This document shows, one piece after another, positions 1-57,166 of a DNA stretch of 57,166 nucleotides. The notes beneath the pieces were generated by a model. It did not search any database. It was not told the origin of the DNA and saw only the letters and a program-made list of their open reading frames with translations. Source of the stretch: Geoalkalibacter ferrihydriticus DSM 17813 (GTDB lineage: Bacteria > Desulfobacterota > Desulfuromonadia > Desulfuromonadales > Geoalkalibacteraceae); the NCBI RefSeq assembly GCF_000820505.1, contig NZ_JWJD01000002.1:363535-420700 (forward strand). The letters are read 5' to 3'. Each line of letters begins with the position of its first letter. Position 1 is the stretch's first letter. The translations under genes and the position numbers were made by a program.

Positions 1-108
1 GGTACGGCGGCATCGCGTGCGGCAAAAACTCACCTGCGGCTCAAACATTTGCCGCAGCACTCAACCGCCGCACCCTGCGGTACTGTCGGACGGCGCAGCT
101 GAATAGTT
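1..108 (-). repeat. Dispersed repeat, left copy, cut by the window edge
   Basis: Read on the minus strand from base 108, this stretch matches 16056-16160 closely over about 105 bp. Shared blocks include AACTATTCA, CGTCCGACAG, GAGTGCTGCGGCAAATGT and TTTTTGCCGCACGCGATGCC. The right copy ends in an imperfect inverted copy of its own start, so this one probably lacks about 30 bp beyond the window. It lies outside any gene. From 109 to 211 I see nothing beyond a short A-run and the 3' flank of the next gene. Confidence 0.8.
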
Positions 109-211
109 AGACAAAAAAAAGCAGGATGCCTTCACACCCTGATCACAAATCTGGAAACCCTGTCTTTCCGCCGGCCAATTGCTTTCAATCAAGACACCGC
201 AAAAGCGGCGC

Positions 212-640
212 TCAGTGCAGAACTTTCTGAATCGTGTCGTGAACCTGCTTGCGAAAATCGTCCGAGGGGGTCACCACCAGCTCTTTATCGCCGACCTTTG
301 CCGAAAAGCGCTCATCCTGCTGATTAGCCTCGTAGATCTCGCGCAGTTGCTCGGCAACCTGCGCCAGCCTGCGGGGTTCGACCCCGTTTTCCTCGACCAA
401 CGTTTTAAAGTTGTGCACCCGCCCGTCCTCGATCCAGGCAACGCCGAACTTCTTGGGCGGCTTGCCGATGAACACATAAGTGCTGTCTTCACCCGGGATG
501 ACCTCCAGCGGTTGTTTCGCCTCCTCCGCCAAAGTTTGCAACTGGTTGCGGATGTGCTGCAAGTGTCCCGCGGCAACACTGCCATCGTCGAGTCGCGGAT
601 AATCCGGTTTTCCACCCAAAAGCTTGTCTAAAAAACCCAT
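212..640 (-). CDS. Hypothetical protein, 142 aa
   Basis: This is a small soluble protein I do not recognise. It starts MGFLDKLLGGKPDYPRLD and has no signal peptide or membrane segment. A middle stretch resembles a short beta-rich fold (TYVFIGKPPKKFGVAWIEDG), and the C-terminal part is helical and charged. I chose the ATG at 640 because GGAAAGGAG lies 6 bases upstream; a longer in-frame start at 673 has no comparable site. It is the last gene of the minus-strand group that continues with the MscS channel. Confidence 0.75.
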   Translation of the reverse strand: MGFLDKLLGGKPDYPRLDDGSVAAGHLQHIRNQLQTLAEEAKQPLEVIPGEDSTYVFIGKPPKKFGVAWIEDGRVHNFKTLVEENGVEPRRLAQVAEQLREIYEANQQDERFSAKVGDKELVVTPSDDFRKQVHDTIQKVLH

Positions 641-726
641 AAACTGCTCCTTTCCGGCCGACAGAAAGGACACTAAAAAACCATTATATGGAGAATTTCT
701 GTTTTTTCAAGAGCAGTTCCGTGATT

Positions 727-1947
727 TTAATCCGCAGCACGCGTTATGATCTGGCCGATCTCGCGGACGTCCCGGCCACTGGGGGACTGAAAAGCGCGCA
801 GGCCGAACTCGGGCAGTACGGAAAGCAGGTGATCGAAGATGTCTGATTGCACCCCTTCATAATAGACCCAGCGGGTGTCGTTGACGAAAACATAGATTTC
901 CAGGGGCAACCCCTCGGCGGTGGGTGCCAGTTGGCGCACCAGAAAAGTCAAATTTGGGTGAATGTGCGGATGATTGCGCAAATAGGCAACACAGTAGGCA
1001 CGAAAGGTACCGATATTGGTCAGACGCCGGCCGTTGGCCAGCACACTGAACTCTGCATCGGTGACATGTTGCCGATTGTGTTCCTCGATCTCGCGCACTT
1101 TCTGCTCCAGGTAGGGACGCAGCAACCTGATGCCCATGAAGCGCTCAAGCAGTGTATCATCGACAAAACGCACCGTGTTGATGTCGAGGGAAATGGCGCG
1201 CTTGATGCGCCGCCCGCCGCTTTCACTCATGCCCCGCCAGTTTTTGAAGGATGAAGACACCAGCTCATAGGCGGGAATGGCGGTAATGGTCCGGTCCCAG
1301 TTCTGTACGCGCACGGTGGTCAGGGACACATCGATGACATCCCCGTCGGCGCCGTGCTTGGCCATCTCGATCCAATCGCCGGTGCGCACCAGATCCATGG
1401 TGGTGATCTGCACTCCGGCCACCAGCCCAAGCAGCGGATCCTTGAAAATGAAGAGCAGAATTGCCGTGATCGCACCAAGCCCCGAAATGAAATAAACCGG
1501 ACTGCGATCGGCGATCTGCGAGAGTGCCAGGATCAGGCACAGCAGAAACACCACCAGCTTGATGGCCTGGGCCAACCCGCGGATGGGCAAGTGCTGGCGG
1601 GTGGGGCTGGTCAGGTAGATGTCCATGCCCACATTGAGCAGGGCCTCAAACACCCAATAACCGACGAACACGAAATAAACATTATTAAGACGCGTAATGA
1701 ATCTGAAAATCTCGACACTTTCGTCGAGCACCAGGGGCAAGCCCAATGCCAGCACCACCGCCGGCGCCAGATGGGCGGCCCGGTCGAAAACCCGGCGCTG
1801 CGCGAGCAGATTGTCCCACTTGACGGGACTGCGCTCCACAAGTCTCTTGGCCAAGGGCACGAGAACCCAGCGTGCAATATAATAGGAAACAAGGATTGCA
1901 CCCGTCAGTATGGCACCCGGAAGGTACTGCATGAGATCCTGGATCAT
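727..1947 (-). CDS. MscS-family mechanosensitive ion channel
   Basis: A 406-aa membrane protein of the small-conductance mechanosensitive channel family, which opens under membrane tension to release solutes during osmotic downshock. About four hydrophobic segments occupy residues 10-170. They are followed by the MscS pore/beta region (LLGLVAGVQITTMDLVRTGDWIEM, then a VQNWDRTITAIPAYELVSSSFKNW stretch), which is the usual family signature. The C-terminal 150 residues form the cytoplasmic vestibule-like domain. The length and the DRTITAIP-type motif resemble the YbdG/MscM branch more than the short MscS. The SD before the ATG is weak. It lies downstream of the M16 terminator and is probably transcribed alone or with the 212-640 gene. 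Confidence 0.9.
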   Translation of the reverse strand: MIQDLMQYLPGAILTGAILVSYYIARWVLVPLAKRLVERSPVKWDNLLAQRRVFDRAAHLAPAVVLALGLPLVLDESVEIFRFITRLNNVYFVFVGYWVFEALLNVGMDIYLTSPTRQHLPIRGLAQAIKLVVFLLCLILALSQIADRSPVYFISGLGAITAILLFIFKDPLLGLVAGVQITTMDLVRTGDWIEMAKHGADGDVIDVSLTTVRVQNWDRTITAIPAYELVSSSFKNWRGMSESGGRRIKRAISLDINTVRFVDDTLLERFMGIRLLRPYLEQKVREIEEHNRQHVTDAEFSVLANGRRLTNIGTFRAYCVAYLRNHPHIHPNLTFLVRQLAPTAEGLPLEIYVFVNDTRWVYYEGVQSDIFDHLLSVLPEFGLRAFQSPSGRDVREIGQIITRAAD

Positions 1948-1974
1948 GGAGAGTCTTTCACCTCAAGCACATCG

Positions 1975-2006
1975 GAAAAAACGCCGCCGCAAGGGTCGCG
2001 GCGGCG
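1975..2006 (-). terminator. Intrinsic terminator after the M16 peptidase pair
   Basis: On the minus strand the stem CGCCGCCGC pairs perfectly with GCGGCGGCG around a 7-base loop and is followed by six T. It lies 45 bases after the stop of the 2052-3473 gene. Confidence 0.9.
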
Positions 2007-2051
2007 CCTGGGGTTTGGGAGCGGAAGCTCGGCGGATCGCATCAGGGCCCC

Positions 2052-3473
2052 TCAATACTCCAGGGAAAATTCCTTCACCCTCAGGCCCTGCGCGGCCAGC
2101 TCGGCGGCGACGGCTTCGACATCGCCCACCAGCACCAGCATCTGCCCTTCGGGATTGAGATAGCGGCGCGCGGCGCGTTGCACATCGGCGGCGCTCACCT
2201 GCGCCACTCGATCACGGTAGGCTTGCAGATAATCGGCGGGATAGTCGTAAAAATCCAGACGCATGGTCATGGCAACCACATCGTGCTTGTCGGTGAAGCC
2301 GAAGACGAAGCTGTTGATGAGGCTTTCCCGAGCCAGGGTCAGGTCCGCTTCGGACACCGGAAGCTCGCGCATCTGCGTCATGATCTCGCGCTTGATGCCG
2401 ACCACCTCAAGCACGGCGTTGGTGCGGGTTTCGCTTCCGGCGATGAAGAGTCCGGGAAGATGCCGCCCCACCTGGTAAAAAGAATAAACCGAATAGGCCA
2501 GACCCCGATTGGAGCGGATTTCGCGCATCAGGCGCGAATTGAAGCCGCCGCCGCCCAACAGGTAGTTCATGACCCGCACCGCGTACTGATCGGGATTGTC
2601 CTTGTCGATGCCGATCTCGCCGAGCAGAATGGACGTCTGAGGCAGATTGCGCGGTACGACCCAGGTCTGGGGGGCGTCCACAGATTCCAGGGGGGGAATC
2701 GCCTGCGGATCAAGATCAGCCCTGGGCCAACCACCGAAATGTGCATCGAGCAGTGCGAGAAGGCGATCGCGGTCGAAGTCGCCGCTGATGCCGACCCAGA
2801 GGTTGTTGGGATGCACATGGGTGCGGTGAAAGGCCTTGAGATCCTCGCGCGCTATCGCGTTGACGGTGGCCACCGTGGCACTGCGTCCCAGGGGATGCTC
2901 GCCGTAGAGGCTGCGTGCCAGAACCCGGCGCGCCAGATTTCCTGGATCATCGTTCTGCCGGCGGATTCCCTCAAGAGCCTGGCGTCTGGCCACTTCCAGA
3001 CGCGCAGGATCAAAGTGCGGCCGGCGCAGGACATCGGCAAGAAGTTCCAGGCCCTCCTCCAGATCATCAGAGCGCAGCGACATGCTCAGAGTCACGGCAT
3101 AGGTGTCGGCCGCGGCACTGAGATTGGCCGCGCGCATGTCCAGAAATTCATCCAGGGCAGCGGGATCGCGTTCACCTGCTCCGCCACTGCGCAGCAGGGC
3201 GGCGTAAAGATCGGTACGCCCCACCAACTCCGGGGCATCACCGATGGAACCCGCGCCGATCATCACCGTCAACTCGACCAGGGGCAGTTCGTGATCTTCC
3301 TGGACGTAAAGGCGCAAGCCGTTGGCCAGGGTCAGGCGCTCCACCTCAGGTACGTGAAATTCCAGGGGCGCAAAGGTCAGTTCGCGCGGAGAGGACGGCA
3401 CCTGGGGCGCAGCGCATCCCCAGGCGAAAAACACCAAGAAGACAAACATCCACAAGCGTGCCGGAAACATCAT
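2052..3473 (-). CDS. M16 family peptidase-like lipoprotein, inactive-type partner
   Basis: A 473-aa protein with a lipoprotein signal: a hydrophobic stretch ends in AWGC, so it is probably anchored in a membrane facing the periplasm. It has the two M16 (insulinase/pitrilysin) halves. In the N-terminal half the zinc motif HxxEH is missing; the equivalent region reads GRTDLYAALLRSGG. The C-terminal half keeps the RSNRGLAYSVYSF segment, the Arg/Tyr-bearing region typical of the non-catalytic subunit. It overlaps the catalytic M16 gene upstream by an ATGA, indicating translational coupling. In this family such pairs usually work as a heterodimer with one active zinc site; that pairing is inferred here. 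Confidence 0.9.
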   Translation of the reverse strand: MMFPARLWMFVFLVFFAWGCAAPQVPSSPRELTFAPLEFHVPEVERLTLANGLRLYVQEDHELPLVELTVMIGAGSIGDAPELVGRTDLYAALLRSGGAGERDPAALDEFLDMRAANLSAAADTYAVTLSMSLRSDDLEEGLELLADVLRRPHFDPARLEVARRQALEGIRRQNDDPGNLARRVLARSLYGEHPLGRSATVATVNAIAREDLKAFHRTHVHPNNLWVGISGDFDRDRLLALLDAHFGGWPRADLDPQAIPPLESVDAPQTWVVPRNLPQTSILLGEIGIDKDNPDQYAVRVMNYLLGGGGFNSRLMREIRSNRGLAYSVYSFYQVGRHLPGLFIAGSETRTNAVLEVVGIKREIMTQMRELPVSEADLTLARESLINSFVFGFTDKHDVVAMTMRLDFYDYPADYLQAYRDRVAQVSAADVQRAARRYLNPEGQMLVLVGDVEAVAAELAAQGLRVKEFSLEY

Positions 3474-4969
3474 TGCTCCTGCGCCTCCCTTTCAAGTGTC
3501 ACCAGGGTCCGGTTGCCGGCATGCAGCCAGCGCCGTGCCGTGTCCATCACATCCTGCGCGCCGATCTCGGCAATGATCTCGTCATAGGTCAGCACGTAGC
3601 GCCAGTCACCGGCAACGCTCTGGTAGAAGGTCAGCATCCGCGCCAGGCCCTCATTTCCGCGCAAAAAACGCAACCGATCAGTGCGCAGGCGATTGGTGGC
3701 CCGCTCCAACTCGGCCGCGCTGACCGGTTCACGACCCAGGCGTTCAAGTTCGGCATAGATGGCGGCTTCCACCTCTGCGGTGGTATGCGGATGTCGGGGC
3801 GTGGCGGTAATCACGAACAGGTTGGGATAACGCGAACCTGGAGCACTGAAGGTCTGCACCGCGGTGACAAGCTGCTGCTCCAGCACCAGGCTGCGGTACA
3901 GCCGCGAGCTGCGGCCCTGGCCCAGAACCTGATTGATGAGGTCGAACACGTAATCGTCATGTTCGGGCAGAGTCGGTTTGTGAAAGGCGATGGCCAGTTG
4001 CGGCTCGGCGTCGAAGGTGACCTGAATACGCTTTTCGCCGCGTTGCGGCGGTTCAACATCAGAAACCGCCGGCACCGGCAAACCGGACGGAATATCGCCG
4101 AAATACCGCGCGATCATCGCGATGGCCGCCGGTGGATCGATATCTCCGACCAGCGCAATCACGGTGTTGACCGGCCCGTAATAGCGATGGAGAAAATCGC
4201 GGGTCTGCTCCAGGGTGAGATTTTCGATGTCCGAGCGCCAGCCGATGATGGGGTTGCGATAGGGATGCAGAGTAAAGGCGTTGGCGAACAGATGCTCGAA
4301 GAGCATGCCGCGCGGATTGGTCTCGTAGGCGCGATAACGTTCCTCCATGACCACATCGCGCTCGGTGTAGAATTCGCGCAGCACGGGATTTTTCATGCGG
4401 TCGGATTCGATAGCCGCCCAAAGTTCGAGCTTGTTGGCCGGCAGGTTGATGAGGTAGGTGGTCAGGTCGCGGCTGGTGAAGGCATTGTAGCCCACCCCGC
4501 CGTGCTCGGCGTAGATGCGGGCGAACTCATCCTTGACCACGAATTGCTGGTGCTCCTGCTGCAGATCGGCCAATTCTTTTTCCAGGGCGGCGATTTCCTC
4601 GGGATCGGCATCGCGGCGAGCGCGCAGGGCATCCAGGCGACTGCCGACCTCTTCGATGCGCTCGAGCAGGGGTTTTTCCTTGGCATAGTCCGTCGTGCCG
4701 ATTGTTTTGGTGCCCTTGAACAGCATGTGTTCCAGCATATGCGCCATGCCGCGATGTTCGCTGGTTTCATGGACCGATCCCACGCCAAGGGTGATGTAGG
4801 CGGTAAAAGTGGGCGCCTCGGGACGCGGCACCATGAGTAATTTAAGCCCATTGGCGAACTCATGCTCGACGACCCGGTCTTCCAGGGTGGCCGCCGAGAT
4901 CGGTGTCACCCAGAACAGCAGACAGAAAAAAACGGCCAGGGGCCGTCGGGAAACAAAGAAAAATCTCAC
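3470..4969 (-). CDS. M16 family zinc metallopeptidase, catalytic subunit
   Basis: A 499-aa exported peptidase of the insulinase family. The N-terminus (MRFFFVSRRPLAVFF... ending PISA) is a signal peptide. The inverted zinc motif HMLEH is present in HRGMAHMLEHMLFKGT, with the downstream glutamate region in the YNAFTSRDLTTY block. Later comes an M16 C-terminal half with EMBARGO-free structure typical of the family (RGMLFEHLFANAFTLHPYR). I chose GTG at 4969 because GGAG lies 6 bases before it; an in-frame TTG at 4975 would abut the SD. It probably cleaves peptides in the periplasm together with the inactive-type partner encoded immediately downstream. Lon lies just upstream on the same strand. 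Confidence 0.92.
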   Translation of the reverse strand: MRFFFVSRRPLAVFFCLLFWVTPISAATLEDRVVEHEFANGLKLLMVPRPEAPTFTAYITLGVGSVHETSEHRGMAHMLEHMLFKGTKTIGTTDYAKEKPLLERIEEVGSRLDALRARRDADPEEIAALEKELADLQQEHQQFVVKDEFARIYAEHGGVGYNAFTSRDLTTYLINLPANKLELWAAIESDRMKNPVLREFYTERDVVMEERYRAYETNPRGMLFEHLFANAFTLHPYRNPIIGWRSDIENLTLEQTRDFLHRYYGPVNTVIALVGDIDPPAAIAMIARYFGDIPSGLPVPAVSDVEPPQRGEKRIQVTFDAEPQLAIAFHKPTLPEHDDYVFDLINQVLGQGRSSRLYRSLVLEQQLVTAVQTFSAPGSRYPNLFVITATPRHPHTTAEVEAAIYAELERLGREPVSAAELERATNRLRTDRLRFLRGNEGLARMLTFYQSVAGDWRYVLTYDEIIAEIGAQDVMDTARRWLHAGNRTLVTLEREAQEQ

Positions 4970-5059
4970 GGTCAACTCCTACGGAAATAAAAGAAACAGA
5001 AGGGCCGAGGAAAAGCTTAACTTTTTCGCCCGCCGGGAGCAAGCCCTCTATGGTGATTC

Positions 5060-7444
5060 TCAGGCGTGGGGACCGGCCGCCGGAGGATACGAATCGCTCA
5101 AATCACCGCGACGGAAACGCACGGACGCGGGCAACAGAGCGGTTTCGACGACTTCCTCCATGGACGAGACAAAACGCAACGCCATCTCCTTGCGCACCTG
5201 CTCGCTCAACTCCTCGACATGGGCACGATTGCGCTCGGGCAGCAGCACGATGCGCGCGCCGGCGCGGTGCGCCGCAAGCACCTTTTCCTTGACGCCGCCG
5301 ATGGGCAGAATACGCCCCGTCAGGGTCAGCTCCCCGGTCAGAGCCACTTGGCGGCGGGCTGGACGCCCGGTGAGCAGCGAGATGACGGCCAGGGCGATGG
5401 TGACCCCGGCCGAGGGTCCATCCTTGGGGATCGACCCGGCAGGCACATGGATATGCAGATCGCAGGTTTCAAACACGCCGGAGTCGATGCCGAACTCCCG
5501 CGCATGAGCGCGCACGAAAGACAAGGCAGTCCGCGCCGACTCCTGCATGACCTCACCGAGGCTTCCGGTCAGGGTCAGCTCTTTTTTGCCCGGCATCTGC
5601 GAGGCTTCAACAAACAGGATATCGCCACCGGTCTCCGTCCAGGCGAGGCCGGTGGCGACTCCGACCCGGTCCTGCTCGCCGGCCACTTCCGCAAAAAACT
5701 TGCGCGGACCGAGCAACTCAGCGACCAGATCGGCGTTTACGCGCACGCGCGGAGTCCGTCCCTGGGTGATTTCGCGCGCCAACTTGCGACACACTGCGGC
5801 GATCTGCCGCTCAAGATGACGGACCCCGGCCTCGCGTGTGTAATCGCCGATAATGCGCTGCACGGCTTGCGCTTCGAAATCGACGGGATAATCGATCAGC
5901 CCGTTCTCTTCGATCTGCTTGGGAATCAGGTAGCGAAACGCGATCTGCTCCTTTTCTTCCTCGCTGTAGCCCGGCAGCCGGATCGTCTCCATGCGGTCGC
6001 GCAGAGCGCTGGGGACGGGATCCAGAATGTTGGCGGTGGTGATGAACATGACCTTGGAGAGATCGAAGGCGACGTCGAGGTAATGGTCGTTGAAGGAATT
6101 ATTCTGCTCAGGGTCGAGCACCTCCAGCAAAGCGGAGGCCGGATCTCCGCGAAAGTCCTGACCGATCTTGTCGACCTCGTCGAGCATGAAGACCGGATTG
6201 TTCGCCTCGGCACGACAGATTTCCTGAATGATGCGCCCCGGCAGCGCACCGATATAGGTGCGCCGGTGGCCGCGGATTTCCGCCTCGTCCTTCATGCCGC
6301 CTAGGGCAATGCGGATAAATTTGCGCCCCAGGGCCCGGGCGATGGAGCGTCCCAGGGAGGTCTTGCCGACCCCCGGCGGCCCGACGAAGCACAGAATCGG
6401 CCCCTTGCTCTGCTTGCGCAGGGAGCGCACCGCCAGGTATTCGAGAATCCGGTCCTTGACGTCCTTGAGATCGAAATGATCCTCGTCGAGAATCTCCTGG
6501 GCACGGTTGATGTCGAGCTGATCCTCGGTGCCGTGGCTCCAGGGAACCGCGCACAGATATTCGATATAGGTGCGCGACACCGTATATTCAGGGCTGGCGG
6601 CATTGATACGCTCCAGGCGCTGCAACTCTTTTTCGGCGATCTTGCGGATCGGCTCGGGCATGCCGGCTTTTTCGATGCGCCGGCGGAATTCGCCCAGTTC
6701 TCCTTGACGCGGGTCATCGTCGCCGAGTTCTTCCTGAATCTGCTTCATCTGCTCACGCAGCAGAAATTCCTTCTGCGTCTTGCCGATGCGCTTACTGACT
6801 TCAGTCTGAATTTCGCCACGGACCTGCTGCTTCTGCACTTCGCTGGAAAGCAGCAGATAAACATCCTTGAGGCGCTCCAGGGGATGCAAAGCCTCAAGCA
6901 CCCGCTGCTGCACGGCGGGCGGCACGCTCAGGTAAACGGTGATGAGATCGGCAAGGCGACCGGGGTCCTCGATGCGATCCACCATCTGCATGACATCGCC
7001 CGGCAAGGGGCGCCCGTGGGACAGGGCGATTTTGAGCATGGCGTTGACGCTCTGCACCAGAGCTTCGGAGACCAGGCTGCGCTCGACGGTCTCCTCCAGA
7101 GGCTCGACCTGCGCGATGACGAAGGGAACCCGCTGCACGGCGCGACCCAGGCGCACCCGCTTAAGACCCTCGACCATGACCTTGGCGCCGCCTTCCGGCA
7201 GGCGGAACACCTGGGTGATGCGACAGGCGGTACCCACCGGGGCGAGGTTCTCCAAGCGGCACGTTTCTCCGCCCCGCGCACAATAAAAAAGACCGATGAC
7301 CTGGTTGCCACCCATGGCTTCTTCCACCACGGGCATGGCTTCGATGCCGACAAACAGAGGGAAAACCATATAGGGGAAAACAACCTGGTCGCGCAGGGGA
7401 AAAATGGGAACGATCTCCGGAAAGTCGTCGTCGCGAGCAATCAT
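5060..7444 (-). CDS. lon: ATP-dependent Lon protease (endopeptidase La)
   Basis: A 794-aa cytoplasmic serine protease that unfolds and degrades damaged and regulatory proteins. Order of domains: N-terminal LON substrate domain ([20 protein letters not shown] onward, about residues 1-210), a helical linker, an AAA+ ATPase (Walker [10 protein letters not shown], Walker [12 protein letters not shown], about 350-540) and the peptidase domain (about 590-780). The peptidase domain has the catalytic Ser in PKDGPSAG and Lys in [14 protein letters not shown]. The length is normal for the family. The ATG at 7444 has AGGGGG six bases upstream; the TTG six bases further up would abut the SD. A good sigma-70 promoter lies upstream on the same strand. 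Confidence 0.97.
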
Positions 7445-7515
7445 TGCCAACCCCCTGTTTACGGAACCGGTTCATTAGGAAGGAATTGAGGAATATCAGT
7501 CTCTTAGTCACTCAA

Positions 7516-7543
7516 ATCATAGCAGCGCCCCCAGGGGTGTCAA
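7516..7543 (-). promoter_or_regulatory. Sigma-70 promoter for lon
   Basis: On the minus strand TTGACA (7543-7538) is separated by 16 bases from TATGAT (7521-7516). The transcript would begin about 65 bases before the lon start. A C-rich spacer makes a heat-shock sigma-32 reading possible, but the match to sigma-70 is better. Confidence 0.65.
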
Positions 7544-7560
7544 GCGATGCGCAAAGGGCT

Positions 7561-7589
7561 TTGACAAATGCGGTGCGCAATGATTTACT
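7561..7589 (+). promoter_or_regulatory. Candidate promoter for pfkA, with a long leader
   Basis: TTGACA (7561-7566), a 17-base spacer and TTTACT (7584-7589) would start a transcript about 160 bases before pfkA. The leader holds a 12-bp direct repeat, GTTCATTTGCGC, at 7596-7607 and 7694-7705 (98 bp apart). There is no gene in the 7445-7758 gap; it carries the two divergent promoters and this repeat. Confidence 0.45.
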
Positions 7590-7758
7590 CAACACGTTCA
7601 TTTGCGCGCAAGGGCCTGGGACGCGCACTTCCGGGATGGTCGCAGATTTGGATTCTACCTTTTCCTTGTGCGCCTTGATCCCGATTTTTCCGTGTTCATT
7701 TGCGCAACCCAAACCTCGGGTTATGCAATAAATCGTCAAATCAATCAGGAGTCTTTTC

Positions 7759-8721
7759 ATGAAACGTATTGCCGTATTGACCAGCGGGGGCGATTGCTCG
7801 GGGATGAACGCCACCATTCGCGCCGTGGTGCGCTCGGGACTCTGCGCCGGGCTCGACGTGGTGGGCATCAAAAAAGGCTACCGCGGACTTATCGACCGTG
7901 ATTATTTTATGATGAACACCAAGTCGGTGAGCAACACTCTGCAACGCGGCGGCACCTTTCTGCAGAGCGCGCGCTGCAAGGAAATGATGGAAACGGCCGG
8001 CCAGGATGTGGCGGCGAACAACCTCAAGGGCATGGGCGTCGAGGGTCTGGTGGTCATCGGCGGCGACGGCAGCATGCGCGGCGCCAAAACCCTCATGGAC
8101 CGGGGCATCAAGGTCATCGGTATCCCCGCCTCCATCGACAACGACATTCCCTTTACCGACATGTCCCTGGGAGTCGACACGGCCCTCAACAACATCATTT
8201 ATGCCGTCGACTGTCTGAAGGACACCGCTTCGAGCCACGACCGCGCCTTCATCGTCGAGGTCATGGGGCGCAACTGCGGGTATCTGACCCTGGTCGCTTC
8301 CATCGCCTGCGGCGCCGAACACGCCCTGATTCCCGAAGTCCCTTACAACATCGGTGACATCTGCGAAAATCTGCGCAAGCGTTATCGCGAAGGGCGCGAC
8401 AATTCGATCATCATGGTCGCCGAAGGGGTGGCGAGTGCTCAGGAAATCTCCGAGCAGATCAAGCACCACATCCGCTTCGAATCGCGCATCATGGTTCTCG
8501 GCCATTACCAGCGTGGCGGCTCGCCCACGTCCTTCGACCGCCTGCTCGGCTCGCGCTTCGGCCAAGGGTCTGTGGAAGCTTTGTTGAACGGCGAAAGCGG
8601 CAAAATGGTCGGTCTTTCCGGCAATCACCTGCAATTCACCGAATTCGACAAGATCTTTAACGCCCCCATGCGCCCCCTCAATGAGAACATGGTGAAACTG
8701 GCGCACAAATTGGATATTTAG
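7759..8721 (+). CDS. pfkA: 6-phosphofructokinase (ATP type)
   Basis: A 320-aa cytoplasmic glycolytic enzyme that phosphorylates fructose 6-phosphate to fructose 1,6-bisphosphate. The N-terminal LTSGGDCSGMNATIR binds the nucleotide. GGDGSMRGA has Gly rather than the second Asp of PPi-dependent enzymes, which supports ATP use. The catalytic ASIDNDI block carries the acidic residues; the position that is Gly in E. coli PfkA and Lys in PPi enzymes is Ala here, so donor preference is slightly less certain. FIVEVMGRNCG and the late MVLGHYQRGGSPTSFDR motif are family hallmarks. The start has AGGAG 8 bases upstream. A strong terminator follows. Confidence 0.95.
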   Translation: MKRIAVLTSGGDCSGMNATIRAVVRSGLCAGLDVVGIKKGYRGLIDRDYFMMNTKSVSNTLQRGGTFLQSARCKEMMETAGQDVAANNLKGMGVEGLVVIGGDGSMRGAKTLMDRGIKVIGIPASIDNDIPFTDMSLGVDTALNNIIYAVDCLKDTASSHDRAFIVEVMGRNCGYLTLVASIACGAEHALIPEVPYNIGDICENLRKRYREGRDNSIIMVAEGVASAQEISEQIKHHIRFESRIMVLGHYQRGGSPTSFDRLLGSRFGQGSVEALLNGESGKMVGLSGNHLQFTEFDKIFNAPMRPLNENMVKLAHKLDI

Positions 8722-8748
8722 AGGTTGTCCATTGTCTTTGATCCTGTC

Positions 8749-8795
8749 CTCCTTGCCGGCAGCGTTTCTTCGCCGCCGGCAAGGAGCCTTTCCCC
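8749..8795 (+). terminator. Intrinsic terminator after pfkA
   Basis: CTCCTTGCCGGC (8749-8760) pairs perfectly over 12 bp with GCCGGCAAGGAG (8775-8786) around a 14-base loop. It is followed by CCTTTCCCC rather than a clean T-run, so termination may be partial. Confidence 0.7.
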
Positions 8796-8859
8796 ATTTC
8801 CTCTTCTTGCCGTATAATTGATTCCTTTGTCCGTCATCATTTCGCAAAGGATCCTCTGT

Positions 8860-11800
8860 ATGTCTGCCAATCAGATCCGCGTCGTCGGCGCCTGCCAGAA
8901 TAACCTCAAGAATCTCAACCTGGATTTACCCCTCGGCGAGTTGATCGTGATCACCGGGGTATCGGGTTCGGGCAAATCGTCTCTGGCCTTCGATACCATT
9001 TACGCCGAGGGGCAACGCCGCTACGTCGAAACCTTTTCCCCCTACGCCCGCCAGTTTCTCGACCGCATGGACAAACCGCGCGTCGAACGCATCGAGGGCA
9101 TCCCACCGGCCATCGCCATTGATCAGACCAATCCGGTGCGCACCTCGCGTTCGACGGTGGGCACCATGACCGAACTGACCGACCATCTCAAGCTGCTCTT
9201 TGCGCGGGGCGCGCGCCTGTTCTGCCGCGGCTGCGGCCGCCCGGTGGTGCGCGACACCCCGGAGAGTGCGGCCACGGCTCTGCTCGGCGAGAGCGAGAAC
9301 CGCCGCGCCCTGATCACCTTCGGCGTCACTGTGCCGCGCAATTTCACCGTCGCCGAGATCAGGCAGCACCTCGCGGCGCAGGGATATACCCGCTTTCACA
9401 GCGAGGAAGAATCGTCTCTGGAAGTGATCCAGGACCGCGTAACCCTCAGCCCGGAGCGACGCGGGCGACTGGCGGAGAGCCTGGAGGCGGCGTTCAAGGC
9501 CGGCCACGGCCGGCTCAATGTGGTTCTGCTCGACGCGGACGGCACCCCCGCGGCGGTGCGGCGTTTCTCCACCGAACTGCACTGCGCGGAGTGCGACCTC
9601 GCCTATCACGCCCCCCAGCCCAACCTGTTCAGTTTCAATTCGCCCATGGGCGCTTGTGACACCTGCCGCGGCTTCGGCCGCACCCTCGGCATCGATTACG
9701 CCCTGGTGATTCCCGATGCCGACAAGTCCCTCGCCGAGGGCGCCGTCAAACCCTTTCAGACCCAGAGCAACCGTGAATGCCAGGATGATCTGCTGCGCTT
9801 TGCGCGTCAGGCGCAAATCCCCGTGGATGTGCCCTGGCGAGAGCTCAACGAAAGGCAACGCGCCTGGGTCATCGACGGCGAAGGCCGCTGGGAAGATGGA
9901 TTGTGGTACGGAGTGAGCGGCTTTTTCGACTGGCTTGAATCCAAGAGCTACAAGATGCATATCCGCGTGCTGCTCTCCAAGTACCGCTCCTATGATCGCT
10001 GCCCGGACTGCCGGGGCGCGCGTCTCAAGCCCGACGCCCTGCTCTGGCGCCTGGGCGGCAAGAGCGCAGCCGACCGGGTCTTGCCGCCGCAACAGCGCTT
10101 TCGCCCGGCAGGCGCGGACCTGGCGCCGGAGGTTCTGGCCGGATTACCGGGTCTGTGCCTGCATGACCTGATGTTGCTGCCGATTGAGCGCTGCCTGGAG
10201 TTTTTCAGCCACTTGCAGCTTCCCGCCCCCCTGGACGAGGCGGCCGATCTGCTGCTGGGTGAAATCCGCACGCGCCTCGCCTATCTGGTCGAGGTGGGGC
10301 TGCCGTACCTGAGTCTTGACCGCCAGTCACGCACCCTCTCCGGTGGCGAGGTGCAGCGCATCAATCTCACCACCGCGCTGGGCACATCTTTGGTCAACAC
10401 CCTGTTTGTCCTCGACGAACCCTCCATCGGTCTGCATCCGCGCGATATGGGACGCGTCATCGGCGTGCTGCAGCGCCTGCGCGACGCGGGCAACTCTCTG
10501 CTGGTGGTGGAGCACGACCCCCAGGTCATGCTCACCGCCGACCGGGTGCTCGACATCGGCCCGGGACCGGGTCACAAGGGCGGTGAGGTTGTGTTTTTCG
10601 GCACCCCGGAAGAACTGCTGCGCGATTCGCGCTCACTGACCGCCCAGTATCTGAACGGCAGAAAAAGCGTCGCCGCGCCCTCGCGCCAGAACGCCGCGGC
10701 AACCTCGCCCCCTGCCCTGCTGCAAATCCGCGGCGCCGCCGCTCACAACCTCAAGGGCGTCGACGTCGACATTCCCCTCGGCCGGCTGGTGGTGGTGACG
10801 GGGGTGTCCGGCTCGGGCAAATCGACCCTGGTGCAGGACGTGCTCTACCAGGCCCTGTGCAAACTCAAGGGCAAGCCCGTGGAGGCGCCCGGCGCCCATG
10901 AGGCGATTATCGGTCACGAACAGATCAGCGACGTGGTGCTCGTCGATCAGTCCTCCATCGGCCGCACGACCCGCTCCAATCCGGCCAGCTACGTCGGCGC
11001 CTTCGATGCCATTCGCAAGGCTTTCGCCGCCGAGCTGCCGGCCAGGGAGCGCGGCTACACGGCCGGCACCTTCAGCTTCAACTCCGGACAGGGCCGCTGC
11101 CCCACCTGCGGCGGCAACGGCTTCGAGCACGTGGAGATGCAATTTCTCTCCGACGTCTATCTGCGCTGTCCGGACTGCAACGGCCGCCGCTATCGCGCCG
11201 AAATCCTCGAGATCAAACTGCATCCGGCCCGCGGCGGGCCAGGCCGGTCCATCGCCGAGGTGCTCGAATTGACGGTGGCCGAGGCCCTGGACTTTTTCGC
11301 CGACCGGCCCGACGTCCTGCGCGGTCTTGAACCTCTGCGGGCGGTGGGTCTCGATTACCTGAGCCTCGGTCAGCCGGTGCCGACCCTCAGTGGCGGCGAG
11401 GCGCAGCGCCTCAAACTTGCCGGGCACCTCGCCGCCCACCGCGGCGGCAAAAAGAAGGTCCAATCCAGCACCCTGTTTCTCTTTGACGAACCCACGACCG
11501 GGCTGCACTTCGACGACATCGCCCGGCTGCTCGGCGCTCTGCGTCAGTTGCAGGACGAAGGCCATTCACTGCTGGTCATCGAGCATAACCTCGACGTCAT
11601 CGCCGCCGCCGACTGGCTCATCGACCTGGGGCCCGAAGGCGGCGAGGGCGGCGGGCGCCTGGTGTGTGCCGGCCCGCCCGAAGAGGTCAAGAACTGCCCG
11701 ACAAGCCACACCGGCACGGCCTTGCGCCTTTACCTTGAGCAATTGCGACAAACCCGCAACCAGGAGGTCAGAGCCCTGCCGCAGCACAGCGCACCCACCG

Positions 11801-14439
11801 GGCCCGAGGAACGCCTTGCACCAGGACAGCATGAGGGGCGCATCTGCATTCACGGTGCCCGCGAGCACAACCTCAAGAATATCGACATCTGCCTGCCCCG
11901 CGACCAGTTCACGGTCATTACCGGCATGTCCGGCTCAGGCAAGAGCACCCTGGCCTTCGACATCCTCTTCGCCGAGGGGCAACGACGCTACCTCGAATCC
12001 CTCAACGCCTACGCCCGGCAGTTCGTGCAGCCCGCGGCGCGTCCCGACATGGACGCGCTGTTCGGCATTCCACCGACGGTGGCCATCGAGCAGCGCACCA
12101 GTCGCGGCGGACGCAAGAGCACCGTGGCGACCCTCACCGAAATCTACCATTTCCTGCGGCTGCTGTTCGTCAAACTCGGCGTGCAGCATTGCCCCACCTG
12201 CGAAGTTGCCATCGAACCCCAGTCGCGCGAGGCGATCGTCGCGCGGTTGCTGCGCGGGCGGCGCGGCCGGCGCGTCAGCCTGCTTGCGCCCCTGGTCACG
12301 GCGCGCAAGGGCTATTACACAGATCTCGCCAAATGGGCTGCGGGCAAGGGTTTCTCCCATCTGCGCGTGGACGGGGTGGATACTCCCACGGACAACTGGC
12401 CGCGTCTGGATCGCTTCCGCGAGCACAATATCGAACTGCCTGCCGGCGACATGGTCCTGGCACCGGAGCACGAAGAGGAACTGCGCGCCCTTCTTGACCT
12501 GGCCCTGGATTACGGCAAGGGCGTGGTGCAGGTGCTGGATGAAGATGGTGGGCCGCCTGCGATATTTTCGACGCGCCGCGCCTGTCCCGGTTGCGGGCGC
12601 AGCTTCGAGGAACCCGACCCGCGCCTGTTTTCCTTCAATTCCAAGCACGGCTGGTGCGAGAGTTGCTTCGGCACCGGCCTGCTGCTGCCGGGGTTTGATG
12701 CCGAGCAGAGCGGTGAGGAAATCTGGTGGAATGCCTGGTGGGAAGGCGTTGAGCAACCCTGCCCGAGCTGTGACGGTCGCCGCCTGCGTCCCGAGGCCCT
12801 GGCGGTTCGATTCCACGGCCGCGACATCGCCGAGTTGAGCGCCCTATCCATCGCCGCGGCGGAGGAATTCTTCCGCACTCTGGAGCTGGCCGGGCGCGAG
12901 GCGGACATCGCCCGCGACATCCTGCCCGAGCTCAGGGCACGTTTTGCCTTTTTGCGCGAGGTGGGGCTGTCCTACCTGTCCCTCGACCGCGCCGCCCCCA
13001 CCCTCTCGGGCGGCGAGGCGCAGCGCATCCGCCTGGCTGCGCAACTGGGCTCCAACCTGCGCGGAGTCTGCTACATCCTCGACGAGCCGACCATCGGTCT
13101 GCACCCCCGCGACAACCTCATGCTCCTCGACACCCTGGAAAAGCTCGGCGCCAAGGGCAACACCGTGGTGGTGGTGGAACATGACGACGAAACCATCCGC
13201 CGCGCGCGCCACCTCATCGATCTGGGCCCCGGCGCCGGCATCAATGGCGGCCGCGTGGTCGCACAGGGCAGCCTCGCCGACCTGATGGCCGCGCCCGAAT
13301 CGATCACCGGACGCTTTCTCGCCAAACCCCTCTACCACCCTCTGGTCAAACGCCGCGCCACGACCCGCCGCACCCCGGGAGTGGAAATCGTCGGTGCGCA
13401 CCTGCACAACCTCCAGCAGGTCAGCGTCAGCCTGCCCCTGGAGCGGCTGGTGGCGGTCACCGGAGTCTCCGGCTCAGGCAAGAGCACCCTGGTGCGATCG
13501 GTGCTGCACGACAATCTGCGCCGCCTGCTCGCAGAGCGCGGGACAACGCCCGGGAAACTGCGCGGTTGCGGGGAGTTGCGCGGCTGGGAAAAAATCGAGC
13601 GCATTCTCGAAGTCGACCAGACGCCCATCGGCAAGACGCCGCGCTCCTGCCCCGCCACCTACGTAGGCTTCTGGGATGAAGTGCGCAAGCTGTTTGCCGC
13701 GGTCCCCGAAGCAAAGATCCGCGGCTGGGGTCCGGGACGCTTTTCCTTCAACACCAAAGAGGGTCGTTGCGCCGCTTGCGAGGGTCAGGGCGTGCAGAAA
13801 ATCGAAATGAGTTTTTTGCCCAACGTGCAGGTGCCCTGCGAGCAGTGCGCCGGACTGCGCTTCACCGCCGAAACCCTGGCTGTCACCTACAAGGACAAAA
13901 ATATCGGCGAAGTGCTGGGCCTCACCGTCAATCAGGCCGCCGAATTCTTTGCCGCCCACAGCAAAATCCACCATGCCCTGTGTCTGTTGCAGGACGTGGG
14001 ACTGGGCTACCTGACTCTGGGGCAGCCGAGTCCCACCCTCTCGGGCGGCGAGGCGCAGCGCATCAAACTGGTCACCGAGTTGGCCAAGGCGCCTCTAGGC
14101 GACGCAGGCGACATCCCCCGCCCCCGCATCCGGCGCGGCAGCCATACCCTTTATCTGCTCGACGAGCCGACCATCGGCCTGCACATGGCCGATGTGGAAA
14201 AGCTCATTCGCGTACTGCACCGTCTGGTGGCCGCCGGAAACACCCTGGTCGTCATCGAGCACAATCTCGACATCATCGCCGAAGCCGACTGGCTCATTGA
14301 TCTCGGTCCCGAAGGCGGCGAGGGTGGTGGGCGCATCGTCGCCGCGGGCACCCCCGAGCAGGTCGCGCGGGTGCGCAAGGGCTCGCATACCGCGCCTATT
14401 CTGAAAAAATTTCTCAAGGAGCGCGCCCTGCCCAAATGA
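8860..14439 (+). CDS. uvrA: Tandem double-length UvrA-family ATPase
   Basis: A 1859-aa fusion of two complete UvrA-like proteins, about twice the usual 940 aa. UvrA binds DNA as an ABC-type ATPase and locates bulky lesions. Four Walker A motifs (GxSGSGKS) lie near residues 33, 648, 1022 and 1535, each with a later LSGGE signature and a DEP(S/T)xGLH Walker B. Zinc-finger cysteine pairs are seen in both halves (for example FCRGCG, CAEC/CDTC, CPTC/CPDC, CPGCG/CESC). Each half also keeps the YARQFL or YARQFV segment of the N-terminal ATPase. ATG 8860 has AAAGGA upstream; the longer in-frame start at 8818 overlaps sequence right after the terminator. No uvrB or uvrC is nearby. Fused UvrA proteins are known in some bacteria; whether this one serves excision repair or another DNA-binding role cannot be told here. 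Confidence 0.95.
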   Translation: MSANQIRVVGACQNNLKNLNLDLPLGELIVITGVSGSGKSSLAFDTIYAEGQRRYVETFSPYARQFLDRMDKPRVERIEGIPPAIAIDQTNPVRTSRSTVGTMTELTDHLKLLFARGARLFCRGCGRPVVRDTPESAATALLGESENRRALITFGVTVPRNFTVAEIRQHLAAQGYTRFHSEEESSLEVIQDRVTLSPERRGRLAESLEAAFKAGHGRLNVVLLDADGTPAAVRRFSTELHCAECDLAYHAPQPNLFSFNSPMGACDTCRGFGRTLGIDYALVIPDADKSLAEGAVKPFQTQSNRECQDDLLRFARQAQIPVDVPWRELNERQRAWVIDGEGRWEDGLWYGVSGFFDWLESKSYKMHIRVLLSKYRSYDRCPDCRGARLKPDALLWRLGGKSAADRVLPPQQRFRPAGADLAPEVLAGLPGLCLHDLMLLPIERCLEFFSHLQLPAPLDEAADLLLGEIRTRLAYLVEVGLPYLSLDRQSRTLSGGEVQRINLTTALGTSLVNTLFVLDEPSIGLHPRDMGRVIGVLQRLRDAGNSLLVVEHDPQVMLTADRVLDIGPGPGHKGGEVVFFGTPEELLRDSRSLTAQYLNGRKSVAAPSRQNAAATSPPALLQIRGAAAHNLKGVDVDIPLGRLVVVTGVSGSGKSTLVQDVLYQALCKLKGKPVEAPGAHEAIIGHEQISDVVLVDQSSIGRTTRSNPASYVGAFDAIRKAFAAELPARERGYTAGTFSFNSGQGRCPTCGGNGFEHVEMQFLSDVYLRCPDCNGRRYRAEILEIKLHPARGGPGRSIAEVLELTVAEALDFFADRPDVLRGLEPLRAVGLDYLSLGQPVPTLSGGEAQRLKLAGHLAAHRGGKKKVQSSTLFLFDEPTTGLHFDDIARLLGALRQLQDEGHSLLVIEHNLDVIAAADWLIDLGPEGGEGGGRLVCAGPPEEVKNCPTSHTGTALRLYLEQLRQTRNQEVRALPQHSAPTGPEERLAPGQHEGRICIHGAREHNLKNIDICLPRDQFTVITGMSGSGKSTLAFDILFAEGQRRYLESLNAYARQFVQPAARPDMDALFGIPPTVAIEQRTSRGGRKSTVATLTEIYHFLRLLFVKLGVQHCPTCEVAIEPQSREAIVARLLRGRRGRRVSLLAPLVTARKGYYTDLAKWAAGKGFSHLRVDGVDTPTDNWPRLDRFREHNIELPAGDMVLAPEHEEELRALLDLALDYGKGVVQVLDEDGGPPAIFSTRRACPGCGRSFEEPDPRLFSFNSKHGWCESCFGTGLLLPGFDAEQSGEEIWWNAWWEGVEQPCPSCDGRRLRPEALAVRFHGRDIAELSALSIAAAEEFFRTLELAGREADIARDILPELRARFAFLREVGLSYLSLDRAAPTLSGGEAQRIRLAAQLGSNLRGVCYILDEPTIGLHPRDNLMLLDTLEKLGAKGNTVVVVEHDDETIRRARHLIDLGPGAGINGGRVVAQGSLADLMAAPESITGRFLAKPLYHPLVKRRATTRRTPGVEIVGAHLHNLQQVSVSLPLERLVAVTGVSGSGKSTLVRSVLHDNLRRLLAERGTTPGKLRGCGELRGWEKIERILEVDQTPIGKTPRSCPATYVGFWDEVRKLFAAVPEAKIRGWGPGRFSFNTKEGRCAACEGQGVQKIEMSFLPNVQVPCEQCAGLRFTAETLAVTYKDKNIGEVLGLTVNQAAEFFAAHSKIHHALCLLQDVGLGYLTLGQPSPTLSGGEAQRIKLVTELAKAPLGDAGDIPRPRIRRGSHTLYLLDEPTIGLHMADVEKLIRVLHRLVAAGNTLVVIEHNLDIIAEADWLIDLGPEGGEGGGRIVAAGTPEQVARVRKGSHTAPILKKFLKERALPK

Positions 14440-14541
14440 TTTTCTGACAGAAGATGTTTACCTTTTCATTGGCGGACAGGAGCGCTATTGTTTCGTTCGC
14501 CAGGGTTCGTATCGTTTTCTGTCCGGAGGATCAATCGCGTC

Positions 14542-15861
14542 ATGTCCGAATACTTTTGTCTGCCCTTCTCCACCCACCCGCTGCGCAATTCCCTGTATGA
14601 CGAGTTGCACGCGCGCCCCTTTCAACTCATCGGCACGCCGCAGCAGATCTCGCATTTGGCCTTTGCCGCGGAACCGCGAGAAATCGATGAGGCATTCGGT
14701 TTGGTGTGCGATCTGTGCCGGCGCTACAGCGTTAATCAACCCAATGCCGAAACCGTTTCCTATTTTCAGGATTTCGGTGAATTCGCCGTGCGCTGGGAGC
14801 GGCACATGGAATTTTATTCCTTGACCTTCATGCGCGGCGCCGGTCCCGAGGGCGAACCTTTTGAACACCCGGTCATTCGCATGTTGCCCGGCGACTGGAT
14901 GGCCATGCTGCCCGGGCAGGCCATTGCCGCTTTCCATGTCGTCGTTGCGGGCGAGGAAATTTCCATGGAGCGCGATCCCGTGCACCGCTGGTTCGAGGGT
15001 CAGCGGTTGATCATGAGCCGCCCCGCCCAGGGCAAGGCGGTGGTCTGTACCGCCTTTCGCCTGCACAGCGACGGCTTCGGCAGATTTGTCGTTCAAAACC
15101 AGGGGGTTACCGATTACCAGATGGGACGCCTGGTGCAGCGCGTCATCGAAATGGAGACCTACCGCCTGCTCGCGCAACTCTCCCTGCCCCTGGCCAAACG
15201 CATCGCGCCGGAGTTGGCGGAAGTGGACAAGGCGCTGGCCGAGATGTTGGCCAAAGTACCGAAAAACGGCAACAGCGAGGGTAACCGCAACCTGCTGCAA
15301 CAGCTCTCGCTCCTCTCGGCACGGCTGGAAACATGGCGCGCGGAAACCAATCACCGCTTTTCCGCCACCCGCGCCTACCACGAACTGGTGCTCACGCGCC
15401 TGACCAACATCAGGGAAGAGCCTATGGGCGGCTACATGACCTTCGCCGAGTTCATGAGCCGCCGCCTCAATCCCGGCCTACGCACCTGCGAAGCGGTGCA
15501 GGGCTGGATGGAAGACCTGTCGCGCCGCATTGAACGCGCCGGCGACATGATGCGCACCAGCGTCAACCTGACCCTCCAGGATCAGAACAAAAGCCTGCTG
15601 GCCTCCATGAACCGTCGCGGACGCCTGCAATTTCGCCTGCAGGAAACCGTCGAGGGCCTGTCCGTGGCGGCCATCAGTTACTACCTGGTCGGCCTTCTCG
15701 GTTATCTCCTCGACGGTCTGCCGCTGGACGCCCTGGGGATGGAAAAGAAAACCGCCGTGGCGATTCTGGTGTTGCCGGTGATATTTCTGGTGTGGTGGCT
15801 GATCCGGCGCATCAAGCACCGGCTGATCAAAGAGCCGCTGTGTGAAAAAGAGCAGGAATGA
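14542..15861 (+). CDS. DUF3422 family membrane protein
   Basis: A 439-aa protein of the DUF3422 family, function unknown. The N-terminal HPLRNSLYDELHARPFQL is the family's characteristic opening. A long soluble, partly coiled region follows. The C-terminus has two membrane segments (VAAISYYLVGLLGYLLDGL and TAVAILVLPVIFLVWWLI) and ends with a basic tail, so most of the protein is likely cytoplasmic and anchored at its end. ATG 14542 follows CGGAGGA; an earlier in-frame start at 14488 has no SD. It lies 102 bp after uvrA on the same strand. Confidence 0.88.
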   Translation: MSEYFCLPFSTHPLRNSLYDELHARPFQLIGTPQQISHLAFAAEPREIDEAFGLVCDLCRRYSVNQPNAETVSYFQDFGEFAVRWERHMEFYSLTFMRGAGPEGEPFEHPVIRMLPGDWMAMLPGQAIAAFHVVVAGEEISMERDPVHRWFEGQRLIMSRPAQGKAVVCTAFRLHSDGFGRFVVQNQGVTDYQMGRLVQRVIEMETYRLLAQLSLPLAKRIAPELAEVDKALAEMLAKVPKNGNSEGNRNLLQQLSLLSARLETWRAETNHRFSATRAYHELVLTRLTNIREEPMGGYMTFAEFMSRRLNPGLRTCEAVQGWMEDLSRRIERAGDMMRTSVNLTLQDQNKSLLASMNRRGRLQFRLQETVEGLSVAAISYYLVGLLGYLLDGLPLDALGMEKKTAVAILVLPVIFLVWWLIRRIKHRLIKEPLCEKEQE

Positions 15862-16055
15862 AGAACTGAAAAAGCGCAGAATCAAAGCCGCAGTCGGAAT
15901 TTCTGACGAAAAAACATCAACTTGTCGGATTTTCTTACAAACCAAGCCTGCCACGCAAGTTGGAATCTCCGCAGAATTTTCCACAAGTAGCCGTCAGCGT
16001 TGCAGAAAACGATATTCCTTGAGGTCTTGGCGTCACTCTTGCTTTAATGAACCGC

Positions 16056-16188
16056 AACTATTCAACTGCAACGTCCGACAGTGCCGCAGGGCGCGGCGAT
16101 TGAGTGCTGCGGCAAATGTCTGAGCCGCAGGCGCGTTTTTGCCGCACGCGATGCCGCCACGGCCTGCGGCGCGCATGCTGAACAGTTA
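16056..16188 (+). repeat. Dispersed MITE/REP-like repeat, right copy
   Basis: This 133-bp intergenic element begins AACTATTCAACTGC and ends with the inverse of TAACTGTTCAGCATGC, giving imperfect terminal inverted repeats. Its first 105 bp match the reverse complement of 1-108. The inside is rich in GCCGCAGG and CTGCGGC motifs that can form hairpins. It encodes no transposase, so it is either a non-autonomous mobile repeat or a structured intergenic repeat. The preceding stretch 15862-16055 holds no gene or clear signal. Confidence 0.75.
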
Positions 16189-16233
16189 CGGACACCAAGA
16201 GTTTTGAATTTCGTTCTGAAAGGATGTGCAATT

Positions 16234-16464
16234 TTGAAATTGATACCCCTGCGCACCACACGAAAACCGCAGGGCAGAAGTAAGGAACGCTCAAACCACT
16301 TTTCCGAGCGACGCAAGCGCCTGCTCCATCTTCTGCTGCGCGACCTGATTCCGACCATCCTGATCCTGCTATTCGTCGGCTGGCTTAGCCTGCAAGCCGC
16401 CGCGCTGATCAACAAGGTCAAACCTGAAAATCACCTGCAGCCACAAAACACCAGCCGCCCCTGA
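16234..16464 (+). CDS. Small single-pass membrane protein, hypothetical
   Basis: A 76-aa candidate with a basic N-terminal half and one hydrophobic segment (LIPTILILLFVGWLSLQAAALI), then a short polar tail. I placed the start at a TTG (16234) because AAAGGA lies about 9 bases upstream; the frame stays open further upstream but runs through the dispersed repeat, which is unlikely to be coding. I do not recognise a family. It converges with hypF, whose stop lies 10 bp away. Confidence 0.5.
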   Translation: MKLIPLRTTRKPQGRSKERSNHFSERRKRLLHLLLRDLIPTILILLFVGWLSLQAAALINKVKPENHLQPQNTSRP

Positions 16465-16474
16465 TCCCCTCTTT

Positions 16475-18733
16475 CTACGCCTGCCGTCCGGCAATGACCG
16501 CCTGCCCCAAGGCCAGGCCGCCGTCATTGGGCGGCACCAGGGAATGCGTGACGACGGTAAAACCATCCTCTTCAAGAAGTGCAAGGGTTTTCTCTGTCAG
16601 GTAGCGGTTCTGAAAAACCCCACCGGACAAGGCCGCCAGAGTCAACCCGCTGGCCGTACGCAGCCTGCGACAAACAGCGCGCACCATGACAGCCAGAGTG
16701 TTGTGAAACCTGGCGCTCAGGATACCGATGGGCACCCTGCCCTCCAGATCAAGAACCAACGCGCGAATCAGCGGAGCGGGATCCAGCACCAGGGATTCTT
16801 CCCCCTGCTGCAAAGCAAAGGGGTAGACAGCCTCCTCCCCCGCACTGATGACCTGCTCCAACTCCAACGCCGCCTGCCCTTCGTAACTGACCTTTTGCCG
16901 CAGACCGATGAGAGCGGCCACCGCGTCGAACAGCCGCCCACAACTCGAGGTGAGGGGACAGTTGATGCCGCGCGCGATCATCTGCTGCAACAGGCGCACA
17001 TCCCTGGCGTCCATGGCGGCGAGAAACGGCAGAGGCGGAAACTCCGCGCCATACGCGTGGGTCAGGGCGCTCACCGCCATGCGCCAGGGTTCGCGGGTGG
17101 CCGCGTCGCCACCGGGCATGGGCAGATAGGCGAAATGCGCGCCGCGGCGAAAGCCTTCGGCATTCCCCATCAAGAATTCTCCTCCCCAGATGTGCCCGTC
17201 GCTGCCGTAGCCGATGCCGTCGAAAATCACGCCGATGGCCGGCTCATCGCGGCCGTTTTCGGCAAGACAGCTGACCAGGTGGGCATGATGGTGCTGCACG
17301 GCGATGCGCCGCACTCCGGGCAATTCCTCGGCAAAGCGGGTGGAGAGATAGTCGGGATGCAGGTCGTGCGCGACCACCCGCGGCTGCACACTGAGAATGT
17401 CTTGCAGATGCGTCACCGTATGCTCCAGACCGCGCAGCACCTCGAGATTTTTCAGATCACCGATGTGCTGACTGAGAAAAGCGCGGTTCTCCTGGGTGAT
17501 GCACACGGTGTTCTTGAGTTCGGCGCCCAGGGCCAGCACCGGCGGCTGCTCCTGGGGCAAAAAAATACCGCGCGGCACATAGCCGCGCGAACGGCGCATG
17601 AGCACCGCCCTGCCTGCCATGACGCGGGCGATGGAATCATCGGTACGGGTATGGATGCGCCGGTTGTGCAGCAGGTAGGCATCGGCGATGCCGCCCAAGC
17701 GCGCAAAAGCCTCGGCATCCTCAAAAACGATGGGTTCGTCGCTGAGGTTGGCGCTGGTCATGACCAGGGCGGTGAAGTGTTCATCCAGCAACAGGTAATG
17801 CAGAGGCGTGTAGGGCAGCATCACGCCGAAAAAACGGTTGCGCGGCGCCACCCGGGGCGACAAGGGGTGGTCGTCGCGGCGGCGCACCAGCACGATGGGC
17901 CGCTCCACCCCGGCAAGCAGGCGCTGCTCGGCCTCATTGACTCGCGCATACAGGCCCACCTGGTCGAGATCGCGCGACATGAGGGCAAAGGGCTTTTCGT
18001 CGCGCGCCTTGCGTCTGCGCAATTCGGCCACCGCCTCGTCGTTGGAGGCATCCGCCACCAGGTGATAGCCGCCCAGACCCTTGACGGCGAGGATACGGCC
18101 TTGGCGCAAAAGTTCGACGGCGTGCCGCGCGGGGTCGGCCACCTCCAGCTTGCGACCTTGCCGATCGTGGAACGAGAGGCGCGGCCCGCACGCCGCACAG
18201 GCGTTGGGCTGGGCGTGAAAGCGCCGCGAAGACGGATCTTCGTATTCGGCGCGGCAGTCCTCGCACAGGGGAAAATCGCGCATGGTGGTGTGCGGCCGAT
18301 CGTAAGGCACGCCGGTGACGATGGTATAGCGCGGCCCGCAGTTGGTGCAGTTGATAAACGGATAGCGAAAGCGCCGGTCGGCGGGGTCGAACAACTCGCG
18401 CAGGCAATCGTCGCAAACAAAGGTATCGGGGGATATCTGGGCTTTGCGCTCGCGGTCGCGGACGCTCGCGCGGATGACGAACGCCTCCTCAACCTCTACA
18501 GGGCAGTCCCGAACGTCAAAGCGGGTGATCACAGCCAGGGGTGGTGCCTGGGTGCGCACCTGCCCTGCAAACGCCGCCAGGTTGGGCGCCGCACCCTGTG
18601 CCTCGATGCTCACCCCGCGACTGTCGTTGAGCACCCAACCCGTCAGATTCCAGCGTCGGGCAAGCTGATAAACGAAGGGACGAAACCCCACGCCCTGCAC
18701 GATGCCCTCGATGTCAATGCGGTTACGTTTCAT
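16475..18733 (-). CDS. hypF: [NiFe] hydrogenase maturation carbamoyltransferase HypF
   Basis: A 752-aa enzyme that transfers the carbamoyl group from carbamoyl phosphate toward HypE, the first step in making the cyanide ligands of [NiFe]-hydrogenase. Domain order: acylphosphatase-like (IEGIVQGVGFRPFVYQLA, residues 5-90), two zinc fingers (CDDC...CTNC and CEDC...CAAC, about 105-185), a YrdC-like domain (about 200-380) and a Kae1-like nucleotidyl domain (HHHAHLVSCLAENG and later GGVFQNRYL). The length is standard. It stands alone: no hypABCDE or hydrogenase gene is in the window. A copy of the sigma-54 regulon operator lies about 130-165 bp before its start, but I see no intact GG-N10-GC promoter on this strand. 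Confidence 0.96.
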   Translation of the reverse strand: MKRNRIDIEGIVQGVGFRPFVYQLARRWNLTGWVLNDSRGVSIEAQGAAPNLAAFAGQVRTQAPPLAVITRFDVRDCPVEVEEAFVIRASVRDRERKAQISPDTFVCDDCLRELFDPADRRFRYPFINCTNCGPRYTIVTGVPYDRPHTTMRDFPLCEDCRAEYEDPSSRRFHAQPNACAACGPRLSFHDRQGRKLEVADPARHAVELLRQGRILAVKGLGGYHLVADASNDEAVAELRRRKARDEKPFALMSRDLDQVGLYARVNEAEQRLLAGVERPIVLVRRRDDHPLSPRVAPRNRFFGVMLPYTPLHYLLLDEHFTALVMTSANLSDEPIVFEDAEAFARLGGIADAYLLHNRRIHTRTDDSIARVMAGRAVLMRRSRGYVPRGIFLPQEQPPVLALGAELKNTVCITQENRAFLSQHIGDLKNLEVLRGLEHTVTHLQDILSVQPRVVAHDLHPDYLSTRFAEELPGVRRIAVQHHHAHLVSCLAENGRDEPAIGVIFDGIGYGSDGHIWGGEFLMGNAEGFRRGAHFAYLPMPGGDAATREPWRMAVSALTHAYGAEFPPLPFLAAMDARDVRLLQQMIARGINCPLTSSCGRLFDAVAALIGLRQKVSYEGQAALELEQVISAGEEAVYPFALQQGEESLVLDPAPLIRALVLDLEGRVPIGILSARFHNTLAVMVRAVCRRLRTASGLTLAALSGGVFQNRYLTEKTLALLEEDGFTVVTHSLVPPNDGGLALGQAVIAGRQA

Positions 18734-18862
18734 TTTTTGTATCTATCCACCTGGTGTAGGGGGTCGCAACTCCCATGGCGAGGGTGTCCGGCGACCATGG
18801 ACGGCGCATTCATGATGACACAAAAAAGGCCGGATTTGAAAGGCGCAAAGCCTTCGCCCCTG

Positions 18863-18898
18863 TCCGTCACATCCAGCGCAGCTGTCATATCTGACGGA
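18863..18898. promoter_or_regulatory. Dyad operator A (16-4-16), upstream of the CheB-CheR fusion
   Basis: The left arm TCCGTCACATCCAGCG and the right arm TGTCATATCTGACGGA are separated by CAGC. The outer seven bases are a perfect inverted repeat, and 10 of 16 arm positions match overall. It has the same arm length and spacer as operators B, C and D. It differs in having no sigma-54 promoter at the expected distance toward the CheB-CheR gene, 75 bp away. It may act in autoregulation or serve hypF on the other strand. The rest of the 18734-18972 gap shows nothing else clear. Confidence 0.6.
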
Positions 18899-18972
18899 AT
18901 AAGCGAAAAACAGACGACATATTTATTAAATGAGATCTGGCTGTTTTAAAAATGGCTGCTAAAATATGACAC

Positions 18973-21612
18973 ATGAAAAACCAACCCAAACCAGACAGGC
19001 CGGATCAAGTATCCGAAAAAACGGCCCCGCGCGCTGAGTCCTCCACGCAGGACGATCCGCGCTTTGCCATTGTCGGTATCGGCGCGTCCGCCGGCGGACT
19101 CGAAGCGCTGGAGAAGTTCCTGCGCCAGGTCCCTCAAAACAGCGGCTTGGCCTTTGTGATTATCCAGCACCTGGACCCAACCCACAAATGCATGATGCCT
19201 GAATTGCTGCAGCGCGAGACTGCGATGAAAGTGTTTGAGGTCCGGGATCGCATGCGCGTTAAACCAAACTGCGTCTATGTGATTCCACCCAATAAGGACA
19301 TGTCCATTCTGCACGGCGTGCTGCATCTGTTCGAACCGACAACCGCCCGCGGACTGCGCCTGCCCATCGATTTCTTTCTGCGCTCCCTGGCTGAAGACCT
19401 GCAGGAAGGCAGCATCGGCGTCATCCTTTCGGGCATGGGCTCCGACGGCACCCTGGGCCTGAAAGCCATCAAGGAAAAGGCCGGAGTGGTCCTGGTGCAG
19501 GAGCCTGCCTCGGCCAAGTTCGACAGCATGCCGCGCAGCGCTATTGCCGCAGGCCTGGCCGACCTGGTGGCTCCGGCGGAAGAGTTGCCCGCAAAAATTC
19601 TCGAATATCTGCACCTTGACCAGGTTCTCGCCAGGAGCGAGACCCCCCTGGAAGAGAAAGACCAGAGCGCCCTCGAGAAAGTCGTGATCCTGCTGCGGAC
19701 CAAGACCGGCCAGGATTTCTCCCTGTACAAAAAGAGCACCGTCTATCGGCGCATCGAACGGCGCATGATCATTCACCAGATCAGCAAGATCGCCGATTAT
19801 GTCCGCTACCTGGAGAAAAACCCCCAGGAAGTAAAACTGCTCTTCAAAGAGCTGCTGATCGGGGTCACCAACTTTTTTCGCGACCCGCCGGCCTGGGAGC
19901 TTTTACAGTCCAAGGCGATCCCCGCGCTGCTCAAGGAACACCCGGCCGGTGGGACGCTGAGAGCCTGGTCGGTGGGCTGTTCCAGCGGCGAAGAGGCTTA
20001 TAGCCTGGCCATCGCTTTCACCGAGGCCATCGAGCAGCTCAAACCTGAGGCCGACTACACCCTGCAGATCTTTGCCACCGATCTCGACCAGGACGCCATC
20101 GACAAGGCACGTCTGGGGTATTACCCAAACAACATCGCCGCGGACCTGTCCGACGAGCGCCTGCGCCGGTTTTTCATTCAGGAAGAAAATGGCTACCGCA
20201 TCGGCAAGAAAATCCGCGCGATGGTCACCTTCGCGACCCAGAACGTCATCATGGATCCCCCCTTTACCAAACTCGACATTCTGACCTGCCGCAACCTTTT
20301 GATCTATCTGATGCCGGAGTTGCAGAAAAAGATCCTGCCGCTCTTTCACTACAGCCTCAAACCGGGCGGGCTGCTGTTTCTGGGCAATGCGGAAACGGTG
20401 AGCGCCTGCCCAGAACTTTTTACCCCCCTGAACCTCAAATTTCGGCTGTTTCAGCGCCGCGAATCGGTCCTGCCGCTGGGACAGATCTACTTTCCCGCCT
20501 CATCCGTACCCTCTGCCCCGGAAAATGCCAAGGAGTCCACCAAGGTGAAACCAGCCTCCAATCTTCAAGCGCTTGCAGACGAGCTGCTTCTGCAACACTT
20601 CTCTCCGCCGGCCGTGCTTGTCAACAACAAAGGCGACATCCTCTATATCAGCGGGCGCACGGGCAAGTATCTGGAACCTGCGGCCGGCAAGGCCAACTGG
20701 AATATTTTTGCCATGGCCCGTGAAGGGCTGCGTTTTGAGCTGGGCATCTCGTTCCATAAAGTCCTGCGGCAAAAAGAGGCGATCATCCTCAAAAATATCA
20801 AGGTCGGTACCAACGGTGGCAGCCAGACCCTGGACGTTACTCTCAAGACCATCGAGGAACCCGAAGCGCTGCAGGGAATGGTGATGATCGTCTTTCACGA
20901 CGTGCCGGAGCCGCCATCGAAAAAATTGCGCGGCCGCGCTGCAGGCCCTGCGGCCGCCAACGCTCGGGTCGTGGAACTGGAGCAGGAAACCCAGAAACTG
21001 CGCGAAGAGTTGCATACCACGCGCGAGGAAATGCATTCTTCGCAAGAGGAACTCAAGTCGACCAACGAGGAATTGCAGTCCACCAACGAGGAATTGCAGT
21101 CCACCAACGAGGAGCTGACCACGTCCAAGGAAGAAATGCAGTCCATGAACGAAGAATTGCAGACGGTCAACGCCGAGCAGCAGTCCAAAATGGACGAGCT
21201 GACCCGGACCGAAGACGATCTGCGCAACCTGCTCAACAGCACCGAAATCATCACCGTGTTTCTGGACAAGGAGCTTCATGTGCGACGCTTCACCGAAGGG
21301 GCTAAAAAAATCTTCAAGCTGCTTCCCGGCGACGTGGGGCGTCCCCTCTCCGACATCACCAGCGATCTGCTCTATTCCGAAATGTCTGAAGATGCCCAGG
21401 AGGTCCTGCGTAGCCTGTCTGTTTCAGAAAAACAGATTGAAACAACGGATGGTCGCTGGTTTCTGGTGCGCATCATGCCCTACCGCACCATGGATGACGT
21501 CATCGGCGGGGTGGTGATCACCTACACGAATATCACCGAGGCAAAAACGACCGAAAAGAAACTTCGTGAGGAGATTGAACAACTTAAGCACCGTCTTGAG
21601 GGAGGCTCCTAG
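18973..21612 (+). CDS. CheB methylesterase-CheR methyltransferase fusion with coiled coil and PAS
   Basis: An 879-aa cytoplasmic signalling protein. The CheB domain (about 30-215) keeps its catalytic Ser39 (GIGASAGG), His66 (IIQHLDP) and Asp158 (GMGSDGT). The CheR domain (about 235-495) has the SAM-binding WSVGCSSGEEAYSLA and ATDLDQDAI motifs. A first PAS-like region lies around 540-640, then a long coiled coil (about 665-755, built partly from TNEELQS repeats) and a final PAS domain. There is no receiver domain and no kinase, and no chemoreceptor gene is nearby. The start has no good SD; TAAAAT lies just before it, so the mRNA may be nearly leaderless. The sigma-54 activator begins two bases after its stop, so the two are almost surely one signalling unit. 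How the signal passes between them is unknown. Confidence 0.93.
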   Translation: MKNQPKPDRPDQVSEKTAPRAESSTQDDPRFAIVGIGASAGGLEALEKFLRQVPQNSGLAFVIIQHLDPTHKCMMPELLQRETAMKVFEVRDRMRVKPNCVYVIPPNKDMSILHGVLHLFEPTTARGLRLPIDFFLRSLAEDLQEGSIGVILSGMGSDGTLGLKAIKEKAGVVLVQEPASAKFDSMPRSAIAAGLADLVAPAEELPAKILEYLHLDQVLARSETPLEEKDQSALEKVVILLRTKTGQDFSLYKKSTVYRRIERRMIIHQISKIADYVRYLEKNPQEVKLLFKELLIGVTNFFRDPPAWELLQSKAIPALLKEHPAGGTLRAWSVGCSSGEEAYSLAIAFTEAIEQLKPEADYTLQIFATDLDQDAIDKARLGYYPNNIAADLSDERLRRFFIQEENGYRIGKKIRAMVTFATQNVIMDPPFTKLDILTCRNLLIYLMPELQKKILPLFHYSLKPGGLLFLGNAETVSACPELFTPLNLKFRLFQRRESVLPLGQIYFPASSVPSAPENAKESTKVKPASNLQALADELLLQHFSPPAVLVNNKGDILYISGRTGKYLEPAAGKANWNIFAMAREGLRFELGISFHKVLRQKEAIILKNIKVGTNGGSQTLDVTLKTIEEPEALQGMVMIVFHDVPEPPSKKLRGRAAGPAAANARVVELEQETQKLREELHTTREEMHSSQEELKSTNEELQSTNEELQSTNEELTTSKEEMQSMNEELQTVNAEQQSKMDELTRTEDDLRNLLNSTEIITVFLDKELHVRRFTEGAKKIFKLLPGDVGRPLSDITSDLLYSEMSEDAQEVLRSLSVSEKQIETTDGRWFLVRIMPYRTMDDVIGGVVITYTNITEAKTTEKKLREEIEQLKHRLEGGS
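21058..21120 (+). repeat. Three 21-bp tandem repeats in the coiled coil
   Basis: Units at 21058-21078, 21079-21099 and 21100-21120 share ACCAACGAGGA and encode STNEELQ heptads. The first two differ at two bases, and the third diverges at its end. Coiled-coil length could vary between strains through slippage or recombination here. Confidence 0.85.
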
Positions 21613-21614
21613 CC

Positions 21615-23336
21615 TTGGCAAAGAACAAAGAACGAAGACCTTTAACGCCGGCCGAAGATTTGCGGCGCCTGGCCGAAGAGCGGGCACGCCTCAAAATGGC
21701 CGCAATAACGCCGTCGCCGAGTCTGGCTGATGCACAACGGCTCGTCCATGAACTTGAGGTTCACCAGATCGAGCTGGAAATGCAGAACGCCGAGTTGCTC
21801 AACACCCGCGACGAACTTGAAATCTCGCGCAATAAATATTCGGAACTTTTCGACTTTGCCCCCATAGGCTACTTTGTCCTCGACGCCCAGACGCGCATCC
21901 GGGAAATCAATCAGGCCGGCGCGCAAATGCTGGAAATCGAGCGAAGCCTGCTGACCGACAAACCATTCAGCCGGTTTATCGCCGATGATGAAGAGCGGCG
22001 GAAGTTCACGGATCATTTAAAATCGGTACGGCGGGAACAAGGGGTTCATCGCTGTGAGATCCGCATCAGGAAAAACGACGGTACCCTGTTCCATGGCCTG
22101 TTGCAGAGCGACGCCGTAACCAACAGCGACTGTCAAGAAGGGTGCATCCTGATTTCCATTATGGATGTCACGGACAAATGGCAGCTACGCATGGAACTGC
22201 AGAAGGCCCATGATGAGCTGGAGTCGGCGGTACGGGAGCGCACCGCTGAGTTGATCCGCAGCAACGCGCAGCTCTCTCTGGAAATTGAAGAGCACAAGAA
22301 TGCACGCGCGTCTCTCAAAGGTGCCTATACGCAGATCAAGCAGCTCTCTGAAAAGCTCCAGGAAGAGAATATCCAGTTGCAGATGGATTTGTCACGGGAA
22401 AGCAATTTTGGTGAGATCATCGGCCACAGCAATGCCATGCAATATGTCTTTTTCCGCATTGAACAAGTCGCCCCCCAGGATGCCACCGTGTTGCTGCTGG
22501 GCGAGACCGGCACCGGCAAGGGTCTGGTGGCGCGCGCCATACATAATCGCAGCGCCCGCAAGACCAGGCCCATGATCACGGTCAACTGCACGGCGCTGCC
22601 GGGCAATCTGATCGAAAGCGAACTCTTCGGGCGCGAAAAAGGGGCATTCACCGGAGCGAGCGCCCGGCAGATGGGGCGTTTTGAATTGGCCAACGGCGGC
22701 ACCATCTTTCTGGATGAAATCGGCGAGATGCCCCAGGATCTGCAATGTAAACTGCTGCGGGTGATTCAGGACGGCGAGTTTGAGCGCCTGGGCAGTCCCC
22801 ACACCATCAAGGTCGATGTGCGCATCATCGCCGCCAGCAACCGCAACCTGGAAGAGGAAATTCGCGCCGGTCGTTTTCGCGAGGATTTGTTCTACCGCCT
22901 CAATGTTTTTCCCATCACCATTCCCCCGCTGCGCCAGCGCAAGGAAGACATCCCGCTGCTGGTCAATTATTTTGTTGCCAAATACAACAAAAAAATCGGC
23001 AAGAAAATCGCTGATGTTTCAAAAGAAACCCTCAACACCCTTGCGCAATATCATTGGCCGGGCAACGTGCGTGAGTTGGAAAGCGTCATCGAACGGGCGA
23101 TCATTACCAGCCAGGGAACCACACTGCGGATCCAGGATCGTCTCACAGGCCTGAAGAAACCCGAAGGAGAGATCGACATCAAAGCCCTCGCCGACCTGGA
23201 ACGCGACCACATCCTCAAGGTGCTGCAGAAAACCAACTGGCGCATCGAAGGGGAAAAAGGGGCGGCGATTCTTCTGGGGCTCAACGCCAGCACCCTGCGC
23301 GCCCGCATGCGCAAATTCGGCCTGCGCCGCAATTAA
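21615..23336 (+). CDS. PAS-domain sigma-54-dependent transcriptional activator
   Basis: A 573-aa bacterial enhancer-binding protein. The N-terminus has a module (DLRRLAEERARLK...LVHELEVHQIELEMQN) shared with the kinase at 31519, then a PAS domain (about 70-190) and a coiled coil. The AAA+ domain has Walker A GETGTGKG near residue 296, a canonical GAFTGA loop at 343-348 that contacts sigma-54, and Walker B IFLDEIGE. The last 45 residues are a Fis-type helix-turn-helix (GAAILLGLNASTLRARMRKFGL). There is no receiver domain, so it senses through PAS or the upstream CheB-CheR partner. The start is TTG, 12 bases after GAGGGAGG. It is the best candidate to bind the dyad operators in this cluster. 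Confidence 0.94.
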   Translation: MAKNKERRPLTPAEDLRRLAEERARLKMAAITPSPSLADAQRLVHELEVHQIELEMQNAELLNTRDELEISRNKYSELFDFAPIGYFVLDAQTRIREINQAGAQMLEIERSLLTDKPFSRFIADDEERRKFTDHLKSVRREQGVHRCEIRIRKNDGTLFHGLLQSDAVTNSDCQEGCILISIMDVTDKWQLRMELQKAHDELESAVRERTAELIRSNAQLSLEIEEHKNARASLKGAYTQIKQLSEKLQEENIQLQMDLSRESNFGEIIGHSNAMQYVFFRIEQVAPQDATVLLLGETGTGKGLVARAIHNRSARKTRPMITVNCTALPGNLIESELFGREKGAFTGASARQMGRFELANGGTIFLDEIGEMPQDLQCKLLRVIQDGEFERLGSPHTIKVDVRIIAASNRNLEEEIRAGRFREDLFYRLNVFPITIPPLRQRKEDIPLLVNYFVAKYNKKIGKKIADVSKETLNTLAQYHWPGNVRELESVIERAIITSQGTTLRIQDRLTGLKKPEGEIDIKALADLERDHILKVLQKTNWRIEGEKGAAILLGLNASTLRARMRKFGLRRN

Positions 23337-23356
23337 ACGATCCGCGCCGGCCCCAA

Positions 23357-23392
23357 TCCTTCACATATGACAGTTATGTCTCATGTGACGGA
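23357..23392. promoter_or_regulatory. Dyad operator B (16-4-16)
   Basis: The arms TCCTTCACATATGACA and TGTCTCATGTGACGGA are separated by GTTA and match each other at 13 of 16 positions as an inverted repeat. It is the most symmetric of the four copies. The centre lies about 127 bp before the -12 element of the sigma-54 promoter at 23487. A motif resembling an IHF site (AATCAACAACATA, 23450-23462) lies between them. Confidence 0.75.
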
Positions 23393-23486
23393 TGTCAACG
23401 CCAGCCCTCCCTCCACGCCACCGCCCCACCTTTCTACTTTTCCCTTCTCAATCAACAACATAGGACATTTCTTTCCGCAGACTACC

Positions 23487-23503
23487 TTGGCTTGCATCTT
23501 GCG
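23487..23503 (+). promoter_or_regulatory. Sigma-54 promoter for the HhH/HPF-like genes
   Basis: TTGGCTTGCATCTTGCG has GG at 23489-23490 and GC at 23501-23502, exactly 10 bases apart, as sigma-54 requires. The predicted transcript starts about 63 bases before the 23577 gene. Confidence 0.75.
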
Positions 23504-23576
23504 ATTTACCTACTCAGCACGGACCGGAGAATTCCTGCCTGTTCGCGAGAATTGAACAATCAGCGGAGAGAATGCC

Positions 23577-23819
23577 ATGGAAAAACAGATGAAAGAGCTG
23601 CAAAAACTCAAAGGAATCGGAAAAGTCCTGGCGCGCCGCCTGGTCGAATCCAGCTATGACACGATTGGTAAAGTTGCCTCGGCTCAAGAGAAAAGTCTTG
23701 AGAGAATTGAGGGCATGCATCAGCAAAAAATCCGCAGCATCGTCGCCCAGGCCAGGAATATGACGGGCGAAACCGAGAAGAGTGACCACACCTGGACGCA
23801 AGAGCGGCGCGAAGCGTAA
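23577..23819 (+). CDS. Small helix-hairpin-helix protein
   Basis: An 80-aa protein with a helix-hairpin-helix fold of the kind that binds DNA without sequence specificity: LQKLKGIGKVLARRLVESSYDTIGKVA and a second half-motif, SLERIEGMHQQKIRSIVAQA. The C-terminal tail is polar. GGAGAG precedes the ATG by 7 bases; another in-frame ATG does not exist nearby. It is the first gene after operator B and its sigma-54 promoter, with the HPF-like gene 92 bp downstream. A role in protecting or organising DNA under stress is possible but is only inferred from the fold and context. Confidence 0.8.
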   Translation: MEKQMKELQKLKGIGKVLARRLVESSYDTIGKVASAQEKSLERIEGMHQQKIRSIVAQARNMTGETEKSDHTWTQERREA

Positions 23820-23911
23820 AGACCTCCTTCCGGCCGAGAAGATGCCTGTACAAACGGGATTGGCCGCCATTTACCGCTATTGAACCAATCGCGACGACCA
23901 AGGAGAACACC

Positions 23912-24289
23912 ATGCAAATTCAGGTCAACACAGGTCACAACATCGAAATGCAGAAGGACAGGGCCGCTGAGATAAGTGGCGTTGTGGAAAGTTCTCTGAG
24001 TCACTACAGCGATCACATCACGCGCGTGGAGATCCACTTGAGTGACGAGAACAGCGACAAGAAGGAGGGCTATGAGGACATGCGCTGCATGCTGGAGGCC
24101 CGCCTCAAAGGAAGTCAGCCGATCGCGGTCAAACACCAGGCTGAGAGCCTGGATCTGGCCATCAGCGGCGCCGCAGACAAGTTGGTCCGATTACTCGAAA
24201 GCACCATCGGACGACGGCGCGAGCAGCAGAGGCGCAGGGCCGATCCCGACCCTTCGGAACCTGATCAGGAACTTGCGAAGGAGCTATGA
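23912..24289 (+). CDS. HPF/RaiA-family ribosome-associated protein
   Basis: A 125-aa protein resembling the hibernation-promoting factor/RaiA fold (beta-alpha-beta-beta-beta-alpha). Visible features are an N-terminal strand (MQIQVNTGHNIEM), a helix with AAEISGVVESSLSHYSDHITRVEIHLSDEN, a strand MRCMLEARL and a helix AISGAADKLVRLLESTIGRRR, followed by an acidic tail. Known members sit in the 30S mRNA channel and keep idle ribosomes inactive in stress or stationary phase. This one lacks the long C-terminal dimerisation domain. AAGGAG lies 7 bases before the ATG. It is probably cotranscribed with the HhH gene. Confidence 0.8.
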   Translation: MQIQVNTGHNIEMQKDRAAEISGVVESSLSHYSDHITRVEIHLSDENSDKKEGYEDMRCMLEARLKGSQPIAVKHQAESLDLAISGAADKLVRLLESTIGRRREQQRRRADPDPSEPDQELAKEL

Positions 24290-24352
24290 GCAGGGCGCCA
24301 TAGGGAGTATTTAGCCATGCAATGTACCGATGCAATGCTTGCTCCAACATAT

Positions 24353-24388
24353 TCGGTCATATTTGGCAGCTATGTTAAATGTGACGGA
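24353..24388. promoter_or_regulatory. Dyad operator C (16-4-16)
   Basis: The arms TCGGTCATATTTGGCA and TGTTAAATGTGACGGA are separated by GCTA and match at 12 of 16 positions as an inverted repeat. The centre is about 125 bp before the -12 GC of the promoter at 24481. A TTCAACAACTTA motif at 24445-24456, nearly the same as in region B, lies between and resembles an IHF site. Confidence 0.75.
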
Positions 24389-24480
24389 TTCAGTTGGCGG
24401 CTTCTCACCTCCCCGTTCTTCGACTAAAGCTTTTTCACCACAAATTCAACAACTTACCCACGCTCAACGGGCAGACATTT

Positions 24481-24497
24481 CTGGTACGCTCGTTGCG
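24481..24497 (+). promoter_or_regulatory. Sigma-54 promoter for the first CsbD gene
   Basis: CTGGTACGCTCGTTGCG has GG at 24483-24484 and GC at 24495-24496 with 10 bases between. The transcript would start near 24508, giving a leader of about 200 bases before the chosen CsbD start. Other than operator, promoter and leader, the 24290-24709 gap holds only the in-frame upstream ATG described with the CsbD gene. Confidence 0.75.
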
Positions 24498-24709
24498 ATA
24501 GAGTAAACGACAGCGCAGAGGAGTCAGATGATTGCTCTGAACGAATCTTTCAAGACTGAAATGAACCGGTTTCTTTGGGATTTTTCCAATCCCTGAAAGG
24601 TGTGAACATGTCGCAAAGCGCAATCAACGAGTTCAACGAACGGGGACAGGTTCTCTTCAAGGACTTTTGCTGGGAAGCCGCCCCCCCCTACCAACAAGCG
24701 GAGGATCTC

Positions 24710-24889
24710 ATGAAGTCAGGCAACCAGGACAAAGCGGAAGGAAAACTGCACGAAGCCAAAGGAAAAACAAAGGAGGTCGCGGGAAAGATCGCCGGAAATC
24801 GCAAACTCGAGGGCGAAGGCAAAGCTGAGAAAGTCGCCGGCAAGGCTCAGGGAAAGACCGGTGATGTCAAGAAGGTTTTCGAGGACTGA
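24710..24889 (+). CDS. CsbD family stress protein 1
   Basis: A 59-aa hydrophilic, Lys/Glu/Gly-rich protein of the CsbD family (MKSGNQDKAEGKLHEAKGKTKEVAGKI opening, with a KAEGK...GK...KEVAGK pattern repeated). Relatives accumulate in general stress, but their biochemical role is unknown. I chose ATG 24710, six bases after GGAGG. The frame is open upstream to ATG 24608, which has an AAAGGTG in front and would give a 93-aa form with an extra N-terminus (MSQSAINEFNERGQ...) unlike CsbD. It lies under operator C and a sigma-54 promoter, and is paralogous to the gene at 28594. Confidence 0.85.
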   Translation: MKSGNQDKAEGKLHEAKGKTKEVAGKIAGNRKLEGEGKAEKVAGKAQGKTGDVKKVFED

Positions 24890-24977
24890 CCGTCACGGTT
24901 AGTACGTAACCAAGGCTCCAGGGCATCTGGCCTGCGGGGCAAAGACAACAAAAACCACGTTATAAGGAGCACGTCGC

Positions 24978-25817
24978 ATGAAAACATTTCAATACCTGGC
25001 TCTTATCATGGCATCGGCAGCAGTGCTGGTGTTCAGCTCTCCGGTCCAGGCCTCGGATCTGGACAACCGCATCGAAAAGTCAGCCAAAGAGTCCCATGTG
25101 TTTAAAACCTTCCTCAAGGATGCGGATATCGAAGTCAAGTCCAGAGACGGCGTCGTCACCCTGACGGGAACCGTCACCGAGGAATCTCACAAGGCCTTGG
25201 CCACCGAAACAGTGGCGAACATTTCCGGGGTCAAGAGTGTGGACAACAAGCTGGAACTCAAAGGGGAGCGCCCCGCTGAGATGTCGGACACGTGGATCAT
25301 GATGAAAGTCAAATCCACTCTTCTGTACCATCGCAGCGTGAGCGGCCTCAAAACCGAGGTTGACGTCCAAGACGGCATCGTCACGTTGCAGGGCGAAGCG
25401 GACAATCAAGCACAAATTGACCTGACGACTGAATATGCCAGAGATATTGAAGGGGTCAAAAAGGTTATCAACAAGATGACCGTGGCCAGGGACGCAAAAA
25501 AAGAAGACGACAGGAAAGCTGACAAGACCGCAGCGAAAGATGCCCGCAAGGACGACAAACAGAGTGACAAAACCGCCGCGAAGGATGCCCGCACTGTCGG
25601 CGACAAAATTGATGACGCCTCCATCACCGCCATGGTCAAGGCGACGTTGGCGACTCACCGCTCAACCAGTGCCCTCAGAACCAAGGTCGAGACGAAAGAC
25701 GGCGTCGTTACCTTGAGTGGCAAAGCAAACAATGCGGCTGAATTGTATCTGGCCACCAAACTCGCCCAGGATGTAAACGGCGTGCAAGAAGTAAACAACC
25801 AGATGACCGTCGACTAG
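24978..25817 (+). CDS. Periplasmic protein with three BON domains
   Basis: A 279-aa exported protein. The signal peptide ends in PVQA (about residue 25). BON domains cover about 28-95, 100-165 and 205-278; each has the pattern of a VETKDGVVTLSG-like strand pair followed by a helix and a GV..V.N.M strand. BON domains bind membranes or phospholipids in OsmY-type envelope stress proteins. Between domains 2 and 3 is a charged linker with DKTAAKDAR repeated 45 bp apart (25521 and 25566). AAGGAG precedes the ATG. It follows CsbD by 88 bp and is probably in the same sigma-54 transcript. Confidence 0.9.
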   Translation: MKTFQYLALIMASAAVLVFSSPVQASDLDNRIEKSAKESHVFKTFLKDADIEVKSRDGVVTLTGTVTEESHKALATETVANISGVKSVDNKLELKGERPAEMSDTWIMMKVKSTLLYHRSVSGLKTEVDVQDGIVTLQGEADNQAQIDLTTEYARDIEGVKKVINKMTVARDAKKEDDRKADKTAAKDARKDDKQSDKTAAKDARTVGDKIDDASITAMVKATLATHRSTSALRTKVETKDGVVTLSGKANNAAELYLATKLAQDVNGVQEVNNQMTVD

Positions 25818-25837
25818 ATATCAGGTGAAAAATAGAA

Positions 25838-25875
25838 AGTTGCCGGCGGTTGCAGCAATGCAATAGCCGGCAACT
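25838..25875 (+). terminator. Hairpin after the three-BON gene
   Basis: AGTTGCCGGC (25838-25847) pairs perfectly over 10 bp with GCCGGCAACT (25866-25875) around an 18-base loop. No T-run follows, so it may slow or stabilise RNA rather than stop transcription; the next small genes could still be read through. Confidence 0.5.
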
Positions 25876-25957
25876 CCGGCACATCCCACGCGTGAAGCGA
25901 CGGATATTCACAATCATCACCTTGACTAAACAACACAGGGCAATCGGGAGAATTCAC

Positions 25958-26179
25958 ATGAAACCACTTACGATAACCGGCATCATCCTCATTGTCATAG
26001 CTGTTATGGCGTTTGCTTACCAGGGCATTAATTACACATCGAGAGAAAAGGTCGTCGATCTCGGCCCACTGCAAGTGACCGCAGATCGCCAGAGAACACT
26101 GCCGCTTCCGCCTATTGTCGGCGCCATTGCGCTTGTAGGCGGTATCGTTCTGCTCGTCGTAGGGGCCAAAAAATCTTAA
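25958..26179 (+). CDS. Small two-span membrane protein
   Basis: A 73-aa protein with hydrophobic segments at about 5-22 (ITGIILIVIAVMAFAYQGI) and 49-70 (IVGAIALVGGIVLLVVGAK), joined by a short extramembrane stretch (SREKVVDLGPLQVTADR). This arrangement resembles DUF3185-type small proteins seen beside other stress genes; no function is known. ATG 25958 is preceded by GGGAG. A longer in-frame start at 25850 lies inside the upstream hairpin and is unlikely. Confidence 0.75.
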   Translation: MKPLTITGIILIVIAVMAFAYQGINYTSREKVVDLGPLQVTADRQRTLPLPPIVGAIALVGGIVLLVVGAKKS

Positions 26180-26214
26180 ATCAACGCAATTGAGAAAAAA
26201 GGGGTAACCAACTC

Positions 26215-26403
26215 ATGCCGTTAGTTGAAGTCATCATTGTTCTGATCGTGGTCGGCGTTCTTCTCTGGCTGGTCAACCGCTTCATCCCCATGGCTGGGTC
26301 CATAAAAATGATTTTGAATGCCGTGGTGGTGATTGCCGTCGTTATATGGCTTCTGAAGGTTTTTGGACTGCTAGATTCTCTCTCCAACATCACCGTGGGG
26401 TAG
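26215..26403 (+). CDS. Thivi_2564 family small membrane protein
   Basis: A 62-aa protein made of two hydrophobic helices (VEVIIVLIVVGVLLWLVNRFI and ILNAVVVIAVVIWLLKVFGL) around a short PMAGSIK turn, the pattern of the Thivi_2564 family. Its function is unknown. GGGG lies upstream of the ATG. It sits 35 bp after the previous small membrane gene and 21 bp before the ABM gene, so it belongs to one transcript. Confidence 0.85.
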   Translation: MPLVEVIIVLIVVGVLLWLVNRFIPMAGSIKMILNAVVVIAVVIWLLKVFGLLDSLSNITVG

Positions 26404-26424
26404 CGACATGTCCCAGTCTGCCGG

Positions 26425-26745
26425 ATGAATGCCATGATCGACGTCTCGATCACGTTGAAGGTGCCGCCGGAAAAGCGCAAGGAGATCCTGCAAACCCTCA
26501 GGGCCGTACTTGGCCCGATTCGGCAGGAGAGGGGCTGCGTGAGTTGCCATTGCTACATAGATATTGAAGCGGATAACCGGATTTTCTTCAGGGAAGAATG
26601 GAAAATCAGTGAGGACCTGGATACCCACCTGCAATTCGGCCATTTCGGCGTGCTGCTCGGCGCCATGAAACTTCTCCCCCAGGAACCGGAGATCCGCGTC
26701 AATACCGTTTCTTCTACCGCCGGAGCGGAGACGCCAACGCGCTAG
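26425..26745 (+). CDS. ABM-fold protein, putative quinol monooxygenase 1
   Basis: A 106-aa protein of the antibiotic-biosynthesis-monooxygenase (YgiN-like) fold: LKVPPEKRKEILQTLRAVLGPIRQERGC, then SCHCYIDIEADNRIFFREEW and a helix starting HLQFGHFGVLL. Members form dimers, and some oxidise quinols without a cofactor; activity is not assured here because the usual C-terminal active-site residues are hard to place. An alternative start is ATG 26434. It resembles the 29266 protein along its whole core, so the two are recent paralogues. It converges with the AsmA gene. Confidence 0.82.
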   Translation: MNAMIDVSITLKVPPEKRKEILQTLRAVLGPIRQERGCVSCHCYIDIEADNRIFFREEWKISEDLDTHLQFGHFGVLLGAMKLLPQEPEIRVNTVSSTAGAETPTR

Positions 26746-26762
26746 TGTTTGTGTGGTTCCTA

Positions 26763-28196
26763 TCAATTCGGCGCCGCCACGGAGCCTGTGTAAAACACTT
26801 CGCACTCTCCTCCCGGAAAAAGGCTGCGGGCTTTCTCGAACAATTCGATAGCCGGCCCGGCAAGGGTTTTGAGGAAACTCGGCTGGTCCACCACCGGCTC
26901 GCGAAAGCTGCCATGGATTCTCTGTTGCACCATGGCGCAACCCTGGCCGTCGATCAGTGCGATGATGACATCATTGAACTGATTGTTGACGAAATCGAGC
27001 TCTCCCTGTAGGGCAACGCGGTTCTCGTTGGTCGCCATGGCGACATCAGCGGCATTTGCGACCCCGCCTTGGATCTGCCACTCAGAGATCACCGTTTGAA
27101 TGTCTGTGCGGCCACCCGATCCCTGAAAAATTTTTGCAAAATTATATCCCTTGGTGACAGCCAAGCCCAAGGGCCCGGCAAAGAAGAACGCGCCGACGTC
27201 GATGAGATTGAAGTTCTGGCTGGACTCAAAACGCGAGAACACCCCATCAAGATCGATGCCGGTCAGCGTCAGGTTTTCTCCCTCCAGTAAAATTTTTCCT
27301 TCGGCGGTTTGCTTTAACTGCGGCAACGTATTTCCCTGCATGGACAAATTCGCGGAGAAATCCAGTAAGCCCTCCGCGGCCTGTTCCGCCGAGAGTGTTT
27401 TGAAGAACTCCTCGATCTGAAACTGCGGCAGGGAATACCGAACCGAATAGAGCGGATCCTCACCTGCAAAGTCGCCATGAAGGCTCCCCGAGCCTTGCGC
27501 TCCGAAAAGATCCATCCTGATCGGATCAACGTCGAAGATTCCATCCTGCCCTTGGACCGAAAGCGTCAAGTCAGTCGCCGTGACATCGTTGGCGCTGAAT
27601 TCCCCGCAGGCGAGTTCTGCCGTGAGGGAAAGATTCTTCAAGAGATCAGCGCGCTGTCCGGTTGCACGCCGCAGGTGATCAAGCTCAAGGCTGCAATCTT
27701 TCGCTGCGAATTCCAGCCCTGAGTGTCTGTCTGTGAAGTGAAGACTGGCATTGGCAAGAGACACATTCGAGAATTCCAGAACCTGCTCTATGCGGTCGGG
27801 CTTATCGGTTTTCGTTTTTTCGAAATTGAAAACTCCGTCAACATCCCGCTCGATGTGAATCCGCGGTTGTATGAGAGCAACCTTTCTGAGCCGAACTTCG
27901 TTTTTAAGCAAAGGGAGAATCTCAATCCCGGCCCTGACCTCAGCAATGGCGGCAACCTCGGAATCCCGGTTGACCACGCGCACGTTTTCGAGAGTGAAAT
28001 TCAAGCCCTTAAAAAGGCCCATGTCCACCTGCCCTTCGACGTGGACGTCCATCCCTAGAGCCCTTGATCCGATTGCTTCCAACTGGGGCTTGTAGGCGCC
28101 TGCGTCAACAAAAAGAAACAACGCCAGGGTAGCGACGACAAGTAGAGCGATCAGTCCGCCGAAGACCCCGAGAATGATTTTAAGTGTCTTTGCCAT
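26763..28196 (-). CDS. AsmA family protein
   Basis: A 477-aa protein with one N-terminal membrane anchor (IILGVFGGLIALLVVATLALFLFV). This is followed by the AsmA opening (YKPQLEAIGSRALGMDVHVEGQVDMGLFKGLNFTLENVRV) and a beta-rich periplasmic body. AsmA-like proteins belong to the group that bridges the envelope and affects phospholipid and outer-membrane balance. It is shorter than E. coli AsmA (about 617 aa) but in the range of delta-proteobacterial members. AAGGGAA precedes the ATG. It is inverted between the two stress gene blocks, which suggests insertion or local rearrangement. Confidence 0.88.
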   Translation of the reverse strand: MAKTLKIILGVFGGLIALLVVATLALFLFVDAGAYKPQLEAIGSRALGMDVHVEGQVDMGLFKGLNFTLENVRVVNRDSEVAAIAEVRAGIEILPLLKNEVRLRKVALIQPRIHIERDVDGVFNFEKTKTDKPDRIEQVLEFSNVSLANASLHFTDRHSGLEFAAKDCSLELDHLRRATGQRADLLKNLSLTAELACGEFSANDVTATDLTLSVQGQDGIFDVDPIRMDLFGAQGSGSLHGDFAGEDPLYSVRYSLPQFQIEEFFKTLSAEQAAEGLLDFSANLSMQGNTLPQLKQTAEGKILLEGENLTLTGIDLDGVFSRFESSQNFNLIDVGAFFFAGPLGLAVTKGYNFAKIFQGSGGRTDIQTVISEWQIQGGVANAADVAMATNENRVALQGELDFVNNQFNDVIIALIDGQGCAMVQQRIHGSFREPVVDQPSFLKTLAGPAIELFEKARSLFPGGECEVFYTGSVAAPN

Positions 28197-28371
28197 GGCA
28201 TGATTTCCCTTGGATTCGCTGGGGGTGATGCGCGATGTTCCAACCTCGGCGAAGAGACGCTAGCGCAGTTTGAACTCGCCTCTGCGCCCCCTTGATGACT
28301 ATCAAGTATAGTCGAAAATGCGCACCTGTCCGTCCTTGAAAAACATACGTGCCATTGCGGCCACAATCCAT

Positions 28372-28407
28372 TCCGCCACATATGGCGGCTTTGTCAAATA
28401 TGGCGGA
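28372..28407. promoter_or_regulatory. Dyad operator D (16-4-16)
   Basis: The arms TCCGCCACATATGGCG and TGTCAAATATGGCGGA are separated by GCTT and match at 12 of 16 positions as an inverted repeat; the outer eight bases, extended one base each side, are perfect (TTCCGCCA/TGGCGGAA). The centre is about 128 bp before the -12 GC of the promoter at 28503. It lies in the divergent gap 28197-28593, which otherwise holds only the sigma-54 promoter and leader. Confidence 0.75.
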
Positions 28408-28502
28408 AACTCCCCGGGGACAAACTCTTCACCTGAACCACAAAAAACTCAATTTCTTTAATGAAACAAAGTGCCTGCGCGGATTCACCAAAATCCAGAC
28501 AT

Positions 28503-28519
28503 GTGGCATGTTCGTTGCG
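28503..28519 (+). promoter_or_regulatory. Sigma-54 promoter for the second CsbD gene
   Basis: GTGGCATGTTCGTTGC carries GG at 28505-28506 and GC at 28517-28518 with 10 bases between. It is close to the promoter at 24481 (both share CGTTGCG at -12). The transcript would start near 28530, about 64 bases before CsbD. Confidence 0.78.
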
Positions 28520-28593
28520 GTATACATAATGAGAATGAAACGCGTACCCACATTAATCCAACGGATTTTCCGGCTGGAGGAAAGGAGCAAAGC

Positions 28594-28773
28594 ATGAATT
28601 CAAGCATTAAGGACAAAACGCAGGGAACGTTCCACGAAGTGAAGGGAAAGGTGAAGGAAGTCGCAGGAAAGCTCAGTAAAAACAAAGAACTGGAAGCCAA
28701 AGGCAAAGCAGAAATAGCTGCCGGGAAAACACAGAAAAAAGTTGGTGAAGTCAAGGATGCTTTCGACGAGTAG
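28594..28773 (+). CDS. CsbD family stress protein 2
   Basis: A 59-aa CsbD protein (MNSSIKDKTQGTFHEVKGKVKEVAGKL onward), the same length as the 24710 protein and sharing the EVKGKxKEVAGK and KGKAE..AGK..KKVGEVKDxFxE patterns. GGAGGAAAGGAG lies just before the ATG; the longer reading frame upstream has no SD. It is the first gene under operator D and its sigma-54 promoter. Confidence 0.92.
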   Translation: MNSSIKDKTQGTFHEVKGKVKEVAGKLSKNKELEAKGKAEIAAGKTQKKVGEVKDAFDE

Positions 28774-28865
28774 CCATAAAAACCAAGCGACTGGATCATC
28801 ACTATCGGGGGTTATACTTCTTCATTGATCGATGGTGAGGATAATCAGTCAGAGAGGAGTACATC

Positions 28866-29015
28866 ATGGTGTGGACAATCGCAATTGTACTGGTCGTTCT
28901 GTGGGCGCTGGGTTTGGTGAGCGGCTATACGTTGGGTGCATTTATTCACCTGCTGCTCGTCATTGCCTTGATCCTTGTGGTGGTGGGCTTTGTTTCAGGC
29001 CGAAAGGCTCATTAA
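28866..29015 (+). CDS. lmo0937 family small membrane protein
   Basis: A 49-aa protein, MVWTIAIVLVVLWALGLVSG onward, with two hydrophobic helices around YTLGAFIHLLLV and a short basic end (GRKAH). This is the pattern of the lmo0937 family, whose function is unknown. GAGAGGAG lies 6 bases before the ATG. It is too short to show as a long reading frame but has a clear start, family pattern and stop. Confidence 0.88.
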   Translation: MVWTIAIVLVVLWALGLVSGYTLGAFIHLLLVIALILVVVGFVSGRKAH

Positions 29016-29044
29016 AGGTCTGAGCAGGTGAAAGGAGTTTCCCT

Positions 29045-29200
29045 ATGATCGGGACAATCGTGCTCATCATCGTGATCTTGCTGCTTCTGGGCGCGTTGCC
29101 GACCTGGCCCCACAGCAGAAGCTGGGGATATTTCCCCAGTGGGGGACTGGGCTTAATACTTCTGATTCTCCTTCTCTTGATGCTTACCGGCAGACTTTAG
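29045..29200 (+). CDS. DUF3309 family small protein
   Basis: A 51-aa protein, MIGTIVLIIVILLLLGALPT onward, with the WPHSRSWGYFPSGGLG core that marks DUF3309, flanked by two hydrophobic segments. The function is unknown; relatives often lie beside CsbD and other stress genes. AAAGGAG precedes the ATG by 8 bases. It lies 29 bp after the lmo0937-type gene and is probably cotranscribed. Confidence 0.9.
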   Translation: MIGTIVLIIVILLLLGALPTWPHSRSWGYFPSGGLGLILLILLLLMLTGRL

Positions 29201-29265
29201 AAGACTGAAAATCAGAGCCATCAGGAAACTCGGTCATGCCGTTGGCTGGGGCTAAGGGGTATTTC

Positions 29266-29661
29266 ATGATTGAAGCCAACATAAGGATTAACGTACCACC
29301 CAGTAAGCGTTTGGACTTTCTACAAACCTTGCAAGCGGCGCTTGAGGTCGTTCGACAGGAACCGGGGTGTTTAAGTTGCAACTGTTTCACCGATGTGGAG
29401 GAGGAAAACGCATTTGTCTTCAAGGAGGTGTGGGATACGCGTGAAGATCTCGAAACTCACATGCAGTCCGTTATATTCAACGCATTGATCGGCGCCTTGA
29501 GCCAGCTTGAAAATAAGCCGGAAATCCGATTCAATACCATTTCCTCCTCGGTTGGGTTGGAATCATTTGATTCTGAACGCTCGTCCACGCTCCCTGGGCA
29601 CAAAGAGTTACTTCCTTCACTCAGTTCGATATTGAACGGTGACAGTCCAGCGAGACACTAA
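29266..29661 (+). CDS. ABM-fold protein, putative quinol monooxygenase 2
   Basis: A 131-aa ABM-fold protein. Its core (RINVPPSKRLDFLQTLQAAL, SCNCFTDVEEENAFVFKEVW, then a helix and NKPEIRFNTISSSVG) parallels the 26425 protein residue by residue, marking them as paralogues. A 30-residue polar tail is extra. I chose ATG 29266, after AAGGGG; another in-frame ATG at 29236 is possible. Activity on quinols is inferred from the fold only. Confidence 0.82.
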   Translation: MIEANIRINVPPSKRLDFLQTLQAALEVVRQEPGCLSCNCFTDVEEENAFVFKEVWDTREDLETHMQSVIFNALIGALSQLENKPEIRFNTISSSVGLESFDSERSSTLPGHKELLPSLSSILNGDSPARH

Positions 29662-29724
29662 TCTAACGAGAGTATCGCTGGTAACCGACGGTTACTAAAT
29701 CACAAACACATAGGAGAAAACCTC

Positions 29725-30039
29725 ATGTTATACTTTCAAAAAATTTTTAAATTCATGGTCTGTCTGTTCGTTGTCGCTGCATTTATTGGATGTGCATCGA
29801 CTGACAAAAGATCAGGCACCGGAGAGAAATTTGACGATACGGTCATTACAACCAAAGTAAAATCTGCAATTTTTGCGGAGCCGGATCTGAAAGTTCTTCA
29901 GATTAGTGTTGAAACATTCAAGGGTGTCGTTCAGTTAAGTGGATTTGTTGATTCGGCGCAGAGTGTCAGAAAAGCAGGCGAAGTTGCCCGCGCTGTCGAG
30001 GGAGTCGAATCGGTAAAAAACAATTTGATTGTCCGATAG
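29725..30039 (+). CDS. BON domain lipoprotein
   Basis: A 104-aa lipoprotein: a signal ends in the lipobox FIGC (Cys about residue 23). One BON domain follows (TVITTKVKSAIFAEPDLKVLQISVETFKGVVQLSGFV then EVARAVEGVESVKNNLIV). It is likely held at the inner or outer membrane facing the periplasm. AGGAG precedes the ATG. An imperfect palindrome, GTAACCGACGGTTAC, lies about 45 bp upstream and might be regulatory. It ends the second stress gene block. Confidence 0.9.
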   Translation: MLYFQKIFKFMVCLFVVAAFIGCASTDKRSGTGEKFDDTVITTKVKSAIFAEPDLKVLQISVETFKGVVQLSGFVDSAQSVRKAGEVARAVEGVESVKNNLIVR

Positions 30040-30093
30040 CCCAGGCGGATAGAAGGACAAAAGCTTCCCCTCTCATGCGGGAGGGCCATAAGG

Positions 30094-31482
30094 ATGGTTT
30101 TTAAATACGTCTGTTCATGGATTTTCCTGATATTGGTTTTGAACTCTGGCAGCGGGTGTCAGGCATTGCCAAACGTCACTGAAGTGATGGATGACGCATC
30201 GACGTCACAGAGTGACTTTCGAATTTATTCACTCAAAGGCCTGCTCTCTGCCAAGGAAAGCAGAACAATCATGGAGCGACTGGAAAAATCGGTCGCTCCA
30301 ACGGATGTTCTAGCGCGACACACGGTGGTGGTCGAGTCGGTGAGCGATAGCCCGCTGACCAAAGGCAACCAGGTCCGTTTGCTCACCGATGGGCAGGAAA
30401 CCTATGACGCCATGTTCGAGGCGATTGAGAGCAGTACGCACCATATCCACCTTGAAAGTTACATCGTTGAGGATGATGAGACTGGCAGGCAGTTTGCCGA
30501 CCTGCTTTTGCAGAAGCAGGCGCAAGGTGTTCAGGTCAACCTTATTTACGACAGCCTGGGAAGCATAAACACGCCCTCGGCTTTTTTCCAGCGTCTGCGC
30601 GACGGCGGCATTCAGGTGGTCGAGTTTAACCCGATCAACCCCATGAAGGCGCAGAGGAAATGGGGGCTGACCCATCGCAACCACCGCAAGATGCTGATCG
30701 TCGACGGCAAGGTAGCGATCGTCGGCGGCATCAACATCAGCAAGGTGTATTCGAGCGGCCCTTTTCACCGCAAGAAGAATCAGGTCGCGCCCATTCACTG
30801 GCGCGACACCGACATTGAAATCAAGGGTCCGGCCGTTGCTGAATTTCAAAAACTCTTTCTGGACACCTGGCAGAATCAGCAGGGGCCGGAACTCGCCGAG
30901 GACAACCAGTTTCCCGACCTGAAGGAAAGAGGCCCGGTGCTGGTGCGCGTCCTCGGCAGTGCACCGGGGCAAACCAACCGCGCCCCTTTTGTCATGTATG
31001 TGTCGGCCATCACTTTTGCGCGACATTCGGTCTATCTGACCCATGCGTACTTCGTCCCTGACAGGCAGATCGTGAAGGCCCTTTGCGCGGCGGCCGAACG
31101 CGATGTTGACGTCAGGATCATTCTTCCCGGAATCACCGATTCCCAATTAGCACTTCTCGCGCAGAGGCATCACTATGCACCCCTTCTGAAGGCGGGAGTC
31201 AAGGTGTATGAGCACGGCACGTCCCTGCTGCATGCGAAAACCGCGGTGATTGACGGGGTCTGGTCCACCGTGGGCTCAACCAATATGGATTCTCTGAGCA
31301 TGTTGCACAACGACGAAGTCAATGCGGTTATTTTGAGCGTCGAATTTGCCGAGGAGATGGAAAAAATGTTTGCCGCAGATCTCGCCAACTCCATGCAAAT
31401 TCACTGGGATCAGTGGCAAACACGCCCCTTTCTGCCCAGAATTAAGGGATGGTTTGTCAATTTATTCAGCCGGTGGCTGTAA
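30094..31482 (+). CDS. Cardiolipin synthase-like phospholipase D family lipoprotein
   Basis: A 462-aa protein with a lipoprotein-type N-terminus (LNSGSGC, Cys about residue 22). It has two phospholipase D catalytic motifs: HRNHRKMLIVDG with GGIN following, and HAKTAVIDGVWSTVGSTNMD. Two HKD motifs and this length fit bacterial cardiolipin synthases (ClsA/ClsB type), which join two phosphatidylglycerols or use other phosphatidyl donors. Usual synthases have N-terminal membrane helices instead, so a lipid-anchored transferase or phospholipase remains possible. GGGAGGG lies before the ATG. It leads into the kinase gene 36 bp later. Confidence 0.88.
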   Translation: MVFKYVCSWIFLILVLNSGSGCQALPNVTEVMDDASTSQSDFRIYSLKGLLSAKESRTIMERLEKSVAPTDVLARHTVVVESVSDSPLTKGNQVRLLTDGQETYDAMFEAIESSTHHIHLESYIVEDDETGRQFADLLLQKQAQGVQVNLIYDSLGSINTPSAFFQRLRDGGIQVVEFNPINPMKAQRKWGLTHRNHRKMLIVDGKVAIVGGINISKVYSSGPFHRKKNQVAPIHWRDTDIEIKGPAVAEFQKLFLDTWQNQQGPELAEDNQFPDLKERGPVLVRVLGSAPGQTNRAPFVMYVSAITFARHSVYLTHAYFVPDRQIVKALCAAAERDVDVRIILPGITDSQLALLAQRHHYAPLLKAGVKVYEHGTSLLHAKTAVIDGVWSTVGSTNMDSLSMLHNDEVNAVILSVEFAEEMEKMFAADLANSMQIHWDQWQTRPFLPRIKGWFVNLFSRWL

Positions 31483-31518
31483 TCCAGGGTCATTAATGGA
31501 CGTATTGGAGGAGGGTGC

Positions 31519-32394
31519 ATGGCTGGTCCGAGATTAAATAAAGGCATTCAGGATGCCGCTGACCTACGCCGTCTGGCGGAGGAAAAGTTGCGTTTAGCCA
31601 AAGGGGGATTTCAGAAACCACCCCCAGACCAGGATGCGCGCAGGCTTGTCCACGAACTCCAGGTTCACCAGATCGAACTGCAAATGCAGAATAACGAGCT
31701 GCGCCAGTCCCGCGACGAACTGGAAGCGGCCAACATCGAACTGGACGCCTTCAATCACACCCTTGCCCACGACCTGCGCCAACATCTGATGACCATCAAC
31801 GGCTATTGTCAGGTCATCCAGAGCCTGGACAGCACGGAGCGCGCCGAAAAAACCACGGAATATCTTGAGGAAATCTACCAGGGCAGCCTGGCCATGAGCC
31901 GACTCATCGACACCCTGCTCGATTTTTCCAGCGTCGCCAACGGCGAGGTGCACCGGCAATCCGTCGACCTGAGCGCCATCGCCAAATCCCTGGTGAAGGA
32001 ACAGATCCTGGCGGCCGATGCTTGCCGCTGCACCTTCCACGTCACCCCGGGAATCCGGGCCGACGCTGATCCGGATCTGCTGCGGGTGGTACTGAACAAC
32101 CTCATTGGCAATGCCTACAAGTACGCCGGCAACCGCGCGGGCGTGGTGATTGAATTCGGCGTAACCTCTGTTGACGGAAAGCGAGCCTGCTTTGTGCGGG
32201 ATAATGGACCGGGCTTCGACATGGCGTATGCCGATCGGCTGTTTCTTCCTTTCCAGCGTCTCCCCGGCACGGCCCTTGAGGGTCACGGCATCGGGCTGGC
32301 CACCGTGGAGAGGATTGTCAGGCGCCACGGCGGCAGGGTGTGGGCCGAAAGCGAAAAGGGCCAAGGCGCAACCTTCTTTTTCACCCTCGACTAA
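31519..32394 (+). CDS. Sensor histidine kinase without a PAS or receiver domain
   Basis: A 291-aa cytoplasmic kinase. Residues about 12-70 carry the module DLRRLAEEKLRLAK...LVHELQVHQIELQMQN, nearly the same as in the sigma-54 activator at 21615. Next is a HisKA domain with the phospho-His in LAHDLRQHLMTING, then a HATPase with N-box NNLIGNAYKYA, DNGPGFD and GHGIGLATVERIV. There is no membrane segment and no dedicated response regulator beside it. GGAGG lies 6 bases before the ATG. The shared module suggests a common partner or heteromeric contact with the activator, which is inferred. Confidence 0.9.
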   Translation: MAGPRLNKGIQDAADLRRLAEEKLRLAKGGFQKPPPDQDARRLVHELQVHQIELQMQNNELRQSRDELEAANIELDAFNHTLAHDLRQHLMTINGYCQVIQSLDSTERAEKTTEYLEEIYQGSLAMSRLIDTLLDFSSVANGEVHRQSVDLSAIAKSLVKEQILAADACRCTFHVTPGIRADADPDLLRVVLNNLIGNAYKYAGNRAGVVIEFGVTSVDGKRACFVRDNGPGFDMAYADRLFLPFQRLPGTALEGHGIGLATVERIVRRHGGRVWAESEKGQGATFFFTLD

Positions 32395-32428
32395 GGTCGC
32401 TGCGCTGCAACGCGAAAGGCACTTTTTT

Positions 32429-34213
32429 ATGAGCAATACAGAGAAAATCACGGGGATGGGGGCCATCCCTCACGCGGGGGGCGTGGCCTTTCGCGTTTGG
32501 GCGCCGCATGCACGGCAAGTTGCGGTGGTCGGCTCTTTCAACGCATGGGACGGCACCAGCCATCCCATGCACGCCGAAGAGAACGGCTATTGGTATGCGG
32601 ATGTGGCGCAGGCGAAAATTGGCGATGAATACAAGTTCCTGCTGACCACCGAGCAGGGCGCGCTGTCACGCATTGATCCCTATGCCCGAGAGGTCACCAG
32701 CTCGGTCGGCAACGCCATCGTGCATGACGCGCAGTTTGACTGGGAGGGGGATGACTTTCGCGTTGCGTCGTGGAACGAGCTGGTCATCTACGAACTGCAC
32801 ATCGGCACCTTCAACGATGAGCAAAAGCTCAACCTGCCGGCCCACTTTTCCTCGGTTTCAGCGCGCCTTGGGCATTTGAAAAAGCTCGGCGTCAATGCCA
32901 TCCAGATCATGCCGGTGGGCGAGTTCGCGGGGGATCGCTCCTGGGGCTACAACCCCTCTCACATTTTCTCGGTGGAAATAGCCTACGGCGGCCCGACGGC
33001 CTTTAAACAGTTCGTTAAACGCGCCCACCAGGAGGGCATCGCGGTGATCCTCGACGTGGTGTACAACCACCTGGGCCCCAGCGATCTCGACCTCTGGCAA
33101 TTCGACGGCTGGAGCGAGAACGGTCGCGGCGGCATCTATTTCTACAACGACGAGCGGGCGCACACGCCCTGGGGAGAAACCCGGCCCGACTACGGTCGCG
33201 GCGAAGTGCGACAATATCTGCGCGACAACGTCCTGATGTGGCTGGAAGAATACCACGTGGACGGCCTGCGTTTTGACTGCACCCAGTTCATCCGCACCGT
33301 CAATGGGACCGACCACGAGCTTCCCGAAGGCTGGAACCTGCTGCAATGGATCAACGACGAGGTGGCGCGGAAATTTCCCGGCCGCATCACCATCGCAGAG
33401 GATCTGATGAACAACCGCTGGCTCACCAAGGACGTCGGCGCCGGAGGTGCCGGCTTCGCCTCGCAGTGGGACGCCATGTTCGTCCACCCGATTCGTTTGG
33501 CGGTGGTCACTCCTGCCGATGAGCAGCGCTCTCTCGCTGCAATCCGCGATGCCCTCTGCTACCGCTACAACGATGACGCCTTCGACCGGGTCATCTACAG
33601 CGAATCCCACGACGAGGTGGCCAACGGCCTGCAGCGCGTTCCCCAGGAGATCAATCCCGACGATCCCAAGGGCTGGCATGCGCGCAAACGCTCAACCCTG
33701 GCTGCCGCCATGGTCTTTACCGCCCCCGGCATCCCCATGATCTTTCAGGGCCAGGAATTTCTCGAAGGCGGCTGGTTTCGCGACACGGTGCCCGTCGATT
33801 GGGACCAGTGCGAGGAATTCCGCGGCATCGTGCGGCTCTACCGCGACCTGATCCGGCTGCGGCTCAATCACAACGGCTTTACCCGCGGCCTGTGCGGCCA
33901 GTTCACCCAAGTCACGCATCTGCACGAAGAGCGCAAGGTCATCGCCTTTCACCGCTGGGACAAGGGCGGGCCGGGGGATGATGTGGTGGTGGTTGCCAAC
34001 TTTTATCGCGAGGCGCAGGAAAACTACGTCATCGGCTTTCCGACGCAAGGCACCTGGACGCTGCGCTTCAACAGCGACTGGCAAGGCTACAACGACGATT
34101 TCCGCAATCATCCAAGCACCGACGTCGGTGCCGAACCGGGAGAGACAGACGGCCTGCCCTGCTACGCCAGGTTGTCCATCGGTCCCTATAGCGTGGTGAT
34201 TTTTTCGCAATGA
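32429..34213 (+). CDS. GH13 alpha-amylase family protein, probable 1,4-alpha-glucan branching enzyme
   Basis: A 594-aa cytoplasmic glycoside hydrolase/transglycosidase. The N-terminal CBM48-type domain (GVAFRVWAPHARQVAVVGSFNAW) is typical of branching enzymes. The GH13 barrel has ILDVVYNHLG, the nucleophile Asp in VDGLRFDCTQF, the acid/base Glu in ITIAEDLMNN and the third Asp in SESHDEV. A C-terminal beta domain ends the protein. It is shorter than classical GlgB (about 730 aa), and its E-D-L context differs, so a maltogenic or trehalose-pathway relative is possible. ATG 32429 has GAAAGG upstream. It is 34 bp after the kinase gene. Confidence 0.85.
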   Translation: MSNTEKITGMGAIPHAGGVAFRVWAPHARQVAVVGSFNAWDGTSHPMHAEENGYWYADVAQAKIGDEYKFLLTTEQGALSRIDPYAREVTSSVGNAIVHDAQFDWEGDDFRVASWNELVIYELHIGTFNDEQKLNLPAHFSSVSARLGHLKKLGVNAIQIMPVGEFAGDRSWGYNPSHIFSVEIAYGGPTAFKQFVKRAHQEGIAVILDVVYNHLGPSDLDLWQFDGWSENGRGGIYFYNDERAHTPWGETRPDYGRGEVRQYLRDNVLMWLEEYHVDGLRFDCTQFIRTVNGTDHELPEGWNLLQWINDEVARKFPGRITIAEDLMNNRWLTKDVGAGGAGFASQWDAMFVHPIRLAVVTPADEQRSLAAIRDALCYRYNDDAFDRVIYSESHDEVANGLQRVPQEINPDDPKGWHARKRSTLAAAMVFTAPGIPMIFQGQEFLEGGWFRDTVPVDWDQCEEFRGIVRLYRDLIRLRLNHNGFTRGLCGQFTQVTHLHEERKVIAFHRWDKGGPGDDVVVVANFYREAQENYVIGFPTQGTWTLRFNSDWQGYNDDFRNHPSTDVGAEPGETDGLPCYARLSIGPYSVVIFSQ

Positions 34214-34242
34214 TCGGCAGCGCGTGATTCTGGAGTGTGCTC

Positions 34243-35739
34243 ATGAAGATTCTTCTCGTTTATCCTCACTACCCCGCGACCTTCTGGAGTTTTCGCTACG
34301 CCATGAAATTCATCGGGCGCAAGGCGAGCTTTCCGCCCCTGGGCCTTATGACGGTGGCGGCGATGCTGCCCGAAACCTGGGAAAAAAGGCTTGTCGACAT
34401 GAACGTGCGCCCTCTCGACGACGCGGACCTGCAATGGGCCGATTACGTCTTCATCAGTGCCATGAGCATCCAGCGCCCCTCGGCCTGCGAAATCATTGAA
34501 CGCTGCCACCGCCTGGGGGTGAAAACCGTCGCCGGCGGTCCCCTGTTCACCTCCTGCCATGGGGATTTCCCTGAGGTCGACCATCTGGTGCTGGGCGAAG
34601 GGGAAATCACCCTGCCCCTGTTTCTGGAGGATCTGCACCAGGGCACGCCCCGGCGTATCTACACCGCCGATGGCTGGGCAAAGCTCAGGCAGACACCTAT
34701 TCCCCTCTGGGATCTGGTGAATATGCGCGACTACGCCGCCATGAATATTCAGTTCGGACGCGGTTGCCCCTTTGACTGTGAATTCTGCGACATTACCGCC
34801 CTGTTCGGGCGCAGACCGCGCAGCAAGAGTCCGACCCAGATCCTGGCCGAGTTGGAAAGCCTCTATGTACGCGGTTGGCGTGGCGCGGTTTTTTTCGTCG
34901 ACGACAATTTTATCGGCGACAAACCCAGGCTCAAGCGTGAGGTCTTGCCTCCCCTCATCGACTGGATGGCGGCGAGAGATTATCCCTTCTATTTTTACAC
35001 GGAAGCGTCTATCGATCTTGCCGATGATCCACAACTGATGGACCTGATGGTCCGGGCCGGCTTTGAAGAAGTGTTTATCGGGATCGAATCGCCCGATGAG
35101 GCGGGGCTTGCCGAAAGCGGAAAAACGCAGAACTGCAACCGTGATCTACTGGCGTCCGTCAAACGCATCCAGCACGCCGGACTTCAGGTGCATGGCGGCT
35201 TCATCGTCGGATTTGACAGCGATTCGCCGGACATTTTTGAAAGCCAGATCAAATTCATTCAGGAAAGCGGCATCGTCACCGCCATGGTCGGAGTGCTCTC
35301 AGCCATGCGCGGCACCAAACTCCACCAGCGCCTTGAGCACGAAGGTCGGCTGCTCAAAGACTCTTCCGGAGACAACACCGCGACCGACCTCAATTTTGTC
35401 CCGCGCATGCAGCCCGCAGCCCTCCTCGCCGGCTATCAGACAATCCTCGACACCATCTATGACCCCAAGCAGTACTATCAGCGGGTCATTAAGCTCTTTG
35501 GGGAATATCAGCCGCGCGCCCTCGGGAAGTTTCATCTGCAGCAGGGGCATCTGGGCGCACTGTTTAAGTCAATTCTGTTGCTGGGCATTATCGGCAAGGA
35601 GCGACTTCATTTCTGGAAACTCTTCTTCTGGTCGCTCTTCAGAAAACCGCGGCTGTTTCCGCTGGCTATCACTTATGCCGTGTACGGCTTCCATTTTCGC
35701 AAGGTTTCGGAGAGGATCAGGGAAAACAGTTCATTTTAA
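34243..35739 (+). CDS. B12-binding radical SAM protein, HpnP-like (DUF4070)
   Basis: A 498-aa enzyme. Residues 1-130 are a cobalamin-binding-like domain (MKILLVYPHYPATFWSF, then PPLGLMTVAAMLP and GGPLFTS). The radical SAM cluster motif is CPFDCEFCDI (Cys-x3-Cys-x2-Cys) near residue 172, with a radical SAM barrel to about 330. The C-terminal DUF4070-like part includes hydrophobic stretches. The closest family I recognise includes the hopanoid C-2 methylase HpnP and the archaeal GDGT ring synthases, so a membrane-lipid modification is likely, but the substrate is unknown. No hopanoid gene is in the window. GGAG lies 7 bases before the ATG; a GTG at 34237 would overlap the SD spacing. Confidence 0.85.
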   Translation: MKILLVYPHYPATFWSFRYAMKFIGRKASFPPLGLMTVAAMLPETWEKRLVDMNVRPLDDADLQWADYVFISAMSIQRPSACEIIERCHRLGVKTVAGGPLFTSCHGDFPEVDHLVLGEGEITLPLFLEDLHQGTPRRIYTADGWAKLRQTPIPLWDLVNMRDYAAMNIQFGRGCPFDCEFCDITALFGRRPRSKSPTQILAELESLYVRGWRGAVFFVDDNFIGDKPRLKREVLPPLIDWMAARDYPFYFYTEASIDLADDPQLMDLMVRAGFEEVFIGIESPDEAGLAESGKTQNCNRDLLASVKRIQHAGLQVHGGFIVGFDSDSPDIFESQIKFIQESGIVTAMVGVLSAMRGTKLHQRLEHEGRLLKDSSGDNTATDLNFVPRMQPAALLAGYQTILDTIYDPKQYYQRVIKLFGEYQPRALGKFHLQQGHLGALFKSILLLGIIGKERLHFWKLFFWSLFRKPRLFPLAITYAVYGFHFRKVSERIRENSSF

Positions 35740-35791
35740 CCTGAAACCGTGAGATCCGGGCTTAAGAGGAGCTTGAATCGGCAAAAAAACA

Positions 35792-35848
35792 CCCCGCTTT
35801 CGGAGGAGGATGAAAGCGGGGCGACAACCCGGAGGGGGCCGGGTTTTT
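35792..35848. terminator. Back-to-back terminators between convergent genes
   Basis: CCCCGCTTTC (35792-35801) pairs with GAAAGCGGGG (35812-35821); on the minus strand a run of seven T follows, ending the transporter transcript. A second hairpin, AACCCGG (35826-35832) with CCGGGTT (35839-35845) and five T, faces the plus strand and ends the radical SAM transcript. Confidence 0.88.
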
Positions 35849-35871
35849 CATGGAAAAGGATCGTCGGAAAT

Positions 35872-37626
35872 TTACGGGGCGCCGTTCAACGCCCAAACGG
35901 GGATCTCGCCGATCACCACGCCGAAGATCGGCACCACCAGCAGGTAGGTGGCCGCCACGGCGAGGAGGATGCTGAGAATGTTGAGACCGAAGCCGCTTTT
36001 CGCCATCTGTGGGATGGTCACGTAGCCCGAGCCGAACACGATGGCGTTGGGCGGGGTGGCCACCGGCAGCATGAAGGCACAACTTGCGGCGATGGCCGCG
36101 GGCACCAGCAGCAACAGGGGATTCTGCCCCAGGCCGATGGCAACCGCCGCGAGGATCGGCATGGACATAGCCGCCGTCGCCGTGTTGGAGGTCAGCTCGG
36201 TAAGGAAAATAATCAAGGCGGCGACGGCGATGACCAGAATGAGAACCGGCGCGTTTTCCAGCAAGGTCACCTGCAGGCCAATCCACTCGGCCAGTTGGGT
36301 CACCTTGAAACCTTCCGCCAGAGCCAGACCGCCACCAAACAGAATCAGCACGCCCCAGGGCATCTTGCTCGCCCAGTGCCAGTCCATGTCCATGACGAAG
36401 ATGTTCTTTTTCATGTCGATGGGAATCAGGAACAGCACCAAGGCACCGATCATGGCGATGGTGGCATCGGTGATCATGCCGGGGTCAGGGAAGAGGAAGC
36501 CGAGTTGCTTGCGGAAAATCCAGGAGAGGGCGGTCAGAGCGAACACCAGGGCCGTCCAGCGCTCACCGGTGTTCATCTTGCCCATCATGCGCAGCTCTTC
36601 GTCGATAAGGTCACGACCGCCGGGGACCTTCTTGAGTTTCATGGGATTGGCGATCCGCGTCAGCCACAACCAGCACAAAGGCAGCATGATCAGCACCAGC
36701 GGCACGCCGACCATCATCCAGGTGGCGAAGGTGATCTCATAGCCGTGGGTTTTGCTCAGATAACCCGCCAATACCGTATTGGGCGGGGTACCGATGAGCG
36801 TCGCCATCCCGCCGATGGAGGCGGCATAGGCGATACCCAGCATCAGATTAAGACCGAAGGCGAACTGCTCGGGAGAGAAATCGATATGCTTGTCGAGGCC
36901 CTCCTTCTTCCCCTCGGTAACGACATGGGTGATGATCGCCAGACCGATGGGCATCATCATAACCGTGGTCGCGGTGTTGGAGACAAAGGCCGACAAAACG
37001 GCGGTCGCCGCCATAAAACCGAAGATCAGGCGCGGCGGCGAAAAGCCCACCACCTTGACGATATTCATGGCGATGCGCCGATGCAGGTTCCAGCGCTGCA
37101 TGGCCAGGGCGATGATGAAGCCGCCCATGAATAGAAAAATCAGATGGCTCGCATAGGGGGCGGTGGCGCGCCCCGTAGCCATGACGCCCATCCAGGGGAA
37201 CAGGGCGATGGGCAGAAGGCTGGTGGCGGGGATGGGAATCGACTCGCACATCCACCAGGTCGCCATGAGCAGAGCAATAGCTGCCATGCGCTGGGCCTCA
37301 GGCTCCATGCCGGCAGGCGTGGGCACAATCAGCATGAGCACGAACAGAACCGGGCCGAGAATCAAGCCGAGTTTCTGACGGCGGGTGTATTCGCGAGGCT
37401 CCCCCTCATCAACCCCGCCGGGACCTGACTTGAGACGTCGGACGTGCTCGGCGGGCGCCTCTTCCATTTCATCGGCCAGATCGATGTCGTGCTCATCTTT
37501 CTTGCTGTTGCTGAAATGCAGATGGTCACGACGGAAACGCTTGAGCATGGCCTTGGGACTGTAAAGAAACAAGGCCTTGGTTTCGTCGTGCATTTGCCAG
37601 AGGCGGTTCCAGACTGTTGCGATCAT
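35872..37626 (-). CDS. DASS/SLC13 family anion:sodium (dicarboxylate) symporter
   Basis: A 584-aa inner-membrane transporter of the divalent anion:sodium symporter family, probably for C4-dicarboxylates. A charged cytoplasmic N-terminus of about 85 residues is followed by 11 or so hydrophobic segments. The two substrate-binding hairpin motifs SNTATT (FVSNTATTVMMMP) and SNTATA (LTSNTATAAMSMP) are present, with the usual GGFIIALAMQRWNLHRRIA segment. The gene has a near-consensus sigma-54 promoter and two upstream palindromes. The NtrC-type regulator and sensor kinase encoded upstream are the likely controllers. Confidence 0.93.
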   Translation of the reverse strand: MIATVWNRLWQMHDETKALFLYSPKAMLKRFRRDHLHFSNSKKDEHDIDLADEMEEAPAEHVRRLKSGPGGVDEGEPREYTRRQKLGLILGPVLFVLMLIVPTPAGMEPEAQRMAAIALLMATWWMCESIPIPATSLLPIALFPWMGVMATGRATAPYASHLIFLFMGGFIIALAMQRWNLHRRIAMNIVKVVGFSPPRLIFGFMAATAVLSAFVSNTATTVMMMPIGLAIITHVVTEGKKEGLDKHIDFSPEQFAFGLNLMLGIAYAASIGGMATLIGTPPNTVLAGYLSKTHGYEITFATWMMVGVPLVLIMLPLCWLWLTRIANPMKLKKVPGGRDLIDEELRMMGKMNTGERWTALVFALTALSWIFRKQLGFLFPDPGMITDATIAMIGALVLFLIPIDMKKNIFVMDMDWHWASKMPWGVLILFGGGLALAEGFKVTQLAEWIGLQVTLLENAPVLILVIAVAALIIFLTELTSNTATAAMSMPILAAVAIGLGQNPLLLLVPAAIAASCAFMLPVATPPNAIVFGSGYVTIPQMAKSGFGLNILSILLAVAATYLLVVPIFGVVIGEIPVWALNGAP

Positions 37627-37704
37627 AGAGCTTCTCTCCTTCGCAAAAAATGATAAAGGCCAAACACTGAATATGATGACCTCGCAAGACGACTTCTCAT
37701 TTTT

Positions 37705-37721
37705 AGCAATGGGGGTGCCAA
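37705..37721 (-). promoter_or_regulatory. Sigma-54 promoter for the DASS transporter
   Basis: On the minus strand TTGGCACCCCCATTGCT matches the sigma-54 consensus very well, with GG and GC separated by 10 bases. The transcript would begin about 65 bases before the transporter start. Confidence 0.85.
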
Positions 37722-37863
37722 GCCTTACAGATCTTGGGCGAAAAATCCCCGCAAAACCTTCAACATTCTGCTTTTAAACAGAAAAACTTTTTTCTTCAGA
37801 ACAGTGTTTTTAGAATATCGTTATAATAATGTGTATTCGCTATCCCGAACCGCCTCAAAAGAC

Positions 37864-37959
37864 TGGCTGATTTTGGCCAGGGAAATATGAGTAGCATCCC
37901 CGTTATCGTCCACATAGGTTCCCCTGCGACGAAGAAAAGCCCCTGGCTAAATTTGGCCA
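37864..37959. promoter_or_regulatory. Pair of upstream activator palindromes
   Basis: TGGCTGATTTTGGCCA (37864-37879) and TGGCTAAATTTGGCCA (37944-37959) are 80 bp apart and are imperfect palindromes with TGGC...GCCA ends. Their centres lie about 165 and 245 bp from the -12 element, a usual range for enhancer sites of NtrC/DctD-type activators. The rest of 37627-38119 holds the sigma-54 promoter, the terminator at 37963 and a hairpin at 38041. Confidence 0.65.
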
Positions 37960-37962
37960 CAA

Positions 37963-37992
37963 AAAAACGACGGATCGAAATCCGTCGTTTTT
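37963..37992. terminator. Bidirectional terminator after the response regulator gene
   Basis: AAAAACGACGGAT (37963-37975) pairs with ATCCGTCGTTTTT (37980-37992) around CGAA. On the minus strand seven T follow. A further hairpin, TGCGTCGC (38041-38048) with GCGACGCA (38060-38067), lies just before it on the same transcript. Confidence 0.85.
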
Positions 37993-38119
37993 AACACGCA
38001 CAAGTAAGATGAAGGTCACTTTTCAACCTGCACCGCAGGCTGCGTCGCAATTGGCCATCGCGACGCAAAGTGCAAAATAAGTTCTACGGGAAAGCCCCTG
38101 ATCACGTCAGGGGCGCCCG

Positions 38120-39502
38120 TCACTCATCGCCGGACAGATCATACTTTTCCAGCTTGTAACGCAGGGTGCCGCGCGGGACATTCAACAGCCGCGAGGTCTT
38201 GGCCACATTGCCGCCGGTAATCTGCAAAGCCTTGGCGATCAGCTCCTTTTCCACCTCGTTGACCATCTCCTCCAGCAAAATCCCCTCGGGAGGAATCTCA
38301 AAGGAGAAAGGCGCGTCACGGCGGGGAGCATCACCCCAGATTTCTCCCGGCAGCATCTCCGGAGTTATGATCTCGCTATTGTGCATGATGCAGATCCGCT
38401 CGACGACGTTGCGCAACTCGCGCACGTTGCCCGGCCAGTGGTAGCGCATTAAAAGATCCAGGGCCGGACGCGAGACGTCGCGCATTTTCTTGTTGAACTC
38501 ACGACTGAAACGTTTGAGGAAAAAATCCAGAAGATGCGCGATATCCTCGCGGCGGTCACGTAATGGCGGCACATGGATGGGGAAAACATTGAGGCGATAG
38601 AAGAGGTCCTCGCGGAAGACCTTTTCCTCGATTGCCTGCTTGAGGTCACGATTGGTCGCGGCGATCACGCGCACGTCGATATCAAGATTGCGCACCCCGC
38701 CAAGGCGCCGGATTTTGCGATCCTCGAGCACACGCAGCAGCTTGACTTGCAGATTGAGGTCCATCTCGCCGATCTCGTCGAGAAACACCGTGCCGCCGTT
38801 GGATTCTTCAATAAGGCCGATCTTGCGCGTCTTGGCGTCGGTAAAAGCGCCCCGCTCATGACCGAACAATTCGGTTTCCAACAGGTTGAAGGGCAAGGAA
38901 CCACAGTTGATTTCCACAAAAGGGCGATCCTTGCGCGGCGAAAGATTGTGGATGGCGCGCGCCACCAGTTCTTTGCCCGTGCCGCTTTCGCCGGTAATGA
39001 GCACCGTGGCGTTTTCGTGTTTGGCCACTTCCTGAAGCTGCCGAAATACCTGCAGCAACTGCGGACTCGAGCCGATCATCTCGTTGGAAGCAAGCTGTCC
39101 GCCGCCTTCACGCTTGAGGTGGCGCACCTCGCGCCGCAGGTTCTGGGTTTCCAGGGCCAGACGCACGATGAGGTGAATGGCATCGGCCTTGAAGGGTTTC
39201 TTGATATAGTCGTAAGCACCAAGTTTGAGGGCCTCGACGGCACTTTCCACGGTGCCGTAGCCGGTGATGATGATCACCAGGACCTCGGGATCAACTTCCC
39301 TGAGTTCGCGCAGCACATCAAGCCCGCTGCGGGCGCCGAGATTGAGATCGAGCAGCACCAGATCTATTTCCTCTTCGCCGACCAGACGCACCGCTTCCTC
39401 GCTGCTGCCGGTGGAAAAGGGCCGAAATCCATCCTCGGCCAGAATTCGCTCCAGATTCTCGCGAATGAATGCCTCGTCGTCGACAATCAGGATTTTTTCC
39501 AT
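38120..39502 (-). CDS. NtrC-family sigma-54 response regulator
   Basis: A 460-aa response regulator. The receiver domain has Asp8/Asp9 and the phosphorylation site Asp52 (VLLDLNLG). The AAA+ domain has Walker A GESGTGKE and Walker [11 protein letters not shown]. Its sigma-54 contact loop reads GAFTDA (residues 218-223) instead of GAFTGA. A Fis-type helix-turn-helix ends the protein ([23 protein letters not shown]). I chose ATG 39502 after AGGAAAG, directly at the receiver domain; an earlier frame to 39646 adds an unlikely leader. It probably works with the Cache-type kinase just upstream and activates the transporter gene downstream. Confidence 0.93.
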
Positions 39503-39707
39503 GCTTTCCTGCCCGCCTTCCTGAAACCTGAATCCGCGAAATCCGAACGGACCCAGGTGAAAATTACCACTCGCAAACGAACGGCTACCAGATATTAGGC
39601 GAATTATCCCATTATGGCAACGACAAAAATGGTGAATTTTCGCCACACTGCAGATAATAAATGTGCTTTAGGGTATTTAGAAGACCTAGCAGGACGGGCG
39701 GGATTGC

Positions 39708-42212
39708 TCAGCCCCTATTCAAAGGAAACCACAAAATAAACTCCGCCCCCTGCCCGGGTTGACTCTTCACCTCGATGCGACCACCGTGATCGGAAACGAT
39801 ATTGTGGGTGATGGAGAGCCCCAGGCCGGTGCCCTCGCCTTTGCTGGTATAGAAGGGCTCAAAGATAAGGGGCAGACGCTCTTCGGCAATTCCCTCGCCG
39901 CTGTCCTTGATCACCACCCGCACCTGATCGGCGCAGACCTCGGCGGCCACACTGAGGTGTCCGCCCTCGGGCATGGCGGCAATGGCGTTGGTCAGCAGGT
40001 TGAGAAAGGCCTGCTTGATTTTGGCCGGATCCAGAGGAAAAGGCGGAATGTTCTCGGCGATGGACTGGTCGAGCTGAATATTCGAACGTTCACACTGTTT
40101 TTCAACCAGAAACAGAATGTCGCGCAGAACCGGCGCCAACGGACTCGGCTTCAGGGTCGAATGGGCGGTGGTGGCAAAGGTCAACAGCTCATTGACCAGG
40201 CCTTCAAGGCGTTCCATTTCCTGCAGAGCGCGCTGAATCAGGCTCCGGTCAGCGGGATTGCTCAGCAACCGGTCATGCAGATCATCGAGCATGATGCTGA
40301 TGCCGGTCAGAGGGTTGCGGATTTCATGGGCGATACCCGCAGAGAGCCGCCCCAGGGATGCCAAGCGCTCCATGCGCTCAAGATGCTCGCGCATGTTGAC
40401 CCGCTCGGTCAGGTCCTCAACCGTCAGGATGCGCCCCTTGGTCTCGGCCTGCGCCAATAGCGGCACCAGTGCCAGGCGCACCGTCATGACCCGCCCCTGG
40501 CGTTCAAGCTTGACGTAGCGCGCCCAGCGCTCGCTGGGGTTCAACGGCAAGGCCTCGCGCAAAGGCTCCAAAAGCTCAGGCCATTGCGCCAGACAATCGA
40601 GAAGGTCGACGGAGCCGCTCATTTTCCCCAAAACCAGAATTTTGCGCACGGCTCCGTTGAGGGACGTCACGCGACTGTCCTCGTCAAGAGTCAGGATCCC
40701 CGTTTCGATGTTTTCCAGCACCGTTCGCTTAAAATTGCGCTCGCGCATGATTTCCGTGCGTGAACGCCGCAGCGCCGCCAACGAATCGACGAGACGGCGG
40801 CGACGGTTTTCGAGTTCCCGAGCCATGGCATTAAAGGATTCGGTCAACTCGCCCACTTCGTCCTGTCGGCTCACCGTCACCACACCCGCCAGCTTGCCGC
40901 GAGCCATCTGCCGCGTGCCTTCGGTAAGGCGCAGCAAGGGCCCGGTAATGCCCTGCGTCAGCCACCAGGCGACGGCGAACACCACGGCCATGGTCAGGGT
41001 AACCAGCAACCATGAGCGGTGCATGAAGCGCGTGACCTCGGCACGGATGAAGGCCGAGGTTTCCAGCGCCGCCTGATGAAACTGGCGCAGTTCGGCGCCG
41101 ATGGTGATTCCGCCAAAAACTCCGCTGTCCCGGTAAACGCCGCGATCATAGGGAATGGGGGCATACGCCATGATCTTCTGGGACCCGCCGACGTTGGTAA
41201 CATCGACCACACCGAGATCGCTTCGCAAAACCGCCTGTGCCGCCACCGGGTAGTTGGGATGAATGAAGCCTGCGTAAAAGAGATTGTAGGGGATGCGTCC
41301 CGCCTCGATCTCTTCGGAAGAGGAATCGACCCGGTAAGGTGGCACGAGCCGTCCCTGGGCATCGAGTCCGCGCAGGTTCCAAAACTTGGGATGGGTGATG
41401 ATCCATCCTTCATCGTCAAACATGAAAGCATAGTTGCCGCTGTCATAGGACGGGAAAAGAACGTAGTTTTCTGCGGTGGGGGTGATGTGCTGGGTAAACG
41501 CCATGAGGTGACGGTGATCAAGGGAAAGAACCAGCACCGCCTGCAAGGCTCCGTCTTGGTCGTGCAGTGGCTTGGCAAAACGCACCACCCCTTCGTACTT
41601 GGCTCCCTCTACCGCCTCTTCCGGGGTTGCCGCATCACCCAACTGCTCCTGCTTGCCGACATGCCAACCGGTCAAATGTGTGACGTGAATTTCACCGGGC
41701 GGCAATTCCCGCGCCCGCAGAAAATAATCTTCGGTTAAATAGGTCGTATTGCGTGGGTCGGACAGATCGCGTAAATCCGTGCGCGGCACCCCGTTTTCGA
41801 TGCGCAGACGCTCCCGGCCATCGGCCCCCACCAGCGTCACCTCGCGATACAGAGGAACGTTTTCACGAACTTCGACGGGTTCGGCGTTGGTTCCAGCGCG
41901 ATACCAGACGGGTCGGCGGTGGTGTTGCTGAAACCGCAGATAATTTTCGGGGCGCGGGGGAATCAGCGCGAGGTCGTACAGGTCTTGCTCGATTCTGCGC
42001 AGAAACAGGGCAACGTCCTCGGCCACCATTTGCGCGCGCAATTCGAGCGCCTTGGCCGCCTGCTGGTCAAGAGCGCGGGTGGCGCTGTCACGCAGATAGA
42101 CCTCGACCTCACGCAAGTTGCCGGTGGAATAGGACGCCAGAAAGGCCAGAGGAACAAAAGCCAGGACAAGAAAGGCGAAAAGGACCTTCTGATGGAGATT
42201 GATGCGCGGCAT
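39708..42212 (-). CDS. Membrane sensor histidine kinase with a large periplasmic domain
   Basis: An 834-aa kinase. One membrane helix near the start (VLFAFLVLAFVPLAFLASY) and another near residue 380 (SWLLVTLTMAVVFAVAWWL) enclose a periplasmic region of about 350 residues of the Cache type, which usually senses small ligands. HAMP follows, then a PAS-like segment, HisKA with the phospho-His in GIAHEIRNPLTG, and HATPase motifs NLLTNAIAAMPEGG, DSGEGI and GTGLGLSITHNIV. Its location before the response regulator and the dicarboxylate transporter suggests a DctB-like role, inferred from context. No clear SD precedes the ATG. Confidence 0.93.
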   Translation of the reverse strand: MPRINLHQKVLFAFLVLAFVPLAFLASYSTGNLREVEVYLRDSATRALDQQAAKALELRAQMVAEDVALFLRRIEQDLYDLALIPPRPENYLRFQQHHRRPVWYRAGTNAEPVEVRENVPLYREVTLVGADGRERLRIENGVPRTDLRDLSDPRNTTYLTEDYFLRARELPPGEIHVTHLTGWHVGKQEQLGDAATPEEAVEGAKYEGVVRFAKPLHDQDGALQAVLVLSLDHRHLMAFTQHITPTAENYVLFPSYDSGNYAFMFDDEGWIITHPKFWNLRGLDAQGRLVPPYRVDSSSEEIEAGRIPYNLFYAGFIHPNYPVAAQAVLRSDLGVVDVTNVGGSQKIMAYAPIPYDRGVYRDSGVFGGITIGAELRQFHQAALETSAFIRAEVTRFMHRSWLLVTLTMAVVFAVAWWLTQGITGPLLRLTEGTRQMARGKLAGVVTVSRQDEVGELTESFNAMARELENRRRRLVDSLAALRRSRTEIMRERNFKRTVLENIETGILTLDEDSRVTSLNGAVRKILVLGKMSGSVDLLDCLAQWPELLEPLREALPLNPSERWARYVKLERQGRVMTVRLALVPLLAQAETKGRILTVEDLTERVNMREHLERMERLASLGRLSAGIAHEIRNPLTGISIMLDDLHDRLLSNPADRSLIQRALQEMERLEGLVNELLTFATTAHSTLKPSPLAPVLRDILFLVEKQCERSNIQLDQSIAENIPPFPLDPAKIKQAFLNLLTNAIAAMPEGGHLSVAAEVCADQVRVVIKDSGEGIAEERLPLIFEPFYTSKGEGTGLGLSITHNIVSDHGGRIEVKSQPGQGAEFILWFPLNRG

Positions 42213-42301
42213 TCGTCGATTATAGCCGCAACCGGCGGAAAAATAGAAGGGGGCGATGCAAAACCCCGGACGGGCGCGGACGCGCCCACCGGGGCAATGA
42301 G

Positions 42302-43270
42302 CTATTTACGGCGACTGACAACGTAGTCGGCCAGATCGAACAGGGCCTGACGGGCTTCGCTGGCGGGAAAGTCGCTCAAACGCGCCTTGGCCTGCGCGAC
42401 CAGTTCCATGGCGCGCCGACGGGTGTGGTCGATTCCGCCGAAGCGCTCAATGAGGTCACAGACGAATTCCAGGGACTCGGGCGTCAGTTCATCCTGCTCG
42501 ATGATTTCCTCAACCCGCGTGCGCTCTTCGGCACTACACTGGCGCAGGGCATGGATCAGCGGCAAGGTCATTTTGCCCTCTTCCAGATCGTGCCCACGGG
42601 CCTTGCCGAACTCGGCCTCCTCCGCGACATAATCCAGGGCGTCGTCCATAAACTGAAAGGCAATGCCCAGATCCATGCCGAAATCCGCCAGAACCTTGCG
42701 CCGCTTGGCATCGACCTCGCCGAGAATGCCGCCGACCTCGCAGGCCGCTGAAATCAGCACCGCCGTTTTGCTGCGCACCACATCGAGGTAGCGCGCTTCA
42801 TCCATGCTCAGATCGCAGGTGCCGATGAGCTGCATGATTTCGCCTTCGGACATGCGCGTGGTCGCATCGGAAAGCACCTGAAGGATATCGAGGTTGCCGC
42901 CGCGCACCATAATGGAAAAGGATTTGGCTAAAAGAAAATCGCCCACCAGCACCGAAGCCTGATTGCCCCACAGAGTATTGGCCGAGGCATTGCCGCGGCG
43001 CAGTACGGCGTCATCAACCACATCGTCGTGCAGCAGGGTCGCGGTATGCAGAAATTCAACCACCGCGCCCAGGCCGATGTGCTGATCTCCCTGGTAATCG
43101 CAGAGTCGCGCGCAGAGCAGGAGCAGCATGGGACGCATGCGCTTGCCGCCGCTGGCGATGACATACTCGCCCATCTTACGGACGAGATAGACATCAGAGT
43201 CGAGAAATTCCTTAAACTGGCCTTCGACCTTCACCAGGTCGGCAGAGAGAAGCTTCAGAGCATTTTCCAT
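42302..43270 (-). CDS. Polyprenyl diphosphate synthase (octaprenyl/heptaprenyl type)
   Basis: A 322-aa trans-prenyltransferase that lengthens farnesyl diphosphate with isopentenyl units, supplying the side chain of menaquinone or ubiquinone. The first aspartate-rich motif is LLHDDVVDD and the second is FQFMDDALDY. The KRMRP segment and the residues before the first motif fit long-chain synthases. ATG 43270 follows GAGGAA by a slightly long gap; a TTG at 43291 adds seven residues. It sits between two sensor kinase genes on the same strand, an unusual place for an essential lipid gene. Confidence 0.92.
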   Translation of the reverse strand: MENALKLLSADLVKVEGQFKEFLDSDVYLVRKMGEYVIASGGKRMRPMLLLLCARLCDYQGDQHIGLGAVVEFLHTATLLHDDVVDDAVLRRGNASANTLWGNQASVLVGDFLLAKSFSIMVRGGNLDILQVLSDATTRMSEGEIMQLIGTCDLSMDEARYLDVVRSKTAVLISAACEVGGILGEVDAKRRKVLADFGMDLGIAFQFMDDALDYVAEEAEFGKARGHDLEEGKMTLPLIHALRQCSAEERTRVEEIIEQDELTPESLEFVCDLIERFGGIDHTRRRAMELVAQAKARLSDFPASEARQALFDLADYVVSRRK

Positions 43271-43306
43271 GGCAGGGGCAATCTTCCTCAATCGGTAAAA
43301 GTGCTG

Positions 43307-44845
43307 CTATCCTAATGAATTATCCGGACTGATGTCAAAACATTTTTCCTCTTGCGCCAAAGGCAGCAGCACACGGAACTGCGCGCCGCCGTTCGCGCGC
43401 CGAGCGGCACTCACGCGACCTCCATGCTCGTCCACCAGCTTGCGGCACACGGCCAGCCCCAGACCTGTTCCCTGACCACGCTCCTTGGTCGAGTAAAAGG
43501 GTTCAAAGACCTTCTCCAGGTCGGCTTCGGCGATGCCCGGCCCGCTGTCGGCCACCAGAATTTCCGCGCAGCCATCCACCCGGCGAATCTCTAAACAGAT
43601 CTCGCCGTGGCCGTTCAGGGCCTGGCCGGCATTGAGCAGCAGATTGATCAGAACCTGCCTGAGTTTATCTGAATCGCCCGCGACGATCACCGGCGCGGGC
43701 GCAAAAGAGGTGACCCAGCGGATGTCCCGAAACAGTTTCTGCACCTGCAGGGAGCGGAGAATGTCGGCCGCCAGGGTGTTCAAGTCGAGAGGTTCGCAAT
43801 GGGTCGGCTGCTGGCGGGCAAACCCCAGAAGGCCGCCGGTGATGCGGCGACAACGCTGACATTCGCGAATAATGGTTTCCACATCCTCGCGGCGCGCATC
43901 CCCGTCGGGAAACTCATCCCGCAGCAATTCGGCGTAGCCGAGGATAATGCCGACGGGATTGTCGATCTCATGGGATACGCCGGCTGCCAACTGCCCGATG
44001 GCGGCCAGCTTTTCAGCGCGCACCAGACTGTCCTGCATCTGCCGCAGATCTTGATTGGCCGCGGCAAGAGCGGTATTTTTTTCGAGGAGCTCGCCATGCT
44101 TGGCCGCCAGACTGGATGCCATGTCGTTAAACGCGCGCGCCAGGGCCCCGATTTCATCGCGGCCTCGCAGATGCAGATGTTGCGGGGTTTCGCCGCGGGC
44201 CAAGGCACGCGCCCCGGATGTCAACTGGCGTACGGGACGGCTGACCCAGCGCGCCATCAGAGCGGCGAGGACCAGCGAGGTCAGCGCGGCAATCAGAGCG
44301 ATGCGCAAATAATCGGCGCGCGTCGCCGCTTGCAACTCTCTGATGCCCGCCGACGAGATCAGATAGCGGACAGATAAAACGTGTTCACCCGTCGGCCCGA
44401 AGGCGGGATGAATCAGGTCGAGAAAATGCTCGCCGCCAAGCTGCCGCCTTTCCAGCGATGTTTGCGGCTGCTGCACGCGCAGGGACCCAGGATCGGCTTC
44501 GAGCAGATCACCCACCGCGACCACGGCAGCCTCGCCCAACAGGGGCGAGGCATAGAGCAGGCGCCCGCTCGGAGCGTACAGGGAAAACTGCATCAGATCC
44601 TGATTAAAACTCAGCAACTCACGGAGTTCTCGCGGCGGCGGCTGTTGGGACGGAGGGAAGGTTCCGCGAAAAAACCTCAGCAGTTCGGGGGTCGCCAGGC
44701 GCGCAAAAGCCAGGCTCTGGGTATGAAGATGTTCTTCCCACTGACGCGCCTGGCTGCGTTCGAGAAACCCGAGGGTTGCCGCCAGCACCAGCACTTGCAG
44801 GGCCGCGGTGAGGAAAAAGAGTTTTTTACCGATAGTGGAAATCAC
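43307..44845 (-). CDS. Membrane sensor histidine kinase, HAMP type
   Basis: A 512-aa kinase with two membrane helices (residues about 9-25 and about 180-198) around a periplasmic domain of 150 residues. Then come HAMP (SRPVRQLTSGARALARGE), a coiled coil, and HisKA with the phospho-His in GVSHEIDNPVGIILGY. The HATPase has NLLLNAGQALNGHG, DSGPGI and GTGLGLAVCRKLVDEHGG. The start is GTG with GGAG five bases upstream. No response regulator lies beside it; the nearest is at 38120, so the two kinases may share it or this one may signal elsewhere. Confidence 0.92.
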   Translation of the reverse strand: MISTIGKKLFFLTAALQVLVLAATLGFLERSQARQWEEHLHTQSLAFARLATPELLRFFRGTFPPSQQPPPRELRELLSFNQDLMQFSLYAPSGRLLYASPLLGEAAVVAVGDLLEADPGSLRVQQPQTSLERRQLGGEHFLDLIHPAFGPTGEHVLSVRYLISSAGIRELQAATRADYLRIALIAALTSLVLAALMARWVSRPVRQLTSGARALARGETPQHLHLRGRDEIGALARAFNDMASSLAAKHGELLEKNTALAAANQDLRQMQDSLVRAEKLAAIGQLAAGVSHEIDNPVGIILGYAELLRDEFPDGDARREDVETIIRECQRCRRITGGLLGFARQQPTHCEPLDLNTLAADILRSLQVQKLFRDIRWVTSFAPAPVIVAGDSDKLRQVLINLLLNAGQALNGHGEICLEIRRVDGCAEILVADSGPGIAEADLEKVFEPFYSTKERGQGTGLGLAVCRKLVDEHGGRVSAARRANGGAQFRVLLPLAQEEKCFDISPDNSLG

Positions 44846-44972
44846 ATCATCTCCGTAGGCGCCAAGGGCCTGTGGTCGCGGGTGCGATTCGTGCTAAGAT
44901 TAAAGAGGATTTGAAAAGTTCCAAGCGAAGGAAGCGTTGAGAGAAATCTTCAACAACGGAAAGGAACGGCCG

Positions 44973-45419
44973 ATGAAACGCCCTGCCTTTGACAGCCGCA
45001 TCCCCCTTGTCATCGTCATCATCGGCGCCCTCTCGGTGTTTCTCACCCTTGGCGGACTCAACCTCTCCATGCGCCAGTTGCCACAGTCCGCAAACCCCGC
45101 TCCGAGCGCGCCCCGCGAGGTGTTTCCTCAGGAGGAACGCGCGGCGGCAGGTCTGACCTGGGAACTGGCCTTGAGCATCGAAGAGAATCAGCTCCGGGCG
45201 CACCTGACGGACCACCAAGGTCGGCCCGTGACCGGCGGCCAAGGCCTGCTTACCCTGGCGGAAGGATCGCGGCAGCTGCGCGAACTGCCGTTGCGCGAAA
45301 CAGCCCCGGGGCTTTACGTTGCCGCTTTGCCCACCGACCTGGCCGAACAGGTGCAGGCCCGGATCCGCATCGAACAGGCGCAAAATCACATCGCCCGCTC
45401 GATGCTCATTATGTTCTGA
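44973..45419 (+). CDS. FixH-like membrane-anchored protein
   Basis: A 148-aa protein with one N-terminal membrane helix (IPLVIVIIGALSVFLTLGGLNL) and a periplasmic beta-domain containing LRAHLTDHQGRPVTGGQGLLTL and GLYVAALPTDL. That pattern resembles FixH and related accessory domains, which are linked to copper-oxidase assembly, but the match is not strong and no oxidase genes are near. ATG 44973 has AAGGAA upstream. It faces the XRE gene. Confidence 0.6.
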   Translation: MKRPAFDSRIPLVIVIIGALSVFLTLGGLNLSMRQLPQSANPAPSAPREVFPQEERAAAGLTWELALSIEENQLRAHLTDHQGRPVTGGQGLLTLAEGSRQLRELPLRETAPGLYVAALPTDLAEQVQARIRIEQAQNHIARSMLIMF

Positions 45420-45430
45420 GCAGAAGGGGT

Positions 45431-46399
45431 TTAAGGGGTCAGAGGCGAAGAGGCATTGGGCGCGGCAGGCCGTTCGGGGATAAAACGAACTTCCTCGGCG
45501 TCCCAGCGATAACCACCGGCATCCCAGATCTTTTCGAGGATGTCCCAATCCATGTGCACACCCCTCATTTCATCATAGGTATCCGAGGCTTCCAGCATTT
45601 CTCCATCGTCGATCACGCCGTCGCCGTCGAGGTCGGCCCAGATGATCGGGGCGACCTTGAGAACCTTGTCGCCGTTGGTCGGCACCGACAGGCTGCGGCC
45701 CGTCGGACTGACCACAATCTCTCCGCTGAAGCGGGCCTGGCTGCCGACGTCCGCCGTCGCGTCGACCTTGAGCCGATATACCACGCGCGGCCGCTCCTCG
45801 CCCGGCTTGATGATCCAGCGTGCCACCCCCGCTTCGTTATCCAGGCTCGAAGGAGGCGGACTGGCTTCAACCATCTTCCAGCCTCGGGGAAAATGCTCGC
45901 GCAGAATGAAACCCTTGGCCGTGGTATCGGCCATCAAGCGAATCCGGACCGGAATGACCGTCTCCGGCGCGGCATAATTGGGCAGCAGGCGTTGCGCGGA
46001 AAATCGGTCCAAGGCTAGTTCGTCTTGGCGCCCCCAGAAAAACACGGTCACCGCGACCGCGACAAAGGCAAAAAACACCAAGGCAACAATCCGGCGCAGT
46101 AAAGGAGATCCCTTCTCTCCCGCAGGCTCTTCAGGCACGACATCCGCACCCTGATCCGGCGCTGTCGGGGCTGTGCCCTTTTCCAAAATATCACCAACGG
46201 GGATTTCCAACGCCTCGGCAAGACGCAGGGCATTCTCGCGCTTGATGCTTGGATAGCGGTTATTCTCCCAGCGCGACACCGTATCGGTCGTCACGCCGAC
46301 GACCTTGGCGACATAGAGCTGGGTCAAGCGTTTTTCTTCGCGAATGCGGCGGATCGCATCGCTGTCAAGGTTGACCATGGGTGGCAAAGGCTGCTTCAT
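45431..46399 (-). CDS. Membrane-anchored XRE regulator with a periplasmic domain
   Basis: A 322-aa protein with an unusual layout. The N-terminal XRE helix-turn-helix (about 12-75: IRRIREEKRLTQLYVAKVVG, TTDTVSRWENNRYPSI) should bind DNA. A charged linker leads to one membrane helix (RIVALVFFAFVAVAVTVFFWG, about 104-124), so the rest is outside. The outer part has a beta-sandwich-like region and then DLDGDGVIDDGEM, which looks like a calcium-binding EF-hand or dockerin loop. This suggests direct sensing of an envelope state coupled to DNA binding, as in ToxR-like one-component systems, but this is inferred. GAGGGGA precedes the ATG. Confidence 0.78.
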   Translation of the reverse strand: MKQPLPPMVNLDSDAIRRIREEKRLTQLYVAKVVGVTTDTVSRWENNRYPSIKRENALRLAEALEIPVGDILEKGTAPTAPDQGADVVPEEPAGEKGSPLLRRIVALVFFAFVAVAVTVFFWGRQDELALDRFSAQRLLPNYAAPETVIPVRIRLMADTTAKGFILREHFPRGWKMVEASPPPSSLDNEAGVARWIIKPGEERPRVVYRLKVDATADVGSQARFSGEIVVSPTGRSLSVPTNGDKVLKVAPIIWADLDGDGVIDDGEMLEASDTYDEMRGVHMDWDILEKIWDAGGYRWDAEEVRFIPERPAAPNASSPLTP

Positions 46400-46601
46400 A
46401 ATCCCCTCGAAACGAAAAAATCACACGACTTTAGCAGATTTTCACCTCAGGCGTAAACATCAAACAAAAACACTGCGATGGCGCGCTACGCCAAGTCCGC
46501 CTCGCCCCCTGCAGGGAACGCAGAAACAGATGCGCACCGCGGGGCGGAAAGGGGGGGGTCGCGAACCGGTGGACAATAACACAGCGCAGGGATGGAGGGC
46601 G

Positions 46602-49181
46602 TCAGGAGGAAGACGGAGCAGGGGAACCTGGCTTGGCCTCAAATGGGCAGATGTCTTTCAGCGCGAACCCGGAGCGCAGAAGTTCGGTAAATTCATCAAC
46701 ACCGATGGGTCGACCGAAGTAGAACCCCTGCAGCTCGTCGCACTGGCGCGCAAAGAGAAAGTCGAGCTGCTGGCGGGTTTCGACGCCCTCGGCGATGACC
46801 TTGATATTGAGGCTGTGGGCCACGGCAATCACCGCGTCGACAATCGCCGCGTTATCCGCGTCGGTGGTGACATCCTTCACAAAAGACTGGGCGATCTTCA
46901 GGCGATCGAAGGGAAAGTGCTTGAGGTAGCTCAGGGAAGAATAGCCGGTGCCGAAATCGTCGATGGCCAGGTTGATGCCTCGCACCTTGACGTCGGTCAG
47001 GGTCATGATGGTGATGTCGGCATTTTCCATGATAGTGCTTTCGGTCAGTTCCAGCTCCAGCCGGGCAGGGTCGAAGCAGGTCGACTCCAGTACGTGATCA
47101 AGCTGGTCGATAAAGCACGGATGGTTGAACTGACGGCCGGAGATGTTGACGGCCAGACGCAGGGGCGCAAAACCCTGCGCCGTCCAGGCATTGGCCTGCT
47201 TGCAGGCGGTGGTGATGACCCATTGGCCGATGTTCAGGATCAGGCCCGTGTCCTCGGCCACACCGATGAACTTATCCGGGGTGAGAACCCCCAGTTCCGG
47301 ATGGTTCCAGCGCACCAGCGCCTCCATACCGACCATACGCCCGGTGCGAAGATCAAGCTGGGGCTGGTAGAGAAGGAACAGCTCGTCGCGCTCCAGCGCC
47401 TTGCGCAAACAGGTTTCAACTTTAACCCGCTCCTGTACCCGCGCGTTGAGATCCTGAGAGAAAAACCTGTAGGTATTTTTCCCTTGCTCCTTGGCTTGGT
47501 ACATGGCGATATCGGCGTTGCGCAACAGATTGCCCGAATCCTCACCGTCCTCGGGATAGATGGAAATGCCGATACTGGTGGTGGTGATCACCTCTTGATC
47601 GCCGAGCATCACCGGCGTGGCCAATCCGTGAAGAACTTTCTGCGCCACATCGGCGGCGCCGCCCTCCTGATCGAGTTCGGCCAGAAGAATGACGAACTCG
47701 TCTCCGCCCAGGCGCGCCACCGTATCGGTCTGGCGCACACTGGCAATCAGACGCTGCCCGACAATCTTCAGCAGCTCATCGCCGCTGGCATGGCCGAGGG
47801 TATCGTTAATGGATTTGAAACGATCGAGATCCAGAAACATGACGGCGACTTCATGACCACCGCGACGCGCCCGCGAAAGCGCACCGTCGAGGCGATCATG
47901 AAGCAACGTGCGGTTGGGCAGCCCGGTAAGGCGATCGTAATAAGCGAGTTGCTGAATTTCCTGATCGGTGCGGCGACGATCGATGGCGACGGCCAGAATA
48001 TTCGCCACCGACTGCAGAAAGAGCAGATCCTCAGGCGCGAATGAGCGCAACTGCCGGGTATAAACACCGAGTACGCCGAACGGCCGGTGATGCCCCGGGA
48101 TGGCGATGCAGGCGGCGGACACCGCTTGCTCCGGCACAGGCCGGCAAAACTCAAGCGGTTGCCCTTGGGCCAAGTCGCCTGAAACCACCGGCCGGGTCGC
48201 CTCAAGCAGGGCTTGCCCCTCCAGGGTCCAATTCAGACAATCCGAAGGTCCACGATCCTCGCCTGAGTGGGGCGTCCAGCCCGAAGCGGCGCGCATCACC
48301 AGACGGCGCTCCGCGGGATCAAGTTCCAGCACCCGGCTCCAATCGCCGCCCAAAACCTGAGAAATTTCTATGACCACCTTGGCCATGAGATCATCGAGTT
48401 CCATCCCGGCCAGGGCGTCACGTCCCAACTCGGCGACCATGGCCTGCTGGGCAACGCGGTGTTGAATCTCCTGCTGGGAGTGCGAATGCGCCTGCAGATT
48501 CTGCAAGCAGGCGCGCAGAGTGATACGGCTGCGACCGGACTGGGCGCAATCAAAAGGAACGAAGTAAAGATTGCGGTGAAATTCACGGCCGAAGATCACC
48601 TGCTCGTGAGTGGACAACAGATCGAGCAGCGCGCCGCTGTCGAAAAAGCGCAAATCGTACTGGCAAAGGGTAACGCAGCCCTGCTCACGCACCAGGGCCT
48701 GCACCTGGCGCTTGTAGGCGAGGCGGTCCGGAGGATCCTCAAGAAACTCGATGGACAAGAGCTGCTCGCTGGTCATTCGCAGACCGGAAAAGCCTTGGCG
48801 GCGCGCAAGCTGGAGTTGTTCAAGCAAAAAGCGGCGGTAGATGTCGACCAGGGGCTCCGCCAGAGGTGAAGGTGGAAATTGTGCCGGGACAATGCAAATC
48901 TGCTCGGCGCGAGGGCATAGTCCTTCGGGAAGGTCGAGCGTTTTAAAGTAATCCTGAATGGCGGCAACGGAGCGCCGCGCCGTCAGATAAAGAATCTTCT
49001 CTCCCTGCTCCAAGCCGTCCCGGGCAAACTCGCGAATGACCTGCCGGTGATCTTCATCGGAATCGAAGAAAAATCCGACATTCTGGCCCCGCGCAATGCT
49101 TAAGACCTGGCGCCTTTTCGTCGCCGCCGGAGAGCCGCCGCCCCCTGAAGAATCGGCACGGATGGATTCGGGGAAAGACAT
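46602..49181 (-). CDS. MEDS-GAF-GGDEF-EAL cyclic-di-GMP protein
   Basis: An 859-aa cytoplasmic signalling protein. The N-terminal domain (GQNVGFFFDSDEDHRQVIREF onward) is a MEDS-type sensor. A GAF domain follows (about 240-395), then GGDEF (ARLGGDEFVILLAE, an intact active-site motif) and EAL (VGMEALVRWNH, then NISGRQFNHPCF and DDFGTGYSSLSYL). Both catalytic domains look complete, so it could make and degrade c-di-GMP. I chose ATG 49181, six bases after GAGG; six upstream residues are possible. The last 20 residues are an unrelated tail. Confidence 0.92.
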   Translation of the reverse strand: MSFPESIRADSSGGGGSPAATKRRQVLSIARGQNVGFFFDSDEDHRQVIREFARDGLEQGEKILYLTARRSVAAIQDYFKTLDLPEGLCPRAEQICIVPAQFPPSPLAEPLVDIYRRFLLEQLQLARRQGFSGLRMTSEQLLSIEFLEDPPDRLAYKRQVQALVREQGCVTLCQYDLRFFDSGALLDLLSTHEQVIFGREFHRNLYFVPFDCAQSGRSRITLRACLQNLQAHSHSQQEIQHRVAQQAMVAELGRDALAGMELDDLMAKVVIEISQVLGGDWSRVLELDPAERRLVMRAASGWTPHSGEDRGPSDCLNWTLEGQALLEATRPVVSGDLAQGQPLEFCRPVPEQAVSAACIAIPGHHRPFGVLGVYTRQLRSFAPEDLLFLQSVANILAVAIDRRRTDQEIQQLAYYDRLTGLPNRTLLHDRLDGALSRARRGGHEVAVMFLDLDRFKSINDTLGHASGDELLKIVGQRLIASVRQTDTVARLGGDEFVILLAELDQEGGAADVAQKVLHGLATPVMLGDQEVITTTSIGISIYPEDGEDSGNLLRNADIAMYQAKEQGKNTYRFFSQDLNARVQERVKVETCLRKALERDELFLLYQPQLDLRTGRMVGMEALVRWNHPELGVLTPDKFIGVAEDTGLILNIGQWVITTACKQANAWTAQGFAPLRLAVNISGRQFNHPCFIDQLDHVLESTCFDPARLELELTESTIMENADITIMTLTDVKVRGINLAIDDFGTGYSSLSYLKHFPFDRLKIAQSFVKDVTTDADNAAIVDAVIAVAHSLNIKVIAEGVETRQQLDFLFARQCDELQGFYFGRPIGVDEFTELLRSGFALKDICPFEAKPGSPAPSSS

Positions 49182-49225
49182 GAACGACCTCAACAACATA
49201 AAATTCTTAAATCCTGTCAGTTAAC

Positions 49226-50521
49226 TTACACGCCCTGCTCCATGCGCTTGCGCAGCGCGGCCACACACCAGGTGATCAGAACCGCCAGAATCAGCAGCCC
49301 AAGGGACACCAGAACCTGGCTGAGCAAAAGTGGACGCAGCAGCAGAACCGTACCAAGCAGGAGCATCATGGTTCCCGAAAGAAGCTTGAGAACCCGTCCC
49401 TGCCACTCGCTGAGCTTGGACGCGCCTAAGGTCCAGGTAAAGACCACAAGAATGACCAATAAAGGGACAACATAAACTAGGTTGTACACGGAAAGGAACA
49501 GATAATATTGCCAGGTGGGCAATTCATGCAAGGTCAATACCCGCGTGTAAACCATGGGGAATCCCGCAGTGCACAAAAGCTCATACATGTTGGCCGCAGC
49601 CGCCAGGACAATGGTGGCGCCGATCATCGAGCCTAAGCTCGACGCCTTGAGCAGTCCGCGCATTCGCTGAAACAGTCGCGGTTTGGCCGACTCGGGAATG
49701 GAAAGACTGAAGCCCTGCTTGAAATAGAAAAAGTCCTTGATGTTGATCCCGCCCATGATCAGGGCAAGGGCTCCCGCCGCCAGGGTCAGACCGCGTATCT
49801 GTCCGAAGGAAAGAAACAGGTTGAGCCAGGCCGCCATGAACAGAAAATAAAACAGGCCGGAAAAAAAGATGAATATGCCGCCCACCAGCAGCATGCGGCC
49901 CCGCGAGCGCAGATGAACCAGTAGGCTCAACAGAAAGAGCAGCACGAAAAACGCGCAGGGGTTAAAGCTGTCCAGCAGACCGATGACCAGGGTGAAGACC
50001 GGCAGGCTCAGGGTGCGCCCATCCACCCGCCCCACCCAGGGAATAAAGACGCTGGTGTCCTCGCTTTGCGTCTCCAAGGCCGGCGGGGGTGACCGTGGCT
50101 GTAGCCGACCCGCCGCCGCCAAAGCCAAGGTGTCGGGACAACCGGTGAGAAGACATTCTTCAACCGCCGCCTCAATCTGCCGCCCGCGCTCGCGACCGAA
50201 GCCGAACCAGGCGCGATCGCCGAGAAAGATGGAGGGAGTGGTGACGGACACCTCATAAATATCGGCAAGGCGTATCAACTCTTCGAAATGGCGGCGATTG
50301 GTCCAAATATCGCGGACATCAATCACCAGCGCGGGCCTATCCACGGCAAGTTCTTTGAGAAATTCTTCGGCTTGGCGGCAGTGGGGGCAATTCGCGGCCG
50401 AATACACCAGGAGCACGACCTGCCGTGAACCCGCCGCCCCGGTTTTTTCCACGGGAGCCGCCACCCCCTGCCAAGGCGACCCCGCCAGTATCAGTAAAAG
50501 CCACAACGGAAACCCGCGCAT
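49226..50521 (-). CDS. Thioredoxin-fold/DsbD-like membrane redox protein
   Basis: A 431-aa exported protein that joins a redox domain to a membrane domain. A signal peptide ends near GVAA. The periplasmic thioredoxin/glutaredoxin-like domain has CPHC at NCPHCRQAEEFL. After a linker come about 6-7 membrane helices, including NPCAFFVLLFLLSLLVHL, the Cys-bearing motif seen in DsbD/CcdA-type electron carriers. It probably moves reducing power across the inner membrane. ATG 50521 has GGGGAGG upstream; the frame extends to a TTG that overlaps this site. Confidence 0.85.
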   Translation of the reverse strand: MRGFPLWLLLILAGSPWQGVAAPVEKTGAAGSRQVVLLVYSAANCPHCRQAEEFLKELAVDRPALVIDVRDIWTNRRHFEELIRLADIYEVSVTTPSIFLGDRAWFGFGRERGRQIEAAVEECLLTGCPDTLALAAAGRLQPRSPPPALETQSEDTSVFIPWVGRVDGRTLSLPVFTLVIGLLDSFNPCAFFVLLFLLSLLVHLRSRGRMLLVGGIFIFFSGLFYFLFMAAWLNLFLSFGQIRGLTLAAGALALIMGGINIKDFFYFKQGFSLSIPESAKPRLFQRMRGLLKASSLGSMIGATIVLAAAANMYELLCTAGFPMVYTRVLTLHELPTWQYYLFLSVYNLVYVVPLLVILVVFTWTLGASKLSEWQGRVLKLLSGTMMLLLGTVLLLRPLLLSQVLVSLGLLILAVLITWCVAALRKRMEQGV

Positions 50522-50715
50522 AGCCCTCCCCAATCGGTATCAAGGCGCATGTTCCCATTGATTCTATCAGCCCTGCCCTGCAGCGCAGCAAAATTGAATC
50601 GATTTTTCGCCCTCTTGCAATTTGTGCCGCCGAGAGTCGCGCGTGATCCTCGGCGGCGTTGCTTCGTCAGCCACCCTTTGCCTCGGCGGGCGGGATGAAG
50701 TATCATTGCCCTATC

Positions 50716-51351
50716 ATGATCAAAGCCATCTTCTGGGATAACGACGGCGTTCTCGTCGACACCGAACCTCTCTACTTCCAGGCCACCCGTGAAGTCCTCG
50801 CCGAGACGGGCGTGGCGCTGAGCCGCGAAGCCTTCATTCGCATTTCCCTGCAGCAAGGGCGCAGCGCCTTCGATCTGGCCCGTGACCAAGGGGCCACCCC
50901 CAGGGAACTTGAGGACATGCGCCGCCAGCGCAATGAGCGTTACAGCGCATTGCTCGCCCACGCCCCCCCGGCCCTGCCCTGGGTCAAAGAGACCCTGCAC
51001 GCCCTGCACGGCCGCTGCCGCATGGCCATCGTGACCAGCAGCCTGCGCGAGCATTTCGACATCATCCACCGCAACACCGGCATTCTCGGGTATTTCGACT
51101 TCATCCTCACCCGCGAGGACTATCAACACACCAAACCCCATCCCGAACCCTACCTGACCGCTCTGAAACGCAGCGGCATCGCTCCCGCGCACTGCCTGGT
51201 CGTCGAAGACACCCAACGCGGCCTGCAATCCTCCGTGGATGCCGGCCTGGCTTGCGCCGTCATTCCCAACGGGCTGACCGGCGACAGCGATTTTTCGCGC
51301 GCATGCCATGTGCTGGGGGATATCCGTGAGGTCATCGGCCTACTGGGTTGA
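50716..51351 (+). CDS. HAD-family phosphatase or phosphoglucomutase-like protein
   Basis: A 211-aa haloacid dehalogenase superfamily protein (subfamily IA). The nucleophile motif is WDNDGVLVDTEP, with motif II Ser in VTSSLREHF and later motifs KPHPEPYL and VVEDTQRGLQ. The cap and general length resemble beta-phosphoglucomutase, phosphoglycolate phosphatase or related enzymes; the substrate cannot be set from sequence. I placed the start at MIKAIFW; two earlier in-frame ATG are possible, and the SD is weak in each case. Confidence 0.85.
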   Translation: MIKAIFWDNDGVLVDTEPLYFQATREVLAETGVALSREAFIRISLQQGRSAFDLARDQGATPRELEDMRRQRNERYSALLAHAPPALPWVKETLHALHGRCRMAIVTSSLREHFDIIHRNTGILGYFDFILTREDYQHTKPHPEPYLTALKRSGIAPAHCLVVEDTQRGLQSSVDAGLACAVIPNGLTGDSDFSRACHVLGDIREVIGLLG

Positions 51352-51437
51352 GGTCCGCCCCAAGAAAGACTTCGGCACGTTTCCTGCTATTCAATGGTTG
51401 CTGATTCGAGTCCATGTCAAACCCGGGAGATGATTTC

Positions 51438-52199
51438 ATGGCCGTCAACCCCATTGCCAACCTGCGTGAAATGCTTGCCGCCCAAGCGACCGGCGCCGAC
51501 ACCGATACCGCAAAAAAAACGCGCGTGTTTGAGCAGTTGCTCGACAGCTCCCTGGCCCAGGGCCAGCCCTTGAGCGGCGATCAGGCCCGCCATCTGGCGG
51601 CGCTGGTGAAGCTCGAAATGATGGCTGGCCTCATCGCCTGGGACGATAACGGAAAACGCGACACTGCGTCCTTTTTTGCATCGCTGCCGCCGGTTCCGCC
51701 GGCCAATCCCGCCGTCGCCCGTCAAAAGTTCAGCCTGATGTCGGAAAACCGACCCGTTGCAACGGCCGCGCCGCGCTTGACCCATAGCACGGAATCCAAA
51801 CCCGCATCGACCATCGAGCAGTTGGTCGACAAAGCGGCGCAACGCTACCAGGTCGCTCCCGAACTGATCAAAGCCGTCATCAAAGCCGAAAGCAGCTTCA
51901 ACCCGCGCGCCCAATCGCCCGCTGGTGCCCAGGGCTTGATGCAACTCATGCCCGCCACCGCTCGAGAACTCGGGGTCGAGGATTCTTTCGATCCGGAGCA
52001 GAACATCATGGGTGGCACACGTTATCTGCGCGACCTGCTCAAACGCTACGACGGCAACCTCGATCAGGCCCTGGCCGCCTACAACTGGGGCATGGGCAAT
52101 CTGGCCCGCAGCGACGGCCGCTTACCCGAGGAAACGCGCAATTACCAGATCCGCGTCAAGCAGTACCTGACGGAATTCAGCGGCAAACGCAGCGCCTAA
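51438..52199 (+). CDS. Lytic transglycosylase (SLT domain)
   Basis: A 253-aa protein that cleaves peptidoglycan glycan strands. The C-terminal 110 residues are a Slt/MltC-like domain with the catalytic Glu in IKAVIKAESSFNP, then SPAGAQGLMQLMPATARELGV, a loop ending NIMGGTRYLRDLL and the final YNWGMGNL. The N-terminal half is low-complexity and lacks a clear signal peptide, which is unusual for a wall enzyme. I chose ATG 51438 after GGGAGA, eight codons inside a longer frame. Confidence 0.9.
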   Translation: MAVNPIANLREMLAAQATGADTDTAKKTRVFEQLLDSSLAQGQPLSGDQARHLAALVKLEMMAGLIAWDDNGKRDTASFFASLPPVPPANPAVARQKFSLMSENRPVATAAPRLTHSTESKPASTIEQLVDKAAQRYQVAPELIKAVIKAESSFNPRAQSPAGAQGLMQLMPATARELGVEDSFDPEQNIMGGTRYLRDLLKRYDGNLDQALAAYNWGMGNLARSDGRLPEETRNYQIRVKQYLTEFSGKRSA

Positions 52200-52317
52200 G
52201 CGTTCTCTTCAGTTCCGGGCTCAAGTCATGTTCCTGGTTTTTTTTTTGCCGGCAGAGTTGCTAAGGGCCGGATGTTTAGATCTCCCCCACTCAAAGTTGG
52301 TTTTTTTAAAAAAACCC

Positions 52318-52346
52318 TTGACACCTTCCGAGCTTTGTCCTACTTT
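52318..52346 (+). promoter_or_regulatory. Promoter P1 of tandem small RNA gene 1
   Basis: TTGACA (52318-52323), a 17-base spacer and TACTTT (52341-52346). Immediately upstream is a perfect 18-bp palindrome, GGTTTTTTTAAAAAAACC (52299-52316), which could act as an UP-like element or operator. Confidence 0.5.
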
Positions 52347-52352
52347 CTAAGC

Positions 52353-52451
52353 AGAAACAAATAAGAAAAACCTAACACCAAAAGACATACCCTCACAGCT
52401 CCAGAAAGACCTTTTGCCCCGTGTTACCTCCCTGACACGGGGCACTTTTTT
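52353..52451 (+). ncRNA. Candidate small RNA 1 with an anti-SD loop
   Basis: A transcript from P1 would run about 99 bases and end in a terminator: GCCCCGTGT (52416-52424) with ACACGGGGC (52435-52443), a loop containing ACCTCCCTG and six T. The loop has CCTCCC, complementary to Shine-Dalgarno sequences. No reading frame with an SD is present. It is homologous to the next candidate in its 3' half. Confidence 0.55.
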
Positions 52452-52453
52452 GC

Positions 52454-52482
52454 TTGACAAAAGATTTAAGAAACTTCATATT
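52454..52482 (+). promoter_or_regulatory. Promoter P2 of tandem small RNA gene 2
   Basis: TTGACA (52454-52459), a 17-base spacer and CATATT (52477-52482). It begins just after the T-run of small RNA 1. Confidence 0.5.
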
Positions 52483-52488
52483 AAAAAA

Positions 52489-52574
52489 AACAAAGACATT
52501 TTTCACCGCCTGGTTTCAACGAAATCAGCCGGTTTTGCCCCGTGTATCTCCTCCCTGGCACGGGGCATTTTTTT
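52489..52574 (+). ncRNA. Candidate small RNA 2 with a CTCCTCCC loop
   Basis: A transcript from P2 would be about 86 bases long. It ends in GCCCCGTG (52537-52544) paired with CACGGGGC (52559-52566) and seven T. The loop contains CTCCTCCC, an anti-SD sequence like that of the CcsR/cuckoo group of alpha-proteobacterial small RNAs. The block TTTTGCCCCGTGT to CACGGGGCA is shared with small RNA 1, 121 bp away. The remaining stretch to 52645 shows nothing but the SD of the next gene. Confidence 0.55.
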
Positions 52575-52645
52575 GTCTGCCGCTCTGCCCTTCATCGAAA
52601 TTCACGATAAACTAAAACTTGAATCCGACCAGGAAGGAGTATTGC

Positions 52646-54775
52646 ATGCAAGCAGACCACCCCCAGGATCTCGTCACCCGCCTCAGCCAAATCGACCAGT
52701 CACGCCTGCCCGCCGACGGCGGTCCCGAGTTCAACCGGCTCATTTTCGAAAAAAGTCCCTACCTGCTGCAACACGCGGAAAATCCCCTCGATTGGTATCC
52801 TTGGGGTGATGAGGCCTTCGAACGCGCGCGGCGGGAAAACAAGCCGGTGTTTCTCTCCATCGGCTATTCAACCTGCCACTGGTGCCATGTCATGGCCCAT
52901 GAGTCCTTTGAGGATCGACAGGTCGCGGACGCTCTCAACCCCCATTTCATATGCATCAAGGTCGACCGCGAGGAACGCCCGGATATCGACAACACCTACA
53001 TGACGGTCTGCCAGATGCTCACCGGCAGCGGCGGCTGGCCCCTGACCCTGCTGCTCACCCCGGAACGCCAGCCCTTCTTCGCCGCTACCTACCTGCCGAA
53101 AGACTCCCGCGGCGGCATGATGGGCCTGCTTGATCTGGCGCGCAAGGTGACCGAACTCTGGCAGACGGAGCGCAGCCGCATCGATCAGACCGGCGCGCAG
53201 ATTCGCGAATCTCTGCTGCGCCTCGAACAAACAGCTGCAAAGAGCGCCACCCTCGACGCCCAGAGCTTGCGCGCCGCGCGTGATCATTTCCTGCAATCCT
53301 TCGATCGCCACCATGCCGGTTTCGGCAGCGCACCAAAATTTCCCACACCGCACAACCTCTCGCTGCTGCTGCGCATTGGCCAGCGCTTTGCGGATCAGCA
53401 GGCGCAGGTCATGGCCTTGCAAACCTTGCAGCAGATGCGCCTGGGTGGCCTCTTCGACCAGATCGGCTTCGGCCTGCACCGCTACTCCGTCGACGCGCGC
53501 TGGCTGGTGCCGCATTTCGAAAAGATGCTCTACGATCAAGCGCTTGCCACCCTTGCCTACCTCGACGCCTGGCAAGCCACCGGCGAGAACTTCTACGGGC
53601 AGGTCGCCCAGGAAATCCTCGACTACCTGGTGCGCGACCTCAAGCACCCCGAAGGTGCTTTTTGTTGCGGCGAGGATGCGGATTCGGAAGGGGAAGAAGG
53701 CACCTTCTACGTGTGGACGCCGGAACAGATCCGATCGGTGCTCGGCAAGGAGCAGGGCGATATTCTATGCCACATCTACGGCGTCACCGAATCGGGCAAC
53801 TTTGAAGGCAAAAACATCCTGCACCTGGAGCGCGATGTCGCGGAACTGGCGAAAGAGACCGCAACGCCCCCTGAGCAGCTGGGCGCCCTGCTCGGCGAGG
53901 CGCGCCATAAATTGCTCGCCGCCCGCGCCCGACGCATTCGCCCCCACCGCGACGACAAAATACTCACGGGCTGGAACGGCCTGGCCATCGCCGCTCTCGC
54001 CCGCGCCGCAGCGCTGCTCGACCAACCGGCGCTCATCACCCATGCCGCCAAGGCCGCCGATTTCATTCTCGAGCAACTGCGCACTGCAGAAGGTCGGCTG
54101 CTACGCCGTTACCGCGCCGGCGACGCCGCCATCCCCGCCTTTCTCGAAGACTACAGCTTCTTTATCTTCGGCCTCACCGAACTGCACCAGGCAGGCTTCG
54201 ACAACCGCTACCTGGCCACGGCTTTGGATCTGAGCCGCGGCATGTTGCACCTGTTCAGCGATGCCCAGGGCGATCTCTACGACACCGGTGACGATGCCGA
54301 AACCATCATCACCCGCGGCCGCAGCCGCCACGATGGAGCGGTCCCCGCCGGCAGCTCCCTGGCCGTCCTCAATCTGCTGCGCCTCGGACGCCTGTCAGGC
54401 GATGCACAGCTTGAACAACGCGGAGAAGATCTGCTCGCCCGGCTGCTGCCTGCTGCCATCCAGAACCCCCAGGCCTTCAGCCAATTGCTCATCGCTCTTG
54501 ATTACGCCCTCGGCCCGCGCGAAGAGGTGGTCATCGCCCTGCCCGATGCCGACGCCCGCCCGACGGAAATGCTCAAGGTTTTGCGCCAGAAACTGCGCCC
54601 GCGCACCCTGGTTCTGCTGCGCCGCCCCGACGATGCGGTTCTCGAACACCTCGCCGCCCCGGTCCGCGACAAGCAGGTCGTCGATGGCCGGATCACCGCC
54701 TGGCTGTGCCGCGATCAGAGCTGCCAGGCGCCGGTGACCTCGGCGGAGGAACTGGAGAAAATGCTGGCGGGGTGA
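52646..54775 (+). CDS. DUF255 thioredoxin-like protein (YyaL/SSP411 family)
   Basis: A 709-aa protein. The N-terminal thioredoxin-fold domain has [16 protein letters not shown] (CxxC) with [10 protein letters not shown] before it and [12 protein letters not shown] after, the signature of the DUF255 family (bacterial YyaL, mammalian spermatogenesis-associated protein 20). The rest is an alpha/alpha-barrel like that of N-acylglucosamine epimerase or six-hairpin glycosidases ([32 protein letters not shown]). The function in bacteria is not settled. AAGGAG precedes the ATG; nine extra codons upstream are unlikely. Confidence 0.92.
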
Positions 54776-54878
54776 TAGCGCACTCAGACCTTTTGGCCGC
54801 AAACTCAACAAGTCATCCAAACGTAGGTTTGACCCCGGCAGAAATCACCTGGTTCAGGCCATCGGCGGCGCGCGCCCA

Positions 54879-55838
54879 CTAGAAGGGAGTGGAAATTTTC
54901 ACCAGTGAGGCGACCGCGCTCTGCCCCCTGGCGTTGTGCAGCCGAGTGAATGTCAGAGTTTTAGCCCCGGGCGTGTCGGGGCTACGCTTGATGCCCATAG
55001 GGTCCACGGTCAGGCGCAGAGGTTCAGACCAGAGGTGAGCCTCGGGCCTGCTTAAAACGTCGACGACCAGTTTGAAGTGCGTGCGGTCTGCTTTGGTATC
55101 GCAACCGAGCTTTTCAAGTTCGCTTTCAATTTCGTCAGCTTGCTTCCGCAGCACTGAGCAGTCCATGGGCGTTGACAATGCCGAGACGGAAAATCCGCGT
55201 GTAGCACGCTCCGAAACCCGTGCTTTGGCTTGGAGCAGGGTGCGGCGGCGCTCCAGCCCGGCACGTTTGTCGCGATGCATGGCAATGCGGTTAAGGGCGA
55301 TTTGCAGCAGATGGTTGTAGGCGCGCTGCCTCAGGAGGCAGAGAGTTTCTTCCGCCTCCCAAGTCGGATCGAGCAAGCGATGGTTGCTGAAATCGACGGC
55401 GACCTGAGGCACGTCCTTGAGAAGGATGTTGCCCTGCGATGCGGTGCCGAATGTAGATTGTTCCCTATAGTCCATAAGCAGCAGAGCATAGATGGAACGG
55501 GGCTCGCCACCACCGGGGCTCCGTAACGCGGCCAGGATGGCATCTTGCTCAAAAACGCGCGTCATGTGCTCTGCCGAGGCAAAAAAGAGTTTAAGCCGTG
55601 AATCCTGGCCGAACGCGGCACGATCCACCCTGATCGGTTCTTCAAGGCCGTCGACCAGCGCCATCACCTGATCCAGGGCTTTAATAACCACAGGCCTGAG
55701 CTTTCTTCGATAGCCTGCAACGCCCCGCAAACAAGAGTCGGTTTCGTCCACGGCCTGCTCGATGGCGGCTCTGACCAAAGATTCAGGATAAGGCCCTGTG
55801 TGATTTCTGCGAAAGATGGATTGAAGCATCCCCAACAT
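54879..55838 (-). CDS. Hypothetical protein, 319 aa
   Basis: I do not recognise this protein. It is soluble, with no signal peptide or membrane helix. It opens MLGMLQSIFRRNHTG, has a predicted helical middle including KRAGLERRRTLLQAKARV and a probable coiled segment (CSVLRKQADEIESELEKLG), then a beta-rich C-terminus (HLWSEPLRLTVDPMGI). Two short boxes, RSIYALLLMDYREQ and DVPQVAVDFSNHRLLDP, look conserved in character. GGAG lies upstream of the ATG. It faces the DUF255 gene and sits apart from other minus-strand genes. The gap 55839-56118 after it shows no clear feature. Confidence 0.8.
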   Translation of the reverse strand: MLGMLQSIFRRNHTGPYPESLVRAAIEQAVDETDSCLRGVAGYRRKLRPVVIKALDQVMALVDGLEEPIRVDRAAFGQDSRLKLFFASAEHMTRVFEQDAILAALRSPGGGEPRSIYALLLMDYREQSTFGTASQGNILLKDVPQVAVDFSNHRLLDPTWEAEETLCLLRQRAYNHLLQIALNRIAMHRDKRAGLERRRTLLQAKARVSERATRGFSVSALSTPMDCSVLRKQADEIESELEKLGCDTKADRTHFKLVVDVLSRPEAHLWSEPLRLTVDPMGIKRSPDTPGAKTLTFTRLHNARGQSAVASLVKISTPF

Positions 55839-56118
55839 GGGTTTTTCTCCTTTAGCCTAAAGAAAAAATTTAGTCCTGTGCGCTGTCCGAACGAATCGCG
55901 CAGGGGATTTCTTCGTCCGTAACCACAAGAGCTATGTTCAAGCAACCTTCATGCCTCGGGGACCCCATCCCGTTGTTGAAATGTTGAGGAAAGATTGGTA
56001 GATTCTGTCTGCACCTACACCCCCTCTATTTTTTCCCAGAGGGCCCGCAAACCTTTCAATTGCGTTAGCCTGACACCCGCTTTCTTGGACTCCAGAATAT
56101 TAAAAGTGGATTGGACTT

Positions 56119-56478
56119 ATGATAGAAGTGGTAAAACCCTTTGCAGAGTGGTGTGCGGGGATCGTTGAAATCTTAGGAATCGCAATGATCACCTTGTCTG
56201 CTCTGTATTCCATCGGATGGGGCATTGCTCAACGGATTAAGACGGGAGACGACCAAAGTGCATTGCTCATTTGGCAGAAAATCCGTCAGCGCATGGGCCG
56301 CGGCATCCTGCTCGGCCTGGAATTTCTGATTGCCGCCGACATTATTCATACGGTTGCCGTTGAGTTTACCTTTGAAGCGATCGGTGTCCTTGCACTCATT
56401 GTGCTCATTCGAACCTTCCTCAGTTTCACTCTCGAGCTGGAAATTGAGGGCCGCTGGCCCTGGCAGAAACGCGAGTGA
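56119..56478 (+). CDS. DUF1622 family membrane protein
   Basis: A 119-aa membrane protein of the DUF1622 family: three hydrophobic segments (IVEILGIAMITLSALYSI; the LLGLEFLIAADIIHTVAV block; GVLALIVLIRTFLSFTLELEI). The RGILLGLEFLIAADI and IRTFLSFTLELEIEGRWPW segments are the family's hallmark. Its role is unknown. There is no strong SD before the ATG. Confidence 0.9.
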   Translation: MIEVVKPFAEWCAGIVEILGIAMITLSALYSIGWGIAQRIKTGDDQSALLIWQKIRQRMGRGILLGLEFLIAADIIHTVAVEFTFEAIGVLALIVLIRTFLSFTLELEIEGRWPWQKRE

Positions 56479-56652
56479 GGCAATAGGTTTTAAGCGGAGA
56501 TTCCCAGAAAACGTCCGCCCTGTTCTGCTTTTCAGCGACTCTACCCTCGGCCCAAGTTGTCCGTCCCATGGCTGATGGGCCGGACATATCATTCAGGAGT
56601 GTCCGCCGGCAGACCTTATCCCCGCTGTTCCCGAATTTTTTTGAGGCCACCA

Positions 56653-57057
56653 ATGCAGCAAAAACCCTCTATCAGCAGTGACAGCGGCGCCAAAATCGGA
56701 CGGATCTGTGAGCGCCCCTCCTGGGTATTCCCTGTGGCCCTGCTGACCAGGGCGGCGCATCAACTCGGGGCGGCGGTCGTTCTGGCGGCGTACCTGCTCG
56801 ATGCCATTCCGGGGCCACCGATGGCCTACCTGGTGCTGGCTCTGGTCAGCGGCGGAGCACTGCTGGTCACAGAAGGGATGCAGCATCGCCAGATTTTCCG
56901 GGAACTGGTGGGAATCATCACCCTGCTGAAAGTCCTCATCTTCGGGGCGGCGTATCATGGTTTTCTGCCGTTGCAGGAAACAACCCTTCTGGCCTTCGTC
57001 ATGGCCTCGATCGCGGCCCATGCCCCCAAGAAAATCCGGCACAGACTGCTCCTCTAG
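56653..57057 (+). CDS. Small integral membrane protein, hypothetical
   Basis: A 134-aa protein with a polar N-terminus and about four hydrophobic segments (VFPVALLTRAAHQLGAAVVLAAYLL; YLVLALVSGGALLV; a segment around IITLLKVLIFGAAY; and LLAFVMASIAAH), ending in basic residues. I do not recognise a family. ATG 56653 follows GAGG by six bases; a longer frame to 56557 lacks an SD. It may be paired with the DUF1622 gene 175 bp upstream. Confidence 0.7.
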   Translation: MQQKPSISSDSGAKIGRICERPSWVFPVALLTRAAHQLGAAVVLAAYLLDAIPGPPMAYLVLALVSGGALLVTEGMQHRQIFRELVGIITLLKVLIFGAAYHGFLPLQETTLLAFVMASIAAHAPKKIRHRLLL

Positions 57058-57117
57058 TGTCCCGTGTGGTTAGTCGTGTCAAATAATTCTGAGGTATTTT
57101 TGGTGCTGTCAAGGCGT

Positions 57118-57166
57118 CGCCAACGCAGGCCTAGCCGTACGCTAAGTCAAGTTGGCGCAACGCAGG
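57118..57166. repeat. Inverted and direct repeat at the right edge
   Basis: CGCCAAC (57118-57124) pairs with GTTGGCG (57151-57157). AACGCAGG occurs right after each arm (57122-57129 and again at 57159-57166). The element runs off the window, so it could be one end of a larger repeat or insertion sequence. Confidence 0.4.

Follow-up and report, generated by a model that had tools for sequence, protein, structure and literature searches.

In Geoalkalibacter ferrihydriticus DSM 17813, the spacer between an SLT transglycosylase gene and a DUF255 gene quite probably carries two independent tandem sibling genes for short trans-acting anti-Shine-Dalgarno (anti-SD) RNAs that lower the translation of chosen mRNAs. 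The spacer lies in the window, the whole stretch of 57,166 nucleotides that was analysed (contig C2, 363535-420700, of a 3.84-Mb genome labelled G000). Judged by sequence comparison, the pair is one local form of an order-wide family of probable anti-SD small RNA (sRNA) genes in Desulfuromonadales. Two tandem sRNA genes with anti-SD loops had been proposed in the initial annotation, and order-wide conservation, promoter-like boxes, terminators, stem covariation and loop conservation now argue for this proposal. The anatomy, the conservation, the promoter-like boxes, the loop conservation and an hfq gene were all observed directly. The order includes electrode- and metal-respiring bacteria, and matches to the family occur in most of its genomes, at a conserved place.

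Anatomy of the two units

Direct reading of the sequence recovered the two promoter-like sequences (P1 and P2), both hairpins, the T tails and the RNA lengths of about 99 and 86 nt exactly where the initial annotation had placed them (Table 1). Both units contain a T-tailed GCCCCGTG/CACGGGGC hairpin, with the loop CCUCCC in unit 1 and CUCCUCCC in unit 2. Hairpin 1 reads TGCCCCGTG-TTACCTCCCTGA-CACGGGGCA and is followed by the tail CTTTTTT, and hairpin 2 reads TGCCCCGTG-TATCTCCTCCCTGG-CACGGGGCA, followed by TTTTTTT. The hairpins are preceded by the U-rich stretches CCUUUU (RNA1) and GGUUUU (RNA2), and the tails contain 6 and 7 U, respectively. Fold z-scores were -4.4 for RNA1 and -4.1 for RNA2, with none of 200 shuffles folding equally well for either RNA. 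RNA2 was predicted to fold into two hairpins, and RNA1 into only one confident hairpin. In the ensemble, the CCUCCC of unit 1 has an unpaired probability of 1.0, the adjoining A and U being mostly paired, and the CUCCUCCC of unit 2 has an unpaired probability of 0.75-1.0.

Table 1. Features of the locus and its neighbours, in window coordinates
Feature	Position	Strand	Basis and details
HAD hydrolase, upstream neighbour	50659..51351	+	Pfam PF13419
SLT transglycosylase, upstream gene	51414..52199	+	Pfam PF01464
Palindrome GGTTTTTTTAAAAAAACC, 18 bp	52299..52316	.	exact in sequence
Promoter-like P1, TTGACA-N17-TACTTT	52318..52346	+	sequence; -35 52318-52323, -10 52341-52346
Predicted sRNA 1 (unit b), ~99 nt	52353..52451	+	sequence, fold
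Terminator hairpin 1, unpaired loop CCUCCC	52415..52444	+	sequence, fold, R1 match
Promoter-like P2, TTGACA-N17-CATATT	52454..52482	+	consensus scan, 10/12 matches; -35 52454-52459, -10 52477-52482
Predicted sRNA 2 (unit c), ~86 nt, two hairpins	52489..52574	+	sequence, fold
5' hairpin of sRNA 2, CCGCCTGGTTTC..GAAATCAGCCGG	52504..52533	+	fold, congener identity
Terminator hairpin 2, loop AUCUCCUCCCUG	52536..52567	+	sequence, fold, R1 match
Thioredox_DsbH/DUF255, downstream gene, conserved neighbour	52646..54775	+	Pfam PF03190, tblastn, survey
Related double hairpin, loops CCCCCU and AUCCUCCUCC, T tail	35790..35845	-	3' of Na_sulph_symp (SLC13-type) gene

The -10 box of P1 is weak, matching TATAAT at just three of six positions, for which reason the consensus scan lists P2 and not P1. 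A bare scan of this kind is near chance level (1 promoter found and 0.6 expected; 4 terminators found and 2.3 expected), and the case therefore rests on comparison. A protein spanning the units was considered and rejected: the sole listed open reading frame of at least 60 aa inside them (52414-52809, with a TTG start) is mechanical, and overlaps the DUF255 gene in another frame.

Both hairpins are strong and T-tailed, and could be nothing but intrinsic terminators that stop the transglycosylase mRNA and read-through transcripts, with an incidental loop sequence. From the SLT stop codon (52199) to hairpin 1 the scan shows no further terminator on the plus strand, so that SLT transcripts may also end at the unit 1 hairpin, which would then double as terminator for the transglycosylase mRNA. 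However, terminator 1 directly precedes promoter 2 with no gene between them, and RNA2 therefore needs its own start. The initial annotation had named hairpins that only terminate longer mRNAs as the case that would speak against sRNA genes, and this arrangement makes that case unlikely. Further evidence against it comes from promoters, neighbours and loops in other genomes, given below, and altogether a purely terminating role is considered very improbable.

Conservation in congeners and across the order

The window was aligned with the corresponding loci of three congeners (L002, L003 and L004). Identity to the window is 35% upstream of P1, 54% in P1 and 64% in P2. Within RNA1 it is 51% in the 5' part and 85% in the 3' hairpin with its tail, and within RNA2 it is 94% in the 5' hairpin and 98% in the terminator hairpin; the spacer to the DUF255 gene is 56% identical, and the region around the DUF255 start 64%. 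At the position of P1, all three congeners carry TTGACA-N17-TATTTT, and a promoter-like P2 is found at the same place as in the window. As read from the alignment, this is the footprint that would be expected of functional RNAs, and not of a drifting spacer. The 18-bp palindrome before P1, also pointed out in the initial annotation, is exact in the window but not conserved in the three congeners. A role as operator was rejected on this ground, the identity over 52258-52317 being 35%; the preferred reading is an A/T tract that precedes the -35 box and may resemble an UP element.

The number of units differs between loci. The three congeners and G004 contain units a, b and c in a row after the transglycosylase gene, G005 contains a and c, and the window contains b and c. 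The extra a unit (with loops such as ATTCCCCCTCCTT) lies downstream of SLT in the three congeners and two other family members (L002-L006). In the window, positions 52200-52317 lack such a unit, and a T10 run and the T7A7 palindrome stand there instead. No a-type loop was found among the five strongest matches in the window's genome to R1, the covariance model described below, and the two weakest matches have E values of 0.057 and 0.069. Many a units start with ATGTTCCCC, and a small leaderless peptide encoded there was considered; it was rejected, as comparison by eye shows that the frame is not kept across L002, L003, L167 and L168.

A DNA search of 58 relatives at E 0.01 gave matches in 19 and none in 39. 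Window proteins compared with the fetched loci by tblastn place DUF255 next to the units in families f1, f5, f6, f9, f10, f12 and f20, and HAD near them in f1, f6, f10, f13 and f20. The SLT transglycosylase adjoins the units in f1 loci; in other families just two of the fetched loci match its protein, namely L027 (at a distance of about 4 kb from its hairpin) and L037, a restriction that argues against a hairpin that serves merely to terminate the transglycosylase mRNA. Outside f1, a common pair has a p unit first (loop ..CCCCCCCTCC) and then an a unit (loop e.g. ATACCCCTCCTT). In a survey of 40 stretches, picked from 90 DUF255 places for score and spread (one of them just 276 bases), 24 contain one or more T-tailed hairpins whose loop bears CTCC or CCTC, and 16 contain none. 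By hand count, 37 of the 50 T-tailed hairpins carry CTCC or CCTC, and none was flagged for GGAG.

The presence of units upstream of DUF255 in many families could also indicate a cis-acting element, i.e., an attenuator or processing signal of that downstream gene. In G005, however, the cluster stays after SLT, with the genome's one DUF255 match about 320 kb away; related hairpins are found at other places, and both window units end in full terminators. A cis-acting role is thus regarded as extremely improbable.

Promoter-like sequences accompany most units. Scores of at least 9 out of 12 were obtained for 26 of 51 units, compared with 6.3% of shuffled regions, and scores of at least 8 for 44 of 51; the means were 8.6 for units and 6.7 for shuffles. 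The other seven units score only 6 or 7, near the shuffled average of 6.7. Boxes of this kind upstream of most units are at odds with hairpins that only terminate. The RNAs predicted across the 51 units are 66-121 nt long, those of the a and p units of relatives being about 70 nt.

A covariance search for the hairpin in Desulfuromonadia, suggested in the initial annotation, was carried out with R1, a model of the terminator hairpin built from 42 training sequences. At E 0.01, R1 finds a match in 124 of the 136 order genomes and none in 12. The training sequences are from these same genomes, and the counts within the order, at this and the following cut-off, are therefore partly by construction. 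At E 1e-4, 110 of 277 class genomes match, comprising 102 of the 136 order genomes and 8 of the 141 in the rest of the class, where 141 is 277 minus the 136 order genomes, taken as included, and the 8 matches are labelled by class only. In the window, R1 gives E 2.8e-7 for hairpin 1, 6.5e-10 for hairpin 2 and 8.4e-5 for the double hairpin at 35790-35845, all of which belong to the training set. A scan of named genomes with the stem, CTCC and the T tail fixed returned 37 stretches, 22 of which carry names such as Desulfuromonas, Desulfuromonadales, Geoalkalibacter, Geothermobacter, Pelovirga and Geobacteraceae; another 2 are called Deltaproteobacteria and 13 are from other groups. Among 52 terminators in 447 kb of the window's genome, CTCC is in or near the loop in 6 and GGAG in 2, so that loop enrichment within this genome is weak; the three hairpins of the window make up half of the six.

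Loop and stem were observed to behave differently. A loop-free pattern, GCCCCGTG-N4-22-CACGGGGC-N-TTTT, matches 53 places in 41 of the 136 order genomes, with CTCC in the loop at 40 of the 53 and GGAG at none; the other 13 rows include three hairpins counted on both strands. In alignment A2, 97.4% of cells pair and six of nine pairs change on both sides. The 31 cells changed on both sides in A2 were reached by 0 of 500 shuffles, and the best slid version gave 16; relatedness alone can beat such shuffles, here and in alignment A5, and the slid controls are also lower. In A5, 5 of 12 pairs and 9 cells are changed on both sides, with 1 of 500 and 0 of 500 shuffles doing as well and a best slid version of 3. 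Most C-rich loop columns are invariant in A4 and A5. Covariation in the 5' hairpin of RNA2 is weak: an alignment of six sequences shows just two cells that change on both sides, and 29 of the 500 shuffles equal that number. The simplest reading of these alignments is that the loop is selected as sequence and the stem as structure. Loops kept while stems change, and the CTCC bias of the loop-free matches, argue against terminators with incidental loops.

Proposed action and related hairpins

Each RNA would be made from its own sigma-70-type promoter and stopped at a strong intrinsic terminator. The terminator hairpin would double as the active element, with a rigid GC stem presenting an unpaired C-rich loop, and the two loops resemble the anti-SD tail of 16S rRNA. 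Hfq may bind the U-rich stretch before the hairpin and the U tail, and with Hfq the loops would pair with purine-rich SD sequences, blocking 30S binding and reducing translation. RNA1 and RNA2 would be diverged siblings with different loops, 5' parts and promoters, and on this account probably answer different signals on overlapping targets. By analogy with known RNAs, this mechanism is probable; we infer transcription, Hfq binding, SD pairing, the targets and the direction of regulation. An hfq gene is found in 54 of 56 genomes, including the window's; with this gene, a U-rich stretch before the terminator and a U tail all present, the window RNAs are probably Hfq-dependent. The putative active loop can be mutated in a reporter, which would make post-transcriptional control in the order directly testable.

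For target prediction, the loops were compared at -12 kcal/mol with 334 initiation regions, from crude gene calls in 447 kb of the window's genome. The unit 1 loop is predicted to pair with 28 of the 334 initiation regions and with 6 regions inside genes, and 30 shuffled loops gave a mean of 10.9 and a maximum of 44. The unit 2 loop is predicted to pair with 68 of the 334 and with 24 regions inside genes, and its 30 shuffled loops gave a mean of 47.4 and a maximum of 70. Pairing of the loops with ribosome-binding sites is possible in principle, but real and shuffled loops are not clearly separated by this prediction. The pattern AGGGAGGAG-N4-10-ATG occurs 18 times, compared with 7 for the reversed pattern, in four congeneric genomes, and 3 times, compared with 3, in the window's own. 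Two genes with this pattern recur in G001 and G003, one whose 314-aa product has a twin-arginine-like start and contains CIGCRSCEAACNKEQ, and the other an open frame beginning METK; both are leads only.

The lack of a clear excess over shuffled loops would also suit RNAs whose C-rich loops sponge GGA-rich RNAs (e.g., CsrA-binding ones) or sibling sRNAs, or bind a protein. The letters that oppose an SD sequence also oppose GGA, and an RNA sponge of sibling sRNAs is known, the available text of PMC12559287 describing CrfA and SisA-D. On the other hand, the loops differ between units as seeds do, and ribosome-binding sites are the targets of those known RNAs whose layout is most similar. A sponge or protein-binding role is therefore considered decidedly unlikely, and repression at SD sequences remains the preferred reading.

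Other C-rich hairpins were noticed in the same genomes. The double hairpin at 35790-35845 lies directly 3' of an SLC13-type transporter gene, with no promoter noticed, and is possibly a 3'-UTR-derived anti-SD sRNA. Hairpins with CCTCC loops follow orthologues of this gene in G002, G024 and G049 (L111, L100, L112 and L019). Two weak R1 matches in the window's genome are L109 (G000:C7:98218-98261, E 0.027, loop CCCTCCTCC) and L115 (G000:C3:225671-225713, E 0.040, loop CCCCCTCC); L107 in G002 resembles L115, with the sequence 5' of the hairpin kept. On the minus strand of L160 (about 14050-14152; G000:C2, about 294 kb), a C/U-rich ACCTCCCTCTCCTTTCTC precedes a T-tailed hairpin with loop TGCCCTCCTCA, a candidate C-rich sRNA. 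The gammaproteobacterial stretches L042 (about 1250-1383) and L047 (Hydrocarboniphaga) contain, by eye, hairpin-like C-rich repeats ending in GCCCCGTGAGTCTCCCCCCGGCTCACGGGGC with a T-rich tail; this looks like an unrelated multi-hairpin anti-SD RNA.

A second sRNA family (L232-L251; e.g., three copies on the minus strand of L233, and G000:C5:23076-23093) has a hairpin with the loop UUGUGGCAGG and a TATAGT-like -10 box. Most copies have an upstream palindrome TGTGC-N4-GCACA and a C-rich terminator loop, and up to three stand in tandem. The core pattern occurs in 78 of 136 genomes, the reversed control also matching in many, so that not every match is this RNA. An Rfam search of 20 stretches of this family gave only two sub-threshold microRNA matches. 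Members at L024, L048, L046, L054 and other f8 loci show a promoter dyad such as TGACTATTTTAGTCATAT upstream of the hairpins. This dyad resembles the IscR type 1 site, and suggests iron-sulfur or iron control of these members. The complement of the loop, CCTGCCACAA, has 19, 17 and 31 sites in G000, G002 and G024, compared with 3, 6 and 7 for the reversed sequence, and of 30 sites read (10 per genome; L252-L281), 16 coincide with the codons of a CXXCH haem motif in an open frame. Any sequence that complements Cys-His codons would be expected to behave in this way, so that the figure is no proof on its own. In 447 kb of the window's genome, no exact site was found among 14 CXXCH sites in open reading frames with two or more.

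In a broader reading, the pair would be one node of an order-wide translation-control layer, in which unlike sRNA families sharing an anti-SD terminator loop together tune respiration. It would cover all four kinds of unit at the DUF255 locus (a, p, b and c), the 3' end of the SLC13-type transporter mRNA and the tandem UUGUGGCAGG-loop family. The UUGUGGCAGG loop may pair with CXXCH codons (CC-TGC-CAC-AA) of multihaem cytochrome mRNAs, with the terminator loop blocking ribosome-binding sites. This wider reading is speculative and, on balance, unlikely.

Comparison with known RNA families

In the window stretch, no Rfam family reaches its gathering score; the sub-threshold scores (gathering scores in brackets) are 37.8 for anti-hemB (49.5), 32.8 for CyaR (47) and 30.3 for alpha-r14 (58.8). 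Among 17 related loci only one tRNA passes threshold, and the best anti-hemB score there is 35.1. Anti-hemB, or Burkholderia RNA 7 (RF02837), is the best Rfam match to the window at 37.8 bits and shares a CCUCCCUG loop, but the score is below 49.5 and the alignment has to bridge two separate units by means of a long insert.

Cuckoo RNAs carry an anti-SD motif in hairpin loops, and the window resembles CcsR1-4/cuckoo in having neighbouring sRNAs in a row with anti-SD loops. The initial annotation had drawn this kinship, which the comparison does not bear out: by sequence, each window unit has its own promoter-like boxes and terminator, and no family is above the Rfam threshold. In contrast, the available text of PMC10253847 describes CcsRs as products of RNase E cleavage of a single RpoH-driven transcript, which also contains the DUF1127 gene ccaF1. 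A search for DUF1127 (PF06568) gave no match in G000-G005, which comprise the window's own genome and five others from its genus and family; of 40 relatives, 6 have a match above the cut-off. Membership in this family was rejected on the lack of a DUF1127 match in G000-G005 and on the separate promoter-like sequences.

In proposed mode of action, the nearest known RNAs are the NmsRs of Neisseria, the Burkholderia double-hairpin RNAs and alpha-r14/NfeR1. NmsRA and NmsRB (NgncR_162/163) are described in the available text of PMC5362039 as tandem siblings, each with putative -35 and -10 boxes and hairpins, which use unpaired, UC-rich anti-SD stretches to down-regulate mRNAs at the SD sequence. 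The window units are similarly two tandem sRNAs with their own promoter-like boxes and putative anti-SD loops, a likeness of layout. Unlike the window RNAs, the NmsRs are depicted in that text with three stem-loops, and anti-SD letters occupy both the segment that joins SL1 to SL2 and the loop of SL2. Burkholderia double-hairpin RNAs (RF02278, 'toxic small RNA') are, according to the available text of PMC5688073, very short and almost wholly two hairpins, with CU-rich unpaired stretches complementary to ribosome-binding sites and several homologues per genome. As described there, they are not tandem. Of the window RNAs, RNA2 has two hairpins and RNA1 one confident hairpin; RF02278 has no match in the window stretch at E of at most 5, nor in 17 related loci at E of at most 0.1. 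In alpha-r14/NfeR1 (RF02344), anti-SD motifs in hairpins are kept while stem sequences vary, and NfeR1 is a published anti-SD sRNA acting on the SD of mRNAs (PMC10746234, available text). Its weak covariance match, at 30.3 bits, spans both window units, but alpha-r14 as described there is one RNA with three anti-SD hairpins, whereas the window has two RNAs with one each.

Among the titles and abstract openings found in searches of the open literature, none describes conserved trans-acting sRNAs in Desulfuromonadales, subscription journals being mostly outside this scope; the authors of PMC11109978 state, in its available text, that their method was not designed for comprehensive sRNA identification. 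We take the window RNAs as a new family of a known kind, tandem anti-SD sRNAs, fitting no family tested. They would add a distant lineage to those with anti-SD hairpin loops, and bear on the question of convergence among such RNAs.
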